Of a stretch of DNA of 64,000 nt, positions 1-64,000 are shown piece after piece (positions within the stretch are counted from its first letter, which is position 1; the number at the start of each line of letters is the position of its first letter). A program made the translations under genes and the position numbers. The notes beneath the pieces were generated by a model that saw only the letters and a list, made by a program, of their open reading frames with translations, searched no databases and was not told the origin of the DNA. Origin of the DNA: Paenibacillus sp. DMB20 (GTDB lineage: Bacteria; Bacillota; Bacilli; Paenibacillales; Paenibacillaceae); the NCBI RefSeq assembly GCF_000987955.1, contig NZ_LAZU01000032.1, forward strand, positions 286,455-350,454. The letters run 5' to 3'.

Positions 1-625
1 CCTGTACCCGTTCGCGGGTATTGGCAAATGTTATATAGAACAGCAGAACGGCAAACGCCGCAAACAACACCATGGTCCACAAAAAACCCTGCTGCTGATT
101 GCCTCTGCCGAACAGCGAAACGAGAGGGAGTGTGGCGATGCTGACGATCAAGCCGCCCAATTGGCCGAAGATCATCCGCACGGAGTTGACGACCGTGCGC
201 TCCTGCGGGTTACTCGTCATGCTTGTAAGTAGAGAGGTCAGCGGCAAATTAATGCCCGCATACAATATGCCAAGCGTAATGTAGGTAATATAGGCGTACA
301 CAAGCTTACCCGTTTCCCCTAGATCGGGCGTCATAAACGTTAGCACGGCAATAACGGAAAAGGGTAACGCCAGCCAGAGAAAATACGGCCTGGATTTGCC
401 CCATTTCGTATTTGTGCGGTCGATCAGCATGCCGATGATCGGACTGTCGAAGGCATCGATGATCCGGGCAACCAGGAATAAGGTCCCTACGGCCGCCACG
501 TTCAATCCGAACACGTCGGTATAGAAGAACATCAAGTACAGCGTAATCATCTGAAAAACGAGATTGGAGGCCGTATCGCCGAGACCGTAACTGATCCGTT
601 CTTTCCATGAAACTTGATTTTCCAT
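1..625 (-). CDS. GPH-family sugar:cation symporter (partial, C-terminus outside window)
   Basis: The first 208 codons of a membrane transporter of the glycoside-pentoside-hexuronide (MelB-like) family. The start at 625 gives MENQVSWKERISYGLGD, and the phrase ISYGLGDTASN is typical of the family N-terminus. Next come hydrophobic helices and the loop DAFDSPIIGMLIDRTNTKWG followed by KSRPY, matching the conserved GPH cytoplasmic loop (D..DP..G...D.t.t..Gk.RP). It is the last gene of the unit that starts at 2700, so it probably imports the sugar or glycoside handled by the upstream dehydrogenase and isomerase. The substrate cannot be told from sequence. The reading frame runs off the left edge of the window. 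Confidence 0.9.
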   Translation of the reverse strand, partial: MENQVSWKERISYGLGDTASNLVFQMITLYLMFFYTDVFGLNVAAVGTLFLVARIIDAFDSPIIGMLIDRTNTKWGKSRPYFLWLALPFSVIAVLTFMTPDLGETGKLVYAYITYITLGILYAGINLPLTSLLTSMTSNPQERTVVNSVRMIFGQLGGLIVSIATLPLVSLFGRGNQQQGFLWTMVLFAAFAVLLFYITFANTRERVQ

Positions 626-722
626 GAGATATCCCCCTGAACGGTATTGTAACCCCTTACATTTTTACGTGTTTACTTCCGCCTACTAGGCATAAAAGCA
701 GTAGACGGAAGCGCACGTCCAT

Positions 723-1820
723 TTAATTTAAAATGATTTCTTGCCCTGTTCTGGAAGATTCATAAATGGCCTCGAGGATCCTGGTTACGACATACGCCTC
801 TTCAGGATTTACAAGCAGCGCTTTATCCCCAAGAATGGCCTCAAGCCATTGTCTCGCTTCGCGGTCCGCCTCATTCTCGACTTTCGAACCGTAATACGGA
901 ATGGAGGCGTTCATCTCCGGCTTGATTTCAACGAGCTTGCCATACAATTCGGTATTTAGATGCAAAGCAGGGTTTCCGTCAGCCGGATTGCGGCGCATTT
1001 CCGCTCCGCCCCTCGTTCCGAACAGCGAGGTCATGGCTTCCCGAACGTCAAGGGTGTTAAGGGCCCATGATGACTCCAGGAATATCGTTGCACCGTTCTC
1101 CATTTTGATGAATCCGACGGCGGAGTCCTCCACCTCAAACTCGTTTGGATCCCACTTGCCGAACAGGTTCGCTTGGTTTTGATCCTTCAATTTTTGAAAG
1201 GCGGTTCCGGATACGGACTTCACTTTGTAATTGTTCATGTACCAGAGCGTCAGGTCGAGCGCGTGGGTTCCGATGTCGATCAAGGGCCCTCCCCCTTGCT
1301 TCTCCTTGTCCATAAACACCCCCCATGTCGGAACCGCGCGGCGGCGGACCGCATGTGCTTTAGCCAAATAGATATCGCCCAGGAATCCATCTTCGCAGGC
1401 TTCCTTCAGCATCAACGCATCTTCCCTAAACCGGTTCTGATAACCGATCGTCAGCTTTTTGCCCGTTCTTTTGGCGGCATCGAGCATGCTTTTCGCTTCC
1501 AGTGAATTTATGGCCATCGGCTTCTCGCACATGACATGCTTGCCTGCCTCAAGCGCTTCGACGGTAATCACGGAGTGCGTGCTGTTCGGCGTGAGTACAT
1601 GAACCACATCAAGCTGTCCGTCTTGAATAAGTTGCCTATAATCCGTATAGGTTTTGGCGCCTGCGGCTCCGTACTGCTTGGCAGCAAGTTCCGCCCGTTC
1701 GATGATGATATCGCAAAACGCCGTCATTTCCGCCAGCTCCGACAATTTGGACAAGGCCGGCAAATGCTTGGCATTGGCGATTCCGCCGCAGCCGATAATG
1801 CCTATTTTTAATTTGCTCAT
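723..1820 (-). CDS. Gfo/Idh/MocA-family NAD(P)-dependent oxidoreductase
   Basis: A 365-residue cytoplasmic dehydrogenase. The N-terminus KIGIIGCGGIANAKHLPAL is a Rossmann dinucleotide-binding fold with the GxGxxA pattern. CEKPMA around residue 98 is the family EKP motif that holds the catalytic lysine. DIGTHALDLTLWYM near residue 185 carries the conserved histidine of the C-terminal substrate domain. The start is preceded by GGAGGAG at five bases. It lies between a sugar-isomerase-like gene and a GPH symporter on one strand, so it probably oxidises a sugar, inositol or a derivative, perhaps to a keto-sugar for the neighbouring TIM-barrel enzyme. Family assignment is firm; the substrate is inference only. 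Confidence 0.93.
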   Translation of the reverse strand: MSKLKIGIIGCGGIANAKHLPALSKLSELAEMTAFCDIIIERAELAAKQYGAAGAKTYTDYRQLIQDGQLDVVHVLTPNSTHSVITVEALEAGKHVMCEKPMAINSLEAKSMLDAAKRTGKKLTIGYQNRFREDALMLKEACEDGFLGDIYLAKAHAVRRRAVPTWGVFMDKEKQGGGPLIDIGTHALDLTLWYMNNYKVKSVSGTAFQKLKDQNQANLFGKWDPNEFEVEDSAVGFIKMENGATIFLESSWALNTLDVREAMTSLFGTRGGAEMRRNPADGNPALHLNTELYGKLVEIKPEMNASIPYYGSKVENEADREARQWLEAILGDKALLVNPEEAYVVTRILEAIYESSRTGQEIILN

Positions 1821-1845
1821 TTTCGCTCCTCCAATGTCCGGCCCA

Positions 1846-2700
1846 TTAGGCTTGAAATAGTTTGGAAATATAGTGGTAGCTGATCTCGACGCTTTCCAGC
1901 TGATTTTTCGTCGTCCAGTCCTGTTCGATGAACAGATATCTGGCCCCAGGCTTGCTTCTGAACGCTTTCAATATAGCCGGGATGTCCATGACCCCTTCTC
2001 CTGCTTCCGTGAAATACTCGATCTTATGCAGCTTGATCATCAATTCCATATCGATTCGGGCGTCGTCGCCGATAACTTCGAATAAGTTCACAGGTTTCAC
2101 ATCGGCTGGCAGATCCTTTTGATGTATTAGATCGCACCGGTTTCCAAGCTTGTTCAGATAAGCAATCGGATCCACGCCGCCTCTCAAAGCCCAATACGTA
2201 TCAAATTCGACCTTAAGGAGATCTTCCTCCGTATTCTCCAAAATGATATCCAGCACATATTGACCGTCAAACTTTTGGAATTCCTCAAAATGGTTGTGGT
2301 AATACAGCTGAATTCCGTTCTCCTTGAAAAAACGCCCCGCTTTGTCTAATTTCCCGCACATCGCCATAACCTCTTCTTTATCGGCAAAGAAAGCGATTGC
2401 AATTGCCACGGAATCAAAACCGGCTTCTTTCGCATAGTCGACGATCTGCAGCGCGTTGTCCTGCTCCAAAAATCCAAGGTCAATGTGGGCCGATACCGCT
2501 TTCAAGCCATGGCGATCCAACTCCTGTCTCAGCTCAGCCGGTTTCAGTTGCCCAACCGTGCCTCCGATATTGTTAGCGTCGTGGAAAAACAGCTCGACGT
2601 TTCGGTATCCGATGGCAGCCACCTTTTCCAAAGTACCTTTAAAATCTTTTGTCAATTCGTCTCTGACCGAATAAAGCTGCAAACCAAATTCCAGACCCAT
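1846..2700 (-). CDS. Sugar phosphate isomerase/epimerase family protein (xylose-isomerase-like TIM barrel)
   Basis: A TIM-barrel protein of about 284 residues in the AP-endonuclease-2 / xylose-isomerase-like superfamily. It starts MGLEFGLQLYSVRDELTKDF, the usual opening of the IolE/IolI-like group. Candidate metal-ligand segments are VSAHIDL, YYHNHFEEF (HNH), KVEFDTYW and a terminal EQDW. I chose ATG 2700 because GGGAGGAG sits seven bases upstream; a TTG two codons earlier is too close to the Shine-Dalgarno site. It is the first gene of the operon with the oxidoreductase and symporter, directly behind the promoter and operators at 2764-2875, so it is presumably induced by the sugar sensed by the adjacent LacI-type regulator. 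Confidence 0.9.
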   Translation of the reverse strand: MGLEFGLQLYSVRDELTKDFKGTLEKVAAIGYRNVELFFHDANNIGGTVGQLKPAELRQELDRHGLKAVSAHIDLGFLEQDNALQIVDYAKEAGFDSVAIAIAFFADKEEVMAMCGKLDKAGRFFKENGIQLYYHNHFEEFQKFDGQYVLDIILENTEEDLLKVEFDTYWALRGGVDPIAYLNKLGNRCDLIHQKDLPADVKPVNLFEVIGDDARIDMELMIKLHKIEYFTEAGEGVMDIPAILKAFRSKPGARYLFIEQDWTTKNQLESVEISYHYISKLFQA

Positions 2701-2763
2701 TTTCAATCTCCTCCCTAATTTATGAAGTACACAAATGCACCTTTTACAAATGACATAAATCTT

Positions 2764-2777
2764 TGTAATTGATTACA
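2764..2777. promoter_or_regulatory. Palindromic operator, downstream copy
   Basis: TGTAATTGATTACA, two six-base arms around a TG centre. It is the same TGTAAT-NN-ATTACA pattern as the site at 2820 and lies 56 bp from it centre to centre, inside the predicted 5' leader of the catabolic operon. The spacing would suit a looped repressor tetramer or two dimers. Binding by the neighbouring LacI-type protein is inferred from proximity. Confidence 0.6.
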
Positions 2778-2819
2778 TTAAAACAAAATAAACCTTTGTT
2801 TTATGGTATTTATTATAAA

Positions 2820-2833
2820 TGTAATGGATTACA
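2820..2833. promoter_or_regulatory. Palindromic operator, promoter-proximal copy
   Basis: TGTAATGGATTACA. Including the flanks, the dyad extends to AAATGTAAT-GG-ATTACATTT (nine-base arms, 2817-2836). It sits just downstream of the predicted -10 box at 2847-2852, where a bound repressor would block initiation. It shares its half-site with the copy at 2764. Confidence 0.68.
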
Positions 2834-2846
2834 TTTGTGTATCTGG

Positions 2847-2875
2847 ATTGTACCCCATTATTTGACCCCCGTCAA
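2847..2875 (-). promoter_or_regulatory. SigA-type promoter of the sugar catabolic operon
   Basis: On the minus strand, TTGACG (2875-2870), a 17-base spacer, then TACAAT (2852-2847): a near-consensus vegetative promoter. Transcription should begin near 2840 and run through both palindromic operators into the gene starting at 2700. Confidence 0.68.
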
Positions 2876-2904
2876 ATCTTTTCGAACATGGTTTCCCTTC
2901 AAAC

Positions 2905-2953
2905 GAAAAAAAACCGGATGAAGATATGGGCTTTTCGCCTCTTCAAACCGGTT
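2905..2953 (-). terminator. Rho-independent terminator of the LacI-type gene
   Basis: On the minus strand AACCGGTTTGAAGA pairs imperfectly with TCTTCATCCGGTT and is followed by a run of eight T. It lies just after the stop codon of the regulator gene, separating it from the catabolic operon. Confidence 0.7.
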
Positions 2954-2977
2954 CCGTTAGAGTTCTATTCTATTGGT

Positions 2978-3983
2978 TCATCCACGGGAAGTTGATTCCC
3001 GTTCGACAAGCCGATGCGGCAGCGTTACTCTTTCATAATTCTTGTCTTCGCTCGTCATATTGTGAATGAGCAAATTCATGGCGGTATACCCCAGATCATA
3101 TTTAGGCTGGTGCACCGTCGTCAATGCTGGCAAAGACATCGTGGCTTCGCGAGTGTTGTCGAATCCGATGACGGCGATCTCATCCGGCACGGTGCGGCCG
3201 TTTATCTTGATGGCATTGACGCAGCCTACGGCAACACTGTCATTCAGGCAAAATATGGCCGAAGGGCTCTCCGATAGCTGCAGCAATTCGTTTGTCAGGG
3301 CCACGCCGTCATCATACCTGCCATCCCCCAGCTTTATCCATTCCTTTCGAACCGGAATATCGTATTGCGCCAGCGCCCTCCTGTATCCTTGCAGCCTCAG
3401 GTGGGTGGAGTTAATGTTTGAGGGCCCGCCGATCAAAGCAATATCCCTGTGCCCGGCTTCAATGAAATGACGAACCGCATCATAAGCGGCGGCTTCATCG
3501 TCTATGGATACCGCGCAGGTGAAGGAGGCCTCTTTAATCTCGCAGCATTGCACGATGCTGTACTTTTGCCCCAATGCGCTTAATTTTTCCTCGGTAAGCG
3601 TGGAACTAAAAGTAATGACTCCATCGGCAAGCTTATTTTGCAACATTTGAAACAATTCTTCTTCCCGGTTTTTATGATTGGAGGTCGGACATACCAACAC
3701 GTAATAACCATCCTGCTTAGCGCGGTCTTCAAGCCCCTGAACGACATCGGCAAAGAAAGGCCAGTCTATCCGGGGAGTCAGCACAAGCACTTTCATCGTT
3801 TCCGATCTTCTTAAAGCCCGGCCCTGCAAATTCGGCTGGTAATCGAATTTACGTATAACGCTCATCACTTTTTTCGCGGGTATCGTCTTTGACCAGCGGA
3901 CTTCCGTTCAAAACCCTGGATACGGTAGCTACGGACACACCGGCCAATCGTGCCACTTCCTGAATCGTCATCGATTTCTCCAT
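2978..3983 (-). CDS. LacI/GalR-family transcriptional regulator (one-base frameshift after the HTH)
   Basis: A full LacI-type repressor split by a +1 shift. From ATG 3983 (AGGAAGG seven bases upstream) the frame reads [20 protein letters not shown] followed by VSRVLNG, the classic DNA-binding helix-turn-helix and hinge region, then stops at 3849. The rest, from [11 protein letters not shown] through the periplasmic-binding-protein-like effector domain ([44 protein letters not shown]), is in the next frame. Removing one T from the run of six at 3869-3874 joins them as [11 protein letters not shown], the normal family sequence. It probably controls the operon starting at 2700 through the TGTAATNNATTACA sites. 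If the frameshift is real, the protein lacks its effector domain. Confidence 0.88.
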
Positions 3984-4094
3984 TTGTTTCCTTCCTTTAC
4001 AGCTGCAATTCCAAGCTTCTGAAAAAGTTTATCATGATCGCAACGTTTGTTCAAACCCTGCTGTTATACCACTTTCACGGAGTGTTTGCTAAAC

Positions 4095-4136
4095 AAAAAG
4101 GGGGCCCCATGGTCCATAGACCACAAGGGTTCCCCC
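4095..4136 (-). terminator. Rho-independent terminator after the ROK kinase gene
   Basis: On the minus strand a long GC-rich hairpin (GGGGG..CCC..TGGTC / GACCA..GGG.CCCCC) is followed directly by TTTTT. It lies about 90 bp after the kinase stop codon. Confidence 0.72.
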
Positions 4137-4224
4137 GTTAAGGATCAAAAGCTGCTTCAGATAAGAAGCACTCTTCCAACCCTGTAAAGTTCAATGAAGC
4201 GGATCTTCTCCAAGCACGCGTTCC

Positions 4225-5109
4225 TTAGTTAGCCGCTTCGCCGGCCGCAAGCTTTGCGAGAGCCAGGGCACCGCATAGTCCCGCATTGTCGCCGAGCTGC
4301 GGCGGAACGATGAACCGGTCGATATCCTGATTGAGGCTCGGATGCGATACGTAGCCGTTCAGCAGCTCCTGCAGCTTCGTGCGGATCAGCGGGAACAACT
4401 GCAGTTGCTTCATCACGCCTCCGCCCATGACGATCCGCTGCGGCGAAAGAATCAGCACGTAGTTCATCAGCGCCTGCGCAAGGTAATAAGCCTCCATCTC
4501 CCATGCCGGATGGTCAGGCGTCAGCTCCGCACCGGCCACGCCCCAGCGTCTGCCAAGCGATGGGCCTGCCGCCAAGCCCTCAAGGCAATCCTTGTGGTAC
4601 GGGCAGGTACCTTCGTATGTGTCCTCCGGATGGCGGCGAACGATAATGTGTCCCATTTCCGGGTGGGACAGGCCGTGAATCAGCTTGCCGTCCACCACGG
4701 CACCCGCTCCGACGCCGGTACCGATCGTGATGTACAGACAGCTGTCCAGTCCCTGGGCTGCGCCCCATGTATATTCCCCAAGCGCTGCGCCGTTTACGTC
4801 CGTATCGAAAGCGATGGGCACGTCAAACCGTTCCTTCAACGCATGAACGACATTGAAATTGCTCCAGTGGGGCTTCGGCGTCGTTGTAATGGAACCGTAC
4901 GTCGGGCTTCCCTTTACGGGGTCAATCGGTCCGAAGAAACCGGCCCCGATCGCTTCCACTCCTTTGTCCGCAAAAAAATCGAACACCTGCGCCATCGTTT
5001 CCTCCGGCGTCGTTGTCGGAAAGCTGATACGCTCGATAACCGTACCGTCCTCCGTACCGATCCCGCATACAAATTTGGTGCCGCCTGCTTCAATCGCTCC
5101 AAGTTTCAT
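4225..5109 (-). CDS. ROK-family fructokinase
   Basis: An ATP-dependent sugar kinase of 294 residues. KLGAIEAGGTKFVCGIG is the phosphate-binding DxGGT-like motif in the EAGGTK form typical of bacterial fructokinases (ScrK/GmuE group). DTDVNGAALGE contains the catalytic aspartate region, and ITIGTGVGAGAVV is the second phosphate loop. HPEMGHIIVRRH followed by CPYHKDCLEGLAAG is the ROK zinc-binding signature (His, three Cys). I prefer ATG 5109 because AGGAGAGG is nine bases upstream; the ATG at 5118 abuts it. It lies next to the LacI-controlled sugar operon but has its own terminator. Fructose is the likely substrate; mannose is possible. Confidence 0.92.
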   Translation of the reverse strand: MKLGAIEAGGTKFVCGIGTEDGTVIERISFPTTTPEETMAQVFDFFADKGVEAIGAGFFGPIDPVKGSPTYGSITTTPKPHWSNFNVVHALKERFDVPIAFDTDVNGAALGEYTWGAAQGLDSCLYITIGTGVGAGAVVDGKLIHGLSHPEMGHIIVRRHPEDTYEGTCPYHKDCLEGLAAGPSLGRRWGVAGAELTPDHPAWEMEAYYLAQALMNYVLILSPQRIVMGGGVMKQLQLFPLIRTKLQELLNGYVSHPSLNQDIDRFIVPPQLGDNAGLCGALALAKLAAGEAAN

Positions 5110-5154
5110 GTAGTTCATCCTCTCCTAGGTGTGCAAGTATGGTTTATATATGTT

Positions 5155-5436
5155 AATCTTTCCGGTCCTGACGGCAATGGCTCCCGCCGTTTCCCGCCGC
5201 GTCAAGAAGCAGCCAGGATAACAAACAATCATGCCGGTCCAGGCCCGGGCGAGATCACTCTCTTTCGTTCCCTTCGGCAATATATATCGCCGTCAGCGGT
5301 GTCGGGGTTCGTATGGGTTGGCCCTGTGCATCCACCTGGCGGGTGCAGTTCCCAGTATAAAGGCAATCACGCTGGATGGCAGTGATCTATTTACGGAAAG
5401 CCGCACCGGCATCCAAAACAAATGGCTCTCGATCAC
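5155..5436 (-). pseudogene. modB: Decayed molybdate ABC permease remnant (modB-like)
   Basis: Immediately after modA, a GTG at 5436 overlaps the modA stop codon in a GTGA arrangement, with GGAGGAAG upstream, as expected for a translationally coupled permease gene. The frame reads VIESHLFWMPVRLSV then SVIAFILGTAPARWMHRA, resembling the first transmembrane helix of ModB permeases, and stops soon after. Two further short pieces in other frames, TPLTAIYIAEGNERE and SDLARAWTGMIV, resemble the ModB C-terminus. Roughly 150 middle residues, including the EAA loop, are missing. This is deletion plus frameshifting, unlike the single-base homopolymer breaks elsewhere in the window. Similarity was judged by eye. 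Confidence 0.6.
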
Positions 5437-6234
5437 AAAGCTTCCTCCGGAAGAAAAAATCCATGCCTTTTGAAAATGGCCCCGGCCTCTTTCGAACGCA
5501 AAAATTCGAGAAAGCGGCCGGCCTCCTCCGGATGCTTCGCGGTTCTGATCACCGCCGCCGGATAATGGATAGGCGTATGGAATGACGGAGGTATCTCTTC
5601 CGCAATCCGGACATCCTTCGATTTTGACGCGTCGCTTGCGTAAACGAATCCCGCATCGGCGTTTCCGGACGAAACGTAAGACAATACCTGGGAAACATCC
5701 TTTCCATAAACGGCTTTCGGTTCAATCATGTCCCACAATTCCTCATGCCGAAGAGCTTCCTTGGCATACGCGCCGGCCGGAACGGTTTCGGGCTGGCCCA
5801 CCGCAACCGCCTTTACGTGCATTCGGCTCAAATCCTTCATGGCCGTGACCGTTTGCCGGTTTTTGGGCGTGATCAGGACCAGCCGGTTCAGCAGCAGCGG
5901 GCGGTTATGTCCGGGGTCAACCAAGCCTTTATCCCGCAGGGCGAGCATCGGCTCCATGGCAGCGGAAATAAACAGATCGACAGGGGCTCCCTGCTCGATC
6001 TGCTGCTGAAGGGAACCGGAGCCGCCGAAATTGTACGCGATTTTGATATCGGGGTACTCTTCGTTGAACAGCTTCGCGATCTCCTCAAGGCTCCCCTTCA
6101 AGCTGGCTGCGGCGGATACCGTGATTTCCATGGTCGCGCCGGACGGGTCGGCCGCCTTCCCGCCGCTGCCCGAACAGGCTGTTGCGTAAGCGATCATGAA
6201 AATAAAAAAGTGCGGACAATACTCCCTTTTTCAT
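5433..6234 (-). CDS. modA: Molybdate ABC transporter substrate-binding lipoprotein (frameshift in signal peptide)
   Basis: An extracellular molybdate or tungstate-binding protein of about 266 residues. After the lipoprotein cysteine (ATACSGS) come the family motifs ITVSAAASLKGSLEEIA, YNFGGSGSLQQQIEQGAPVD, VGQPETVPAGAYAKEAL and DAGFVYASDA, a standard ModA fold. The in-frame ATG at 6197 would start inside the signal peptide. A better start is ATG 6234, giving MKKGVLSALF, which is out of frame by one base in the T6 run on the coding strand (6204-6209). Removing one T yields MKKGVLSALFIFMIAYATAC, a proper lipoprotein signal. The permease gene downstream is a remnant and no modC ATPase follows, so uptake by this system is probably defective. 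Confidence 0.88.
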
Positions 6235-6255
6235 TTTCGGTTTAAAAAAAACCGC

Positions 6256-7146
6256 TCACGGTACCATTGCAGCTCCCATCATATGGCTTAGGCTCTTCAT
6301 TTCGAGCTCATCCAGCTTGGCGGCGGCACGCTCATGATCAATCTCCAGCAGGCACAGGTCAAGCTCGCATTCCAGCGGAACCTCGCAATGAATTTCAGCC
6401 AGTCTCCGGGATAAATGCAACATTTCCAGATCCGCCTCGATCTTGTTTCTAACGCTTTTGGTCAACGCATCCATGTTCTCAAGAATGCCTTCGATCGACT
6501 CAAACTCCTGGACCAGCTTCATGGCCGTCTTCTCGCCGATTCCGCGGACTCCGGGATAATTGTCGCTCGTATCGCCCATGAGTCCCTTGACGTCGATGAC
6601 CTGGCGCGGAAGCAAACCTTTTTCCTGATAAAGGGATTCCGGCGTATAAACCATATAGTTGCCATGGCCCTTTTTCATAATGATAACCGATGTGCGGTCG
6701 CTCACGAGCTGAAGCAGGTCATGGTCCCCGGACAGGATCATCACGTTCATGTCCTCGCCGAAGCGGCGGGACAGGGTTCCGATGCAGTCGTCGGCTTCAT
6801 ATCCTTCCACGCCAAGGTTTGGAATGCCCAGGCATTCCGTCACTTCCCGGATCAGGGAGAACTGGGGCACGAGATCGTCCGGGGCCTCCGGCCGGTTGCC
6901 CTTATAAGCCGCAAATTGGTCGCTGCGGAACGTCTTGGAAGCCATGTCCCAGCAGCAGGCTACGTGCGTCGGTTTAAACGTATCTATGGCATCCCACAAA
7001 TAACGGAGAAATCCGTATACCGCATTGGTCGGAAGGCCGGATTTCGTCCGGCGGATATAACCGCTGGAAGCCGTCGCATAGTAAGCGCGGAACAAAAGGG
7101 CCATGCCGTCAACGAGCATGAGGGATGGTTGTATGGTAGGGTTCAC
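6256..7146 (-). CDS. ypcP: 5'-3' exonuclease (YpcP-type, FEN/PolA N-terminal family)
   Basis: A stand-alone homologue of the 5'-nuclease domain of DNA polymerase I, 296 residues. LMLVDGMALLFRAYYA is the N-terminal catalytic aspartate motif. EGYEADDCIGTLSR and MILSGDHDLLQLV carry the acidic metal-binding residues. VDVKGLMGDTSDNYPGVRGIGEKTA is the DxxGDxSDN motif plus the helix-hairpin-helix DNA contact. It probably removes RNA primers or flaps alongside PolA in replication and repair. The start is a GTG with AGGAGG eleven bases upstream. It is followed, about 20 bp on, by modA, with no functional link evident. Confidence 0.92.
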   Translation of the reverse strand: MNPTIQPSLMLVDGMALLFRAYYATASSGYIRRTKSGLPTNAVYGFLRYLWDAIDTFKPTHVACCWDMASKTFRSDQFAAYKGNRPEAPDDLVPQFSLIREVTECLGIPNLGVEGYEADDCIGTLSRRFGEDMNVMILSGDHDLLQLVSDRTSVIIMKKGHGNYMVYTPESLYQEKGLLPRQVIDVKGLMGDTSDNYPGVRGIGEKTAMKLVQEFESIEGILENMDALTKSVRNKIEADLEMLHLSRRLAEIHCEVPLECELDLCLLEIDHERAAAKLDELEMKSLSHMMGAAMVP

Positions 7147-7338
7147 GTTTCAAATTTCCTCCTATTTGTATTCAAAAAACAAAATGTTTTACCATGCTAT
7201 GACTTTGCCATTATATCATATTTGATATTTTCATAGGGTTAAACAGGCTTATTTTCCAAGCAGGGAATCGTTCGTTGTTCCGATAGACCGTTTGGAGTAC
7301 CGGTCAGGGACGGTGAACCCTTGCAGCGGCAAGAAGAA

Positions 7339-7361
7339 CCCCGCGAGAAAACCTCGCGGGG
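7339..7361 (-). terminator. Hairpin terminator after the GH20 gene
   Basis: A perfect nine-base stem (CCCCGCGAG / CTCGCGGGG) about 40 bp past the stop codon of the hexosaminidase gene, followed on the minus strand by the moderately T-rich TTCTTCTTG. Confidence 0.6.
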
Positions 7362-7402
7362 CGCATTCATTGCATGTTATCGTTTAGTCCATTGAACTCG
7401 AT

Positions 7403-10400
7403 TTACTGAAGCTGCTTCAGCAGCTCCTGCATTGGACGCAGCTCGCGCGTCACGTCATATGGATATCGGTTCAGCACCTCAAGCAGCATTTTGTGCAGAG
7501 GCCCGTGCGCTTTCGGCAGCAGTTCATCCATCAAGCCGATCAGCCGTTTGTACTCCTGCACCTGATCCGGGGCATACACCTCGAACTCATAGAAGGAGTT
7601 GCCGAAGACGGTTGCGCGCTTCACGCCCTGGAACTTGACATAACGCGCATTCGTCGGAGCGAATGTAATAATGTCCAGCTTGCCTTTGGATGTGACGACT
7701 CCCTCATCCCCGGACACGTTCGTCCAGTTCTGCTTGTCTTCGGATACGAGCAGCTGGTATTTCTCGGCTCCTGCCTGCCATTTGATAATGACCTTGTTGA
7801 TCTCTTTCGATTCGCCAAGATCAACGGTAAACCAGGCATCGTCGACATAAGCGCTGGACCATCGCGAATTGATGGATACGACTCCATCCACCGCCATGTC
7901 CGGCGAGTAATACGGAAATTCCAGTTCCGAAGATTCAGCCGTTTTATGGAGCGCCAAATTTTCGCCGCTCAGCAGATCGATCGGCTTGTTGTAGATCATG
8001 ACGTTATCCAGCACGCCCTTGAACGCATTCGAATCGCTGCCGATCCGAAGCGCAGGCAAAACCAGGGTGTGCATTTTCGGATACCGCTCCTCCAGCCGCT
8101 CTACATGCTCGTCGATATTGACGAACAGCGTAACGCCTTTATTGTCTCCCTTCAGCAAAATATGCGTCCATTCTCCTTCAGGTACAACGTAATCGAACGT
8201 GCTGTCGTAGTGCTCCTTGGAGAATCCCAGCTTGCCGGTCTTGCCCTGCTTGAGCTTGATCTTGCCGACCGGGGACTCCATTAAAACGGCATCGTCCGGG
8301 TTATCGGGGTCGGGCTTCACCCACATGGAGAGCGTCCAGCCGAACCCGACCGCGTCAACCGGCGTCTCGATATAGCTGGAGCCGCCCTTGAACCGGACTC
8401 CCTTCCCGTATTTCCCCTCCGTCATGTTGACATGGACGCCTTTGCCGTCAAAGTCGTTGCCGGAGTCATCCTGAAGCCCTTTTTCGAACAAGTACCGGAT
8501 CACCTGATTCTCGTCATTCTTTACCGTGAGTTTATGGGACAAATTCGCGTTCGGAGCATCGCCGATGGCCTTGGTACGTTGTTCAAACCGTTCAAAGGAT
8601 CGGTCGTCTCTCGTTCCGGTCCACATCTTCTCCGACACGACCTGAATGCCGGGCAGCAACCGGTCATGCGAGTCGTCCATGGACAAGCCGTTGGCATCGG
8701 ATACGTCGTTCCATAATGCGAACATGCCTCCTTTTATGCGCGGATGCCCCAGCGGCAGGGTCGAGATTTCCCATTTATTCGGCTCCCATTCGTTGTAAAG
8801 GAACTGGGAATTCAAATAATCGCCATACAAGGTAGGTACGATATACATAAATACGTTCTGAACGTTAAGGATGTCGTAACCGAGATCTACCGCCTGCTGC
8901 GGGGGACCGTACGGTTCGTACCATATATCCATCGTGGCTTCGTTGCTTACCGGGGTCGTTCCGTTGTACTGCGTCATTCCGCCCCACATATGCGGATGCT
9001 TGCCTTTGTCGTTGATATGTTTCACGAGGGTATCCATATACCAGCGGAACCGCTCCACGTCCGGTCCCCAGTACTCGTCGGTGCCGATATGCACGTCAGG
9101 ACCGACAAAAGTCGGATCGCTGCCGTCCAAATATTCGTTGAACAGATTTTTAACGAATTCGACGGTTTCCGGTTTGGAAATATCCAGCGCATGTTCGTTG
9201 CCCAATGAAGGGTCATAGGACGTGAAGGCGCGGGAATGACCCGGCGTATCGATTTCCGGAATCACGTTAACCCCGTAATCCATGCCCAAAAGCTGCAGTT
9301 CCTTAAATTCCTGCTTCGTATAATGCCCATTCGGGCTCGCCAATCCCGGATAGGTCGTGCTCTCCAGCCGGAAGGCGGCCGTCGTTCCGTCCGCGAACGG
9401 CGTGCCGACATCATCGTTCAAATGAACCTGGAACATGTTCATTTTGTACCATGACAGCAGCTTCACATAACTTCTCATAAAATCGATCGTATAAAATTTT
9501 CGCCCTACGTCGATCATAAGTCCCCGTTTCTCATACTTCGGATAATCTCTGGCCTCCCCGCGCGGAATCGTACGGTCGGGATGCTGCTTGATGATCTGGA
9601 GCGCGGTTCTCGTGCCGAAGAAAGCTCCGGTCGGCGATACGGAAGCAATCGATACGTAATCGTCGACCTTAAACACGTTGCCCTCCTTGCCAAGCCAGGC
9701 GAGCGAAGGATCGATCGCCAAATATAAATCTCCCGCCTTCGGCTGTCCGTAAACGATCTCAAGCTCCAAACCCGTCAGATCGATCAGATCCTCGCGCGTC
9801 AGTTCCGCCGCCTTGCGCAGGACCCCTTCGTCTTCCGGACGGACGACAATCCGCGAATCCGCCGTCAACGTATAGTCGCCCGATCCGCCGTACCATTCTC
9901 TTAAGGAAGGGATGACCTCCGGCTCGGCATTGCGGTCCGGCGTCTGCTGATGCTGACCCGGAACCGTAACCGTGATATTATCAGACAGCAGCTTCCGGTT
10001 CGGATCGCTCTCATCCTCGACCTCGACGATCAGATTTACTTTGGCATCGACCAGCGGGGTGCGGATACGGCCTTCCCGGTCGATGACGGGCAGCCGGTCG
10101 CTGCCATACAAGCGGACGCTGTACCCATCCGGAACCTCGGCCGCAGACCAATCCAACTCCGTCTGGCCGGCCTGGACCGTCAGCGTCGCCGCAACGCGGT
10201 CTACGATGGATTGCAGGTCATTCAATTGATAAACTTCGAATTCGTAGAAGGAGTAGCCGTACAGGGTGCCTTCGACGGGTGCCCGCTTCATGCCCTGGAA
10301 CTTGACGTACCTGGTTTTCAGGGGAGCGAAGTCGATGGTCTCCGTTCCTCCCTTGCATTGAATGATGCCGTCGTCTTCCTTCACGTTCGTCCAATTCTCT

Positions 10401-10870
10401 CCGTCATCCGATACGAGTATTTTGTATGTATCGGCCGGCGTCTGCCAGCGGATCACCACGCGATCAATGTCCGTAGGCTCTCCCAGATCCACGTAAAACC
10501 ATTGATCATCATGCTTATCGGAAGACCATCTTGTATTTCCCTTCCCGTCCACGGCCAGATTCGGCGTCAAGTAATCCACCTCGTTTCCCGAAGAAAAAGC
10601 CGGCTTGTTCAGAGCCAGGTTGGTCCCGCTGAACGCGGCGGCTTGATCCGCGAGACGCTTGCCGTCTTGGTCATAGACGGCTTCCGTAACGCTTGGGAGC
10701 GCTCCGGCTTCCGGATCAACCTTAGCCGGCGCGTCCGTCTTCTCTGATGCGGCTTCCGTCACACCGGACTGGGCCAACGCCGTTGCCGGCAAGGCGGCGC
10801 CCAAAACCGTCGTTACGGCAAGCCATAGACACAGCATCCATAAAAACGCTTTCAATTTTATCTTCTTCAT
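7403..10870 (-). CDS. Secreted multidomain beta-N-acetylhexosaminidase (GH20) with discoidin and LamG-like domains
   Basis: A 1155-residue exoenzyme. Residues 1-34 form a signal peptide (MKKIKLKAFLW...ATALAQS). Residues about 85-215 are an F5/8-type (discoidin/CBM32) module (LALNKPAFSSGNEVDYL, RWSSDKHDDQWFYVDLGE). A linker or Ig-like stretch follows, then a GH20b domain at about 320-440. The GH20 catalytic barrel (about 445-760) has KRGLMIDVGRKFY, IPEIDTPGHSRAF and HIGTDEYWG, with the paired catalytic Asp-Glu. A LamG/concanavalin-like domain (about 805-960) and a second F5/8 module (about 965-1105) complete it. It probably releases terminal GlcNAc or GalNAc from chitin-like or glycoconjugate substrates. 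It is transcribed alone; its 5' region contains a copy of the structured repeat (10910-11018). Confidence 0.94.
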   Translation of the reverse strand: MKKIKLKAFLWMLCLWLAVTTVLGAALPATALAQSGVTEAASEKTDAPAKVDPEAGALPSVTEAVYDQDGKRLADQAAAFSGTNLALNKPAFSSGNEVDYLTPNLAVDGKGNTRWSSDKHDDQWFYVDLGEPTDIDRVVIRWQTPADTYKILVSDDGENWTNVKEDDGIIQCKGGTETIDFAPLKTRYVKFQGMKRAPVEGTLYGYSFYEFEVYQLNDLQSIVDRVAATLTVQAGQTELDWSAAEVPDGYSVRLYGSDRLPVIDREGRIRTPLVDAKVNLIVEVEDESDPNRKLLSDNITVTVPGQHQQTPDRNAEPEVIPSLREWYGGSGDYTLTADSRIVVRPEDEGVLRKAAELTREDLIDLTGLELEIVYGQPKAGDLYLAIDPSLAWLGKEGNVFKVDDYVSIASVSPTGAFFGTRTALQIIKQHPDRTIPRGEARDYPKYEKRGLMIDVGRKFYTIDFMRSYVKLLSWYKMNMFQVHLNDDVGTPFADGTTAAFRLESTTYPGLASPNGHYTKQEFKELQLLGMDYGVNVIPEIDTPGHSRAFTSYDPSLGNEHALDISKPETVEFVKNLFNEYLDGSDPTFVGPDVHIGTDEYWGPDVERFRWYMDTLVKHINDKGKHPHMWGGMTQYNGTTPVSNEATMDIWYEPYGPPQQAVDLGYDILNVQNVFMYIVPTLYGDYLNSQFLYNEWEPNKWEISTLPLGHPRIKGGMFALWNDVSDANGLSMDDSHDRLLPGIQVVSEKMWTGTRDDRSFERFEQRTKAIGDAPNANLSHKLTVKNDENQVIRYLFEKGLQDDSGNDFDGKGVHVNMTEGKYGKGVRFKGGSSYIETPVDAVGFGWTLSMWVKPDPDNPDDAVLMESPVGKIKLKQGKTGKLGFSKEHYDSTFDYVVPEGEWTHILLKGDNKGVTLFVNIDEHVERLEERYPKMHTLVLPALRIGSDSNAFKGVLDNVMIYNKPIDLLSGENLALHKTAESSELEFPYYSPDMAVDGVVSINSRWSSAYVDDAWFTVDLGESKEINKVIIKWQAGAEKYQLLVSEDKQNWTNVSGDEGVVTSKGKLDIITFAPTNARYVKFQGVKRATVFGNSFYEFEVYAPDQVQEYKRLIGLMDELLPKAHGPLHKMLLEVLNRYPYDVTRELRPMQELLKQLQ

Positions 10871-10909
10871 ATTCCCTCCATACTAAAGGCGGTCAGAGCC
10901 CTTTTTTAA

Positions 10910-11018
10910 GAGATAAGAAAGGATAAACATCAGAGGTTAGCCATCCTTATCTCGCAAGAAAAACTTCAGCTAAACGCGGTCTGTCTTCTGAGTAAGTACA
11001 TCGATAGACGTTTTTCTT
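10910..11018 (+). repeat. Two-hairpin structured repeat, copy 1
   Basis: About 109 bp. Hairpin 1 has the stem GAGATAAG (10910-10917) / CTTATCTC (10946-10953). Hairpin 2 is bounded by AAGAAAAAC (10956-10964) and GTTTTTCTT (11010-11018) and contains GGTCTGTCTTCTG and CGATAGACG. A second copy lies at 17909-18015 on the opposite strand. In that copy the outer stem is GATATAAG / CTTATATC, so a G-C pair has become T-A on both arms together, evidence that base pairing is selected. The sequence fits a REP/MITE-like element or a structured RNA. It lies in the predicted 5' untranslated region of the GH20 gene. Confidence 0.75.
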
Positions 11019-11079
11019 ATTTGGCAATTAATTAGGTTGGACCCCTCCTTTACTCCAATTCATTCTAATTTTGGGGAAG

Positions 11080-11110
11080 AAAAAAAAACATTGAATAGGC
11101 CTATTCAATG
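11080..11110 (-). terminator. Terminator of the two-component/ABC unit
   Basis: A perfect 22-base palindrome (CATTGAATAGG / CCTATTCAATG, 11089-11110), followed on the minus strand by nine T (11088-11080). It closes the operon ending with the response regulator. Confidence 0.8.
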
Positions 11111-11251
11111 TCCATGTTAAGAGAACGGTCCTCTTATGCAAAAGAGATAATTCCTTACTTTTATATACATCTGTTTACTTTCGTCATGCCCTCCGCTCTC
11201 CATATTTATTTATGATTCCGGTAATTGGACAATGACCGTGAAAACAAATCA

Positions 11252-12064
11252 TTACGGATTATTTTGTTTAACCTGCTTGTCCCCGTAAAACTCCTGATAC
11301 TGGCTTGGCGTGACGTGGGCGTACTTTTTGAAGATGCTGATAAAATACTTATAGTCGCTGAATCCGATATCCTGCGCGATCGTATACACTTTATGGTCCC
11401 CTGTTTTCAGCATATCCATCGCCTTTTGAATGCGATAGCGATTAAGGAACTCGTTGAACGTATAGCTGGTTTCCGCTTTGAATTTCTGATTGAGGTAGTA
11501 GGCGCTCAAGCCAAGCTGTTCTACAAGGTCATGAATGCTGATCTTCTTGGCATAGTGCTCCTGCACATAGGCGATCATTCGGGACACGTATTTCGATGTC
11601 TTCGTTTCTTTCTCCAGAAACTTACTGCTGATGACCTCTTCTTTTTCTTGTGGAAAGCTGGAGATGACTTCGTATTTTCGCAACATGTCCACTTTGGCTT
11701 TGGCGGAGTTCAGTGCTTCGATCAACTGCTCATCCTCCAGCGGTTTCACCAGAAACTCCGTTACGCCCAGCTGGAGGGCTTGCTTGGCAAGATGAAATTC
11801 ATTATAACCGGAGATGATAATGCTGCTGAAGGTATGCTTCCGCAACCCTTCCCTAATCATCGCAATACCGTCCATCATGGGCATGGTGATGTCGGAAATG
11901 ACAATATCCGGCTTAAGCTCGCAGATTTTCTCGTAACCGTCTTTTCCGTTAACCGCTTCCTCGATCACGACGCAATCATATTGGAGCCAATCCACGCTGA
12001 AGCGTATGCCTCTGCGAATCATGTCCTCATCTTCGACAAGAAGAACCTTAAACATCATGTCCAC
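11252..12064 (-). CDS. AraC-type response regulator (YesN-like)
   Basis: A 270-residue DNA-binding response regulator. The receiver domain (1-125) has the acidic pocket LLVEDED, phospho-acceptor aspartate in PDIVISDITMPMMDG, the SGYNEF threonine/serine switch region and the conserved lysine in EFLVKPLE. The C-terminal AraC/XylS domain carries two helix-turn-helices (HDLVEQLGLSAYYLNQKFK; IAQDIGFSDYKYFISIFKK). It overlaps the upstream sensor kinase gene by 17 bases, indicating a matched pair. By analogy with YesM/YesN systems it should activate the linked transporter genes (13901-17791) in response to an extracellular solute. Confidence 0.94.
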   Translation of the reverse strand: MDMMFKVLLVEDEDMIRRGIRFSVDWLQYDCVVIEEAVNGKDGYEKICELKPDIVISDITMPMMDGIAMIREGLRKHTFSSIIISGYNEFHLAKQALQLGVTEFLVKPLEDEQLIEALNSAKAKVDMLRKYEVISSFPQEKEEVISSKFLEKETKTSKYVSRMIAYVQEHYAKKISIHDLVEQLGLSAYYLNQKFKAETSYTFNEFLNRYRIQKAMDMLKTGDHKVYTIAQDIGFSDYKYFISIFKKYAHVTPSQYQEFYGDKQVKQNNP

Positions 12065-13750
12065 TCCTTTCGTAAGGAATCGTTAACGTTACGCGGGTGC
12101 CTTTTCCTTCGACGCTGTCGATATGGATGCCGGATTCCTCACCGTATAAAAGAACTAAACGACGATGCACGTTATAAAGCCCGATATGCTGCGAGGTGTT
12201 GTTCCGGCTTTTCAGAATTCCACGTACCTTCCGCAGCGTCTCTTCATCCATGCCTTGACCGTTGTCGAGGACTTCCAATATGAGTTTCCCTGCAGTAGCG
12301 TAAATTCCGATTTCAATAAGCACGCTGCTTTGGTTCTGATAACCATATTTGATAGCGTTTTCAATAATTGGTTGAAGCAGGAGCTTGGGGACATATACCT
12401 CCAGCGTTTCATCCGCTGCCGAAATTCGATACTCCAACCGTTCGTTGAAACGAATCTGTTGAAGTTTTAAATAATCCCTAACATAATTCATGTCGTCTTT
12501 CAGCAGCACGCTGCGATCATGGCCAATGCTGTACCTTAGCAGACGCGAAAGAATCATGACGATCTCCTGCGCCTGATTGGCGTCCATCTTAATCGCGTAA
12601 CGCAAGGTTTCCAGCACATTGAATATGAAATGCGGATGGAACTGCGATTGCAGATGCTTCACCTCGGCAATGGCGCCGAGTTCCGACAGCTCTTTATTTT
12701 TATCCATCAAATCCTTCAACCGGTCAAGCATCACGTTGTATTCATTGCCCAGAATTTCGAATTCGTCGTCCGTCCGTATGTTGACATACCCGCTGAAATT
12801 TCCCTTCCGAAGCTGTGCTAAAGCATGAATCAGCTTATCGATGGATTCGGAGTTGCGGGTTGACATTTTGTCGGCCAGGAAGTGAAGCATAACCCACAGC
12901 AATATGCCGGCTGCAGTCACAAAAACGGACACCGTATAGTAGTTGTATCGTTCGGATTTGTAAGAATTAAGCGTGATCACCTGAATGGGCGCCTCGGGTA
13001 TCCGTTTGACAACCTTATAGTATTTGCCCTGATTCAGTAGGACGTTTCCCCGATGATCGAGCTTCGGGCTGAACTTGTTCAGGACGCCTTTGGTCATGTT
13101 GCTGGTCGTGGCAATGATCGTGTTGTGTTCATCGGTGACTACGGCAATTTCGTTATTTTGCTCAAAAATGATTTTCTGAATATCGGATTCGTACAGCTGA
13201 TAGACCAAATAGCCTACCGTCCGATTGTTCCTGACAAGCGCTTTGCCGAACGTGTAGCTGGTTTCCCGGTCATGCGAGTAACGGAAGCTGTTCATTTCGG
13301 TAAGCGTGCCATTCGGGCGCTGATCCATCCGGTTTATGAGGTTCCCGAAGGCAAAGTTGGAATATAGTCCATCCGCCGGTGCGGAGCTGGCCAGGAAGAC
13401 GCCGTTCGTATCGACGATATGGAAGATGCTTTTGACCTTCTGATGGTTGTTGAAATCATAAAATTCGGAGTACACTTTATCGCTGCCCAAATGCGTTGCC
13501 ACGTAGTTCATAACGGCCGGAGATGCGGCCATCCGGTTGACTTCCTTATAGTATTGTTGATATACCTCGGCCAAAGACTGGCTTATGGATTGTGCGGCCT
13601 CCGTCGTTTTTTTGAGTTAAATTCATTCTTCCGTTAATGATGGTGAAAATAAAAAATAATACGATTAAAATGGCAAACGGAATAACCGTGTAGAGCCGGA
13701 ATAAGTGACGGGTTGATTCCTTGAAGTTGCGATGCTTTTTTATGTTCCAT
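12048..13750 (-). CDS. YesM-type sensor histidine kinase (two one-base frameshifts near the N-terminus)
   Basis: A membrane sensor kinase of the LytS/YesM family. The intact frame (from 13574) covers an extracellular sensor region, a second membrane segment (YYTVSVFVTAAGILLWVML), a HAMP-like linker, the His_kinase motif QSQFHPHFIFNVLETLRY with phospho-histidine, and an HATPase domain (ENAIKYGYQN, DNGQGMDEE, GIGLYN-like IGLYNVHRRL). The N-terminus is recovered by removing one T from each of two runs, 13607-13613 (T7) and 13736-13741 (T6). From ATG 13750 this reads MEHKKHRNFKESTRHLFRL and then a first membrane helix, ending LTQKTTEAAQSISQSLAEVY. Pairs with the response regulator at 11252 and sits in the transporter operon. 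Confidence 0.9.
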
Positions 13751-13841
13751 GCTGCCCCCTACAATTACGCCCTCTCTTTCATTATATCTTACTCTTACGC
13801 AAGGCTGAACTTGATCTGCGGGCGAGAGCCTATCCAAATAA

Positions 13842-13881
13842 ATCCAAGCCGGTCCTCATGGCTGCAGGTACCGGCTTGGAT
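13842..13881 (-). terminator. Hairpin between permease and sensor kinase genes
   Basis: A perfect 12-base stem ATCCAAGCCGGT / ACCGGCTTGGAT with a 16-base loop, followed on the minus strand by the weak T-tract TTTATTT. It may lower expression of the kinase/regulator genes relative to the transporter genes rather than fully terminate. Confidence 0.62.
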
Positions 13882-13900
13882 GCTACGTTTTCGTATGGAA

Positions 13901-15556
13901 TTAAAGCGATACTTCCTTTTGTCCGGAAAGTCTAAGAAAGACAAGCAGCGACACGACCGTGATCACGGTAAGGATCGTGGACAGGGCTGCGGCAACCCCG
14001 TAATTTCCGCGGATGACCTCGGTATAAATGGCAACCGTGACCGTCTTCGTCTTGCCTGTATACAAGATGATGGAGGTGCTCAATTCCGTAATGATGGTAA
14101 TCCAGCTCAATATCGCGCCGGAGACGACCCCTGCAAGCATCATCGGAAGGGTAATCTTGAAAAACGTCTTCATCTGGGAAGCGCCCAGGCTGATTGCCGC
14201 TTCTTCAATGCCGTCATTGATCTGATGCAGAATGGCGGCACTCGATCGAATCGTATAAGGCAGCCGCCGAATGACGAACGAGATGATCATGATGAACGCC
14301 GTCCCGCTCAGCGCGAGCGGTTTATTGTTAAACGTAATCAATAAGGCGATCCCCAGAATGGAGCCGGGTACGATATAAGGGAACATCGTGAAGATATCAA
14401 GCGTATTCGTTAAAGCATTCTTTCTGCGAACCGTTACGTAAGCGATGAGAATGGCCAGCAAAATGATGACGGCAAGCGATACGATGGCCAGCATGAACGT
14501 GTTCGTAATGACGCCCCCGATATTATCGAATGCATTCCGGTAGCTTTGGAGCGAGAATCCGTCCACAAAGACGCGGCCGTTCGATTTCAGGAACGACGTA
14601 TAGATGACGTAGAGCTGCGGCAAAAGCGCAAGCGCGGTGTACAGATAGATCACGGCATGCGCCGTTATGCTGCCGATTCCTTTTTTCTTCTTGGCTTCGA
14701 TGGGATGCAGCGCGCTCATCGTGAATGATTTCCGATTGGAAATGAACTTTTGAAGCAGGAAGACCGCTGTCGCAAACAGAACGACAATGACGCTGATCGC
14801 TGCGGCAAAGCCGTCGTCGCCGCCGACTTCGCTGATGAATTCGTTAAAGATCAGAACAGGAACCGTTTTGAACCCTTCACCGATCAACATGGGCGTACCG
14901 AAATCCGCGAGTGCGCGCATGAATACGAGCAGGCCGCCTGCGAGCAAGGTTGGCGTAATGAGCGGGAGCAGTACCTTGCGCATCTTGCCAAGACCCTTAT
15001 AACCTAAACTCTCAGCGGCTTCCATCAGGGACTGGTCCACATTTTTAAGCGCTCCCGATACATACATAAAGATGAGGGGCACCATCTGCAGGGTCAAGAC
15101 CACCAAAATCCCCGTGAAACCATAAATATCGGGCATCGTGATTCCGAATGTGTTGCTTACGAATTTGGTAATGACGCCGTTTCTGCCAAGCAGCAGTATC
15201 CAGGAGTATGCTCCAATGAACGGGGCCGACATCGACGAGATCAGAATCATCACGCGAATGGCCGCCCCTCCTTTAATCTTGACCGTTGCCATCATGTAGG
15301 CCAGCGGCGTTGCGATGATGGCGGCAAGGAGGGTCACGCAGACGGTAACCTTGATACTGTTGAACAGGGCGTTCATATAATAGGGCTTGCTGAAAAACTT
15401 CATGAAATAGGCGAAGGAAAAATCGCCGGTCGTCCCGTTATATACGCTTTTGAACAGCATGGTGAATAAAGGAAGCGCCAGGAAAAGAATATAGAACACA
15501 AAGATCAGGAACGAGATGTTGGTCCAGATATCGAATCTTCTGCGCGTCCCCTTCAT
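13901..15556 (-). CDS. ABC transporter permease, fused two-domain type (FbpB/AfuB-like)
   Basis: A 551-residue inner-membrane protein with about 12 helices, made of two homologous binding-protein-dependent permease domains. The two EAA loops, which dock on the ATPase, are EAAESLGYKGLGKMRKVLLP (first half) and EAAISLGASQMKTFFKITLP (second half). This duplicated arrangement is typical of ferric-iron and AfuABC hexose-phosphate-type importers. Its start overlaps the upstream ATPase stop by four bases (ATGA), so translation is coupled. Iron, phosphorylated sugars or polyamine-like compounds are possible substrates. The linked YesM/YesN pair favours a sugar or sugar phosphate, which is inference. 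Confidence 0.92.
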   Translation of the reverse strand: MKGTRRRFDIWTNISFLIFVFYILFLALPLFTMLFKSVYNGTTGDFSFAYFMKFFSKPYYMNALFNSIKVTVCVTLLAAIIATPLAYMMATVKIKGGAAIRVMILISSMSAPFIGAYSWILLLGRNGVITKFVSNTFGITMPDIYGFTGILVVLTLQMVPLIFMYVSGALKNVDQSLMEAAESLGYKGLGKMRKVLLPLITPTLLAGGLLVFMRALADFGTPMLIGEGFKTVPVLIFNEFISEVGGDDGFAAAISVIVVLFATAVFLLQKFISNRKSFTMSALHPIEAKKKKGIGSITAHAVIYLYTALALLPQLYVIYTSFLKSNGRVFVDGFSLQSYRNAFDNIGGVITNTFMLAIVSLAVIILLAILIAYVTVRRKNALTNTLDIFTMFPYIVPGSILGIALLITFNNKPLALSGTAFIMIISFVIRRLPYTIRSSAAILHQINDGIEEAAISLGASQMKTFFKITLPMMLAGVVSGAILSWITIITELSTSIILYTGKTKTVTVAIYTEVIRGNYGVAAALSTILTVITVVSLLVFLRLSGQKEVSL

Positions 15557-16668
15557 AGCTGACCGCCCCTTGTATAATTCAATTCGCCTGCCTCATCGTA
15601 AACATTGATTTTATCCGTTTTGACTTTGAGATGAATGGTTTGGCCGGGCTCCAGCAAGTGTGACGATTTCGATTCCTGCGTAATTTCAATCCGCTGGCCG
15701 GATTCCAAATCGACGAAATAATGGGTGTTCTGGCCTAAAAATACGCTGTGCACGATGGTTGCCTTCAGCCCCGAGTGGTCCTCGGTCATGATGAACTCCT
15801 CAGGCCGAACCGAGATTTGGACTTGGAAATCCGCTTGCGTCTCGGATGCAGGAACTTGAATGTTGGAGAGCCGTTCCGAGTAGCCTGAACCGATCCTCAG
15901 GTTATAGCTTCCCGCCTCCTGCGTTAATCTCCCCTCGATAATGTTGGTGCGGCCGATAAAGGTGGCCACGAATACATTCGCAGGGCGTTGATATATTTCT
16001 TGCGGCGTCCCGAGATGCTGAATCACCCCAGACTTCATGACGGCGATCCGATCGGATACCGCCATCGCTTCCTCCTGATCATGCGTTACGTAGACGGTTG
16101 TAATCCCTACTTCTCTTTGAATATCCTTGATCGCGTTGCGCATATCGACTCGAAGCTTGGCATCAAGATTGGAGAGCGGCTCATCCATCAGCAGAACATC
16201 CGGCCGGATGACGATCGCTCTGGCAAGCGCAACCCGCTGCTGCTGGCCGCCGGACAGGTTTTTCGGCATGCGGTCCTTGTATTGCTCGATTTGAACAACC
16301 TTCAAAATTTCCTCTACCTTCGAATTGATTTCAGCTTTGGACAGCTTCCGGTTCTCAAGCCCGAAAGCGATATTCCCTTTAACGGTTAAATGGGGAAAAA
16401 TCGCATAGCTCTGGAATACCATCCCGATATTCCGCTTGCCCGGCTCGACTTGATTAATGACGCGCTCGTTAAAGTTAATGGTCCCGCCCTCGATGCTGTT
16501 GAAGCCGGCGATCATGCGCAGCAGGGTTGTTTTGCCGCATCCCGAAGGACCGAGAAGGGTGAAAAATTCCCCCTTCTTGATCTCCAGGGACAACTCGGGA
16601 ATGACGGTGGTATCGCCGTATTTTTTTACAAGGTCCTTGATGGATATGTTCACGCTCATCGTTGTCAC
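15553..16668 (-). CDS. ABC transporter ATP-binding protein (FbpC/PotA-type)
   Basis: A 371-residue cytoplasmic ATPase driving the importer. Walker A is GPSGCGKTTLLR, the Q-loop lies in GMVFQSYAIFPH, the signature is LSGGQQQRVALARA, Walker B is VLLMDEPLSNLDAK and the switch histidine is in VYVTHDQEEA. The C-terminal 130 residues form a TOBE-like regulatory domain. It lies between the binding-protein gene, about 100 bp upstream and separated by a palindromic repeat, and the permease gene, with which it overlaps by four bases. Confidence 0.94.
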   Translation of the reverse strand: MTTMSVNISIKDLVKKYGDTTVIPELSLEIKKGEFFTLLGPSGCGKTTLLRMIAGFNSIEGGTINFNERVINQVEPGKRNIGMVFQSYAIFPHLTVKGNIAFGLENRKLSKAEINSKVEEILKVVQIEQYKDRMPKNLSGGQQQRVALARAIVIRPDVLLMDEPLSNLDAKLRVDMRNAIKDIQREVGITTVYVTHDQEEAMAVSDRIAVMKSGVIQHLGTPQEIYQRPANVFVATFIGRTNIIEGRLTQEAGSYNLRIGSGYSERLSNIQVPASETQADFQVQISVRPEEFIMTEDHSGLKATIVHSVFLGQNTHYFVDLESGQRIEITQESKSSHLLEPGQTIHLKVKTDKINVYDEAGELNYTRGGQL

Positions 16669-16679
16669 CTAACCTTTGC

Positions 16680-16755
16680 AGAGGTTGTGCAAAAAGTCCG
16701 CTTTTCATCTCAAGCACGGTAAAAGCTACTCGGTGATCACCGGACTTTTTGAACA
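16680..16755. repeat. Palindromic repeat AGAGGTTGTKCAAAAA, complete copy
   Basis: Fifteen-base arms TGTGCAAAAAGTCCG (16686-16700) and CGGACTTTTTGAACA (16741-16755) match as an inverted repeat with one mismatch around a 40-base centre. AGAGGTTGTGCAAAAA recurs as AGAGGTTGTTCAAAAA at 54275-54290. It sits between the binding-protein and ATPase genes, where an RNA hairpin could stabilise the upstream message or reduce read-through. Confidence 0.65.
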
Positions 16756-16768
16756 GTAATCTTGTCGT

Positions 16769-17791
16769 TTATTTGATGCTTGTAAATAAATCGATATAGC
16801 GTTCGATGATTTCGGATTTATGCTCGCTCACATAATCCGTGTCCTCATCGATCATGTTGATGTCGGCATATGGTTTCATGTAGTCTCCAAGCTTCGTGTC
16901 TTTGCGAAGCGGACGGTTCGTTAATTGCGTGCCGAACGCATCCTGGGCTTCTTTCGAAAGAATGAAGTCGATGAATTTCTTGGCATTGTCCATGTGCGGC
17001 GCGCCTTTCACGACGGCCGATGCGGCATCCAGGAATACGGCGCCTTCTTTCGGATACACGACTTCCACGGGTGCGCCGTTTCTTACATATGTGCTGGCAG
17101 GGTCTTCGTAAGTCAAACCGACCACGTATTCGCCGTCAGCCACGCTCTTGTGAACGGCCCCGGAACCGCTTGCAATTTTACCGTCCAGGTTCTCGATCAA
17201 TTTGCCGACATAGTCCCAGCCCTTCTCGTTTTCATAGTCGCCGCCCACGGCTTTCAGCATATTGGTCAGCTGCGCGAAAGCCGAGCTTGAGCTGGCCGGG
17301 TCGGCAGAAGCGATTTTTCCTTTCAGCTCCGGATTCAGCAAATCCGCATAGCCTTCGATTTTGATATCGCCGATCAGGTTTTTGTTCACGAGCAGCACGC
17401 TTCCGTCCGAAATGTAGGGCGTAGCGAAGCCCGTCGTATTGCGATGGCCTTCAATCAGGTTTTTGTCTTCCGGCGACACGTAAGGTTCGTAGAGATCCGC
17501 ATTTTCGCGATAGCCGGCCATGGAACCGCCGAACATGACGTCAGCGTAAGGATTATCCTTTTCCGACTGTAAGCGCTTAACAATTTCGCCTGTGCCGGCC
17601 GTTACAAGCTCGACGGTAATCCCCGTTTTCTTTTCGAACATTGGGATAATCGTCTTGATGATCTCTTCGCTGTTCGGACTGTAGATGACGAGTTTATTAG
17701 ATGAATCCGAATCCGATTCGCCGTTTCCGCAACCGCTTAATGCCCCTATAACTAACGCACAAGCCAACAGCAGCATAGTAAGCCTTTTCAT
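16769..17791 (-). CDS. ABC transporter extracellular solute-binding lipoprotein (FbpA/AfuA-like)
   Basis: A 340-residue binding protein. Residues 1-21 form a lipoprotein signal (MKRLTMLLLACALVIGALSGC), and the mature protein is tethered to the membrane. The fold is a type-2 periplasmic binding protein of the ferric-iron/AfuA group: VIYSPNSEEIIKTIIPMFEKK, VTAGTGEIVKRLQSE, DVMFGGSMAGY, SADPASSSSAFAQL and GLTYEDPASTYV. It is the first gene of the operon and defines substrate specificity. I do not see the paired tyrosines diagnostic of Fe3+ binding with confidence, so an organic phosphate or sugar-phosphate ligand is equally plausible. Confidence 0.9.
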   Translation of the reverse strand: MKRLTMLLLACALVIGALSGCGNGESDSDSSNKLVIYSPNSEEIIKTIIPMFEKKTGITVELVTAGTGEIVKRLQSEKDNPYADVMFGGSMAGYRENADLYEPYVSPEDKNLIEGHRNTTGFATPYISDGSVLLVNKNLIGDIKIEGYADLLNPELKGKIASADPASSSSAFAQLTNMLKAVGGDYENEKGWDYVGKLIENLDGKIASGSGAVHKSVADGEYVVGLTYEDPASTYVRNGAPVEVVYPKEGAVFLDAASAVVKGAPHMDNAKKFIDFILSKEAQDAFGTQLTNRPLRKDTKLGDYMKPYADINMIDEDTDYVSEHKSEIIERYIDLFTSIK

Positions 17792-17908
17792 TTTTATTCC
17801 CCCTTGAGCTAAAGTTCGTTTTGGTTTGCATGTTTATTGTAGCAAGGACACTGTAGGGTACTAAATCCTATAATTCGCAAACATCGTCTAAAATCCGCAA
17901 CCTATTTT

Positions 17909-18015
17909 AAGAAAAACGTCTATCGACGTACTTCACAGAAGACAGACCACGTTTGGAAGTAGTTTTTCTTGCGATATAAGGAAGCCTCGTCTCCGAAACT
18001 TATACTTCTTATATC
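17909..18015 (-). repeat. Two-hairpin structured repeat, copy 2
   Basis: About 107 bp, on the opposite strand to copy 1 at 10910-11018. Read on the minus strand it has the outer stem GATATAAG (18015-18008) / CTTATATC (17980-17973), then hairpin 2 bounded by AAGAAAAAC and GTTTTTCTT (down to 17909). Internal blocks TGGTCTGTCTTCTG and CGATAGACG are shared with copy 1; loops differ. It lies upstream of the binding-protein gene, so the two copies bracket the five-gene ABC/two-component module in inverted orientation. Confidence 0.75.
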
Positions 18016-18064
18016 TTAAAAAAAGAGATCCCTAAGGTCTGTCGACCCAAGGGATCTCTTTTTG
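18016..18064. terminator. Bidirectional terminator after the ArsC/Spx-like gene
   Basis: AGAGATCCCT (18024-18033) pairs with AGGGATCTCT, flanked by an A-run on the left and a T-run on the right. On the minus strand it lies about 75 bp after the stop codon of the gene at 18139-18501. Confidence 0.75.
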
Positions 18065-18138
18065 GTTCTCTGCAAAGTTTCGGCGCGATCATGATATCCG
18101 TCGCTTCCCATGATGCAGCGCTTCGCATTCACGGGCTT

Positions 18139-18501
18139 CTATGCCTTCCACGCTTCGCTGTACGTCTCTTCCTTAAAACCCACGGTCACGCGCTTTCCGT
18201 CCGTAACGATCGGACGTTTGATCAGCATCCCGTTCGAGGACAGCAGCTTGAGCTGATCCTCCTCCGGCATGCCGGGAAGCTTGTCCTTCAGCCCAAGCTC
18301 CTTGTAGACCTCGCCGCTCGTGTTGAAAAATTTCTTCAGCTCAAGTCCGCTGTTGCGATGCAGTTCTCTAAGCTCCCCGATGGTCGGCGGGTTCTCTTTA
18401 ATATGCTGCAGCTCCAGTTCATGCCCTTCATTTTGCAGCCATTTCACCGCATTTCTGCACGTACCGCATTTGGGATATTGATATACTTTCAAACGGGCCA
18501 T
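18139..18501 (-). CDS. ArsC/Spx/YusI-family thioredoxin-fold protein
   Basis: A 120-residue cytoplasmic protein of the arsenate-reductase-like family. KVYQYPKCGTCRNAVKWL has a CxxC redox motif at the start of the thioredoxin fold. IKENPPTIGELRELH, LKKFFNTSGEVYKEL and MLIKRPIVTDGKRVTVGFKEE match the YusI/YffB branch, with the conserved arginine of IKRP. The physiological role of YusI proteins is not established; there is no C-terminal RNA-polymerase-binding feature that would make it a clear Spx. It is third in a tight unit with the PduO-type and RluA-type genes and is followed by a strong terminator. Confidence 0.88.
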   Translation of the reverse strand: MARLKVYQYPKCGTCRNAVKWLQNEGHELELQHIKENPPTIGELRELHRNSGLELKKFFNTSGEVYKELGLKDKLPGMPEEDQLKLLSSNGMLIKRPIVTDGKRVTVGFKEETYSEAWKA

Positions 18502-18520
18502 GGTTCAACTCTCCTAAACT

Positions 18521-19489
18521 TTAATCATTAGTAAACGTTGATTGTTCTTGCAATACCGCTTGCAGCTTCCTCATATCCTCCGGCATGGGGGCCGCAAAGG
18601 TCATCGGTTCCCCCCGCATGGGATGGACGATCGTCAGCCGCTCCGCATGAAGCGCCTGGCGATCTATCTCCCGGTCCAAGCGGGTAGCCGTCGATTCCTC
18701 CATGCCCGGCCGGATTGCGGGATGCCCATACATTTTATCCCCGATCAGGGGATGCCCCAAGCTGCTCATATGTACGCGGATTTGATGGGTGCGGCCGGTC
18801 TCCAGCTTAAGCTCCACCAGCGATGCTCCGGCATAAGCGACACGGACCTTATAACGGGTCAACGACGGGTAGCCTTCCGGCGTAACGATCCGGCGGTGCG
18901 GCTCCTGCGGGTCCCGGTCGATCGGCTCGTCTATATCGCCTTCGGCGGGAAAGGGAATGCCGTGCACCAGAGCGACATATCGCTTATCCACCGTGCCCGC
19001 AATCATTTGCTCGGACACGTGCTGGTGGATATACGGGTTTTTGGCTATGCAAAGCACGCCCGACGTTTCCTGGTCCAGCCGGTGCACCGCCCGGAACCGG
19101 TAACTCCATCCCTGCTGTGCCCAATAATGGACGATCCCGTTAGCCAAGGTATCCGTATAGTGCCCATGGGTCGGATGCACGATAATGCCCGCCGGTTTAT
19201 TGACCACAAGCAGGGTATCATCCTCATACAAAATATCGAGCGCCATCGGCTGGGGCAAAATATCGTCCGACCGCTCCTGCTCCATGCGGATTTCGATCAA
19301 ATCCCCGGGTTTGACGTTTACGCTGATGTAGACCCTCTCGCCGTTGAGCATAATTCCATGCTCGGTCAGCTTGAGCCGGGACAGGAGCTTCCGGGATATC
19401 CCCATCCTTTTTTGCAAAACGGTCTTTAACAGCATCCCGTCCTCATTTTCCTGGACCCGGTACGTAATGGGCGGGTAATACCGTGTCAT
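18521..19489 (-). CDS. RluA/RluD-family pseudouridine synthase
   Basis: A 322-residue RNA-modifying enzyme. The N-terminal 80 residues form an S4-like RNA-binding domain (LLSRLKLTEHGIMLNGERV, VKPGDLIEIRM). The catalytic domain has VVNKPAGIIVHPTHGH and the signature HRLDQETSGVLCIAKN with the catalytic aspartate, then KRYVALVHG and GRTHQIRVHMSSLGHPLIGD. It isomerises uridines in rRNA or tRNA; the exact site is unknown because Paenibacillus has several paralogues. It starts three bases after the adenosyltransferase stop codon, so the two are co-translated. Confidence 0.94.
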   Translation of the reverse strand: MTRYYPPITYRVQENEDGMLLKTVLQKRMGISRKLLSRLKLTEHGIMLNGERVYISVNVKPGDLIEIRMEQERSDDILPQPMALDILYEDDTLLVVNKPAGIIVHPTHGHYTDTLANGIVHYWAQQGWSYRFRAVHRLDQETSGVLCIAKNPYIHQHVSEQMIAGTVDKRYVALVHGIPFPAEGDIDEPIDRDPQEPHRRIVTPEGYPSLTRYKVRVAYAGASLVELKLETGRTHQIRVHMSSLGHPLIGDKMYGHPAIRPGMEESTATRLDREIDRQALHAERLTIVHPMRGEPMTFAAPMPEDMRKLQAVLQEQSTFTND

Positions 19490-19492
19490 GAA

Positions 19493-20053
19493 TTACCGAA
19501 ACACCTTTCCGCTGCGCACATATTCCACATCCGGCACGCCGGTCCGGACATTAGCCGCTCTTGCCGTCACGAAGAAATAATCCGAAAGCCGGTTTAAGTA
19601 CCGCAGAACCTCCAAGTTGATCTCCCGATCGCGTCCAAGCGTAACCGTCAGCCGTTCGGCGCGTCTGCAAACGGTCCGGCACACATGGAGGGCGCATGAC
19701 AGCGGACTGCCTCCAGGCAGAATAAACCGCTCCAGCGGCGGGTTCTCCGCTTCAAAGGCATCCATCCATGACTCAAGCCGTTCAACCAACTCGGCGCTTG
19801 TCTTATACTTATCTTCTTTATGTCTTGCATAGGCAAGGTCGGAACCGCAATCGAACAATTCGTGCTGGATCTGAATCAGCTGTTCCGCCAGTTCGTCAAA
19901 TCCGCTCTGCTCGGCCAAATAAACAGCCTGTCCCGTAAAGCTGTTCAGTTCATCTATCGTACCGTAGGCTTCGATACGGTCATCGTCTTTGGGCACCCTG
20001 CCCCCGATAATCGACGTTTTCCCGGCATCCCCGGTCTTCGTATAGACCTTCAT
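19493..20053 (-). CDS. Cob(I)alamin adenosyltransferase, PduO-type (YvqK-like)
   Basis: An adenosyltransferase of 186 residues that makes adenosylcobalamin from ATP and cob(I)alamin in the cytosol. KVYTKTGDAGKTSIIGGRV at the N-terminus is the ATP-binding signature. EAYGTIDELNSFTG, FILPGGSPLSCALHVCRTVCRRAER and YLNRLSDYFFVTARAAN are the other conserved blocks, including the RxxxRRxER-type active-site arginines. I prefer ATG 20053 with GGAGG at seven bases over the ATG two codons upstream. It heads the unit pduO-type / rluA-type / arsC-like. Confidence 0.93.
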   Translation of the reverse strand: MKVYTKTGDAGKTSIIGGRVPKDDDRIEAYGTIDELNSFTGQAVYLAEQSGFDELAEQLIQIQHELFDCGSDLAYARHKEDKYKTSAELVERLESWMDAFEAENPPLERFILPGGSPLSCALHVCRTVCRRAERLTVTLGRDREINLEVLRYLNRLSDYFFVTARAANVRTGVPDVEYVRSGKVFR

Positions 20054-20215
20054 TTCCATTCCTCCACTTCACAGTCCTCCCCCGTACACCGGAGTCGGAC
20101 TTATTATGAATCATGTCCCATGATAACATAACTCGCTGCCCGGATGCATCGGACAGCATGCCCGCTTTCATGCGAACTCATTCACGGAAACTTCTTAATC
20201 TGCGGGCACCGGAAA

Positions 20216-20241
20216 CAAAAAAGAGACCCGCACCGGGTCTC
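20216..20241 (-). terminator. Terminator after the Spo0E-like gene
   Basis: The perfect stem GAGACCCG / CGGGTCTC with a three-base loop is followed on the minus strand by a run of T (20222-20216). Confidence 0.75.
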
Positions 20242-20254
20242 CTGAATGGACGTG

Positions 20255-20518
20255 TTATAATTTCTTTTTGGGATGTGCCTTCATATATTCATTGATCTTT
20301 AAATCCAGCAGGCTGCTGATTTCAATGACGATCTCGGAAGTGAAAGACTGCTCTTGCAAAAATATTTGTTCCATCTTGCGACGGAGCATGTGAATTTCCT
20401 CTTCCAAGGAAATGTCTTCCGGAGTGGTTCTGGCAGAATTAATAGACCATTTATCGTGATCATCGGTTTCAGCTGAAATATCACCGCGATATGGCGACAA
20501 TTCATAATCGCAAAACAC
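20255..20518 (-). CDS. Spo0E-like aspartyl-phosphate phosphatase
   Basis: A small protein of about 87 residues. The C-terminal half EEEIHMLRRKMEQIFLQEQS followed by SEIVIEISSLLDLKINEYMK matches the Spo0E family: two helices with I..LR..M and the S...LD.LI..Y motif used to dephosphorylate Spo0A~P or related regulators. The N-terminal 40 residues are acidic and not conserved. GTG 20518 is favoured because AAGGAGG lies seven bases upstream; an ATG at 20524 abuts the Shine-Dalgarno site. It is monocistronic. Target specificity cannot be told from sequence. Confidence 0.85.
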   Translation of the reverse strand: MFCDYELSPYRGDISAETDDHDKWSINSARTTPEDISLEEEIHMLRRKMEQIFLQEQSFTSEIVIEISSLLDLKINEYMKAHPKKKL

Positions 20519-20635
20519 TGCCATCCCTCCTTGGATTAGACATATTAATGCTCCCAAAATAAAATTATAACACAGTTCTTTGTAATGAAAAGTAAATTTT
20601 TTGTTAATTAAGGAAATGGATCAACTATCTTCTTT

Positions 20636-21841
20636 TTAAGTTAATTTCCGAACAAAATTGCCCATCCGATCCAAAGCTTCATTAAGCTGGGAAATCGAAG
20701 TGGCGTAGGAGCAGCGGATAAAGCCTTCGCCGCCAAGACCGAATACCGATCCCGGAACGGCTGCAACCTTCGCCTCCGTGAGCAGCCGCTGGGCAAACTC
20801 ATCCGAAGTCAAACCGGTGCGCTTGATGCTTGGAAAGGCGTAAAACGCTCCATGCGGTTCATGGCATTCCAGCCCGATATCGCACAGTCCCTGTACGATA
20901 AGGCGGCGGCGCTGGTTGTACGACTCCATCATGCGGTCTTTCTCCTCCATGCCGTTTGTGAGCGCCTCAAGCGCGGCGACCTGACCCATAGCCGGGGCAC
21001 ACATCACGGTGTACTGATGGATCTTAAGCATGGCGCTGAGCAGTTCCGGATGGGCACACGTATATCCCATTCTCCAGCCGGTCATCGAAAAAGCTTTGGA
21101 AAAGCCGCTTACCAATATCGTGCGGTCCTTCATGCCGGGAACGGACGCAAAGCTTACGTGCTTTCCTTCATAGGTTAATTCAGCGTAAATTTCGTCGGAA
21201 ATCACGATCAGATCGTGTTTCTCCACAACCTTGGCAATCGGAAGCCAGTCCTCGTAAGTCATGATGGCCCCGGTCGGATTGCTCGGGTAGCAAAGAATCA
21301 ATACTTTGGATCTTGGGGTGATGCTGGCTTCCAGCGCTTCCGCCGTCAGCTTGAATTGATTCTCGGCCGTGGTCTCGATTCCAACAGCCACGCCTCCGCT
21401 AATGGAGGTGATAGGGGTATAGGATATATAACTCGGTTCGGGAACCAAAATCTCATCCCCCGGAACGATCAAGGCCCGGAGAGCCAGGTCGATCGCTTCG
21501 CTGCCTCCTACGGTCACCATGATTTCATCCTTCGGGTCATAGGATAGATGAAAGCTGTCATGGAGATAACGGGCAATGGCTTCCCGCAGCTCCGGCATCC
21601 CGGCATTCGACGTGTACCGCGTAAAACCGCGCTCAAGGGAATATACGCAAGCTTCGCGAATATGCCAAGGAGTCACAAAATCAGGCTCGCCCACGCCCAA
21701 GGTAATAATATCTTTATTCGCACTGACCAGATCGAAAAACTTCCGAATTCCGGATGGCTGTATATCCCTGACCAAAGGTGCCAGATAGGAACTCATCGGT
21801 TTCCTGTTGTTTTCTGTTAGTTGTTCTTGTTTCACAATCAT
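20636..21841 (-). CDS. Class I/II PLP aminotransferase (AlaT/PatA-like)
   Basis: A 401-residue fold-type I transaminase. Key blocks are VGEPDFVTPWHIREA, the N-acceptor region CYPSNPTGA, SDEIYAELTY with the pyridine-contacting Asp, SGFSKAFSMTGWRMGY with the Schiff-base lysine, and the carboxylate-binding arginine in GFIRCSYATS. The closest match from memory is the AlaT (YugH) group, which sits next to an Lrp-type regulator in Bacillus as it does here. It begins a few bases after the Lrp-type stop codon. ATG 21841 has GGAAGAG five bases upstream. Alanine transamination is likely but not proven. Confidence 0.85.
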   Translation of the reverse strand: MIVKQEQLTENNRKPMSSYLAPLVRDIQPSGIRKFFDLVSANKDIITLGVGEPDFVTPWHIREACVYSLERGFTRYTSNAGMPELREAIARYLHDSFHLSYDPKDEIMVTVGGSEAIDLALRALIVPGDEILVPEPSYISYTPITSISGGVAVGIETTAENQFKLTAEALEASITPRSKVLILCYPSNPTGAIMTYEDWLPIAKVVEKHDLIVISDEIYAELTYEGKHVSFASVPGMKDRTILVSGFSKAFSMTGWRMGYTCAHPELLSAMLKIHQYTVMCAPAMGQVAALEALTNGMEEKDRMMESYNQRRRLIVQGLCDIGLECHEPHGAFYAFPSIKRTGLTSDEFAQRLLTEAKVAAVPGSVFGLGGEGFIRCSYATSISQLNEALDRMGNFVRKLT

Positions 21842-21854
21842 ACACACTCTTCCT

Positions 21855-22355
21855 TTACGGCGAGATCAGGAGACGATTGTCTTCTTCGCGTTCTTCATAA
21901 ATAATCCCGTCTTGTTTATATTTTTTCAAAATAAAGTTGGTTTTGGTTGACAATACCGAATCAATCGGGGACAGCTTCTCCGACACGAAATTCGCGACCT
22001 CTCTTAAAGTACGGCCTTCCACTTCCACAAGCAGATCATAGGCGCCAGACATCAGGTATACCGATTTCACCTGCGGGAAAAGATAGATTCTTTCGGCAAT
22101 TCCCTCAAATCCTCTTCCCCGTTCCGGAGTGATCTGCACCTCGATCAGTGCGGTAACCTTGTCTTCTTCCACTTTTCCCCAGTTCACGACCGTTGCATAC
22201 TTCACGATAACATGGTCGTTTTCCAGCTCCGAAATCGCGGTTTTCACTTCGGCTTCCTCTACACCGAGCAGTGTAGACAAAAGAGCCGGAGATCTTCTCG
22301 CATCCTCTTTCAACAGGTCAAGCACTTTCAATTTCAGTTCGCTTAGCTCTTCCAT
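21855..22355 (-). CDS. Lrp/AsnC-family transcriptional regulator (AlaR-like)
   Basis: A 166-residue regulator. An N-terminal winged helix-turn-helix (LKLKVLDLLKEDARRSPALL, LLGVEEAEVKTAISELE) is followed by the RAM ligand-binding domain from about residue 70 (TALIEVQITPERGRGFEGIA, VKSVYLMSGAYDLLVEVEG). It is co-transcribed with the aminotransferase gene, 14 bp apart or less, and probably controls that operon in response to an amino acid, by analogy with AlaR-AlaT in Bacillus subtilis. Confidence 0.9.
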   Translation of the reverse strand: MEELSELKLKVLDLLKEDARRSPALLSTLLGVEEAEVKTAISELENDHVIVKYATVVNWGKVEEDKVTALIEVQITPERGRGFEGIAERIYLFPQVKSVYLMSGAYDLLVEVEGRTLREVANFVSEKLSPIDSVLSTKTNFILKKYKQDGIIYEEREEDNRLLISP

Positions 22356-22455
22356 GGGTTTTCCTCCAGCGCTTAATTCAGGCAGACGGCCAAAGCCGGG
22401 TTCCTGTAAAGAGATTAATACCTATATTACAATAATTCATGCACTCTGTGCAAAG

Positions 22456-22507
22456 AAAAAAACCGAAGGCTTTTCGCGGCATTTGGCGGGAAAAGCCTTC
22501 GGTTTTT
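22456..22507. terminator. Strong bidirectional terminator
   Basis: ACCGAAGGCTTTTC pairs with GAAAAGCCTTCGGT around a 12-base loop, flanked by seven A on the left and five T on the right. It ends the minus-strand coat gene at 22635. Confidence 0.8.
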
Positions 22508-22634
22508 GGATTGATCGTTTCAGAGCGGGCTCACCCGTGGTTAATATTATTGTGCGGGAACATTCGGACGATGCTCGGGCACGTTTGGGGCGTGCGAATA
22601 AGCTCCGAGTCCCGCTGTTTTTTGACCGGTGAAT

Positions 22635-22931
22635 TCACGGGTTTTTTGATTGTTTTTTTTGTATTTCCTGCAGCTGCTTCTGCACGTCACTCTTCATGGC
22701 ATGGGGCACGGCGGAAGGATATTGTTTATTTTGCTCAATCAGCTGATACATTTCGCCCTGCATTTTCAGAGTTTCCGAGGTTAGAGTCGTAAACATGCTT
22801 CGCACGTCCGGGCAGGAGGATTCGGTTGTCGCTGTCGTATATTCACGCACGGTACGTTTTAATTCGTTCAGGATCGTATTCAGCATATCCTCTTCCGGCA
22901 GGAAGGTGTTCCCGTTTTGGGCTGGCATCAT
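22635..22931 (-). CDS. CotF-like spore coat protein
   Basis: A 98-residue helical protein. LPEEDMLNTILNELKRTVRE and SCPDVRSMFTTLTSETLKMQGEM resemble the coat F / ferritin-like domain of small spore coat proteins in Bacillales; the C-terminus is charged and Gln/Lys-rich. It is 18 bp downstream of another small helical coat-like gene, a common paired arrangement. I assign it to the spore coat by this resemblance, not by any catalytic residue. Confidence 0.72.
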   Translation of the reverse strand: MMPAQNGNTFLPEEDMLNTILNELKRTVREYTTATTESSCPDVRSMFTTLTSETLKMQGEMYQLIEQNKQYPSAVPHAMKSDVQKQLQEIQKKQSKNP

Positions 22932-22949
22932 AAGCTTCCTCCTTTATGC

Positions 22950-23186
22950 TTAATGGGATTGCGTCGGCGCGATGTTTTGATGGCTTTGAAGCGATTGAAC
23001 GAGCATGTCCATATGGCTCTCATGCTTTTGCATGAACCCGAGGAGCGCCTGCTGTACGGACAGATTTTGGATGGACGCGGCCGCTGCGGCGCAATGCTTG
23101 GCAAGCGCGCTTTCGTTGGATACGCAATCGACGATGTAATCCAGTTCCTTCGAAGTTAAAGGCTTCATTTGCTGATCTGAAGGCAT
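22950..23186 (-). CDS. Small spore-coat-associated protein (CotF/YhcQ-type helical)
   Basis: A 78-residue helical protein. MKPLTSKELDYIVDCVSNES then ALAKHCAAAAASIQNLSVQQ and FMQKHESHMDMLVQSLQSH form three amphipathic helices with spaced His residues, resembling the shortened ferritin-like domain of small coat proteins in Paenibacillus. It is directly upstream of, and probably co-expressed with, the CotF-like gene. There are no recognisable catalytic residues. Confidence 0.65.
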   Translation of the reverse strand: MPSDQQMKPLTSKELDYIVDCVSNESALAKHCAAAAASIQNLSVQQALLGFMQKHESHMDMLVQSLQSHQNIAPTQSH

Positions 23187-23415
23187 TGTTCGTCAACCCC
23201 TTTCCGGTTTAGCTGCATAAAATGGTGTTCAAAAATCTGCGGCCGGGTAACTCGGCCTTCGAACGGCCTTTATAGTATGGCTAGATCGACGAATTGTATG
23301 TGGCGCAATAAATGTCGTGAGATGGATCATACTGAAAAGAGTCCGATTTCGATTTCATAAAACGCAGCCTTTCATCGCTTGGGCAACGTTTTTTAACAGG
23401 AAGGTGGTTTCATTT

Positions 23416-24651
23416 ATGAAGCTGACCGGAGGCCATACTCCATGGGAGGCGCTGTATGCCGGAACGATTCCGCAATACCCCCGATTGGAAGCGGACATTT
23501 GCTGCGACGTTGTCGTGATCGGAAGCGGCATCAGCGGAGCTCTTGCAGCCTATGTGCTGACCATGCAAGGTGCCGACGTTGCCGTTTTGGAAAAAAAACG
23601 GGTCGGCTGCGGCAGCACTTCCGCCAATTCGGGGCTGCTTCAATTCATGAACGACGACAGTTTGAACGAACTCATCGGAAGGTTCGGGGAACGAAAAGGC
23701 ACCGGCTTTTACCGCATGTGCGCGAATGCGGTCAACCGGCTGGCCGGCATAGCGGAAGAACTCCCTTCGGATGTGGATTTCCGTCGCCGGAGCAGCCTGT
23801 ACTACGCGACGATCGATGAGGATGCGGGAATGATCCGCAATGAATACGACACGCTAATCCGCCACGGTTTCGAGGTGGAATATTGGGACCGCGACCATAT
23901 TAAATCCAAGTTCCCTTTTTCGCGTGCGGCAGCTTTATATACGAAAAACGATGCCGAGGTTAATCCGTACAAATTGGCTCTGGCACTCTTATCCTCCGCT
24001 GCAGCCAAAGGGCTTAAGGTGTTTGAACACAGCTGCGCGAAACAGGTGAAGTATTCGGAAAAGGGAGTCAGCGTTCAGACGGTGCACGGCTCCGTAAGGG
24101 CCGATACGTTGATCTGGGCACTCGGGTACGAAACGCAGGAATGGAAGCCGGATAAATCCGCCTCACTCGAATGTACCTACGCCATCATGACCGAGCCGGT
24201 TGCGGACTTGTCATTCTGGCATGAGAGGGCCTTGGTTTGGGAAAGCAACAGACCTTACCTGTACATGCGCACGACGCCGGATAACCGCATTATCGCAGGC
24301 GGCCTGGACGAGCCTGTACCGAAAAACGGGCGTCCGAAGGACCGGCTGGCCGGTTACAGTCAAAGGCTCATCAATGAAATTCGCGATCATTTTCCCGGTT
24401 TGGTCAACCTGAGAGCGGAATACAGCTGGAGCGGCCTGTTCGGATTTACCAGGGACGGAATTCCATTGATCGGCCGGCATCCGCGGTTTCCCCACAGCTA
24501 TTTTATTGAGGGTTACGGAGGAAGCGGGACGGTTTATAGCATGATCGCAGCGGATTTGCTGGCTCAGGCCGTTTCAGGAAGCGAGCCCGAGGAACTTTCA
24601 TGGTTTTCTTTAACCCGTTCCTTTAACATGCAACCCGGATTTAGGGCCTAA
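23416..24651 (+). CDS. FAD-dependent oxidoreductase (DadA/glycine oxidase-like)
   Basis: A 411-residue flavoprotein and one of few plus-strand genes. DVVVIGSGISGALAAYVLTM is the Rossmann GxGxxG FAD-binding motif, ending at VLEKKRVGCGSTSANSGLLQ, typical of the DAO family. GRHPRFPHSYFIEGYGGSGT near the C-terminus is the second FAD contact. ATG 23416 is preceded by AGGAAGGTGG at eight bases; an upstream in-frame ATG lacks a site. Members of this family oxidise amino acids, sarcosine or similar amines; the substrate here is unknown. It is monocistronic and converges on an MFS gene with a shared terminator. Confidence 0.9.
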   Translation: MKLTGGHTPWEALYAGTIPQYPRLEADICCDVVVIGSGISGALAAYVLTMQGADVAVLEKKRVGCGSTSANSGLLQFMNDDSLNELIGRFGERKGTGFYRMCANAVNRLAGIAEELPSDVDFRRRSSLYYATIDEDAGMIRNEYDTLIRHGFEVEYWDRDHIKSKFPFSRAAALYTKNDAEVNPYKLALALLSSAAAKGLKVFEHSCAKQVKYSEKGVSVQTVHGSVRADTLIWALGYETQEWKPDKSASLECTYAIMTEPVADLSFWHERALVWESNRPYLYMRTTPDNRIIAGGLDEPVPKNGRPKDRLAGYSQRLINEIRDHFPGLVNLRAEYSWSGLFGFTRDGIPLIGRHPRFPHSYFIEGYGGSGTVYSMIAADLLAQAVSGSEPEELSWFSLTRSFNMQPGFRA

Positions 24652-24658
24652 AGACAAT

Positions 24659-24695
24659 AAAGCCTCCCGCCTTCGGTTAAGGCGGAGGCTTTATT
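24659..24695. terminator. Bidirectional terminator between FAD and MFS genes
   Basis: AAAGCCTCCCGCCTT pairs with AAGGCGGAGGCTTT (one bulged C), ending in TTATTT on the plus strand. It serves the convergent genes. Confidence 0.7.
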
Positions 24696-25903
24696 TATGC
24701 TGCCGTTTGACGAATGTTCAGGATTTTCCGCAAAAACAACCATGTTCCGATGGGGGAAGCTCCCAAAACCAACAGCAGCAAAGTCAAGATCCACGGGTCC
24801 TTCCGAAAAGACAAGACGGCGATGAAAATAAGCAGGCCTGCGATTCTTCCGGTCATCAGGCTGATTTCCCGGACGACGACAAGCTCTACCTTTTTTTCCG
24901 CATTCTTACGGCTCGTCCCCATCAAATCAAAACTGACGGAGACCGCGGGAAGCATGAACAACGGCATGAACAATGAGGTTCCTATCCCGAGAACAAGCAA
25001 GGTCATGTAATTCACGTCCCACAAAAGCGGAACGACCACAAGGACCATAATAACGGCTCCCGCAATCATTCCTGCGCTTCGGTATGCCGGCTTCAGCCAC
25101 TTCCCGGCCGCCCAGTAGCTTACCAGGGAAACCGCCGACGTAATTAGCAAAAAACTGCCCAAGCCGCGATTCCTGATTCGTTGCCGTATAGACAAGAAGT
25201 GCGATCAAGAAGGAAAAAACCCCTTCCCGTATGCCTTGCATGGCTAAGCCGGCTATGGCCGAGCGCCATGTCCCGTCCTTATCTCTCAGCCGCCGGATCC
25301 CTTCAAGCCATTCATAATGACCGCTGGCAGGTCTTTTTTTTCAGAAAAAAAGCTGAGGACCGCGGTACATCCGAAAATAACCATCGAAATGGTAAAAATC
25401 AGCCTGTACCCCCGATCTCCCTGCAGCCAAGTGATGATCAAGCCGGACGCCCAGGGACCTACAATGCCGGTTATGGAGCCAAGCAGACCGACCCATCCGT
25501 TAAACCAGTCCCGGTTCTCCGCATCGGTAATTTCAAAATAAACTACATTAAACGCAAGCCAAAATAAACCAAGCGACAATCCAAGCAGCAGACCGAGCGG
25601 CCAAATGTAATCAATGGCATTCTTTCCGGCTCCCAGGACAAACAAATAAAACAAACCGGAAACGGCGATGCCCAGCCGCAGCGCGTTCATTTTATTGCCC
25701 TGCTTCACCCATTTGCCCGCAATCCAAAACGTCAGCCCGAGCGCAATCTGCTGCGCCATCGTAAACCAGGCGATCATCAAATAATCCTGCCTGCTCTTCC
25801 ATAGGTACACATTCAGAAAAGTGCCGGACAATGCCCCGGCAAGCACAAACAAACCGTTTACCGCCAGCAGCAGCACCGTTTGGCGGTCTCTGTGCCGCTT
25901 CAT
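24695..25903 (-). CDS. Major facilitator superfamily transporter (three one-base frameshifts)
   Basis: A 12-helix-type MFS permease of about 400 residues spread over three reading frames. The first part, from ATG 25903 (AAGGGGGG upstream), reads MKRHRDRQTVLLLAVNGLF through LSFF. The middle part reads KKRPASGHYEWLEGIRR through LVYTATNQESRLG, and the last part SAVSLVSYWAAGKWLKP through the C-terminus. One extra base in each of the runs A7 25345-25351, T8 25334-25341 and A6 25149-25154 explains all the shifts (giving FFLKKRPAS and LGQFLLITSAV). The substrate is unknown. If the breaks are genuine the gene is dead, but the uniform one-base pattern points to sequence error. Confidence 0.82.
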
Positions 25904-26034
25904 GCGTAACCGCCCCCCTTCAGCAGCCGAGTTGTATTCCAAAGTTAAGTTGCCCCAAGGATAATAAGTTCATAACCTTAAAAAACCAAAAATGCTGACA
26001 CCTCAGCGCAGGCTTTGGGGAAGGGCTTCCGCAC

Positions 26035-26069
26035 AAAAAAATGAGCAGCACCATCGCCGCTCATTTTTT
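26035..26069. terminator. Bidirectional terminator after the zinc-ribbon gene
   Basis: ATGAGC / GCTCAT with flanking A-run and T-run extends the stem to about 12 pairs (AAAAAAATGAGC / GCTCATTTTTT). It lies just after the stop codon at 26077. Confidence 0.72.
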
Positions 26070-26076
26070 CATTATT

Positions 26077-26640
26077 TTATTGTGCCGGGTCTCCCGTTAA
26101 TCCTTTGATCAATCGCAAACGGTCATCTTCCGATAGCGTATATTGGACCTGAAAGCATCCCGAACAGATATAGACGTTCAGATGGAACGGAGGCTTCAGC
26201 AGGGGCGCCTGAAGCGAAGCCGGCAAGGCAGGCTCAAAAGCTTCACCGCTCACCTTCTGCGTTCCGGCAAGCATCATATATTCCCGGCAATGGAAGCATT
26301 CGGGCGTTTCATCCTGATCATCAAGCACGCTCTCGACGGATTCCTCATATGCCATTAGATCATGGTCATCGCCGTATTTATCCAATACCCGAATCGCCGG
26401 AACCGTGCCATCCCCGATTCCCCAGAAGGGTTTATTCAAAATATCGCCGCTTTCATACTCGTCATCCTCTTCGGGAGCATGTTCTTCATTGTCAAGCTCC
26501 CCATTCTCACCCTCAAGCTCGATGTTCAGCGTACGATAGCCTTTCAATTCATTGTCGCAATGCGGACAGTTCTCTTCCGGTCCGATTTCCTCGTCCCATA
26601 CAATTTCTGTCTGGCACCAAGGACACACAGTCGGTTCCAT
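26077..26640 (-). CDS. Conserved protein with two zinc-ribbon motifs
   Basis: A 187-residue protein of unknown function. CPWCQTEIVWDEEIG followed by ENCPHC (residues 6-29) is one treble-clef or zinc-ribbon knuckle. CFHCREYM (about 115) with YICSGCFQVQY (about 158) forms a second four-cysteine site. The middle is strongly acidic (EEDDEYESGD). It is the last gene of a unit with a DUF350 membrane protein and a 26-residue membrane peptide, which suggests a membrane-stress or envelope role, but this is inference from neighbourhood only. Confidence 0.78.
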   Translation of the reverse strand: MEPTVCPWCQTEIVWDEEIGPEENCPHCDNELKGYRTLNIELEGENGELDNEEHAPEEDDEYESGDILNKPFWGIGDGTVPAIRVLDKYGDDHDLMAYEESVESVLDDQDETPECFHCREYMMLAGTQKVSGEAFEPALPASLQAPLLKPPFHLNVYICSGCFQVQYTLSEDDRLRLIKGLTGDPAQ

Positions 26641-26672
26641 CCCTTATTCATCCCTTTCCTTGAATCTTCAAT

Positions 26673-26753
26673 TTATTTCCACATTAAAAATACAATACCG
26701 GATACAAAAAAGATCAAGGCTGCCGCGAATAATACCCGCGGTAAATATTTCAT
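26673..26753 (-). CDS. Predicted 26-residue single-pass membrane peptide
   Basis: A short open frame, MKYLPRVLFAAALIFFVSGI followed by VFLMWK, in the gap between the DUF350 gene and the zinc-ribbon gene on the same strand. A Shine-Dalgarno-like GGAGCGAGGG precedes the ATG at 26753. One hydrophobic helix spans nearly its whole length, with Lys at both ends. The position, coupling and composition make it a plausible small protein of the operon, but I know no named homologue. Confidence 0.5.
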   Translation of the reverse strand: MKYLPRVLFAAALIFFVSGIVFLMWK

Positions 26754-26770
26754 CGCCCTCGCTCCTTCAT

Positions 26771-27190
26771 TTAAATGATGCTTGCGCCTATAACGTAAGA
26801 CAAGGAAACGGTGATGATCAATACGATCAACCCGACCGCCCGGTTATCTTTACCGATCTCTTCATCCACGGAAAAAACAGGCGTCAAAAACTCGAGCAGG
26901 AGATATGCCCCAAGCAGCAATACGAACCCGATAAACGACCATATAATCATATCATAGACCGATGTATTCAACTGAATGCTGAAACGCATCACATTGCATA
27001 TGCCGAATATTTTCCCTCCGGTAGCCATCGCCGCAGCGACGTTGCCTTTTCGGATTTCGTCCCAGCAGTTATATTTGGTAACGAGCTCAAAGCAGGATAA
27101 GTACACAATGAGCGCTAGAATCGCAACCGAGAAATAGCCGACCATCACACCCACAGGATGAGCCAGCAGCTGATCAATGCTTTCCGTCAT
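26771..27190 (-). CDS. DUF350 (YjfL-family) membrane protein
   Basis: A 139-residue integral membrane protein with four predicted helices. VMVGYFSVAILALIVYLSCFEL, then the polar segment NCWDEIRKGNVAAAMATGGK with the conserved G-N-x-A pattern of DUF350, then three further hydrophobic segments ending VGLIVLIITVSLSYVIGASI. DUF350 proteins often occur with stress-related envelope genes. It is the first gene of the three-gene unit with the 26-residue peptide and the zinc-ribbon protein. Function is not established for the family. Confidence 0.82.
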   Translation of the reverse strand: MTESIDQLLAHPVGVMVGYFSVAILALIVYLSCFELVTKYNCWDEIRKGNVAAAMATGGKIFGICNVMRFSIQLNTSVYDMIIWSFIGFVLLLGAYLLLEFLTPVFSVDEEIGKDNRAVGLIVLIITVSLSYVIGASII

Positions 27191-27309
27191 TTTCCCCGCG
27201 TTCCTCCCCGTAAAATCGGCGGCTGCGCGGCAGTCCGCCGGTCTTCACACATACTTTTAATTGTATACGAGTCAGAGAACTTTCGGTTCCGAAAACCATG
27301 GCGCGCATA

Positions 27310-29676
27310 TTATTTCAGCTCCGCGATCGTTACGCCGGTGCCGCCTTCCCCATAGTTTCCAAGACGATAGCTTTTGACATGCTTATGCTTCCGCAGATAT
27401 TCCTGAATTCCGGTCCGCAAAATTCCCGTACCCTTGCCGTGGATAATGTAGACCTGACCCAAGTTGCTCAAGAATGCTTCGTCGATGAACCGATCGACTT
27501 CGATCAAAGCCTCCTCCAGGTTCTCGCCCCGCAAATCCAGCTCGCTCCGGGTACTTTCGTCCCTCGTCCGCTTCAGAACCGTTGCCGTCCGCTGAGCCTG
27601 CGGCTTCTTGCTCGGCGCCGCCGACAGCAGTTCCAGATCGTCCAGGGACACCTTCATCTTCATGATGCCAAGCTGAACCAAAGCTTCCTTCGCTCCGGCC
27701 ATTTCAACGACATGCCCCTTCTGGTTCAAGCTGTATACCATAACCTCGTCTCCGGGCTCGATCTTCCGTTTCTCCTTGGGGTTCCGCTGCACGGACGATT
27801 TCCTTTTCTGCTCCGGCTCTGCTTCATCCAGCCGTTTCCGGGCTGCAATCAGCTTATGCTCCTTGACGGATGCCCCTTCCTCCTGGGCAAGCTTGCGCAG
27901 ATCCGCGATAATCTCCTCCGCTTCGCTGCGGGCCTTGTCCACGAGCTTTTTCGCTTCCAGCCGAGCTTTGTCCACATACTTGTCCCGCTGCTCCTCAAGT
28001 TTGGCCAGTTCGCGGCTGTGCCGTGCCTTCAGCTCCTCCAGTTCCTTCCGGAGAGCCTCCGCCTTCCCGCGTTCCACTTCGGCTTCGTGCCGGTTTTCTT
28101 CCAGGGAGGCGATCATGTGCTCTACGCGCTGATCCTCTTCCTTAACCTCTCCCCGGGCAAAATCCAAAATGGCGCCGGGGAGGCCCAGACGCTCCGCAAT
28201 AGCAAATGCGTTGCTTCGTCCCGGTACCCCGACAAGAAGACGATAGGTCGGGCTGAGCGTATTGATATCGAACTCCATGCTGGCGTTAATCACGCCGTTT
28301 CGCTCATAGGCGTAAGCCTTCAACTCGGAATAGTGCGTGGTCGCAATCATTCGGCAGCCCATGGCGTGGATGTGCTCCAGAATCGCAATGGCCAAAGCCG
28401 AGCCTTCCGCGGGGTCCGTACCGGCGCCGACTTCATCAAGAAGCACAAGACTTTTCGGCGTCATGTTTTTCAGAATTCTTATTATATTGGTCATATGGCT
28501 TGAGAACGTACTCAAGCTTTGCTCTATGCTCTGTTCATCCCCGATATCGGCGTAAATGGCATCGAACACGCACATCTGGCTTCCTTCCTCGGCCGGGATG
28601 AACAAACCCGACATCGCCATCAAATTCAGGAGGCCAATCGTTTTCAGCGTCACCGTCTTGCCGCCGGTGTTCGGCCCCGTGACGATGATGGACGTGTAAG
28701 AGTTGCCAAGATCCACATCAATCGGTACAACCTGATCTAGGGGAATAAGCGGGTGCCGCCCTTTTTTCAGTTTGAGGTAACCTCGGTCGTTCATTCGGGG
28801 AAGCGAGGCTTTCATCACATGAGCCAGACGCGCTTTGGCAAAAATAAAATCTAGCTGGCCGGTCAGATCCACATCTATGGCAAGCAGATCCGCCTGGTCT
28901 CCGACCAGAGCGGTCAATTTCTGCAGAATGACCTCAATCTCCCGCTCTTCCTTAAGCCGCGTTTCCCGAAGTTTGTTATTCATCGCAACAATGGACTCGG
29001 GTTCAATGAATAAAGTTGCGCCCGAGCCGGACTGGTCATGAACGATCCCGCCAAAATACGAGCGGTATTCCGCTTTTACCGGAATGACAAACCGGTCGCC
29101 CCGGATCGTAATAAGTTGGTCCTGCAGCATTTTGGCCACGGACTGGGAACGGATCATGCCATCCAGCTTCTCGCGGATCCTCACCTCTCCGTTCCGGAGC
29201 TCACGCCGGATTTGGGCCAGCTCCGGACTTGCGGAATCCATCACTTCAGCGCTTTCGTCAATGCAGGCTTTTATGGCGTCCTCAAGCGGTTTTTGCTCTG
29301 AAATGAGTTCGCTTAGATTGTACAGAATCTCGATGGGCTCGTCCTCGTGAATCTGGGCAAGGAAGCGCTTGAGCCGGCGCGAACCCATAATCGTGTTGGC
29401 AACGGCAAGAAGCTCGTGCGGGTTCAGCGTTCCGCCGATACGCGCACGCTTAAGCGGTTCGGTAATGTCCGTAATTCCCCCGAAAGACGGGCTGCCCTTC
29501 AAACGGTCTACGGTATAAGCCTGGTCCGTGGCCGCCAGCAGCTGTTTGACGTCCTCAAGCTGCACCGAAGGCTTCAGTTGGTCAACGATCGTTCCGCCCA
29601 TGGAAGTTTGGGTATATTTAGACAGCGTATTTAAAATTTTTCGGTATTCTAACGTCTGTAAAATCTTGTCGTCCAA
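27310..29676 (-). CDS. mutS2: MutS2 (MutSB) ribosome-rescue/recombination ATPase with Smr domain
   Basis: A MutS-family ATPase of about 788 residues. The N-terminal region has the MutS core and clamp. The ATPase has Walker A GPNTGGKTVTLKT, SSLSTFSSHM-like STFSSHMTNI, Walker B SLVLLDEVGAGTDPAEGSA and the signature TTHYSELKAYA. A KOW-like segment and long coiled coil (550-650) lead to the C-terminal Smr nuclease domain (SELDLRGENLEEALIEVD, YIIHGKGTGILR). The start is uncertain: TTG 29676 (MDDKILQTLEY) has GGAG eleven bases upstream, while GTG 29685 is only two bases from it. In Bacillus the protein acts on collided ribosomes and recombination intermediates. Confidence 0.95.
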   Translation of the reverse strand: MDDKILQTLEYRKILNTLSKYTQTSMGGTIVDQLKPSVQLEDVKQLLAATDQAYTVDRLKGSPSFGGITDITEPLKRARIGGTLNPHELLAVANTIMGSRRLKRFLAQIHEDEPIEILYNLSELISEQKPLEDAIKACIDESAEVMDSASPELAQIRRELRNGEVRIREKLDGMIRSQSVAKMLQDQLITIRGDRFVIPVKAEYRSYFGGIVHDQSGSGATLFIEPESIVAMNNKLRETRLKEEREIEVILQKLTALVGDQADLLAIDVDLTGQLDFIFAKARLAHVMKASLPRMNDRGYLKLKKGRHPLIPLDQVVPIDVDLGNSYTSIIVTGPNTGGKTVTLKTIGLLNLMAMSGLFIPAEEGSQMCVFDAIYADIGDEQSIEQSLSTFSSHMTNIIRILKNMTPKSLVLLDEVGAGTDPAEGSALAIAILEHIHAMGCRMIATTHYSELKAYAYERNGVINASMEFDINTLSPTYRLLVGVPGRSNAFAIAERLGLPGAILDFARGEVKEEDQRVEHMIASLEENRHEAEVERGKAEALRKELEELKARHSRELAKLEEQRDKYVDKARLEAKKLVDKARSEAEEIIADLRKLAQEEGASVKEHKLIAARKRLDEAEPEQKRKSSVQRNPKEKRKIEPGDEVMVYSLNQKGHVVEMAGAKEALVQLGIMKMKVSLDDLELLSAAPSKKPQAQRTATVLKRTRDESTRSELDLRGENLEEALIEVDRFIDEAFLSNLGQVYIIHGKGTGILRTGIQEYLRKHKHVKSYRLGNYGEGGTGVTIAELK

Positions 29677-29838
29677 GAAGTTCACAACTCCTCTCAATCA
29701 TTGCCTTTATTATATCGAAGACCATCCATTTTCGCTATTTTCAGGATTTTGGCCGATAAATCCTTCCACACATAACTCACTTGAAATCGGAACAAAATAA
29801 GTTTGCGTAAATTTGCAGCTTAATAAGGAGGCCGTTCG

Positions 29839-30198
29839 ATGCAATTTCTCGGGCATGTCATACGTTTCATCGTTTCTGCGCTTATTCTGATGATTGTGGG
29901 CTGGATCGTTCCGCTGTTCAGCGTAGGGGGATTCGGAAGCGCCCTGCTGCTTGCTCTGGTCATCGCCGTTCTGGGATGGATCATCGAAAGCGTATTTGGA
30001 ACACGGGTTACCCCGTTCGGGCGGGGCATTGTCGGATTTCTGGTTAGCGCTCTTGTCATTTACGTCGCTCAATTCCTCATTGCCGACGTAAGAGTGACCG
30101 TTCTCGGAGCACTGCTGGCTGCCCTTGTCATCGGAATTATCGATTTGTTCATTCCGCTGGCAACGCCATTCGACAAGAATAAAAACGAGAATAAGTAA
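29839..30198 (+). CDS. Phage-holin-4-like/YvlD-family membrane protein
   Basis: A 119-residue protein made almost entirely of four hydrophobic helices (FIVSALILMIVGWIVPLFSV, LLLALVIAVLGWIIESVF, FLVSALVIYVAQFLI, LGALLAALVIGIIDLFIPL). The arrangement, with GWIVPLFSVGGFGSAL, is that of the YvlD / Mycobacterium-type holin-4 superfamily. In Bacillus, yvlD belongs to a cell-envelope stress operon and is not a lysis holin; no phage genes are present here. AAGGAGG lies seven bases before the ATG. It is transcribed alone between mutS2 and the cupredoxin gene. Confidence 0.8.
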   Translation: MQFLGHVIRFIVSALILMIVGWIVPLFSVGGFGSALLLALVIAVLGWIIESVFGTRVTPFGRGIVGFLVSALVIYVAQFLIADVRVTVLGALLAALVIGIIDLFIPLATPFDKNKNENK

Positions 30199-30218
30199 AA
30201 TCCGAAGCCGGTTCGGAA

Positions 30219-30257
30219 AAGCAAGTTCCTGTTTAAATGCAGGGACTTGCTTTTTTT
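30219..30257 (+). terminator. Terminator after the YvlD-like gene
   Basis: AAGCAAGTTCCTG pairs with CAGGGACTTGCTT around an eight-base loop, followed by seven T. Confidence 0.8.
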
Positions 30258-30381
30258 CATGAAAAAAATCCCAAAGGAAGTTCACCAATTATTCATATTC
30301 AATTCAGCGCACAAACCAAATTTTTACGTTATCATTATAGAAGAAATTTTCACACAATATATAAAGTTAGGGGAGAATTTT

Positions 30382-30771
30382 ATGAAAAAAACGCTTGCAT
30401 TGATAGTTTCCTGCATGTTGCTGTTTGTTTTGGCGGCTTGCGGCGGGGATAAAGACTCAGCTTCGCCGAACGAAACCGGCGTTACGGATACAGGGGTAGC
30501 CCCGGAAGCCGAGCTGGTCATTAGCGCCACCAACTACCAATTCGATAAACAGGAATACACCCTAAAAAAAGGCGTGCCCGTTAAGATTACCTTCAAGAAC
30601 GAGGAAGGCAACCACGGCGTGTTGATCCCGGCCCTCAATCTGCAGTTGGACAGCAAAAACGACTCCGCGGTCGTTACTCCGGACAAAACAGGCGAGTTCG
30701 ATATCTCCTGCTCCATCATGTGCGGACCCGGACATACGAAGATGATCTCCAAACTGATTATCGAGGAGTAG
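30382..30771 (+). CDS. Cupredoxin lipoprotein with CuA-type site (COX2-like)
   Basis: A 129-residue secreted lipoprotein. MKKTLALIVSCMLLFVLAAC is the signal peptide and lipobox. The mature domain is a cupredoxin fold resembling the soluble part of cytochrome c oxidase subunit II: ITFKNEEGNHGV supplies the first histidine, and CSIMCGPGHTKM carries the C-x3-C-x3-H-x2-M binuclear CuA ligands. It lacks the membrane helices of subunit II and no oxidase genes are nearby, so it may carry electrons or copper. ATG 30382 follows GGGGAGA; earlier in-frame ATGs would remove the signal peptide. Confidence 0.88.
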   Translation: MKKTLALIVSCMLLFVLAACGGDKDSASPNETGVTDTGVAPEAELVISATNYQFDKQEYTLKKGVPVKITFKNEEGNHGVLIPALNLQLDSKNDSAVVTPDKTGEFDISCSIMCGPGHTKMISKLIIEE

Positions 30772-30814
30772 GCCAGAATAAGCTTCCCTCTATAACCAGG
30801 GAGACAAAAACAAT

Positions 30815-30857
30815 AACCTCCAGCATTCCAAGAACTCTTGCGAATCTGGAGGTTTTC
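30815..30857 (+). terminator. Terminator after the cupredoxin gene
   Basis: AACCTCCAG (30815-30823) pairs with CTGGAGGTT (30846-30854), with an inner CAAGA/TCTTG helix, then TTTT. Its T-run is on the plus strand. Confidence 0.75.
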
Positions 30858-30931
30858 TATGTCGATATGATGAATACGTGGAGCATATTCCCGTCTTTCC
30901 GTACATTCTTGTCAGCTTTGGTCCTGCTCAA

Positions 30932-32767
30932 TCAGTTCAATCCATTCGTTGTACTCCACCTGAAGTTTGGAATACTCTCCTGAAGCTTGCGATGCTCCTC
31001 CTCCAGCTTGGCGGAATTCTCAAGCTGAAGCTCCCGTTCGGCTTGAAGCAGTCGGTATTGGTGCATGACGAGCTCATATTTTTCACCGAGCTGGGACAGC
31101 TCCTCGGCCGCCTCTTTCTTCTCCTCTTCCAGTTGTTCGCAGGTCTCGCTAGAGGCCGCGATCTGCTGCTGCCAGGCATCGAGCTCCCGTCTGAGCGTTT
31201 CCTCCGTTTTCTCCCAATCCCGGCGTTCTTCCGAAAGACCCTCATACTTCGTACGCCATACATGAAGCTCTTCTTCTGCAGATTTAAGCATGGCGCTCAG
31301 CTCATGATCGCGTCCGTCGCGCTCGGCTGCCGATTTACGAAGATGCTCCAACTGGGAAGATACGGAATCGTATTCTTCCTCCAGCATTTCGTACAACTTT
31401 CGCGTTTCTTCTTCCCTGTCCGCTGCCTCACGGCTTGCTTTTTCCATCTCTTCCATTTGAAGCTGAAGCTCGTTCAGCTCCTGTTCGGCGGTATGACGGC
31501 GCGAAGCCTCGCGCTCAGCCTCGCCCTTAAGAACCTGCAGTTCCTCCTGAAGGTTTTTCATGCCCTCTTCCAGGGTTTCCGTGACCTCGAGCGCTTCAAC
31601 CATGCGCATTTCCAGATCTCCGATCTCCTCTTTGCGCTGCTCGGCAAGTTTCTTCCAGGATTCGACATCGGTATTCAAACGCTGGATATCGTCATGCAGC
31701 TTTCTCGAGTTCTGATTTGCATCCACCACAAGCTTTTGAAGACGGCGGCGTTCTTCCTCCGACTTTACGGCCTCCTGCTTCAATCCATCCCGCTCCTGAG
31801 TAAGCTGATCCGTTTTCTCCTTGGCCGATTGAAGCTCTTTCGCCGAAATTTCAAGCTGACTCCGCGTTTGCTGCAGCATCTCCTTAAGCTTGGAAGACTC
31901 GCCCTTAACGGCAGCCAGCTCTTTCTCGCTTCCTTCAAATCGAGTTTGCAGCGTACGGCCCGCATTTTGCTGCTCGGCCAGTTTTTTCTCCAAATTTTGA
32001 ATGGACGATTTGAGCAGGGATTCCTGCTCGGAGGCAGACTGCTTATATTTTTGTTCCAACCCCTGGACGGTCTGGCTGTGGCTTTGCTTCAACTCCTCCA
32101 AGGCCTGCGCATGTTTCTGTTCTGCCTGCTGAAGCAGGCGCTTATGATTGGACTCGTGCTGCTCCGCCGATTGTTTATGGCTTTTCTGCAGCTGCTCCAA
32201 CTGCGCCGCATGCTGGTTTTTTAAATCGTCGATCGTCTGCTTATGCTTCTTTTCCCACTCGGACGTCCGCTGGGAAAGCGTATTCTCCAGATTTTGCTTT
32301 TCCTTCAGCAGCTCGGACACACGCCGGGATTCCTTCTGCAGCAGCTCTTTGGTTCGCTCCGATTCGGCATTCAAAGCATCTTTGGCGGTACCCAGTTCTT
32401 TCGCAAGGGCTGTCTGCTCGTTAAGCCGACGTTCCAAATCCTCGGTGTGCTGCTTGAAATGCTGCTGCTGTTCCTGAAGAATGCCCTGGATCCGGGCCAG
32501 CTCCGAACGGAGCTCGCTCCGCTCAGCCGTCAGCAACTTGACCTCGTTCTGAAACTGCTGCATCTGCACAGCTTCCTCGGCCATATGTACTGCCGCAAGA
32601 ACGGCAATTCTCGGCGTATCCAAACGGGAGTGTGCCTTGGAAATCGAGCGCATCCGCTCGTCCACATAATTGGCAACTTGTTTCATATATTCGCTGCTGC
32701 TGCCCACAAGTTTATAGGAAGTTCCGTAGATTTCCACGGTAACGCGTGTACGGTCAGGTGTAGTCAC
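30932..32767 (-). CDS. zapA: Extended ZapA: FtsZ-associated protein with about 500-residue coiled-coil tail
   Basis: A 611-residue protein. Residues 1-85 (RVTVEIYGTSYKLVGSSS, YMKQVANYVDERMRSI, DTPRIAVLAAVHMAEE) match the ZapA domain that bundles FtsZ at the division ring. The remaining ~520 residues form an almost unbroken heptad-like coiled coil rich in Glu, Gln, Lys and Leu, with no membrane segment. Bacillus ZapA is about 85 residues, so this is a large fusion or extension. It is downstream of pheST, where zapA lies in Bacillus, which supports orthology. The tail could span or brace the division ring; there is no frameshift in it. Confidence 0.88.
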   Translation of the reverse strand: MTTPDRTRVTVEIYGTSYKLVGSSSEYMKQVANYVDERMRSISKAHSRLDTPRIAVLAAVHMAEEAVQMQQFQNEVKLLTAERSELRSELARIQGILQEQQQHFKQHTEDLERRLNEQTALAKELGTAKDALNAESERTKELLQKESRRVSELLKEKQNLENTLSQRTSEWEKKHKQTIDDLKNQHAAQLEQLQKSHKQSAEQHESNHKRLLQQAEQKHAQALEELKQSHSQTVQGLEQKYKQSASEQESLLKSSIQNLEKKLAEQQNAGRTLQTRFEGSEKELAAVKGESSKLKEMLQQTRSQLEISAKELQSAKEKTDQLTQERDGLKQEAVKSEEERRRLQKLVVDANQNSRKLHDDIQRLNTDVESWKKLAEQRKEEIGDLEMRMVEALEVTETLEEGMKNLQEELQVLKGEAEREASRRHTAEQELNELQLQMEEMEKASREAADREEETRKLYEMLEEEYDSVSSQLEHLRKSAAERDGRDHELSAMLKSAEEELHVWRTKYEGLSEERRDWEKTEETLRRELDAWQQQIAASSETCEQLEEEKKEAAEELSQLGEKYELVMHQYRLLQAERELQLENSAKLEEEHRKLQESIPNFRWSTTNGLN

Positions 32768-33042
32768 AGTTGTGCCCTCCTTCGATTGTCTGTTGATCTA
32801 AGATGTCTTTACGGTCTATCACCTTTCTACATTATATATGAGAAAGCTCTTCTAGACGAACCTCGTGTCAGCCAGACCGTATTTTCCCAGATTCATTTAT
32901 CGGTGAGGAAGCGTTACGCCTCCATGGCTTATCATCCGGTGCAAGTAGAAACGAAAGCCATTCATCCTTTTAAGAAGGCGATGTGTTCCGAGAGTCATAT
33001 AAATCCGAAGCGAAATTGAAATCCTATGCCTTCTTATATTTC
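32768..33042. other. Intergenic region between pheT and zapA
   Basis: No gene is visible. There is a nine-base inverted repeat TAAGAAGGC (32971-32979) / GCCTTCTTA (33028-33036) separated by 48 bases, and an AT-rich stretch near 32830 that probably contains the zapA promoter. The zapA Shine-Dalgarno GGAGGG lies at the left end. Confidence 0.4.
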
Positions 33043-33076
33043 AAAAAACCGCATCGAATGGTGTAATTCGATGCGG
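33043..33076 (-). terminator. Terminator of pheST
   Basis: CCGCATCGAAT / ATTCGATGCGG, an 11-base perfect stem with a six-base loop, followed on the minus strand by six T, about 15 bp beyond the pheT stop codon. Confidence 0.85.
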
Positions 33077-33092
33077 CTTCCCCCAATTCCTG

Positions 33093-35544
33093 CTATTTTC
33101 TTAATTCGGCGCCAAAAGTTTCCGTCAGCGCTTGAATCGCTTTATCGGTGGCTCCCGTCACTTCATCGTCGGTCAGCGTCCGTTCCTGGTGGCGGTAGGT
33201 CAAAGCGATCGCCACACTCTTCTTGCCTTCGCCGAGCTTGCTGCCGGTGAATACGTCAAATACCTGCACGTTTTGAAGCAGCTCTCCCGCGTGTTCGCGG
33301 ATGGTGCTCATCAGGGCACCGGCTTCGACCGATTCATCCACCACGATGGCAAGATCCCTCTCCATGGCCGGGAACCGCGGCAGATCGCGGTAGACGATTT
33401 CGCTGCTCGCAAGCTCATAGAGCGGTTCGAGCAATATTTCCGCGACGTACGTATCTTGAAGATCTTTTGCCTGCTGCAGCTCGGGGTGAATCTGGCCGAG
33501 CGTTCCCAGCAGCACTCTGCTTTCGCCATCCTGAACGTAAATGGAAGCGGAGCGGCCCGGGTGATAATCCGCCGGACGGTCCGCCGCAAACACGACCTCT
33601 TCGGATGGAATACCTAAATATTGGATAACCGTTTCAAGCGCACCCTTCAGATCGAAGAAATCGACCGCTTCAGGCTGCACGTTCCACTGCTTGTTCCCGC
33701 GACGGCCGCATAGCAGAAGCCCGAGCGCAGGGCGTTCCTGCGGCTGCTTCGTCAGCGTTTCCTCTTCCGTATGAAACAAGTTTCCGATTTCAAACAGCGC
33801 CAGATCCGGCTGCTTCCGATTGGCATTGTACGCAGCGATGTCGAGAAGCTGCGGAATCACGCTTGTGCGCAGCACGCTGCGATCCTCGCTCATTGGCATG
33901 GCCAGCTTCACAGCCTTGCCGCCGTTTCCGAGCAAAGTAAACGTCTCGGCTTGCTCCGGATGAATGAAGGAATATCCGAGCACCTCCTGCCATCCGCCAT
34001 GGGTAAGCAGACGGCGGATGGCACGGCGTACGGCCTGAGGTTTCGTCAATCCGCCAGGAGTCGTCGCTCCTTCGATGGCTGTCGTCGGGATATTATCGTA
34101 GCCGTAGAGACGGGCAACCTCTTCCATCAAATCCACGTCAAGCGAAATATCCCCGCGGCGGGTCGGAACCTCTACCTCGATCAGGCCCGTTCCGGCATCG
34201 CCGCAATCGAAATGAAGGCGGGCAAACAGCGTTTTCACCTCAAGCATGGACAGGTCCGTGCCCAGATGACGGTTCAGTTTTTCCAGGGAAAGCGTGATGA
34301 CCTTAGGTTCGACCGCTGCGGCCCCGGCTTCGACGATCCCCTGATGAACGGTTCCTCCGGCATATTCGGCCATGAGAGCTGCCGCACGGTTCAAAGCCGG
34401 GATGACTGCCGCCGGATCCACTTCTTTTTCGAAACGGGAGCTGGCCTCGGAACGAAGGCCGAGCTGACGGGACGTTTTTTCGAACCGTTCCTCCGTCGAA
34501 CTTGGCCGACTCCAGGAAAATGTTGACCGTGCCGTCCGTCACTTCGGAAGTAAGGCCGCCCATGACACCTGCCAGTGCCACCGGTTTGTCTCCCGCCGTA
34601 ATCACGAGCATATGAGGCTCCAGACGACGCTCTTGGCCGTCCAGCGTCACCATCGTTTCTCCGGCGCTGGCCATCCGAACCAGCACCGATCCGCCCTCCA
34701 GACGGTCCGCATCAAACGCATGCAGCGGCTGACCGTATTCCAGCATGACGTAGTTTGTAATATCCACGATATTGTTGATAGGGCGTACGCCTGCGGCCAT
34801 CAGCCGATTCTGCATCCAGAGCGGCGATGACCCGATCGTAACGCCCGTAATATAGCGGGCCGCATAATGGGAGCACTCTCCCTTGGCTTCGATGGATACC
34901 GAAATATGCCGCTCGGCCGCGTCGCTGACCTCTACAAGGTCCTTTTCGGGCTTCGGAAGCGACAGCTCGCGTCCCAAAATCGCGCTGACCTCATAAGCCG
35001 TACCCAGCATGCTCAGGCAGTCCGACCGGTTCGGGGTCAGATCCAGCTCCAAAACCTTATCGTCCAGTCCGAGCACTTTTAGGATCGGCGTACCGATTTC
35101 CGTGCTCTCCGGCAGAACCAGAATGCCTTCCTGCAGCTCCTTCGGAAGCAGCTTGTCGTTCATGCCCAGCTCTTTCGCGGAGCAGATCATGCCTTGGGAA
35201 ACGACGCCGCGGAGCTTCGCTTTTTTTATATCGAGGCCGCCCGGGAGCTTCGCGCCGACCTGCGCGACCGGCACTTTCTGGCCGGCGTCGACGTTTTTGG
35301 CTCCGCAGACGATCTGAAGGTCCTCGCCTTGTCCCGCATCAACGACACAGACGTTTAGCTTATCCGCATCGGGGTGCTTTTCCTTGCTCTTTACGTATCC
35401 CACGACAACCTTGTTGATGCCTTGGTTCCGGTCCTCGATAATATCAATTTCGATCCCCGCCGAGGTGATTCGGCCAGCCAGGTCTTCAGCCGTGACGCCG
35501 TCCAGGGAAATATATTGGGACAACCATTCCGTTGATACTCTCAT
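33093..35544 (-). CDS. pheT: Phenylalanyl-tRNA synthetase beta subunit (one-base frameshift)
   Basis: The beta chain of the essential alpha2beta2 PheRS, about 816 residues when repaired. The N-terminal part (from 35544) has MRVSTEWLSQYISLDGVTAE, the EMAP/tRNA-binding domain (VGYVKSKEKHPDADKLNVC) and the B3/4 editing domain. The C-terminal part has the B5 domain and FDX-ACB anticodon-binding domain (RDLPRFPAMERDLAIVVDES). The two frames meet at a run of six T on the plus strand (34475-34480). Removing one base gives GGTVRKTSRQLGLRSEASSR followed by FEKEVDP, the invariant PheT sequence. As PheT is indispensable, the break is most likely a sequence error. It lies 28 bp after pheS. Confidence 0.95.
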
Positions 35545-35572
35545 GTCCGTTCACTTCCTTCTTTTGATTAAG

Positions 35573-36607
35573 TTAGATCCGAGCAAACTGTTTCAGGAAC
35601 GACATATCGTTATTATAGAAATGCCGGATGTCGTCCACGCCGTATTTCAGCATCGCAATCCGTTCCACGCCCATCCCGAAAGCGAAACCGCTGTACTTCT
35701 CCGGATCGTATCCGCCCATCTCAAGTACTTTCGGATGCACCATGCCGCAGCCCAAAATTTCCAGCCAGCCCGTCTGCTTGCATACCCGGCAGCCGCTGCC
35801 GCCGCATTTCACGCAGGATACGTCAACTTCGGCGCTTGGTTCGGTGAACGGGAAAAAGCTCGGACGAAGCCGGATTTGCGTGTTCTCCCCGAACATTTCG
35901 CGAACGAACTGAAGCAGCGTGCCTTTCAAATCGCTCATCCGGATGCCGCTTCCGATCACCAGCCCCTCGATTTGATGGAATTGGAAGGAGTGAGTCGCAT
36001 CATCATCGTCCCGACGGAACACGCGGCCGGGACAAATGATTTTGACGGGGGTTTCCCCTTTCATCTCCAGCATCGTCCGGGCCTGCACCGGCGAGGTTTG
36101 CGTACGCATCAGCAGATCCTCGGTCAAATAGAAGGAATCCTGCATATCGCGGGCCGGGTGGTTCTTCGGAAGATTCAAGGCTTCAAAGTTAAAATAATCC
36201 GTCTCCACCTCCGGGCCTTCCGCCACGCGGTAACCCATTCCGATAAAAATATCTTCGATATCCTGAATCACTTTGCTAAGAGGATGCACGGACCCTTGAG
36301 GGAGCTTCCGTCCCGGCAGGGTAACGTCAACCTTTTCTGCGCGCAGGCGCTCTTCGGTTTCCTTCCGCTGGAATTCCTCCTGTTTGCCCGATATCACTGC
36401 TTCAATCGCGCCGCGCACGTCATTGGCCACCTGGCCGATAACCGGACGCTCTTCCGCGCTGAGGGATCCCATTCCTCTCAAAATTTCGGTCAAGGCCCCT
36501 TTTTTGCCCAAATATTTAACCCGCAGATCGTTCAGGCTGTTCGGATCCGCGATCTCCCGCAGCAGGCCGAGAGCCTCCTGTTTTAATGCCAACAATTTTT
36601 CCTTCAT
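35573..36607 (-). CDS. pheS: Phenylalanyl-tRNA synthetase alpha subunit
   Basis: A 344-residue class II synthetase subunit that activates phenylalanine. The N-terminal coiled coil (1-85) is followed by the catalytic core: motif 1 [19 protein letters not shown], motif 2 [21 protein letters not shown] and motif 3 [17 protein letters not shown]. The cysteine cluster [17 protein letters not shown] is present as in many Firmicutes. It heads the pheST operon and is controlled by the upstream T-box. Confidence 0.97.
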
Positions 36608-36655
36608 GGCCTTTCATGCCCCCTTCATGGTCTCAAGATGTCTAGACAGGTCAAC

Positions 36656-36967
36656 CAAAACAAAAAGGCCTTTTCTCCCGAAAGGGACGAAAAGACCGTG
36701 GTACCACCCTTGTTAGTCCGGATTTAAAGGCTAAAATAACCAAGTTATTCCGTGCTTCAATACCTCGAACTCACTTTGACCGACGTAACGGATCGGAACC
36801 CGATATCCCCTACTGAACGGCAAAGCGCCGGGTTCAGGGAACTGCTCCGGAGCGAACTTCGGCAGCCTGTTTCCATAGAGACACTCTCAATCTCCGGTGT
36901 CTCCTCCCTGTACAGAGGCACTGCTTACTCTTCTCCTTCAACGCATTTCAATATATCAGCATATATA
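36656..36967 (-). promoter_or_regulatory. T-box riboswitch, Phe-type, upstream of pheST
   Basis: The minus-strand leader contains the T-box sequence AGGGTGGTACCACGG (36711-36697) and, just after it, the terminator GTCTTTTCGTCCC / GGGAGAAAAGGCC with a T-rich tail (36697-36656). The upstream Stem I region has an AGTA motif and a candidate specifier UUC (36856-36854) in GAAGTTCGCTCC. The UGGU bulge fits the ACCA end of tRNA-Phe. Uncharged tRNA-Phe should promote antitermination. Confidence 0.9.
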
Positions 36968-36973
36968 GCCATT

Positions 36974-37002
36974 ATTATATTCAATTATCTCTCGAATGAC
37001 AA
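36974..37002 (-). promoter_or_regulatory. SigA promoter of the pheST T-box leader
   Basis: TTGTCA (37002-36997), 17 bases, TATAAT (36979-36974) on the minus strand, placing the transcript start near 36967, at the beginning of the T-box leader. Confidence 0.75.
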
Positions 37003-37043
37003 GTTAATATGCTTGTTCTTGTGGCCGGTTGTCGAAAAAACTT

Positions 37044-37889
37044 CTATTGATCAAGCAGCATATCGGTTTCCCGGACAAGCTCCTTTAGCAGGTCAACGCC
37101 TTCTCTTGTTTGGGTCTCATCCGTTGAAAGAAGGGTAAAGATCCTGTCGACGCGCTCCTTGTAATCCTTGGGTTTGACCGAAAAACCGTTAACCAAGGCC
37201 GCCGCCTTTTTCTCGTTGATGCAGTACTCCTTATTCTTGGCGAACAGGGCTTGATTCATGCAGGCTATCGTCCGGAAGCAACAACCGGCGACAAAAGAAA
37301 TATCGTCTCTGCTCGCGCTGCTGTCCGCATGGATTGAAGAAAAGGAGGCCTCGAACCTGAAATAGCCGATCAAGGCCTTTTGCAGCTCGGAAGGATAAGG
37401 ATTCGTCTTGGCTTTTAATGCCGCTATTTTCCCGTTAGGATCAGATAAGACTTTGCAGACGGACACTTCTCCCATGTACATTACATTCAAAAACGCATGC
37501 GGGTGTCCGGCATGGTAATGCGTCGAAACGTTTCCCGACAAGCAATCGTCGATCACCCGCGACACCCGGTTAATATCGCGCAGTATAAGGTCGACGTGCA
37601 GGCCTTGGACCACCAGCCAGCCGCCCGCATTCACCCACGGACCCCATCCGCCAAGCGGGGAAACCAGGTTTTCCCGGTGCTCGTCGTCAAACTGGCCAGC
37701 GATCCGGCTCAAATCACCGACGCTGAAACCGTCTGACTCGTCATAATATATGCCGATATCGATATCCGAGGCGGGCCCGGCATTGCCTCTGGCCCTGGAC
37801 CCGCCCAGCACGACTCCTGCGATTCCCGGAACTCCTTCCAGCTCCTTGCTGATGAACTTCACGATTTCGTCTGCCGTCATCTTTTTCAT
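37044..37889 (-). CDS. Nucleotidyltransferase-domain protein (aminoglycoside adenylyltransferase-like fold)
   Basis: A 281-residue protein. VVLGGSRARGNAGPASDIDI contains the Pol-beta nucleotidyltransferase signature GGSRARG and D-x-D metal-binding pair; a third acidic residue, HVDLILRD, follows. The rest is helical, with a C-terminal region (KVLSDPNGKIAALKAK) similar to stand-alone nucleotidyltransferases of the DUF4037/AadA-like type. No substrate can be given; it may modify a small molecule, tRNA or antibiotic. It is transcribed toward pheS but separated by the T-box promoter. Confidence 0.78.
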   Translation of the reverse strand: MKKMTADEIVKFISKELEGVPGIAGVVLGGSRARGNAGPASDIDIGIYYDESDGFSVGDLSRIAGQFDDEHRENLVSPLGGWGPWVNAGGWLVVQGLHVDLILRDINRVSRVIDDCLSGNVSTHYHAGHPHAFLNVMYMGEVSVCKVLSDPNGKIAALKAKTNPYPSELQKALIGYFRFEASFSSIHADSSASRDDISFVAGCCFRTIACMNQALFAKNKEYCINEKKAAALVNGFSVKPKDYKERVDRIFTLLSTDETQTREGVDLLKELVRETDMLLDQ

Positions 37890-37981
37890 CTCCTATCATT
37901 AATCCTCGGTCAGAATACTTCGCGCATTCAAGAAGCTTATAACTTAATGAACAGCTGAACCTGTGTTTGAACGCATGAACG

Positions 37982-39838
37982 TTAGCTGTCGCGGAGCTGT
38001 TCCAGTTCCAGGCGCAGCGCCCGGATTTCCCTCATCTGTCCCTCTTCTTCCGTAGCGTCGCCGGATATTCCAAGCAGAAGCTCCTGAATCCGGTATTCCA
38101 GCTCCATCCGCCGGTTCTCCTTCCCGCTGTCTCCCCGGATTACATGGGTGCGCGATGCCTGCTCTTCCTCCTCCTGTACGCTTCCTTCGAACCAGACCGG
38201 CTTCCCGTCCCCATTCAGCGTAAGCAGCCGGTTAGCGATCTTGCGGACGAGATACCTGTCGTGCGAAACAAGCGCGATCGCTCCCGGGTAGGATTGAAGC
38301 ACGTCTTCGATCACTTCCCTTGTGTCCACGTCCAGATAGTTGGTCGGTTCATCCAGAACGAGCAAATGGGCGCCGCTGAAATAGAGCTTCAGGAAGGCGG
38401 CTCTGCACTTTTCCCCCATGCTGAGATCCCCGATGGTTTTGAATACGTCATCCCTGCTGAACAAAAAGCAGCCCAGCAGCGTCCGTGCCCTGCTTTGCGT
38501 CATATCCGGCAGGCCGAGCAGGCTGTCAAGCAGGGTCGCACTCAGATTAAGACCTTCCAACTCCTGAGAGAAGTAGCCGATCTTCAGCGCCGGATGCCGA
38601 ATGATCCGCCCCTCTACGGGTTCCAGTTCTCCCAGCAGCAGCTTCAGCAGCGTCGTCTTGCCGCTGCCGTTCGGCCCCCGGACAGCCAGACGGTCACCTC
38701 TCGACAATTGGAAGCGCAGCTTGTCAAACAGAAGTCCGCTTCCGTATCCGAAGGAAACTTCTTCGACGCGGATCAGAGTCCGGGCGCCGAATTCCTCCGC
38801 CCCGAGCTTCATGTGCAGTTTCGGATCCTGCCGCGGTTTGCCCACGGCCTCCGCTTTCAGGCGTTCCAGCGCCTTCTGTTTGGCATGGTAGCGGGAAACA
38901 TTTTTCTTCGCCTTCGCTTTATAAAAGCTTGCCGTGATCTTGACCTCATTCTGTGCGGCGGCGGAATCATGCGCCTGATGAAACCATTCCTGGTAATTGC
39001 GGATCGATTCCTCAAGGGCTTTCCGTTCGAGCTCCTGCTTCCGGTGAAGAGCCTCATGCTCCCGCAGTTCCCTCTCCTTCTCCCTCCGGTAATCGGAATA
39101 GCCTCCCTTATAACGCTTTAGCCCTTCCGACGTCAGCTCGCAGACAGCGGTCGCCGTCCTATCGATAAACTCCCGGTCATGGGACACAAATAATACGGTA
39201 CCCTTATAGGAAGCGAGCCACTGTTCAAGCCAACGCAAACTTTCCCCGTCCAGATGGTTGGTCGGTTCATCCAGCAGCAGAAACTGCGGCTCCGAAACGA
39301 GAAGTGACGAAAGCATGGCCCTCGTTTTTTGCCCGCCGCTCAGTTGGTGAAAGGAAACCGGCCACAGCTCGGCTCCAAGGCCCAGCATCGTCATGGATTT
39401 TTCCACTTCCGTTTCCCACTGGAACCCGCCGAGCGTCTCATACTCGCCAAGCATGTGGCCGTACTTCTCCAGCACCTCCGGATTTTGCTCTGTCTCAACC
39501 GTTTCCATGAGGCGTTCGGCTTCGGCAAGCCCTTGCTTTAGCTTCCATAAATTTTCGCTGCTGCCGCGCCTTACGGCATCAAGAGCCGATAGATCGTCAT
39601 CATGCTGATCCTGCTGCTTCATCCATCCCCATTTGTGGCGCGGAAGGATCATTTCCAACCTGCCGGACGAAGGCTCCCTTACGCCCGTCAATATGGACAA
39701 GAGAGTGGATTTCCCGGAGCCGTTGCGTCCAAACAACGCCAGCCTTTCTCCTTCCGCTATCTCCAATTGAACATTTTCAAATAAAATATTTCCTTGCAGC
39801 TCGATGCTGAGATCTGTCGCTTTTAAAATCGTTGTCAT
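37982..39838 (-). CDS. ABC-F family ATPase (possible antibiotic ribosome-protection protein)
   Basis: A soluble tandem ABC protein of 618 residues without membrane domains. ABC1 has Walker A GRNGSGKSTLL, signature LSGGQKTRAML and Walker B LLLDEPTNHLD. A charged interdomain linker follows (KKNVSRYHAKQKALERLKAE). ABC2 has GPNGSGKTTLL, a degenerate signature LSMGEKCRAAF and VLDEPTNYLD. The C-terminus is a coiled coil (EEEGQMREIRALRLELEQL). ABC-F proteins remodel the ribosome; a subset confer resistance to lincosamides, streptogramins or pleuromutilins. The attenuator-like terminator 33 bases before its start codon, typical of inducible resistance ABC-Fs, hints at that subset. Drug specificity is not inferable. 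Confidence 0.85.
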   Translation of the reverse strand: MTTILKATDLSIELQGNILFENVQLEIAEGERLALFGRNGSGKSTLLSILTGVREPSSGRLEMILPRHKWGWMKQQDQHDDDLSALDAVRRGSSENLWKLKQGLAEAERLMETVETEQNPEVLEKYGHMLGEYETLGGFQWETEVEKSMTMLGLGAELWPVSFHQLSGGQKTRAMLSSLLVSEPQFLLLDEPTNHLDGESLRWLEQWLASYKGTVLFVSHDREFIDRTATAVCELTSEGLKRYKGGYSDYRREKERELREHEALHRKQELERKALEESIRNYQEWFHQAHDSAAAQNEVKITASFYKAKAKKNVSRYHAKQKALERLKAEAVGKPRQDPKLHMKLGAEEFGARTLIRVEEVSFGYGSGLLFDKLRFQLSRGDRLAVRGPNGSGKTTLLKLLLGELEPVEGRIIRHPALKIGYFSQELEGLNLSATLLDSLLGLPDMTQSRARTLLGCFLFSRDDVFKTIGDLSMGEKCRAAFLKLYFSGAHLLVLDEPTNYLDVDTREVIEDVLQSYPGAIALVSHDRYLVRKIANRLLTLNGDGKPVWFEGSVQEEEEQASRTHVIRGDSGKENRRMELEYRIQELLLGISGDATEEEGQMREIRALRLELEQLRDS

Positions 39839-40195
39839 TTTCCTTCATCCTTTCCATGTGAAAACTCACGAAAAAACCGCAGACGATTGTCTGCGGCGGA
39901 TGACCGGAAAAGAATAAGTTATCTGAATTCAGTATACGCATAAAAGCTCCGCGGACTTCCATCCCGGCTGTCCATTCCACTTCCAGCACCTTCTTTGCAA
40001 AAGCAGCAAAGAGAGATTCCATGAGCTTATGCTTACCCGATAAATTGAAGGGCAACGTATCCTTGTTTTCAGACACACCAAATCTTTCCCCCTACCGCCG
40101 TAGAGAAAACGCCTGCATTAAACTTGCAGTTGTCGGAAAAGAAAGGGTGTCTTACTTCATCGGATCGCGTTACCTCGCATTTCTTGGAATGAATT
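39839..40195 (-). promoter_or_regulatory. Long 5' leader of the ABC-F gene, candidate attenuator
   Basis: About 360 bases lie between the predicted transcript start and the ABC-F start codon. The leader contains a terminator hairpin near its 3' end (39871-39896), a ribosome-binding-site-like AGGGGG around 40085 with a GTG at 40076 that opens a 99-codon frame running through the terminator into the ABC-F gene, and a short MRGNAIR frame further upstream. This layout resembles ribosome-stalling-dependent attenuators of resistance ABC-F genes; the leader peptide actually used is not identifiable by eye. Confidence 0.5.
39871..39896 (-). terminator. Attenuator hairpin upstream of the ABC-F start codon
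   Basis: CCGCAGAC / GTCTGCGG with a four-base loop, followed on the minus strand by TTTTTT (39876-39871). Its position, downstream of the predicted promoter and 33 bases before the ABC-F ATG, means it must be read through for the gene to be expressed. Confidence 0.72.
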
Positions 40196-40201
40196 GTTTA
40201 C

Positions 40202-40231
40202 ATTATAACAAATATATTCCTGCTCCGTCTA
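40202..40231 (-). promoter_or_regulatory. Predicted promoter of the ABC-F leader
   Basis: TATAAT at 40207-40202 on the minus strand, with the weak -35 TAGACG (40231-40226) 18 bases upstream. The strong -10 makes it the best candidate in the region. Confidence 0.5.
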
Positions 40232-40240
40232 GTTCCCGCC

Positions 40241-41206
40241 TTACGGGAGCTTTACTCCCTTGCCAAGCTTAACCGCCTTGCGCCAGTAATGTCCAGCGAT
40301 CCCAATATCGAAAATAGCCAAACCCATCGGGTTAAAATAGACCGTGCCCGCTGCTTCCCTGCGGAAGAGGGCGCCGCGGCAAACCACATCGGCCAGCGTA
40401 CGGACGTCCGACGATTGCAAACCGTACCGGAGATGCAGCTGCTCCACATCGGTATTTTCCCGGCAAACTTCATTCCAATCGTCGACCACGATCGTATTGA
40501 TATGGGCAACGCTTTCGGGAATGTAATCGCGAAGGGAAACACCCAGCAGCAGCTTTCCCTCCTCCGGGGCCTCGTCAATGTACCGATTCGCCGAAACCGT
40601 ACAGGTAGCGATGACGTCGGCTTGACGGTATGCGGTGCGCCAATCATCCGTTATAACCGTAATGTCCCGCAATTCGGCGGGTACGGTTTCGGGATCAATT
40701 CCTCGAAGGTCATGCAAAATAACCTGCTCCAGCTTCCCGCCGAGAACCGCGGCGCACATATCCAAGTGAAGACGACCGATCGGCCCCCAGCCGATAATGC
40801 CCATTTTCAATCCAGGGGGCTGCCTGGCCTCAACATAAGCTTGAAGCATCACGCCGCTGACCGCCGCCGTCCGGAGTCCGCTCAGCATTCCGCTGTTCAG
40901 AAAGGCCAGCGGTTCTCCCGTCTCCGTATCGTTTAATATGACGGTGTTGTGCGCGCGCGGCAGTCCGTGGAGATGGTTTTGCGGAAAGCTGGCAATCCAT
41001 TTGATTCCGGCCAGGTCGAAGCTTCCTCCCACATAAGCCGGCATCGCAATGATCCGGTTCCCGGGGTCTCCGAATCTCAAATAGGGCTTAAGCGGAAACA
41101 CGCAGTCGCCCGCATCCTCGACCCGGATAACATCCTTTATGATACCGATCAAAACTTGCCAGTCGATTCCCAGTTCCTGGATATGGCTATCGTTCAGATA
41201 AAGCAT
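40241..41206 (-). CDS. sbnB: SbnB-like 2,3-diaminopropionate synthase (ornithine cyclodeaminase family)
   Basis: A 321-residue NAD-dependent enzyme of the ornithine cyclodeaminase / mu-crystallin family. KPYLRFGDPGNRIIAMPAYV, AGIKWIASFPQNHLHGLPRA, LNSGMLSGLRTAAVSGV and MGIIGWGPIGRLHLDM (Rossmann GxGxxG-like) match SbnB, which oxidatively cleaves N-(1-amino-1-carboxy-2-ethyl)-glutamate to L-2,3-diaminopropionate and 2-oxoglutarate in the staphyloferrin B pathway. ATG 41206 follows AAGGAGGGGG, which overlaps the stop codon of the SbnA-like gene, so translation is coupled. An adjacent SbnA homologue supports the assignment over ornithine cyclodeaminase. Confidence 0.88.
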   Translation of the reverse strand: MLYLNDSHIQELGIDWQVLIGIIKDVIRVEDAGDCVFPLKPYLRFGDPGNRIIAMPAYVGGSFDLAGIKWIASFPQNHLHGLPRAHNTVILNDTETGEPLAFLNSGMLSGLRTAAVSGVMLQAYVEARQPPGLKMGIIGWGPIGRLHLDMCAAVLGGKLEQVILHDLRGIDPETVPAELRDITVITDDWRTAYRQADVIATCTVSANRYIDEAPEEGKLLLGVSLRDYIPESVAHINTIVVDDWNEVCRENTDVEQLHLRYGLQSSDVRTLADVVCRGALFRREAAGTVYFNPMGLAIFDIGIAGHYWRKAVKLGKGVKLP

Positions 41207-41217
41207 GCTCCCCCTCC

Positions 41218-42186
41218 TTACGGCAAACGGGGATCGAAACCAAGCTCCCGCCGCACCCAATCATCGTTATATACGGTATCCATGTACCGTTCCCCCCTGT
41301 CGGGCAGGATCGCTGCGCATACGGCTCCTTTGGGAATGCGTGCTTTCATGCGAAGCATCGCTGAAATGACGCCGCCCGATGATGCGCCCGCCATAATGGA
41401 CTCTCTCCTTACAAGCAGACGGCAGCCTTCCACGCAATCCCGGTCGGACACATACAACACCTCATCCGCTACCTCCGGATGATACAGCCCCGGAACGATG
41501 CCCGCCCCTAGGCCCGGAAAGCGGCGGGAGCTTTTCTTTCCGCCGAAAATCACGCTTCCGGCAGCGTCGACGGCCACAATTTTGGTATGCTGACCTTTGG
41601 ACCTTATATAGTCCGAGCAGCCGCGAATCGTGCCGCAGGAGCTGACGCCGCAGAACAAATAATCGATGGGCCCCAGCTCATCGCAAATTTCCTTCATCGT
41701 CATCTCGGTGTGGGACAAACTGTTGTCCAGGTTCCCATACTGATTCGTCCAATAAGCATGCGGAATTTGGCGAACCAATTCCTTTACCCGCCGTATTCGC
41801 GCCGGCAAAAACTCGCCCGTTTCCTCGTCAGGCTCGGATACGAGATCGATTTCTCCTCCAAAGCCGCGGATGATGCTCTTATGCTGCTCGGTCGTTCGGG
41901 GGTCAACCACGCATATAAAACGCAGCCCCAGATAGCGGCACAACTGGGCCAGACTGATGGCCAGATTCCCTGAACTGGACTCTACTACGACGCTGCGCTC
42001 CGTAATATCCCCGCGGCGGATTGCTTCCTTCAGTAAATAAAGCGCAGGCCGGTCCTTCCCGCTTCCTCCGGGATTCATGCCCTCCAGCTTGGCATAAGCA
42101 TCAAACGGAGCATCTTGAAACAGCTGCGACAGGCGAATAAGCGGCGTGTCGCCGATGGTATCGACAATACCTCCCTCGAGCTTCAT
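41218..42186 (-). CDS. sbnA: SbnA-like PLP enzyme, N-(2-amino-2-carboxyethyl)-glutamate synthase
   Basis: A 322-residue cysteine-synthase-fold (fold type II) PLP enzyme. IGDTPLIRL, KLEGMNPGGSGKDRPALYLL with the Schiff-base lysine, VVESSSGNLAISLA (phosphate/asparagine loop) and CGVSSCGTIRG are standard. GRRFPGLGAGIVPGLYHP-like RFPGLGAGIVPGLYHPE is typical of the SbnA branch, which joins O-phosphoserine and glutamate in the first step of 2,3-diaminopropionate synthesis. Its ATG overlaps the stop codon of the upstream adenylate-forming enzyme gene (TAATG), and the SbnB-like gene follows with coupled translation. Confidence 0.88.
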   Translation of the reverse strand: MKLEGGIVDTIGDTPLIRLSQLFQDAPFDAYAKLEGMNPGGSGKDRPALYLLKEAIRRGDITERSVVVESSSGNLAISLAQLCRYLGLRFICVVDPRTTEQHKSIIRGFGGEIDLVSEPDEETGEFLPARIRRVKELVRQIPHAYWTNQYGNLDNSLSHTEMTMKEICDELGPIDYLFCGVSSCGTIRGCSDYIRSKGQHTKIVAVDAAGSVIFGGKKSSRRFPGLGAGIVPGLYHPEVADEVLYVSDRDCVEGCRLLVRRESIMAGASSGGVISAMLRMKARIPKGAVCAAILPDRGERYMDTVYNDDWVRRELGFDPRLP

Positions 42187-43451
42187 TACGATCCCTCATT
42201 TTTGTCATAGTAAATTTTCTTGTGCTTTACCGACCGGCGCTGTTCCTCATCTTGAAAGCTGCCGCCCGCCACCCGAATACGGCCGATGATTCCCGACCGG
42301 ATCATCGCCCCGATCTCCGGTATGCGTTCCTCCAAATCCTGCCGGATGGCTTCCAGCATTTCCGGCGTCACGGCGTTGTCCGCACGATTCAGCCCATCGT
42401 TATCGGTACCGTATACAAATACCTTTAGTCCCTCTCTATCCATATGGACGCGAACGCTTACCCGCGAGAGGTGCCGGTTCACGACATCCTCGATATCGTA
42501 AATGCTAATCTTCTCGCCATGCTTGAGGTCCGGCCCGATTCGTTTGACGATGCTCTGAAAACTCATCCGCTCCACCCCGTCTACGGTAATGGGGCGTAAA
42601 TCTCGAACCACGTCATACGTTACATAACGTATCGCAGGAAATGCCTCCCGTACCGTCGAAGTCAGAACAAGCACCTGTTCCTTCCCGGGAAGCGGTTCTA
42701 TCCCTTCGCCGAGATCTTCTGCCCCGACCCCTTCAGCACTCAACCCCTCGGCCAGCAAATAACGTCCGTGCTGCGGCGAATGATAGGCTATCGTACCCAT
42801 TTCAATGGAGCCGTACGTATCCGTAATCCGTTCCTCATCAATGCCAAGACGTTCGGCGGCACGCCGGATCCAACCGGCAGGGGCCATCTCCCCCACGAGA
42901 ATAACATGGCGGATGCCATATGCCTCGGGATGCTCGGAAGCAAGCAGTATACGCTCCAAAATTGACGGCATCGTGTAGAGCACCTCAGGCCGAAAGCTTT
43001 GCAATCGATCCAAATGCTGTTCGATCGGCAGCGTGTAGGGAATCGATTCAACCTCCATTCCCAGTTCCCTGAACACCTGGACGGCCGTCGCTTCCGCATG
43101 GCCCGTTCCCATATCCGCCAAGGCGGTTCGATAGCCGGACGTGCCTAAAACGGTACGGAAAACATTCAGCTTAATCCGCATATATTCCGCTTCATCGGCC
43201 TCGGAATAATATATGATTTTGCGTCTGCCCGAGCTGGTGCCGGACGTGCGGTATTTGTAAAGTCCTTCTGAGCCTTGAAGCGGATTATCGTCTGAATAAT
43301 AATGCTTCTCCAGAACGGATGAGGTGATCAGCGGCAGTTGTTCCAATCGATAAGATTCGTCTATCTGAAGAGCACCAAGCCTATGAACATACCAGGGACA
43401 GTACTTGCCAATCCGTTCAATAACCTCCTGAAGAATTGCAGACGAGATCAT
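42186..43451 (-). CDS. Phenylacetate-CoA-ligase-like adenylate-forming enzyme
   Basis: A 421-residue AMP-forming enzyme of the PaaK/CapK superfamily. YKYRTSGTSSGRRKIIYYSE is the AMP-binding P-loop motif (TSGTSSGRRK), ITDTYGSIEMGTIAYH is the second adenylate motif, and the C-terminal domain has YDIEDVVNRHLSRVSVRVHM. It is the first gene of a three-gene unit with sbnA- and sbnB-like genes, so it may activate 2,3-diaminopropionate or a partner carboxylate for conjugation. The real substrate and whether CoA is the acceptor are unknown. No NRPS or carrier-protein gene is visible in the window. Confidence 0.82.
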   Translation of the reverse strand: MISSAILQEVIERIGKYCPWYVHRLGALQIDESYRLEQLPLITSSVLEKHYYSDDNPLQGSEGLYKYRTSGTSSGRRKIIYYSEADEAEYMRIKLNVFRTVLGTSGYRTALADMGTGHAEATAVQVFRELGMEVESIPYTLPIEQHLDRLQSFRPEVLYTMPSILERILLASEHPEAYGIRHVILVGEMAPAGWIRRAAERLGIDEERITDTYGSIEMGTIAYHSPQHGRYLLAEGLSAEGVGAEDLGEGIEPLPGKEQVLVLTSTVREAFPAIRYVTYDVVRDLRPITVDGVERMSFQSIVKRIGPDLKHGEKISIYDIEDVVNRHLSRVSVRVHMDREGLKVFVYGTDNDGLNRADNAVTPEMLEAIRQDLEERIPEIGAMIRSGIIGRIRVAGGSFQDEEQRRSVKHKKIYYDKNEGS

Positions 43452-43700
43452 AAAACGGGCCTCCTCTCAGTTGGACCTAATGTGCCTGTTCCTTCAATCC
43501 ACTTTATGCAATGCGTGCTTGGTCATGTTCTTGGCCCCACCTTCAAAACGTAGGGCTGCCCGGGATAAAACGTCAATGCAGGCCTATTATTGCGGAAGGA
43601 TCCGCACAGCATAGGCGGCTTAACCACACCCTGCCGTTCCTTTGGCCATATAATAGATTGCTAAGCTACCAGCCCATTCTTGAAAGGAAGGACGAGAGAC

Positions 43701-44486
43701 ATGGCAAAAAAGCCTCCAAGAAGCAAAATCCTGAAAACAAAAATCATGGCCGCCAGCCCAAAGCTGACGGAACATATTCCTCTCACCCGACGGTTGAACC
43801 GTCAACTTTTGTCTCGCATGCTCAATCAATATGGCATGGTCTATGTAAAGCCCGATGAAGGCGCTCAGGGAAAGGGCGTTATCCGGGTAGAGAAAACAAA
43901 ACAAGGCTACCGTTACCAACACGGTATGAATGTACCCGCCTTCGCCGACTTCGGATCGATGTACGCTTCCCTCCGCAGACACATTCGCCATAAGCGGTAT
44001 CTGGTTCAAAAAGGCGTTCATCTGCTCAGGTACAACGGGCGTCCATTCGATTTTCGCGTCATGATTCAGCGCAATCCGAAAAGGCAGTGGGAGTGTACCG
44101 GTACGTTCGGACGCCTGGCCCACCCCCGCAAAGCCGTTACGAACGGAAGCCAAGGGGGCTCGATCTACGAGCCTTCCGTCCTGCTCGCACCCCATGCCGC
44201 CACCGGAGAGGTTTCGACTGTGCGGCGAGGCATGAATAAACTCGCCCATTGGACTGCCGCCAGATTAAGCCGGACTTTTCCTCAATTGAACGAGCTCGGT
44301 TTGGATATCGGCTTGGACCGGAGGCTCAAACCATGGATTTTGGAGGTCAACTTTTATCCCGATCCATGTCCGTTTACCCTGCTGCCGAATCCAAGGGCCA
44401 TTCGCACCATCGTGGCCTACGGCAAAGCTTACGGAAGACGGTATCGTCTAAAATGCACCAAGGCGAAGAGAGGCTCCCTCAGGTAA
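43701..44486 (+). CDS. YheC/YheD-family ATP-grasp protein
   Basis: A 261-residue ATP-grasp protein of the spore-coat-associated YheC/D group. MVYVKPDEGAQGKGVIRVEK is the ATP-binding glycine loop, YLVQKGVHLLRYNGRPFDFR has the conserved catalytic arginine region, and DIGLDRRLKPWILEVNFYPD carries the C-terminal metal-binding ExN. ATG 43701 has AAGGAAGG upstream. It is divergent from the diaminopropionate cluster with about 250 bp between starts. Family function in spores is known only from coat association, so a ligase reaction is inferred from the fold. Confidence 0.85.
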   Translation: MAKKPPRSKILKTKIMAASPKLTEHIPLTRRLNRQLLSRMLNQYGMVYVKPDEGAQGKGVIRVEKTKQGYRYQHGMNVPAFADFGSMYASLRRHIRHKRYLVQKGVHLLRYNGRPFDFRVMIQRNPKRQWECTGTFGRLAHPRKAVTNGSQGGSIYEPSVLLAPHAATGEVSTVRRGMNKLAHWTAARLSRTFPQLNELGLDIGLDRRLKPWILEVNFYPDPCPFTLLPNPRAIRTIVAYGKAYGRRYRLKCTKAKRGSLR

Positions 44487-44546
44487 AAGACTGATGGCGG
44501 CTGATCGTTATCTTTTTTCTATTGGGTTCGGTTGCTCTGAAAAAAC

Positions 44547-44583
44547 TTGCCCGATTCGATCAAAACGTTGAAACGGGCTTTTT
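44547..44583 (+). terminator. Terminator after YheC/D-family gene
   Basis: GCCCG (44549-44553) pairs with CGGGC (44574-44578), with an inner CGATC-like helix, then TTTTT. Confidence 0.6.
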
Positions 44584-44600
44584 CTCTGTCCAGCAAACGC

Positions 44601-44623
44601 AAAAAAACCGCCTTACGGCGGTT
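44601..44623 (-). terminator. Terminator of the tRNA unit
   Basis: AACCGCC / GGCGGTT with a TTAC loop, followed on the minus strand by seven T. It lies downstream of tRNA-Gly and tRNA-Pro. Confidence 0.75.
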
Positions 44624-44632
44624 AACTTATGT

Positions 44633-44652
44633 ATGGAGCGGGTGATGGGAAT
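44633..44652 (-). repeat. 20-bp duplicate of the tRNA-Gly 3' end
   Basis: ATGGAGCGGGTGATGGGAAT is identical to 44787-44806, the last 19 bases of tRNA-Gly(UCC), CCA included, plus one flanking base. No tRNA can be folded around this copy. Confidence 0.7.
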
Positions 44653-44787
44653 ACTCAACATTCTCTATTCTGAACTGCCTGCGGCAGGTCTGGAGGTTAA
44701 TGTTGACGCGCGTCCTGATTTCCATCGCTACGATGTACGCACGGACGGTCGAACCCTGGGGTTCGCTTCCCCTTAAACTGTGGTTAA

Positions 44788-44861
44788 TGGAGCGGGTGAT
44801 GGGAATCGAACCCACGCTACCAGCTTGGAAGGCTGGAGTTCTACCATTGAACTACACCCGC
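44788..44861 (-). tRNA. tRNA-Gly(UCC)
   Basis: Read on the minus strand: GCGGGTG acceptor arm, D-arm TAGTTCAATGGTAGAAC, anticodon stem CCAGC/GCTGG with loop CTTCCAA (anticodon UCC), T-arm GTGGGTTCGATTCCCAT and a 3' CCA encoded in the genome. The length is 74 bases. Confidence 0.96.
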
Positions 44862-44872
44862 AAATTTGACAA

Positions 44873-44946
44873 TCGGGACGACACGATTTGAACATGCGAC
44901 CCCCTGGTCCCAAACCAGGTGCTCTACCAAGCTGAGCTACGTCCCG
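44873..44946 (-). tRNA. tRNA-Pro(UGG)
   Basis: Read on the minus strand: acceptor CGGGACG, D-arm TAGCTCAGCTTGGTAGAGC, anticodon stem CCTGG/CCAGG with loop TTTGGGA (anticodon UGG), and T-loop GTTCAAAT. No encoded CCA is visible. It is 11 bp from tRNA-Gly, so the two are probably co-transcribed. Confidence 0.95.
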
Positions 44947-45055
44947 TCAAAAACTTGCTGTCTTAACGACAAAAATAAATATACCACGGAGCATCGACAA
45001 ATGCAACTGGTATTTTCATACAATAGTCCGCCTGAGGGGACAAGGAGCCCCTCAG

Positions 45056-47161
45056 CTAGCAGACCAAAAACGTTCTTTCAAAATCGAGTGCCCGAACGGG
45101 CCGGCTGAAATAATATCCTTGCCCTTCATGGCACTGCTGTTTGCGCAGGAAGCTCAACTGGTCTTCCGTTTCGACCCCTTCGGCCGTAACTTTCAGCTTC
45201 AGATGATGGGCCATCGTGGCAATGGTAGAAACGATTGCCGCATTGTTGTTATCCTGCAAAACTTCGTTGATGAACGCTCTGTCGATTTTGAGCCTGTCGA
45301 TCGGCAAGTTTTTCAAATAATGCAGGGAACTGTACCCTGTCCCAAAATCATCGATGCTGATGTTGACTCCAAGCCGTTTCAGGCTGTGGAGCTGGCCAAG
45401 GGCAGCCTCCTTATCCAACGTCATGGATTCCGTAATCTCAAGCTCCACATATTTCGGTTCAAGTCCGATCTCATTCAATACGGCCTCCACCCGATCCGGC
45501 AGATTCGTCTGGATAAACTGGCCCATGGAAAGGTTAACGGAAACACAGATGGGCCGGTATCCCGCCTTCTGCCACTGCTTGTTCTGCTTGCAGGCCTGAC
45601 GCAGCACCCATTCCCCCAGTTGGACGATAAAGCCGCTCTCTTCGGCAACCGGAATGAATTCTCCCGGGTAAACGATTCCCCGCTCCGGATGGTTCCAGCG
45701 CACGAGCGCTTCCATCCCTACCGTCTGCCCGCTATCCAAATGGACCAGAGGCTGGTATTCGAGAAAAAATTCATTCCGCTCCAGACCGCGCCGCATTTCG
45801 GACTCCAGAACAAGCCGATTTTGGGCCTTCTGCTGCATGGATGGCAGGTATCGCTGGATGCTGCTCTGTTGGCCTTTCGCATCATGCACCGCAGTATCCG
45901 CATTTTGGACAAGCCGATCCGCCGTCAATCCATCCTCCGGATAAACGGCAAATCCCGCCGACAGAGACAAATGGTATTCCCGCGTACCGAAAGCCAGCGG
46001 TTCTTGAAATAAATCGATATAGCGGCCGATTCGGCTACGGATTTCTTCAAGCTCCAGTTTGTCCGGAAGGATAATCGCGAACTCGTCGCCTCCCATGCTG
46101 AATACCTCTTCTCCTTTATCGGCGGCTTCCCGGGTTATCCGCTCGGACGCAAGTTTTAAAATCCGGTCGCCCGCATGGCGCCCCAATGATTCATTAATCA
46201 TCTTAAAGCGGTTAAAATTCAGCACAATAACAGCCGGTTCCGCTTCCGGACCGTCCGATTGAAGCAAGTCCTCCAGGCGCTGTACAAGTTTCCTTAGATT
46301 CGGAAGGCCCGTCAAGTCATCGTGATAGGCTAAATAACTGATCTGGGCTTCAGCTTGGCGCCGTTCTTCCAAAGGATCCTGTATCGTCAGCCGATAGCTT
46401 CCCCGGAGAACGAAATAAGACCCGATACAGCCGAAGGCAAGCCCTAAGAGGTGGTACGAGTCAGTTACATATGACGATTCGGCAAACAGGAACTGGCCCA
46501 CGGCAAAAAACAGCAGCCCCCGTACGATGATCAGCAAGGCTGGCGGCTTCTCGATTCTTCCTTTATATAGGATTGTCGCGGCGGCAACCAGAAAAACGGC
46601 CATGATCCCGATATCGATTCCCGACTTCATGGGAGTCAGGCCATTTTCATCCGACAGCACCGGCAGTTCTTGGCCGCCTGAAAAAAACAGCGTCAGGACG
46701 GAAACGGTAATCGTCACTCCTGCAGCCAGCAAAACGGTTTTAAACCGTCTGTCCACCGCCCCGTCCCGAAAACCGAATATCAGCAGAATACCGCCGGAAG
46801 CTAGGATTTTGGACAGCACGAGCAACCATAAAGATTCGTTCAGTGACAGGGTATTCCAAAAAAGCGGAAAGCCGACCGCTCCCATCATATGCAGCAGATC
46901 GAATACGAGCATGCTTAAGAACAGCATGCCTGTATACAGCCTTTGACGCGAAAGCTGGCTGGAGAAGTAAATCCACCCTTGCGTAAAAATCGAAAAGCCG
47001 ATCGAAGCACTGGCAACACCCGCGAGCAAATACAGGGAAGCAAATTCGTTCCATCCTTGAAACCGGTATGCCGAATCACGAAACATATGAATCAGGAGGA
47101 CTGCAAAGACAGCTGTGGTACCCGTTCTCACGGTCTTTCTCTCTTCTACGTTATTTAGCAT
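45056..47161 (-). CDS. Membrane GGDEF-EAL cyclic-di-GMP protein
   Basis: A 701-residue protein with an N-terminal membrane region of seven or more helices (including LLHMMGAVGFPLFWN, resembling MASE3-type sensors), a GGDEF domain (EVFSMGGDEFAIILPD) and an EAL domain (GMEALVRWNHPERG). The EAL metal and catalytic residues are kept: ELEITESM, DDFGTGYSSL, IDRLKIDRAFI and VTAEGVET. No RxxD inhibitory site precedes GGDEF. It may therefore both make and degrade c-di-GMP, or use GGDEF for GTP sensing. ATG 47161 has GGAGGT nine bases upstream. It is likely regulated by a membrane-sensed ligand and is monocistronic. Confidence 0.92.
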   Translation of the reverse strand: MLNNVEERKTVRTGTTAVFAVLLIHMFRDSAYRFQGWNEFASLYLLAGVASASIGFSIFTQGWIYFSSQLSRQRLYTGMLFLSMLVFDLLHMMGAVGFPLFWNTLSLNESLWLLVLSKILASGGILLIFGFRDGAVDRRFKTVLLAAGVTITVSVLTLFFSGGQELPVLSDENGLTPMKSGIDIGIMAVFLVAAATILYKGRIEKPPALLIIVRGLLFFAVGQFLFAESSYVTDSYHLLGLAFGCIGSYFVLRGSYRLTIQDPLEERRQAEAQISYLAYHDDLTGLPNLRKLVQRLEDLLQSDGPEAEPAVIVLNFNRFKMINESLGRHAGDRILKLASERITREAADKGEEVFSMGGDEFAIILPDKLELEEIRSRIGRYIDLFQEPLAFGTREYHLSLSAGFAVYPEDGLTADRLVQNADTAVHDAKGQQSSIQRYLPSMQQKAQNRLVLESEMRRGLERNEFFLEYQPLVHLDSGQTVGMEALVRWNHPERGIVYPGEFIPVAEESGFIVQLGEWVLRQACKQNKQWQKAGYRPICVSVNLSMGQFIQTNLPDRVEAVLNEIGLEPKYVELEITESMTLDKEAALGQLHSLKRLGVNISIDDFGTGYSSLHYLKNLPIDRLKIDRAFINEVLQDNNNAAIVSTIATMAHHLKLKVTAEGVETEDQLSFLRKQQCHEGQGYYFSRPVRALDFERTFLVC

Positions 47162-47395
47162 GTAAGCTGTACCTCCATCATATCTGCAAGCAGCATAATG
47201 ACTACTAAATATTGGATTCCACGCCAAAAGTAATTTTCCTGCTGCATTTTTGCGCAAAATGTCTTTTATATGACATCCTTCGACACATTGTCATTGTTTT
47301 TCACCCTGCCTGGTGCGCATTGATACGTTACCCCTGTCTATTTTATCCCTTACTTACTATCGGTTTTTTGACGGACCTATATAAATTCCTAAACG

Positions 47396-47437
47396 AAAAA
47401 AAAAGCACTTTTCTCTTCCAAAGAAAAGTGCTTTTTT
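47396..47437. terminator. Bidirectional terminator after the aldolase gene
   Basis: AAGCACTTTTCT (47403-47414) / AGAAAAGTGCTT (47422-47433) with a seven-base loop and A/T tracts on both sides. It ends the aldolase gene at 47454. Confidence 0.82.
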
Positions 47438-47453
47438 GGTACGTATCAGCAGA

Positions 47454-48413
47454 TTATTTCTTATTGAATGATACTTCCGGCGTGGTCAGCTTGTCATAAA
47501 AATCAACGGCTTTGTCCTTATCCTCCGAGGCGCGCAGCGCCATCGCGGAACGAGGATGCTCATCCAGGGTTCCCGTGATCATATATGGAATGAGGTAGCC
47601 CCATTCTTCTTTTTCACGCAGCGGGATCATAAAACGTTCAATAATGTCCAGTACGGGACGAAGCTCGTATTTTGTGCCTTTCAAATGGGTAACCAGCAAT
47701 TCCGTCGGACAGTTCCCGGCAGCGCGTCCCATCCCGTAAACGGAGGCATCCAGCAGTTCTACGCCATTCTCGGCAGCCACCAGCGTATTCGAAAATGCCA
47801 GCTGCATGTTGTTATGCGTATGGACGCCAAGACGCTTGTTCGGTAGGTGCGTTTTGAATTTATCGACCAGGTAGAGGATGTCTTTATGATCCAAACTTCC
47901 GTAGGAATCCACGATATACACCACGTCGACGACGCTCTCCTTGATCATCTCGAACGCCTCGAGCAGCTCGTGCTCCATCACGTTGGACAAAGCCATAATA
48001 TTGATCGTCGTCTCGTACCCACGGTTATGGAAGGTTTGAACAAGCTCCAACGCTTTATCTACATCCTTGATATAGCAGGCAACGCGGATCAAGTCCAACA
48101 AACTTTCCTCGCGCGGCAAAATGTCTTCTTCATCGACGCGGCCGATATCGACAAGGGCCGACAGTTTGGTTTTTCCTTTTTGCGGAATGACTTCGCGCAG
48201 GAAGTCGTCGTTCAGGAAGCGCCATGGACCCGCCTGGTCTGCCCCTTTCAGCAGTTTGGGGGAGTTTTTATAGCCGATTTCCATATAGTCCACGCCCGCC
48301 TCATTCAGGCCGGCATATAAATTCTGCACAAACTCCACGCTAAAATCCCAATTGTTGACTAACCCGCCGTCGCGGATCGTGCAATCCACGATTTTGGTTC
48401 GACTGCTTTTCAT
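47454..48413 (-). CDS. HMGL-like aldolase family protein
   Basis: A 319-residue TIM-barrel enzyme of the HMG-CoA-lyase/isopropylmalate-synthase-like superfamily. It begins KIVDCTIRDGGLVNNWDFS, whose DxTxRDGG motif contributes the metal-binding aspartate and catalytic arginine. GVHTHNNMQLAFSNTL supplies the HxH metal ligands, and VDSYGSLDH and GMGRAAGNCPTE are further conserved blocks. It lacks the C-terminal LeuA regulatory domain, so it is not leuA. Related proteins act as 4-hydroxy-2-oxovalerate-type aldolases; the substrate here is unknown. It is monocistronic. Confidence 0.85.
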   Translation of the reverse strand: MKSSRTKIVDCTIRDGGLVNNWDFSVEFVQNLYAGLNEAGVDYMEIGYKNSPKLLKGADQAGPWRFLNDDFLREVIPQKGKTKLSALVDIGRVDEEDILPREESLLDLIRVACYIKDVDKALELVQTFHNRGYETTINIMALSNVMEHELLEAFEMIKESVVDVVYIVDSYGSLDHKDILYLVDKFKTHLPNKRLGVHTHNNMQLAFSNTLVAAENGVELLDASVYGMGRAAGNCPTELLVTHLKGTKYELRPVLDIIERFMIPLREKEEWGYLIPYMITGTLDEHPRSAMALRASEDKDKAVDFYDKLTTPEVSFNKK

Positions 48414-48480
48414 CCAAGCAAACTCCCTTCACTCAAGTTTTTCTCTTCATCATACTTTAGCACCTGCCGAAAAGTAAAGA

Positions 48481-48504
48481 AAAAAAGTCCGCAAATGCGG
48501 ACTT
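48481..48504 (-). terminator. Terminator of pepA
   Basis: AAAGTCCGCA / TGCGGACTTT (48483-48504) with a short AA loop, followed on the minus strand by a T-run, 20 bp after the pepA stop codon. Confidence 0.78.
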
Positions 48505-48524
48505 TGTCAGATCATTCGAACGTT

Positions 48525-50030
48525 TTATTCCTGGGTCAGAATCCAATCGGCGATGGTGCGGACCATAACCCCCGTCGCTCCTTTGGGATCGACGCCTCTC
48601 TCTTTCGGCAAAAACGCAGTTCCGGCGATATCAAAATGCACCCATGGCAGGCCGTCGGCAAACGTGCCGATGAATAATCCCGCAGTGATGGAGCCCCCCA
48701 AACGTCCGGTGGAGTTTTTTACATCGGCCACATCGCTTTTCAGCATATCCCAAAACTCCGGATACGAAGGAAGAGGCCATACCTTCTCGCCTGCCCGCCG
48801 CGAAGAGGAAACCAGTTCCTGCAGGAAAGTTTCGTCGTTCGTCACGGCTCCCGTCGCAACATTCCCCAGCGCGACCAATACCGCTCCCGTCAGCGTGGCG
48901 ACATCAATAATCCGCGAAGCCCCAAGCTCTTTGGCGTAAGTTACCCCGTCAGCCAAAACAACCCGGCCTTCCGCGTCGGTGTTCAGGATTTCAATCGTGC
49001 GGCCGCTTAAAGTCGTGATCACGTCGCCGGGTTTGACGGCATTGCCGTTCGGCATGTTTTCAGCCGCCGGAATGACCATGACCACATTCAATTTGGGACG
49101 AAGCCGTCCCAGGGCTTCCATTACGCCAAGAACGGTGGCGGCACCGCCCATGTCGCTGATCATTTCCTCCATCCCTGCCGCTTTTTTCAAGGATATTCCG
49201 CCGGTATCAAACGTTATGCCTTTGCCGACCAAGCCGATTACATGGTCCCAATGGTCGGTTCCCTGGTATTTAATCACGATCATCCGGGGAGGATTGACGC
49301 TCCCTTTGCCGACGGCAAGAAGCCCGCCCATTCCCTGTTCCGCGATTTGTTCCTCATTCAGGACATAACCTTCCATGCCGTGACGTTCGGCAACAGACAT
49401 AGCCGCTTGGGCCAGGTCATCGGGAACGAGCAAGTTCCCCGGCAGATTGGTCAGATCTCGTGCAAGGCAGGTCGCCTCCGCTACGGCTTGCCCCCGGGCG
49501 ATACCGCGCTCCCATGCCTCGTTAAATTCGTTATCCTTGAGCTCTTCCTCCACGAAGAAGCGAACCTCTTGAAGACCGTTCTTTTCCGTCTGCTCCCTCT
49601 TGTACTGCTTTGCCCGATAGCTTCCAAGAAGAAAGCCTTCGGCCAGCGCCTGAGCCGCTTCTTCAACATCCTGCTCCACGGTAAACTGCATCATCGTTAC
49701 CGGGACCTCCAGCGAAACGCTTTTCGCGCCGATTTTGACAGCCGCTTTTGCCGAATGGGCGGCCGCGAGCCGCAGCTGTTCCGAGGTCATGGGGCCTTCG
49801 GTGCGTCCAGTCAAAATCAGCATCCGGAAGCCACCGTCCGTTGGAACGGGAAGCGTATATGTACGCTCCGGGGCACCCTGGAACAAACCTTTTTCATTCA
49901 ATTCCTTCAAAAACACATCCCACTGCGGAGATGCGCCTCCTTCTTTCATCTGCTGCTTTGTCACGAGCACTACATGTGCGTCGCTGTCCGCCTGATCATG
50001 CGTGATTCCGCTTTTCAAAGTCCATTGCAT
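48525..50030 (-). CDS. pepA: Leucyl aminopeptidase (M17)
   Basis: A 501-residue two-zinc cytosolic aminopeptidase. The N-terminal macro-like domain is variable. The catalytic domain has GKGITFDTGGISLK (Lys and Asp metal ligands), DMGGAATVLG, IPAAENMPNG and NTDAEGRVVLADGVTYA with the catalytic arginine. SITAGLFIGTFADGLPWVHFDIAGTAF closes the fold. It removes N-terminal hydrophobic residues from peptides. It is transcribed alone. Confidence 0.95.
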   Translation of the reverse strand: MQWTLKSGITHDQADSDAHVVLVTKQQMKEGGASPQWDVFLKELNEKGLFQGAPERTYTLPVPTDGGFRMLILTGRTEGPMTSEQLRLAAAHSAKAAVKIGAKSVSLEVPVTMMQFTVEQDVEEAAQALAEGFLLGSYRAKQYKREQTEKNGLQEVRFFVEEELKDNEFNEAWERGIARGQAVAEATCLARDLTNLPGNLLVPDDLAQAAMSVAERHGMEGYVLNEEQIAEQGMGGLLAVGKGSVNPPRMIVIKYQGTDHWDHVIGLVGKGITFDTGGISLKKAAGMEEMISDMGGAATVLGVMEALGRLRPKLNVVMVIPAAENMPNGNAVKPGDVITTLSGRTIEILNTDAEGRVVLADGVTYAKELGASRIIDVATLTGAVLVALGNVATGAVTNDETFLQELVSSSRRAGEKVWPLPSYPEFWDMLKSDVADVKNSTGRLGGSITAGLFIGTFADGLPWVHFDIAGTAFLPKERGVDPKGATGVMVRTIADWILTQE

Positions 50031-50111
50031 AGCTGATCCTCCATCCTGTCATCCGTTATGAATAATGTTTGGCTGTATCCATATCATAGCTTTCAAATAT
50101 TGTATCACAAA

Positions 50112-50153
50112 CCAAAAAGGAAAAGCCTGGTCCCCCCCGAACGGCCTTTCCTT
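50112..50153 (-). terminator. Terminator after the PAS sensor kinase gene
   Basis: AAGGAAAAGCC (50117-50127) pairs with GGCCTTTCCTT (50143-50153), followed on the minus strand by TTTTT. Confidence 0.7.
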
Positions 50154-50172
50154 GAATTTTCATCGTTAAAGA

Positions 50173-51289
50173 CTATCCATCCACGATTGGAAGCGTTATC
50201 ATAAACTCTGTCCCGGCCCCTGCCTGGCTCTCCACCGCAATTACGCCCCCGTGATTTTTGATAATCCGGTAGCTGACCGACAGACCCAGACCCGTCCCGC
50301 CTTCTTTGGTCGTAAAAAACGGATTGAACAGGTGATTCATTGTATGCTGGTCCATGCCGCCGCCGTTATCCGAAATTATAATGCTTACATGCTTTTCATT
50401 GCGTTTGGAGCTGATCTCGATCAACCCCGTACCTTGGTCACCCTGTTTTTGATCGATCGCATCCAACGCGTTTTTTGATCAGGTTCAGGATAACCTGTTT
50501 GATCTGCTTAACGTCCACTGAAATGTAAGTCTGCATCCGCTCATCTTCATGCAGCAAAATCTGGCAGCCTTTCATTAACGCTTCGCTCTCCGTCAGAAGC
50601 GCAACTTCCTTCAACAGGGAATTCACCGGTATCACCGTGGTCTGCGGCGCTGACGGCTTGGAGGAATTCAAAAACTCATATATGATATCGTTCGCCCGGT
50701 CGATTTCCGTCAAAATAATACGCGCATACTCATCCTTTCCAAGGCTCATGAGATGCGGCCGGAGAAGCTGGATAAATCCCCGGATGGAAGTGAGCGGATT
50801 TCGGATTTCATGGGCGATGGAAGCAGAAATTTTGCCCAGCATGGCCAGCTTGTCATTCTGATAAGCCGTCTGCTCGATTTGTTTGAAATCCGAAACATCT
50901 TTCACGCTGATCAGGAAATCGCCTTCCATTTGATCCCCGTACGTCATCGTAACCAACCATGAACGTCCGTATTCGTCCAGCAGTTCATGGAATCTTTTAC
51001 GGTGAAAGATCGTTTCCCGAAATATGCGCAGTATTTTCTTTTTCTTGAACCGGGTGAGCTGGGGATGACGCAGCAACTGGGTCAACGTACAGCCTGCAAG
51101 CGATTTTCTGGGTACGCCCAACAGCTTGGCCATCTGTACATTAACAAACGCCAACACTCCGTCACTATCAAAAAGGATGATCCCGCTGTCGAGATTCTCC
51201 AAAATATTCTCGTACTTGTTTTTTACAAGTTGATTGGAATGAAACGACTGCATTTCCTGCAGCTCGGTTTCTCGGATTTCACTCAACAA
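50173..51289 (-). CDS. PAS-domain sensor histidine kinase (one-base frameshift)
   Basis: A soluble kinase of about 370 residues of the sporulation-kinase (KinE/KinA-like) type. A PAS domain (ENILENLDSGIILFDSDGVL) is followed by HisKA with ASIAHEIRNPLTSIRGFIQLL (phospho-histidine) and an HATPase domain: N-box NLIKNALDAIDQKQ, ISDNGGGMDQ and KEGGTGLGLSVSYRI. The two frames join when one T is removed from the run of six at 50471-50476, restoring the N-box asparagine. The start is probably TTG 51289 after AAGGGGGAG. No response regulator is adjacent, which suggests feeding into the Spo0 phosphorelay. Confidence 0.87.
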
Positions 51290-51578
51290 GATGGCTCCCC
51301 CTTTTCTCCATAAGATGAACTTGCCAAACAAGCCTCATGCAGACAACAGACAGACCGATTCGCGTCCTTAGTGGTCTCCCATTCCAGAATTTACTGTTTT
51401 CTCCATGATAGTCAGCTTGGTAGAGAAACGTCAATCAGAGATACTGTCGAAATAGATCAGATCTTCGCATATGCGTAATCAACGTTGACTTTTAGGCAGC
51501 AAAAAAAACGCGTTCAGCATGGCATCTTATGAAAATGGTTGCATCATCCGTAGAGCATACCCCATAGAGCTGATTACA
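51290..51578. other. Intergenic region, no feature seen
   Basis: Between the PAS kinase and the terminator of the small zinc-binding gene I see no coding, tRNA or obvious structured feature. The right part is AT-rich and may include the kinase promoter. Confidence 0.3.
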
Positions 51579-51602
51579 TAAAAAGCCCCCGTAAGGAGGC
51601 TT
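51579..51602 (-). terminator. Terminator after the small zinc-binding gene
   Basis: AAGCCCCC / GGAGGCTT with a GTAA loop, followed on the minus strand by TTTTT. Confidence 0.7.
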
Positions 51603-51611
51603 ATCATGATG

Positions 51612-52019
51612 TTACGCTTTTTGCTGCAGCCGGAGTCGACGCTGACTCATCACTGCGAGTCTCCTTTTTAATTCGCTCTGCCATTTTTCATCGTTCATCC
51701 ATTTGGCTACAGCCAACAGATCGAGCGACATATCGATCTGGCTCTGAACGACCTCCAGCGCGTCCTCGGACTCTCGGTTCACGACATTTTCAAAGATGGT
51801 TTCTTCATCTTCCATCACGTAATCCTGAAAATCCACATGCGATGCACCGTCGCCGTGAGCGTATTCCGCCAAAATTTCATATTCGTTCTCAACCCGATGA
51901 TGAACTTCCACCCGATGGCAAACCGGACAAAACAACAGGGGAACATTATGCACCTGAGTTCGATAATGCTTCAATGTACCTTTTGTTCCCAGCATACTTG
52001 CCCCGCAGCAAAAACTCAT
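51612..52019 (-). CDS. Small cysteine-rich protein, possible zinc-binding
   Basis: A protein of about 135 residues of unknown function. MSFCCGASMLGTKG then FCPVCHRVEVHHRV contains four cysteines and several histidines, arranged as a likely zinc ribbon in the first 40 residues. The rest is helical and acidic (DFQDYVMEDEETIFENVVN). ATG 52019 has GGGGAGGG upstream; an earlier in-frame start lacks support. It is monocistronic. The nearest resemblance is to YgiT-like metal-binding heads, but without certainty. Confidence 0.68.
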   Translation of the reverse strand: MSFCCGASMLGTKGTLKHYRTQVHNVPLLFCPVCHRVEVHHRVENEYEILAEYAHGDGASHVDFQDYVMEDEETIFENVVNRESEDALEVVQSQIDMSLDLLAVAKWMNDEKWQSELKRRLAVMSQRRLRLQQKA

Positions 52020-52269
52020 ATCGTTCACCCTCCCCTGATTTCCCATCGCTTCTTGTCATTGTATTCGCTTTCACGGGCCCTGATTCCTTCAAGTTTTTAA
52101 TAGTTTTCGGGAAATTGGGTCATACGTCCCGAGCAAAGTCATTAAGCCCTACGTTTATATGCTATATATCAACCTCTATAAGCATCCTTAAACGTCGATA
52201 AAACTGAAAATGCCTAACGGCATCTCTCACAACATGTCCCGTTTCAAGGAAGTTTATTCTAGTATTTTG

Positions 52270-52313
52270 AAAAAACCCCCACACCTGTGAAGAATGCGAC
52301 AGGAAATGGGGGC
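52270..52313 (-). terminator. Terminator of the peroxiredoxin gene
   Basis: CCCCC..CCTGT pairs with ACAGG..GGGGG, followed on the minus strand by six T, about 30 bp after the stop codon. Confidence 0.75.
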
Positions 52314-52345
52314 TACTTCAAATACTCTAAATTGTCCTGGATACC

Positions 52346-52885
52346 TTACAGGTTTTTGTCACCCGGTTTCCAGTTCATCGGGCACAATCCGCCGGATTGC
52401 AGAGCTTGAAGAACACGAAGTGTTTCTTCCACGCTGCGACCAACGTCATTGTGGTTTACAACTTGATATTTCAGTTCGCCTTCCGGATCGATAATGAACA
52501 GGCCGCGCAGAGCCACGCCCTCTTCTTCGATCAGTACGCCGTAGTCTCTTGCCACGTTTTTCGTAATGTCGGAAGCCAGCGGGAAATTCAAAGTTCCCAG
52601 TCCGTTAGCTTCCTTGGAAGCGTTGATCCAAGCTTTGTGGCTGTGCACGGAATCGATGCTCACGCCAAGCACTTCGGTGTCCAATGCTTTGAATTGGTCA
52701 TATGCATCGCTTAATGCCGTAATTTCGGTAGGGCATACAAACGTGAAATCAAGCGGATAGAAGAAAAATACAAGCCATTTTCCGCGGTAGTCGGACAGGC
52801 TGACTTTGCCGAAATCATTACCGTCGCCGGATACCATTTCCATCGTGAAATCCGGAGCTGCTTTACCAACCAAACGTTCTGCCAT
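52346..52885 (-). CDS. 2-Cys peroxiredoxin (AhpC/Tsa type)
   Basis: A 179-residue thiol peroxidase. YPLDFTFVCPTEITALSD carries the peroxidatic cysteine in the FVCPTE motif, and GGLCPMNWKPG carries the resolving cysteine, so it is a typical 2-Cys enzyme. It reduces hydrogen peroxide and organic peroxides in the cytosol, using thioredoxin or AhpF; no ahpF is adjacent. A vegetative promoter and a PerR-box-like sequence lie upstream, which suggests peroxide induction. Confidence 0.94.
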   Translation of the reverse strand: MAERLVGKAAPDFTMEMVSGDGNDFGKVSLSDYRGKWLVFFFYPLDFTFVCPTEITALSDAYDQFKALDTEVLGVSIDSVHSHKAWINASKEANGLGTLNFPLASDITKNVARDYGVLIEEEGVALRGLFIIDPEGELKYQVVNHNDVGRSVEETLRVLQALQSGGLCPMNWKPGDKNL

Positions 52886-52974
52886 GATTAATATCCTCCT
52901 TCATTATGTAAGAAAATTTAAATATTTTCTTATAGAATGCAGAATAAATGTTCCGGTGAACATTTTCTAAAATG

Positions 52975-53003
52975 ATGTTATCATTGAGGCTTGGCAAAGT
53001 CAA
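52975..53003 (-). promoter_or_regulatory. SigA promoter of the peroxiredoxin gene
   Basis: TTGACT (53003-52998), 17 bases, TAACAT (52980-52975) on the minus strand, about 90 bp before the start codon. Confidence 0.65.
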
Positions 53004-53022
53004 GATTATATAAGTTATTTTA

Positions 53023-53037
53023 TTATAATAATTCTAA
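53023..53037. promoter_or_regulatory. PerR/Fur-box-like site upstream of the peroxiredoxin gene
   Basis: TTATAATAATTCTAA differs at one position from the PerR consensus TTATAATNATTATAA. It lies just upstream of the -35 box at 52998-53003. The region is AT-rich, so a chance match is possible. Confidence 0.45.
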
Positions 53038-53073
53038 ATAAGAAGATTATTTGAATTTTCTCGTTCCTAGAAT

Positions 53074-54155
53074 CTATTTCCGGATGGCTTTGGCGATCAA
53101 ATCCCCCATTTGGGAAGTGTTCAGCGCCTTGCTTTTATCCACCGCAATGTCAGCGGTACGATGGCCGGCATCCAGTACCTCGGCCACTGCCCGTTCAATG
53201 GCGTCGGCCGCTTCGGCATAGCCGAACGTCAAGCGGTACATCAGAGCGACGGACAGGATCGTCGCGATCGGATTCGCCAATCCCTGTCCCGCAATATCGG
53301 GAGCGGAGCCGTGAACCGGCTCGTACAGCCCGTAGCTTCCTTCGCCCATCGACGCCGAGGCAAGCATTCCGATGGAACCGGTCAGCATGGCCGCCTCATC
53401 GCTCAAAATATCGCCGAACATGTTTTCCGTCACGATAACATCAAAGCTTGACGGGCGGCGAAGCAGCTGCATCGCACAGTTGTCCACAAGCACATGCTCA
53501 AGCTCGACATCCGGATATTCAGGAGCGATCCGGTTTACCGTTTCGCGCCACAGGCGGGAGGTTTCGAGCACGTTGGCTTTGTCGACGGAGGCCAGTTTTT
53601 TACGGCGCTTTTGGGCGATTTCGAAGGCTTGGCGCACGATGCGCTCGACTTCCGAAGTGTTGTATACACAGGTGTCAACCGCTTCCTCGCCGCCTGCCCC
53701 TTCGCGTCTGAACTTCTCTCCGAAGTAAATGCCGCCGGTCAGCTCGCGCACAACCATCAAATCCGTTCCTTCCAGAACCTCCGGCTTCAACGTGGAAGCA
53801 TCCTTCAGACAATCGAAAATGACGGCCGGACGAAGGTTGGAGAACAGCCCGAGCTCTTTACGGATGCCAAGCAGCCCGGTTTCCGGCCGAAGCTCCTTGG
53901 GATTGTTATCCCACTTCGGGCCGCCTACCGCACCAAGCAGGACGGCATCCGCATTTTTGCACACGTTCAGCGTTTCCTGCGGAAGCGGCGTGCCTTTCTC
54001 GTCTATGGCAATCCCCCCGAAGAGCGCATGTTCCGTCGTAAAGGAATAGCCGAATACCTCTTCCGTCCGTTTGATGATTTTTTTCCGCCTCGGCCACTAC
54101 CTCCGGTCCGATTCCGTCCCCCCGCGATGACCGCGATTTTCTTAGTTTCTGCCAT
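53074..54155 (-). CDS. leuB: 3-isopropylmalate dehydrogenase (two one-base frameshifts)
   Basis: A leucine-pathway dehydrogenase of about 359 residues when repaired. From ATG 54155 the repaired N-terminus reads [20 protein letters not shown], the canonical opening. Later blocks are [41 protein letters not shown] then [20 protein letters not shown], and [14 protein letters not shown], all diagnostic. The breaks are a C6 run at 54118-54123 and a T7 run at 54078-54084; removing one base from each restores the frame. The intact frame covers residues from about NVCKNADA onward. It is downstream of ilvC with leuA missing between them and a terminator separating the units. Confidence 0.92.
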
Positions 54156-54274
54156 GGTTATCCACTCCTTATTTTTTATGTGCGTCGTCCGTATAATCCT
54201 AATTACTGTTGTAACATACATCAGGTAAGTTGACCAAGATATAGAATCTATGGACTTAATAAGTTTCACCTATA

Positions 54275-54290
54275 AGAGGTTGTTCAAAAA
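54275..54290 (+). repeat. Partial copy of the AGAGGTTGTKCAAAAA repeat
   Basis: AGAGGTTGTTCAAAAA matches the left end of the palindromic repeat at 16680-16755. The right arm is absent, so this copy appears truncated. It lies between leuB and the ilv terminator. Confidence 0.5.
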
Positions 54291-54349
54291 AAAACCGATG
54301 TTCCGGAACGCCTAAAGCTCGCCTTGGGGCCAGGGGGCAATATAGGCAA

Positions 54350-54391
54350 AAAACAGGCGCCTGTTCCTAACTCCTAACAGGGCCTGTTTTT
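54350..54391. terminator. Terminator after the ilvC region
   Basis: AAAACAGGCGCCTGTT pairs with AACAGGGCCTGTTTT with a ten-base loop; the T-run on the minus strand ends the ilvBNC transcript ahead of leuB. Confidence 0.72.
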
Positions 54392-54409
54392 ATAAAACCG
54401 TTATTGTAT

Positions 54410-54502
54410 TTACAGACCGACGCGGTCACGGCGCCCGAATGTCTTGCGTTTCTCGATCAGCTGGTTCACCGCGTCCGCAGATCTGTCCCATACCGCCGGC
54501 AG
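54410..54502 (-). pseudogene. leuA: Possible 3' stub of leuA
   Basis: The frame LPAVWDRSADAVNQLIEKRK then TFGRRDRVGL runs to a TAA at 54410, with no start codon or ribosome-binding site. It lies between ilvC and a terminator, where leuA normally sits. ADAVNQLIEKRK resembles the C-terminal helix of 2-isopropylmalate synthase. The identification rests on position and this short similarity only; it could also be chance coding potential. Confidence 0.4.
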
Positions 54503-54527
54503 ATTGTTATTTATCCATTATACGTGA

Positions 54528-55535
<1,008 letters not shown>

Positions 55536-55666
55536 TTAATTTAAGCCCCTTCATGAATGAGCGGGTATTTCAACCGACCCGGTTATCGCCCGGTCTCCTG
55601 AAACACCCGCTCATTGAAATCCGGAAGCAGGTGTCTCATTTTGGTCGTTAGGAATAGAATGAAATG

Positions 55667-56158
55667 TTAAGCATTGCCTCGAATCATTGCGGTGACGCCG
55701 GTTCGGGTAAGCTCTTGGATGCCGTATGGCTTGAGCAGTTCGATCATGGCATCGATTTTCCCCGTGTCGCCGACGACTTGAACCATCATGCTTGATGCCC
55801 CGATGTCCACGACCGAAGCGCGGAACGTTTCGACAACGCCCAGGATTTCCGGGCGGGCCGAAGGTTCGGCCTTCACCTTGATCAGGGCGAGCTCTCTCGC
55901 CACCATCGGCTTGGAGCTCAGGTTGATGACTTTGATGACATCGATCAGCTTGTAAAGCTGCTTCTCGATTTGCTCCAAGGTTGTGTCATCTCCCGTCGTT
56001 ACGATGACCATCCGGGACAATCCGGCTTCCTCGGATTGCCCCACGGTGATGCTCTCAATGTTAAATCCTCTCCGGCCGAACAGACCGGCGACCCGCTGGA
56101 GTACGCCAGGCTGATCGTTTACGAGTACAGCAATGGTATTGTGTTTTAAACTCGTCAT
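55667..56158 (-). CDS. ilvN: Acetolactate synthase small (regulatory) subunit
   Basis: A regulatory subunit of about 163 residues with an N-terminal ACT domain (IAVLVNDQPGVLQRVAGLFG then RRGFNIESITVGQSEE) that binds valine or leucine, and a C-terminal ALS-SS domain (DIGASSMMVQVVGDTGKIDAM). ATG 56158 has GGGAG nine bases upstream and is preferred to the ATG at 56167, which abuts it. It overlaps the end of ilvB, so translation is coupled. Confidence 0.95.
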   Translation of the reverse strand: MTSLKHNTIAVLVNDQPGVLQRVAGLFGRRGFNIESITVGQSEEAGLSRMVIVTTGDDTTLEQIEKQLYKLIDVIKVINLSSKPMVARELALIKVKAEPSARPEILGVVETFRASVVDIGASSMMVQVVGDTGKIDAMIELLKPYGIQELTRTGVTAMIRGNA

Positions 56159-56159
56159 C

Positions 56160-57902
56160 TTACGCATCTCCCATCAGCATTTGGTCGATTGTGGATCCTT
56201 GAGTGACCATCGGATATACGTTTTCGCCTTTTTCAACCACGAAATCGATGAGCACAGGACCGGGGGTTTCCAGCGCCTCGGCCCAAGCGCGGCGCGCTTC
56301 TTCTTTCGTTGTCGCCCGCAATCCCTTGACGCCGTATGCTTCAGCAAGTTTTACGAAGTCCGGGCTTCCCGCCAGGTCGATATGGCTGTAGCGGTTATCA
56401 TAGATTAGCTCCTGCCACTGGCGAACCATGCCAAGCACCTGGTTGTTAATGACAACGATTTTGACCGGAATGTTGTTTATGGCGCAGATCGCAAGCTCCT
56501 GCGAGCACATCTGCATGCCCCCGTCGCCGTTTATCGAGATAACTAATCGGTCCGGGTGCGCCATTTGGGCACCGATCGCCGACGGGAATCCGAAACCCAT
56601 CGTTCCCAGACCGCCGGAGGTGATCCAAGACCGCGGCTGGTTGAACTTGTAATACTGGGCCGCCCACATTTGGTGCTGACCGACGTCCGTGGTTACGATC
56701 GCTTCGCCTTCCGTCGTTTCGTTCAGCATTTCGATGACCCATTGAGGCTTCAAAACTTCATTCGAATCGTTGTACTTGTACGGATATTCCGCTTTCCACT
56801 TCCGAATCTGATCTCTCCACGCATCCGCTCTCGCTGCTGCGGGGACATCCGGGTTTATCATTTCCAGCACCGTCTTCACATCTCCGACAATCGGAATGTC
56901 GGTTGGAACGTTTTTGCCGATTTCGGCCGGATCGATATCGATGTGGACGATTTTGGCGTTCGGCGCAAAACCGTTAAGGTTGCCGGTTACCCGGTCATCG
57001 AATCTGGCGCCGATATTGATCAGCAAGTCGCTTTGTTGGATGGCGTTGTTCGAAGTATACGTTCCGTGCATGCCCGGCATCCCCGTCCACAGATCATGGC
57101 CGCTCGGGAATGCGCCGAGTCCGAGAAGCGTCGTTGTGATCGGGATTTGCGTCCGGTTCACGAATTCGTACAACGCTTCGTGCGCTCCCGAGTAGATCAC
57201 GCCGCCGCCCGCAAGGATCATCGGACGCTCGGCATCTTCGATGGCCCGGCACAGCTTATCAAGCTGCATCCGGTTCGGCACCGTCCGGGGATTGTATCCT
57301 CTAAGGTGAACGCTCTCTCCCGGCTGGAACAACGCCTTCGCCGCGGATACGTCTTTCGGAATATCGATCAGGACGGGACCTTTGCGGCCGGTCGATGCGA
57401 TGTGAAAGGCTTCGTGGATGACCCGCGGCAGATCCTCTACATCGCGGACTAGGTAACTGTGCTTGGTGATCGGCATCGTGATGCCGGTAATATCGGCTTC
57501 CTGGAACGCATCCGTACCGATCAGGGTCGTGGCTACGTTGCCGGTAATGACTACCATGGGAACCGAGTCCATATAAGCGGTGGCAATGCCGGTTACCAGG
57601 TTGGTCGCCCCCGGGCCCGACGTTGCAATGCAAACGCCGACCTTGCCGCTTGCCCGGGCATATCCGTCAGCCGCATGGATCGCACCCTGCTCGTGACGCG
57701 TCAATACATGTTTGAAATCTTCAAATCCATACATGGCATCGTAAATGTACAGCACGGCTCCTCCCGGATAGCCGAACACGCACTCGACACCTTCCAAAAG
57801 TAGGCTCCGAAGCAAAATTTCCGATCCGGTAATCACTTCGGGCTTCATCCATTTCTCTCGTAATTGTTCTGTAGACCGCACTTCTGGAGTTTGCGCGCTC
57901 AT
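56160..57902 (-). CDS. ilvB: Acetolactate synthase large (catalytic) subunit
   Basis: A 580-residue thiamine-diphosphate enzyme that condenses pyruvate with pyruvate or 2-oxobutyrate. FGYPGGAVLYIYDAM then LTRHEQGAIHAADGYARASG carries the ThDP-activating glutamate (RHEQGA). ISINGDGGMQMCSQELAICA then INNIPVKIVVINNQ is the GDG...NN ThDP/Mg2+ motif. Start ATG 57902 has GAGGAGG at seven bases. It heads the ilvBNC unit under a T-box. Confidence 0.96.
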   Translation of the reverse strand: MSAQTPEVRSTEQLREKWMKPEVITGSEILLRSLLLEGVECVFGYPGGAVLYIYDAMYGFEDFKHVLTRHEQGAIHAADGYARASGKVGVCIATSGPGATNLVTGIATAYMDSVPMVVITGNVATTLIGTDAFQEADITGITMPITKHSYLVRDVEDLPRVIHEAFHIASTGRKGPVLIDIPKDVSAAKALFQPGESVHLRGYNPRTVPNRMQLDKLCRAIEDAERPMILAGGGVIYSGAHEALYEFVNRTQIPITTTLLGLGAFPSGHDLWTGMPGMHGTYTSNNAIQQSDLLINIGARFDDRVTGNLNGFAPNAKIVHIDIDPAEIGKNVPTDIPIVGDVKTVLEMINPDVPAAARADAWRDQIRKWKAEYPYKYNDSNEVLKPQWVIEMLNETTEGEAIVTTDVGQHQMWAAQYYKFNQPRSWITSGGLGTMGFGFPSAIGAQMAHPDRLVISINGDGGMQMCSQELAICAINNIPVKIVVINNQVLGMVRQWQELIYDNRYSHIDLAGSPDFVKLAEAYGVKGLRATTKEEARRAWAEALETPGPVLIDFVVEKGENVYPMVTQGSTIDQMLMGDA

Positions 57903-57951
57903 CAGTCATCCTCCTCTCAAAAATTGGCTGCTTCTCATCTTTGTTAGCAAC

Positions 57952-58325
57952 AAAAAAAACCTTTCGTCCTCCACGCCGGATCTCTCCGCGTGAGGGACGA
58001 AAGGTTTAGCTTCCGTGGTACCACCCATGTTTGCTTCACATTTCGCAATGCGAAGCCTCAGCAGGTATGAAGACGGCCTCTAACAAGGCTTGAACTTCAA
58101 TATCTGCGGTTCGTAACGAGAACCAGACGATTCTCCCTAATAGACGCTGACCCATTAATGCATTGAAGTGTCAGATTAGCGTTTTTCAGGAAAACAGCTC
58201 CGAGGTGAGCTCGTATAAAAGGGATTTTGGTGGAGGTTGCAGCTGATCCTTCCACTCTCTGAGCAAAAGAGCCCTTTAAACTTCGTCCTCATCATTGCCG
58301 ATGGAATATGTTCGTTAAAATGTTT
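57952..58325 (-). promoter_or_regulatory. T-box riboswitch of the ilvBNC operon, probably Leu-type
   Basis: The T-box sequence TGGGTGGTACCACGGAAGC (58028-58010) is followed by the terminator ACCTTTCGTCC..CGCGGAGAGATC../GGACGAAAGGT plus eight T. Stem I upstream contains GAGCTCACC with a candidate CUC specifier (58209-58207), as in Bacillus ilv-leu. The UGGU bulge fits an ACCA tRNA end. Uncharged tRNA-Leu should permit expression. Confidence 0.88.
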
Positions 58326-58331
58326 AGAAAC

Positions 58332-58361
58332 ATTATATGATTCAATGATTCCAGAAGTCAA
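58332..58361 (-). promoter_or_regulatory. SigA promoter of the ilv T-box leader
   Basis: TTGACT (58361-58356), 18 bases, TATAAT (58337-58332) on the minus strand. Confidence 0.75.
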
Positions 58362-58507
58362 CACATTTATTTTACTTTGTACGTCAGCTTTTCATTCCCC
58401 GCCTGACCCCAAACCTCCCTGATGTCCCTCCAAACACCCTTCCAGCCCTTGCTACATACGATAAAACTAACCATGTTAAAACGGCAGCGAAGGGAGGACA
58501 AAGATGC

Positions 58508-58951
58508 ATGATTCGCTATCGAAGTCCCGAACACGACGACCCGGCAATTTACCAGTTAATTGAATCCCAGCTGGTCCCGTTATCCCACTTGAGCCCGAAA
58601 GAACTGGACAATGTCCGCAGGGAAATACCGGTCAGGCTTCGCCGGGGAGTCACGTTCGTCGCATCCTCCGGTACGGAAGATCGGGTGGTCGCTTTTGTCC
58701 ATTTTATGATGCACGGCGAGCTGCTGTATATCGACATGTTGGCCGTTGCACCCGATGCTCAGCGAAAACGCTGGGGGGTATCCCTTATGCGGCAAGCCGA
58801 GGGCTTCGCCCGGTCGCGCGGATGCAAGCGGGCCAAAGTGATGGTTGATCTGGGAAACGATAAAGGACTGTCTTTTTATCTAAAGCTCGGGTATCGCATG
58901 GTGCGGGTCATTTCGCTAAGTCAATGTTACGAGCTGGAAAAATCCTTGTGA
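58508..58951 (+). CDS. GNAT-family acetyltransferase
   Basis: A 147-residue cytosolic N-acetyltransferase fold. MLAVAPDAQRKRWGVSLMRQ is motif A, the acetyl-CoA pyrophosphate loop (Q/RxxGxG/A in the form QRKRWG). KVMVDLGNDKGLSFYLKLGY is the following strand-turn with the typical FYxKLGY ending. The substrate is unknown. GGGAGG precedes the ATG by ten bases. It is divergent from the ilv T-box and convergent on the small gene at 58958. Confidence 0.85.
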   Translation: MIRYRSPEHDDPAIYQLIESQLVPLSHLSPKELDNVRREIPVRLRRGVTFVASSGTEDRVVAFVHFMMHGELLYIDMLAVAPDAQRKRWGVSLMRQAEGFARSRGCKRAKVMVDLGNDKGLSFYLKLGYRMVRVISLSQCYELEKSL

Positions 58952-58957
58952 TAGAGC

Positions 58958-59275
58958 CTACCAGAAAAATCCGCCGGGCGGATAACCGTAACCGCCATAT
59001 CCCGCTCCGGGTGCAGAATAACCGCCGTAACTTCCATATCCCCCTCCAAACGGGCCGTAAGCATACGGGGCTGTTCCAATGGCCAGCAGATCAAACAGCA
59101 CAAGAGGGATCACCGCTTTGGTTTTCACCTTTTTTCCGGCATTCGCTTCGAGGATGAGACGGTTCCCCGACATCCGAACCAGCTTGCCCGTTACGACGCT
59201 TCCGTCTTTCTTGTAAGCCGCGATTTGTTTGCCGATATATTGCTTTACTTGCGCTTTACTTACAGGCTTATGCAT
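58958..59275 (-). CDS. Small basic protein with Gly/Tyr-rich tail
   Basis: A 105-residue protein of unknown function. Residues 1-55 look like a small beta-barrel (VKQYIGKQIAAYKKDGSVVT then GKLVRMSGNRLILE), possibly an Sm-like fold. A short hydrophobic stretch (AVIPLVLFDLLAIG) follows, then a tail of repeated G-Y units (GGGYGSYGGYSAPGAGYGGY). Such tails occur in spore coat and cell-surface proteins of Bacillales, but no firm assignment is possible. It lies downstream of the rplT terminators and is separately transcribed. Confidence 0.65.
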   Translation of the reverse strand: MHKPVSKAQVKQYIGKQIAAYKKDGSVVTGKLVRMSGNRLILEANAGKKVKTKAVIPLVLFDLLAIGTAPYAYGPFGGGYGSYGGYSAPGAGYGGYGYPPGGFFW

Positions 59276-59372
59276 ATTATTCCCTCCTTAGCAGTATAAA
59301 ACCAGAATATTCGCATAAGCGGGGGGATGCTTGTTTTATCGCCCTGCAAAAACAATAAGGGCACGGGCAGCC

Positions 59373-59409
59373 AAAAAAAAGTACTTTCCCGCTGCAAAGG
59401 GCGAAAGTA
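59373..59409 (-). terminator. Second, distal terminator after rplT
   Basis: TACTTTCGC..GCGGGAAAGTA forms a stem on the minus strand followed by eight T. It lies about 60 bp beyond the first terminator. Confidence 0.6.
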
Positions 59410-59416
59410 ATTCTGC

Positions 59417-59455
59417 AAAAAAAAAGAACCGCCCGAAACCAATCGGACGGTTCTT
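59417..59455 (-). terminator. Terminator of infC-rpmI-rplT
   Basis: AAGAACCG..CCGA pairs with TCGG..CGGTTCTT, followed on the minus strand by nine T, 15 bp after the rplT stop codon. Confidence 0.82.
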
Positions 59456-59469
59456 GCTGCAGTATAAAA

Positions 59470-59830
59470 TTAAGCATTCACTTTTTCTTTAGCTACAGTA
59501 GCCAAAGAATTGAACGCGTTCACGTCGTTTACAGCCAGATCGGCCAGCATTTTGCGGTTGATGTCCACACCGGCAAGCTTCAGGCCGTGCATCATTTTGC
59601 TGTAGGACAGGCCGTTCATGCGAGCAGCCGCGTTGATACGAACGATCCACAATTTACGGAAATTGCGTTTCGTTTGACGACGGTCACGGTATGCATATAC
59701 CAGGGACTTCATGACCTGCTCGTTAGCTGTTTTAAAAATACGGTGTTTGGAACCGAAATAACCTTTCGCAAGCTTCAATACTTTTTTTATGTCTACGACG
59801 AACCACAAATCCGCCTTTAACTCGTGCCAT
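59470..59830 (-). CDS. rplT: 50S ribosomal protein L20 (one-base frameshift)
   Basis: From ATG 59830 (GGGAGGT upstream) the frame reads [16 protein letters not shown], exactly the L20 N-terminus, then shifts; the remaining [20 protein letters not shown] then [20 protein letters not shown] continues in the next frame to residue 119. The break is a T7 run at 59782-59788; six bases restore [12 protein letters not shown]20 is needed for 50S assembly and also represses its own operon, so a genuine frameshift is unlikely. In the sequence as given, a longer frame with a false N-terminus ([16 protein letters not shown]) is open. It is the third gene after infC and rpmI. Confidence 0.96.
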
Positions 59831-59860
59831 ATCAAAAGACCTCCCAATAAATGTTGTTTA

Positions 59861-60061
59861 CTATTTCAAGTTAGCCAAGCCTTGCTTCAAACGCTTAACA
59901 TCTCCAGGTGCCATTACAGGGCTGGTCCCGAGGACACGCTTCGCACGCTTGGATTTGTGGGAAAGCAAATGGTTTTTGTAAGCTTTGTAACGTTTCACTT
60001 TACCGGTACCGGTAATTTTGAAGCGGCCTTTCAGGCTGCTGTGTGTTTTCATTTTAGGCAT
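59861..60061 (-). CDS. rpmI: 50S ribosomal protein L35
   Basis: A 66-residue very basic ribosomal protein. [36 protein letters not shown] and [17 protein letters not shown] are full-length and standard for the family. It lies between infC and rplT in the usual IF-3 operon, 30 bp from each. Confidence 0.97.
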
Positions 60062-60088
60062 TGTACTACTTCCTCCTCTAAATGTCTC

Positions 60089-60598
60089 TTAGGCTTTGGG
60101 AGCCAAGATCATAATCATGCTGCGGCCTTCCAGCTTAGGCTGGCGTTCCACAATGCAAAGATCGGCAACTTCCGTCTTCACGCGCTCCAAAATCTTTTGG
60201 CCGATGTTGGCATGAGTGATTTCGCGGCCGCGGAAACGGACGGAGCATTTCACCTTGTCGCCGTCTTTCAGAAACTTCACGACATTGCGAAGCTTCGTTT
60301 GGTAATCGTGCTCCTCGATGTTCGCACGGAACCATACTTCCTTGATATCAACGATCTTCTGGTTCTTGCGGGCTTCCTTCTCTTTCTTCTGCTGTTCATA
60401 GCGGAACTTGCCGTAGTCCATGATGCGGCAAACCGGCGGTTTAGCCTGAGGTGCCACGTTGACAAGGTCAAGATTAAGATCGATGGCCATTTGCAGCGCT
60501 TCGCGAATCGGCTTGATTCCGATTTGCTCGCCTTCCGCGCCGACCAAACGCACTTCCTTCGCCCGAATTTCCTCATTGATCATATGTTCCTTACTGAT
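60089..60598 (-). CDS. infC: Translation initiation factor IF-3, probable AUC start
   Basis: A factor of about 169 residues that prevents premature 70S joining and proofreads start codons. The N-domain is MINEEIRAKEVRLVGAEGEQ, the linker KFRYEQQKKEKEARKNQK and the C-domain VVKFLKDGDKVKCSVRFRGR. Upstream of the ATG at 60583 the frame continues I-S-K-E-H, matching ISKDF of Bacillus IF-3. GGAGG lies nine bases before the AUC at 60598 but 24 bases before the ATG, so AUC is the likelier start; a weaker AAGGA is close to the ATG. Non-AUG starts are characteristic of infC and underlie autoregulation. Confidence 0.95.
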   Translation of the reverse strand: MSKEHMINEEIRAKEVRLVGAEGEQIGIKPIREALQMAIDLNLDLVNVAPQAKPPVCRIMDYGKFRYEQQKKEKEARKNQKIVDIKEVWFRANIEEHDYQTKLRNVVKFLKDGDKVKCSVRFRGREITHANIGQKILERVKTEVADLCIVERQPKLEGRSMIMILAPKA

Positions 60599-60604
60599 AG
60601 TTCT

Positions 60605-60840
60605 CCACCTCCGATATAATATAACGTTAATGATGTACCCTAGGAAAGCAGACCGCTTCAGGGAAACTGTCATAAGACAAAAATAAAGGGATGACGGTTT
60701 AATCACCGGCATCCCAATTGATACACATCTTAAAAAATGAAGTGAATTCATTCATTAGTTACGTGATCAAACCAGCCAACTTGTGTCGGACAGGTGAGAA
60801 GCGGCGCTTCTGCTTGCAATCAGTATTAAGTTCAACAGTC
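60605..60840 (-). promoter_or_regulatory. L20-type leader of infC-rpmI-rplT
   Basis: The 240-base untranslated leader contains a terminator hairpin GGGATGCCGG / CCGTCATCCC with TTTATTTTTG (60715-60679), as in the L20 leader of Bacillus, where free L20 stabilises the terminator. It begins just below the promoter at 60847. Fine structure was not folded here. Confidence 0.72.
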
Positions 60841-60846
60841 TAAAAT

Positions 60847-60875
60847 AGTTTAGCATGCGATTATCCAAGTGTCAA
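60847..60875 (-). promoter_or_regulatory. SigA promoter of the infC operon
   Basis: Consensus TTGACA (60875-60870), 17 bases, TAAACT (60852-60847) on the minus strand. Confidence 0.78.
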
Positions 60876-60901
60876 TAGCCTTGTCTAAAAATTTTCTTAT
60901 C

Positions 60902-62140
60902 CTAGCCCTGCTTGCTCTGAACTTCCTCAAGCCGCACGACACGCGTATGCTTCGTATGGCTCCACTGTTTGTTGTTTTGCGTAAAGAACGCATAAACGGT
61001 GATCGGATACCAGGACACCAGGTAAACCGGAAACAGCACAAGGTATGCGTACACCTTTTTAAACGTGACCTTCTCCAAGACCATGGCGATCATGAACGTA
61101 AAGATATTGGCCCCAATGACCGTAAAGCTTAGCCAGAACGGCAGATGGCCATAAAGATTAGAGATATTCGGCCCGTCAAAGAATGAGTTGTCGACCCATA
61201 TGACGGCCGTCAAAATAAAGGTCAGCAGCACGATGTATACGTTGACCCCGTACAGAGCCAAGTCCAGCTTCACGATGCTGCGTTCTTTTATGGCTCGCCA
61301 CAGCAGCGGGAAGAAATATCGGCGCGCAACCGTAAAGTGTCCTTGCATCCAGCGGAGACGCTGTCTGGCCGAAGCCTTGAAGGTCAGCGGCTTTTCGTCA
61401 AACACCTTGGCGTCGTAGTTAAACTTCGGATACACGCCGCGCATGACACTGCGCATCGTAAATTCCAGGTCCTCGACCAGGCTTGTGGCGCCCCAGCCGA
61501 TTTCCTTCAGCAGATTGGTTTCAAAGCACATTCCCGTTCCGCCGAGGAAATTCGCCATGTTCAGGTTATGGCGGGACAGCTGCCACAGGCGGTTAATGTA
61601 CCAGTAGGACACGCCGTAAGCGGCAGTAATCCATGAATCCTCAGGATTTTTGGTATCGATGTATCCTTGGATTACCTTCGCTCCGGAGCAAAGATCGTTG
61701 TTCATTTCGATCAGGAAATCCGGATGGGCCAGATTATCGGCATCGAACATGACGACGGCATCGAATTGACGGGGCATCGCCCAAAGCTCTTTAAGCATCC
61801 ATTCGATCGCATAGCCTTTGCCGCGCAAATTCTGATTCGTGCGGACGCAGGCGTTCATGCCGTGCTCGCGGACGATATCCGCCGTCCGGTCCGTACAGTT
61901 ATCGCAAATAACAAATACTTCGTATAGCTCTTTTGGATAATTAAGCTGCTTGAGGTTCTCCATGAGAGCCCCGACAACCTGTTCTTCATTGTGAGCCGCA
62001 ACGAGTACGGCAAAAGATTTGACCGGTTCGTAATGCTTCTTTTTCTTTTTCTTGTACAGTCCAAACAAAGAGAACACAAACTGGTACACACCAACCGCGC
62101 CCAAGAAAATTTGCAGCGCGATGAAAATGGCGTCTATCAT
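60902..62140 (-). CDS. Membrane glycosyltransferase family 2 (BcsA/IcaA-like)
   Basis: A 412-residue inverting glycosyltransferase with one N-terminal and three or four C-terminal membrane helices. FAVLVAAHNEEQVVGALMEN is the NDP-sugar-binding start. VVMFDADNLAHPDF contains the DxD, ATSLVEDLEFTMR the catalytic ED, and ARQRLRWMQGHF the Q/RxxRW motif of processive synthases. It may extend a surface polysaccharide such as poly-GlcNAc or a glycolipid. It is monocistronic and sits upstream of the IF-3 promoter. No PilZ domain is present, so direct c-di-GMP control is not indicated. Confidence 0.88.
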   Translation of the reverse strand: MIDAIFIALQIFLGAVGVYQFVFSLFGLYKKKKKKHYEPVKSFAVLVAAHNEEQVVGALMENLKQLNYPKELYEVFVICDNCTDRTADIVREHGMNACVRTNQNLRGKGYAIEWMLKELWAMPRQFDAVVMFDADNLAHPDFLIEMNNDLCSGAKVIQGYIDTKNPEDSWITAAYGVSYWYINRLWQLSRHNLNMANFLGGTGMCFETNLLKEIGWGATSLVEDLEFTMRSVMRGVYPKFNYDAKVFDEKPLTFKASARQRLRWMQGHFTVARRYFFPLLWRAIKERSIVKLDLALYGVNVYIVLLTFILTAVIWVDNSFFDGPNISNLYGHLPFWLSFTVIGANIFTFMIAMVLEKVTFKKVYAYLVLFPVYLVSWYPITVYAFFTQNNKQWSHTKHTRVVRLEEVQSKQG

Positions 62141-62961
62141 GATTCTCCGTTACCCCCTTTTATACCCCGAGAATGTAATGCTGATTATCTCTCTAGATTG
62201 CTTTTGTCTCTACATGACCCTTGTTACAGTCTTTCTTGCTTTGCCGTCTTTTTTGATTTAGCTGTCTTTCTGCGCTGCTCTTTAACGGTGACGTCTTCTC
62301 TCTTTAGCATCTTTCCCGTCCCGGTGTCACGGGGCCGTTTCGCACGTCATATCGATTTTCCACACTTTAAGATCATTTGTCAAAAGCGCGAAAAGCTCTA
62401 ATTCGGAAAAATCCTGTTAAAAAGAGCTTCACTTGCTTACAGCGTGGCAGCAAGCTTCGATTAAACGGCATTAGTTCTTATTTTCATCCGTTTTCTTGCT
62501 TTTTATTTCTCCGTCTGCCTAATTTTCTTCGGAAAGTTTGTCCGACCCTAAATTAAAGACGTTTTGAAACCATAAAAAGTTTAAGTCAGGGCTTCAAATT
62601 TTTATAAACTTTTACGGCTCGTTTGAATCATTGTAGCTATAACCTCGACACAAGTCAAAAGACCACAGACCCTTCTTTCCGCCAAATTCCGCGTCCGGGA
62701 GCCACTCTTCGTTATACTCGGAAAATCTCCATTTCCGCCTCCCCGGCGGCCGGCCTGTTATATCGGGACGAAAGTCCCTGTTGTCAATAACACCAATTTA
62801 TTTACACTAATTGGCATTTTACGAAATGAAAAACGGGGCTATTGGACATCCCGGACACAAAATTTTTTATTGACAAAACCCGGCGTAAGCGGTTGCATTC
62901 TACTCTCAAAGACATTATGTTAGGGATATTGAAATAACGCTGCAGGAACGGGTGAAAAAGA
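62141..62961. other. 821-bp intergenic region between divergent glycosyltransferase genes
   Basis: No gene is supported. Short frames here are not preceded by ribosome-binding sites and resemble no family. The region is AT-rich and should contain the promoters of both divergent genes. The best candidate for the right-hand gene is TTGACA at 62870, but a good -10 is not visible. No clear terminator or repeat is seen. Confidence 0.35.
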
Positions 62962-64000
62962 GTGGCTAAGAAACGAGTTTTGCTGTTATCCGAGGGCTTC
63001 GGGGCCGGTCATACGCAGGCCGCTTACGCGCTCTCCAGCAGTTTGCGCCAATTGTCTCCAAACATCCAGCCCCGGGTGATGGAACTCGGCAGTTTTCTCA
63101 ATCCCAAAGTGGCTCCTTTGATCATTTCGGCCTACCGCAAGACCCTGACGTCCCAGCCGCGGCTGATCGGTTATATGTACCGGCATCAGAAATCCTTTAG
63201 CCGGTTCACCGCCTTGGCGCTGCACCGGATTTTCTATACAAGCACCAAAAATGTCGTGAGGCAGCTGAGGCCCGACATCATCGTGTGCACGCATTTCATA
63301 CCCAGCGCCGTCATTTCCCGCCTAAAGCGCCTTGGAACTGACGTTCCCTTATGCACTGTCATTACCGACTATGACGCCCACGATACCTGGATCAGCCCCG
63401 AGGTGGACCGTTATTTCGTCTCCACCCCCGAGGTCAAGCGGAAGCTGCTGAACCGCGGTGTATCCCAGGCCAAAATCCAGGTGACCGGCATTCCGATCCA
63501 CCCGGATTTCTGGGAGCATCCCGGCAAAGAAGAAATCCGGGAGAAGTTCGGCCTGTCGGCGATGCCCACCGTCCTTGTGATGGGGGGAGGCTGGGGGCTC
63601 ATGAACGACCAAGTCGTTCATGAGTACTTGACGAGATGGCGTGATGAAATCCAGGTGATTTTTTGTTTCGGCAATAATGATAAAGCACGGATGGAGATGG
63701 AGTCCAATCCCCGCTATCGTCACCCGAATATCCGCATTCTGGGCTTTACCCGGGAAGTCGATAAGCTAATGGAGGTTTCCGACCTTCTCGTTACGAAACC
63801 GGGAGGAATGACCTGCACCGAAGGTCTCGCCAAAGGAATCCCCATGCTGTTCCACCATCCCCTGCCGGGTCAGGAAGAAGAGAACTTCCAATATTTCACG
63901 GCCCAAGGCTTGGGCGAAGCGATCTCTTCGCTCGAGGTACTCGGCAAATGGATGAACAGGCTTCTGAACGATTATGATCGGATCGTCCATCAGCGGGAAC
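62962..64000 (+). CDS. UgtP/MGDG-synthase-like glycosyltransferase (partial, C-terminus outside window)
   Basis: The first 346 codons of a GT28/MurG-fold protein. From GTG 62962 it reads MAKKRVLLLSEGFGAGHTQA, the N-terminal Rossmann glycine-rich loop typical of diacylglycerol glucosyltransferases (SxGxGHxxAA). CTHFIPSAVISRLK and VITDYDAHDTWISPEVDRYF are the acceptor-side blocks. VTGIPIHPDF, VLVMGGGWGLM and VTKPGGMTCTEGLAKG match the sugar-nucleotide half. It probably transfers a hexose to diacylglycerol at the membrane, giving a glycolipid anchor. The frame is still open at the right edge; no strong ribosome-binding site is visible. Confidence 0.88.
   Translation, partial: MAKKRVLLLSEGFGAGHTQAAYALSSSLRQLSPNIQPRVMELGSFLNPKVAPLIISAYRKTLTSQPRLIGYMYRHQKSFSRFTALALHRIFYTSTKNVVRQLRPDIIVCTHFIPSAVISRLKRLGTDVPLCTVITDYDAHDTWISPEVDRYFVSTPEVKRKLLNRGVSQAKIQVTGIPIHPDFWEHPGKEEIREKFGLSAMPTVLVMGGGWGLMNDQVVHEYLTRWRDEIQVIFCFGNNDKARMEMESNPRYRHPNIRILGFTREVDKLMEVSDLLVTKPGGMTCTEGLAKGIPMLFHHPLPGQEEENFQYFTAQGLGEAISSLEVLGKWMNRLLNDYDRIVHQRE

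Follow-up and report, generated by a model that had tools for sequence, protein, structure and literature searches.

What could be made from L-2,3-diaminopropionate (DAP) by a compact group of genes that includes an adenylate-forming enzyme and no nonribosomal peptide synthetase (NRPS)? This question is raised by a locus in the window, that is, the whole stretch of 64,000 nucleotides analysed here. The initial annotation had described a trio of genes for an adenylate-forming enzyme, an SbnA-like protein and an SbnB-like protein, and all three open reading frames are found on the minus strand. The first encodes a DdaG-like adenylate-forming ligase of 421 aa, proposed to be an amide-forming acyl-DAP synthetase (42186..43451); the second an SbnA-type PLP enzyme of 322 aa, assigned to step 1 of DAP synthesis (41218..42186); and the third an SbnB-type dehydrogenase of 321 aa, assigned to step 2 (40241..41206). 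The three genes had also been called overlapping, which holds for the ligase and SbnA genes, as they share 1 nt. The likely start of SbnB, however, is the ATG at 41206, which aligns with the start of the solved SbnB and lies 11 nt past the SbnA stop; SbnB therefore takes no part in the overlap. On the plus strand, a divergent gene (43701..44486) encodes an ATP-grasp ligase of 261 aa that matches Pfam PF14398 (YheC/D) with 190.7 bits, above the gathering score of 26.8.

The capacity for DAP synthesis is suggested by profile matches and by retained residues. SbnA scores 429 bits against TIGR03945, above the curated cut-off of 350, and SbnB scores 303 bits against TIGR03944, slightly below a cut-off of 326.9 that SbnB reaches in only 5 of 60 relatives. 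The key residues of the two enzymes are in place: at least 97% of 80 rows (the best 80 of 169 relatives) retain K44 (the PLP lysine), Y150 and S182 in SbnA, and at least 97% of 76 rows retain K69, R84 and D300 in SbnB. Y150 and S182 match Y152 and S185 of the S. aureus SbnA, residues with a role in that enzyme.

The ligase had been called PaaK-like. This stands for the fold, but the closest characterised relative, which the initial annotation missed, is DdaG of dapdiamide synthesis, and by sequence comparison the ligase sits with a wider DdaG-type clade. Its best family match is NF041596 (DdaG; 256 bits, E 5e-76), under the equivalog cut-off of 700, and it scores 25 bits against the PaaK profile. 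Among 91 family-invariant columns, 68 are common to the Pantoea DdaG, compared with 32-38 for four PaaK-like proteins of relatives; the fused ligases were trimmed at 405 residues for this comparison and for the tree. A CoA-ligase reading was rejected on these columns. In the tree, 16 family rows and DdaG are separated from the 4 PaaK-like rows with support of 100/100; the tree carries a long-branch warning, and the position of DdaG inside its group is unsure. Because the match reaches 256 rather than 700 bits and 23 of the 91 invariant columns are not shared by DdaG, the acid that is activated may differ from that of DdaG. In a fold search, the nearest solved structures were PaaK1 and PaaK-family enzymes, and the Foldseek list also includes NatL2, AjiA1 and ClxA, members of the PaaK family known for forming amides or benzoxazoles.

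We compared the neighbourhoods of the best 80 of 169 relatives, with flanks of up to 8 kb on each side and shorter ones at contig ends. The divergent ATP-grasp gene, which had been suggested as a possible partner, is the most constant neighbour of the ligase: it lies beside it in 79 of these 80 loci, the exception being at a contig edge, and in 31 of 31 loci of a second, overlapping set. SbnA adjoins the ligase in 79/80 loci and SbnB in 75/80, and in 7/80 the ligase frame, of 732-740 aa, is fused to SbnA. The set of four is found repeatedly in Paenibacillus and Cohnella, and its co-occurrence, judged from these sequences, is far beyond chance, with the qualification that the loci are kin by descent and the counts not independent. 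No fifth cassette gene was found among the called ORFs of at least 60 aa around the best 80 of 169 loci, where the next commonest neighbour cluster consists of ABC-type proteins (27/80).

These neighbourhoods also bear on the absence of an NRPS. If the trio occurred mostly beside NRPS genes elsewhere, a separate pathway would be hard to argue; in the flanks of the best 80 of 169 loci, none was detected. A DdaD-like adenylation match (E<=1e-8) occurred in 0/80 loci, and no called flank ORF with at least two NRPS core motifs was detected at the 80 loci by a scan run without a positive control. Of 35 neighbouring ORFs of at least 700 aa, three were scanned and are S-layer/glycosidase-type, SMC-like and S-layer-type. 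The DdaG kinship, the conserved cassette and the lack of a detected NRPS strengthen the earlier proposal of a DAP-conjugate pathway, whose product is a prediction from sequence.

The initial annotation considered that the pathway was perhaps spore-related, and putative promoters on both sides of the intergenic region are consistent with this suggestion. Sigma-K is the late mother-cell sigma factor, and the search patterns were built from the consensus letters of the sigma factors. As calibration we used dpaA and spoIVA, the sigma classes of which are known from B. subtilis: the sigma-K pattern was found at 26 and the sigma-E pattern at 1 of 30 dpaA loci, and at 10 and 27, respectively, of 30 spoIVA loci. 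The consensus spacing was that of a figure legend (PMC517825). In the window, a sigma-K-type promoter for ligase-sbnA-sbnB is predicted at 43500..43531 on the minus strand (-35 AC at 43527-43528; -10 CATAAAGT at 43501-43508), and another for the ATP-grasp gene at 43625..43656 on the plus strand (-35 AC at 43628-43629; -10 CATATAATA at 43647-43655).

The intergenic regions numbered 80 and came from 79 loci and the window; once 3 of at least 420 bp had been set aside, 68 of the remaining 77 carried the sigma-K pattern on the ligase side, compared with 3.1 in shuffles and 19/331 control upstream regions, which were taken with a simple ORF caller. On the ATP-grasp side, the pattern occurs in only 22/77. 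A sigma-E-like pattern is present in 0/77 and 1/77 regions on the ligase and ATP-grasp sides, and control by sigma-E was rejected on these counts. Control by sigma-A was likewise rejected, as its sites (3/77 and 2/77) are rarer than the means of single-base shuffles (7.8 and 6.3). Among 14 further loci scanned, of the 31, the sigma-K pattern was found on the ligase side in 8 and on the ATP-grasp side in 6, with neither side positive in L046. In the 300 bp upstream of distant sbnA-sbnB pairs, the pattern was found in 0/7 cases, with the lone SbnB genes L167 and L253 excluded; this weighs against sporulation timing of SbnB supplied in trans. By its consensus, kept in relatives and distinct from sigma-E, the cassette looks like a member of the sigma-K regulon. 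Furthermore, spoIVA is present in 11/11 ligase-bearing genomes of the class sample, versus 266/398 overall.

The ATP-grasp protein shares Pfam PF14398 and a spore context with YheC and YheD of B. subtilis, the only control genome with a PF14398 match. Unlike these proteins, the cassette form is short (253-296 aa in 79 loci) and has its own tree group. In a tree of 29 of the 79 cassette genes and the window gene, the cassette proteins form a cluster of their own, distinct from the remaining YheC/D copies tested, with moderate support (89/84). The tree requires three label changes, two of which are L185 and L133_x2. L185 is a duplicate of the window gene itself, and L133_x2 is a long-branch second copy beside a Croceifilum ligase. 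In addition, yheC and yheD are assigned to sigma-E plus SpoIIID in the part of PMC517825 concerned, whereas the cassette gene has a sigma-K-type promoter. In B. subtilis, YheD is a protein that coats the spore, and PMC7911427 describes its function as unknown. A fold search with the modelled ATP-grasp structure returned tubulin-tyrosine/glutamyl ligases and LysX/ArgX at a TM of about 0.5, which is suggestive only.

We consider it probable that the four genes form a sporulation-timed pathway in which DAP is made, acylated in the manner of dapdiamides and joined to an acceptor by the ATP-grasp enzyme. Gene content, conservation, DdaG kinship and promoter class support this reading. We infer the reactions and their purpose, as well as the acid and acceptor. 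Sigma-K would turn on the cassette in the late mother cell. In S. aureus, SbnA and SbnB make DAP from O-phosphoserine and glutamate, and the enzymes of the cassette would do the same. The ligase would then adenylate a small carboxylic acid and couple it to DAP through an amide; the acid is most likely a C4 dicarboxylate, for example fumarate. The YheC/D-type enzyme would activate a carboxylate, located on either the acyl-DAP or its partner, and form a second amide bond, with either a spore-coat protein or peptide, which we slightly prefer, or a free amino acid as the acceptor. Covalent modification of the spore, in which a tubulin-ligase-like ATP-grasp enzyme ligates acyl-DAP units to coat proteins under sigma-K, is in itself a doubtful proposition; within it, the units may be fumaroyl-DAP, with a double bond that could cross-link via coat thiols. 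We found no description of the four-gene cassette, or of such DAP-based chemistry at the spore surface, in the literature searched. For the YheC/D family, the cassette offers a concrete substrate hypothesis. It also leads us to expect, in Paenibacillus and Cohnella, a metabolite of the spore phase or a modified coat; if true, the pathway would represent a novel type of spore chemistry.

With a free amino acid as the acceptor, the product would be a dapdiamide-like acyl-DAP-amino acid pseudopeptide, made during sporulation, possibly an antimetabolite, and released on lysis of the mother cell, with the ATP-grasp enzyme in the role of DdaF. We regard this outcome as possible, although not probable. 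Its biosynthetic logic would be that of the Pantoea agglomerans dapdiamide cluster, which, as described in PMC12568646, combines SbnA/SbnB-type DAP synthesis, a DdaG-type ligase and an ATP-grasp enzyme and forms its amide bonds by stand-alone ligases, as we propose for the cassette. An exporter conserved alongside the cassette was not found in the best 80 of 169 loci, which is to be expected if lysis frees the product. However, DdaF has its best Pfam match in a different ATP-grasp family, PF13535, so that the YheC/D-type enzyme is not of the DdaF type, and dioxygenase, NRPS and amidotransferase genes are not constant beside the four genes at the 80 loci. Counterparts of DdaF, DdaC, DdaD and DdaH were not found as constant neighbours at the best 80 of 169 loci. 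The sigma-K-type promoters and the recurrence in Paenibacillaceae also set the cassette apart from the dapdiamide cluster.

DAP amides can bind metals, and a small siderophore-like binder could load or guard metal in the sporulating cell. The staphyloferrin B sbn operon likewise uses SbnA and SbnB as its DAP synthase, according to the portion of PMC3179956 on these genes. Nevertheless, we judge this very unlikely: past the four genes there is no constant neighbour in the best 80 of 169 loci, and therefore no constant synthetase or transporter, unlike the sbn operon with its siderophore synthetase gene, and the promoters are sigma-K-type, with housekeeping-type sites rarer than in shuffles. That the ligase is a true PaaK-type acyl-CoA ligase, as its nearest solved structures would allow, and that ancestral gene order alone holds the four genes together is barely credible given the few invariant columns that PaaK-like proteins match, the amide and benzoxazole formers among the Foldseek matches, flanks that vary while the cassette stays intact, and the ligase-SbnA fusions.

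Our proposal of a DAP-conjugate pathway may extend to an entry already in print. An sbnA/sbnB pair of Paenibacillus sp. JDR-2 is listed as 'Unknown' in Table 4 of PMC3179956; like the cassette, it represents DAP genes in Paenibacillus with no known product, and it may be this cassette. The passages on this pair name no ligase, ATP-grasp partner or sporulation, whereas the cassette has a ligase, a partner and sigma-K-type promoters.

The presence of SbnB follows that of the ligase, in 24/25 relatives with a strong ligase match versus 4/35 others and, in a class-wide sample, in 10/11 ligase-bearing genomes versus 48/387 others. This association is in part the gene linkage itself. Where SbnB is clearly not beside the ligase (G438, with its ligase at a contig edge, was left out of this count), all genomes except G206, which has none, carry an SbnB elsewhere (7/8).

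The ligase trio is transcribed from the minus strand in the order of an adenylate-forming ligase (421 aa; 42186-43451), an SbnA-type PLP enzyme (322 aa; 41218-42186) and an SbnB-type dehydrogenase (321 aa; 40241-41206, start ATG at 41206). The ligase and SbnA genes overlap by 1 base, and 11 bases separate the end of the SbnA gene from the SbnB start. Across a gap of 249 bases, a YheC/D-type ATP-grasp gene (261 aa; 43701-44486; Pfam PF14398, 190.7 bits) diverges from the ligase gene. The top NCBIfam match of the ligase is DdaG, the fumarate--L-2,3-diaminopropionate (DAP) ligase, at 256 bits (E 5e-76), far below the equivalog cut-off of 700, and its PaaK family score is 25 bits. The identity with Pantoea DdaG is 35-36% across 92% of DdaG. 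An alignment of 81 ligase-family members has 91 near-invariant columns, of which DdaG matches 68 and four PaaK-like proteins of relatives match 32-38; 32 of the 91 are common to the family and DdaG and occur in none of the four PaaK-like proteins. In a tree that carries a long-branch warning and leaves the position of DdaG within its group unsure, 16 ligase-family rows and DdaG stand apart from the four PaaK-like rows (support 100/100). The structures closest to the predicted ligase model (mean pLDDT 83.8) are PaaK1 and PaaK-family enzymes. Because of the DdaG profile, column and tree results and the PaaK-type structural neighbours, we consider the ligase to be PaaK-like by fold and DdaG-like by kinship.

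The four genes form a conserved cassette. The best 80 of 169 ligase relatives from a scan of the genome collection, which were retained, belong to Paenibacillus, Cohnella, one other Paenibacillaceae MAG and one Croceifilum. According to tblastn, SbnA adjoins the ligase in 79 of these 80 loci and SbnB in 75, and the divergent ATP-grasp gene is present in 79, the exception (L125) lying at a contig edge; in seven loci, the ligase and SbnA share a single reading frame of 732-740 aa. A further 31 loci, partly the same as the first set and including the duplicate of the window's cassette, all have the ATP-grasp gene in divergent orientation. Two of these from more distant families, L150 and L152, have no adjacent SbnA or SbnB, and L151 stops at a contig edge. 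Locus L149 (genome G195) is rearranged: SbnA and SbnB stand behind the ATP-grasp gene, and this row diverges from the ligase. A second YheC/D-type gene lies after the ligase, in the same orientation, in L133 (Croceifilum) and L152 (family f27); SbnA and SbnB are not adjacent in L133 either, and each genome has another SbnA-SbnB pair elsewhere. At moderate support (89/84), the cassette ATP-grasps form a group distinct from the remaining YheC/D copies tested. No other called gene cluster lies near more than 27 of the 80 loci, and no NRPS-like match occurs near the cassette among them. Some genes are broken into two or more matches or frames, possibly reflecting frameshifts or recent decay: SbnB in L032 (G010) and L043 (G008), SbnA in L033 (G030), and in L045 (G034) SbnB together with the ATP-grasp gene; in G010, the sole SbnB match at E<=1e-60 sits away from L032.

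SbnA scores above its family cut-off (429 vs 350 bits) and SbnB slightly below its own (303 vs 327 bits), which is reached in 5 of 60 relatives' genomes, most relatives falling short likewise. The SbnA PLP lysine and the counterparts of S. aureus SbnA Y152 and S185 are kept in 97% or more of 80 rows, as are SbnB K69, R84 and D300 in 97% or more of 76; the roles of these positions are presumed. The ligase was matched in 29 of 60 relatives, strongly in 25, and SbnB (E<=1e-60) was found in 24 of these 25 vs 4 of the 35 others; in the lone miss, G034, SbnB is split over two frames. Across the class, 11 of 398 sampled genomes carry the ligase, and SbnB occurs in 10 of the 11 vs 48 of the 387 others. 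This co-occurrence in part restates gene linkage. In seven of eight cases where SbnB is clearly not beside the ligase, some perhaps of the same species, the genome has another SbnB (L072, L105, L108, L112, L133, G353 and G447, with G206 the exception); the background rate is 4 of 35 among relatives that lack the ligase. The gene spoIVA is present in all 11 ligase-bearing genomes vs 266 of the 398, which is consistent with spore-formers and weak evidence by itself.

A sigma-K-like pattern (AC-N15-18-CATAnnnT) was scanned for in 77 shared intergenic regions. On the ligase side, 68 regions carry it (mean 3.1 and maximum 9 in dinucleotide shuffles), compared with 19 of 331 control upstream regions from these loci; on the ATP-grasp side, 22 carry it (shuffles 3.1, maximum 8). 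A sigma-E-like pattern was found in 0 of 77 on the ligase side and 1 of 77 on the ATP-grasp side, and single-base shuffles contain more sigma-A-like sites than the real regions do. In B. subtilis, dpaA is a sigma-K gene and spoIVA a sigma-E gene; in the calibration on relatives (30 loci each), 26 dpaA loci matched the sigma-K pattern and 1 the sigma-E pattern, and the corresponding counts for spoIVA were 10 and 27. In the window, both sides have a single sigma-K-type site. In L133 and L149-L152, five distant loci, only the ATP-grasp side has the pattern, which begins at a distance of 75-77 bases from the aligned start. Of 14 loci scanned from the second set, 8 have it next to the ligase and 6 next to the ATP-grasp gene, and L046 has it on neither side. 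Seven distant sbnA-sbnB pairs (L163-L166, L168, L250 and L251) were examined: none has the pattern in the 300 bp upstream, and none has a ligase in the ~4 kb retrieved.

On the most economical reading, SbnA and SbnB would produce DAP, the DdaG-like ligase would acylate it through an adenylate, and the ATP-grasp enzyme would form a second amide bond, with all steps placed in the late mother cell. This proposed order mirrors dapdiamide synthesis, in which the two amide bonds are formed by DdaG and the ATP-grasp enzyme DdaF (PMC12568646). However, the best Pfam match of DdaF is another ATP-grasp family, and the Pantoea cluster's dioxygenase, NRPS and amidotransferase genes have no constant counterpart at the cassette. 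For Paenibacillus sp. JDR-2, an sbnA/sbnB pair is given with the product 'Unknown' (PMC3179956). No prior account of the cassette was found among the matches listed in the open-licence PMC literature, a scope that limits this negative. The predicted ATP-grasp model (pLDDT 93.2) resembles amino-acid-to-protein ligases such as tubulin ligases and LysX/ArgX, and YheD, of the same Pfam family, coats the B. subtilis spore (PMC7911427). For these reasons we slightly prefer a product that would be spore-bound; almost equally likely is a free pseudopeptide that escapes when the mother cell lyses.

In the window's assembly (G000; contamination estimate 9.3), contigs C9 and C51 (L031, L001, L030) carry two 100% identical copies of the four cassette genes, which is probably assembly redundancy. 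Five consecutive YheC/D-type ATP-grasp matches lie ~17-23 kb before the window (G000:C51:263732-269810), and the assembly has 17 such matches, some being duplicates from redundant contigs. An ABC-F protein of the ribosomal-protection-like type (37982-39838; NF000355, 479 bits) adjoins the cassette, as it does in a few of the nearest relatives. An HMGL-like aldolase (47454-48413), akin to 4-hydroxy-2-oxovalerate aldolase and under that family's cut-off, has 92-95% identity in near relatives.
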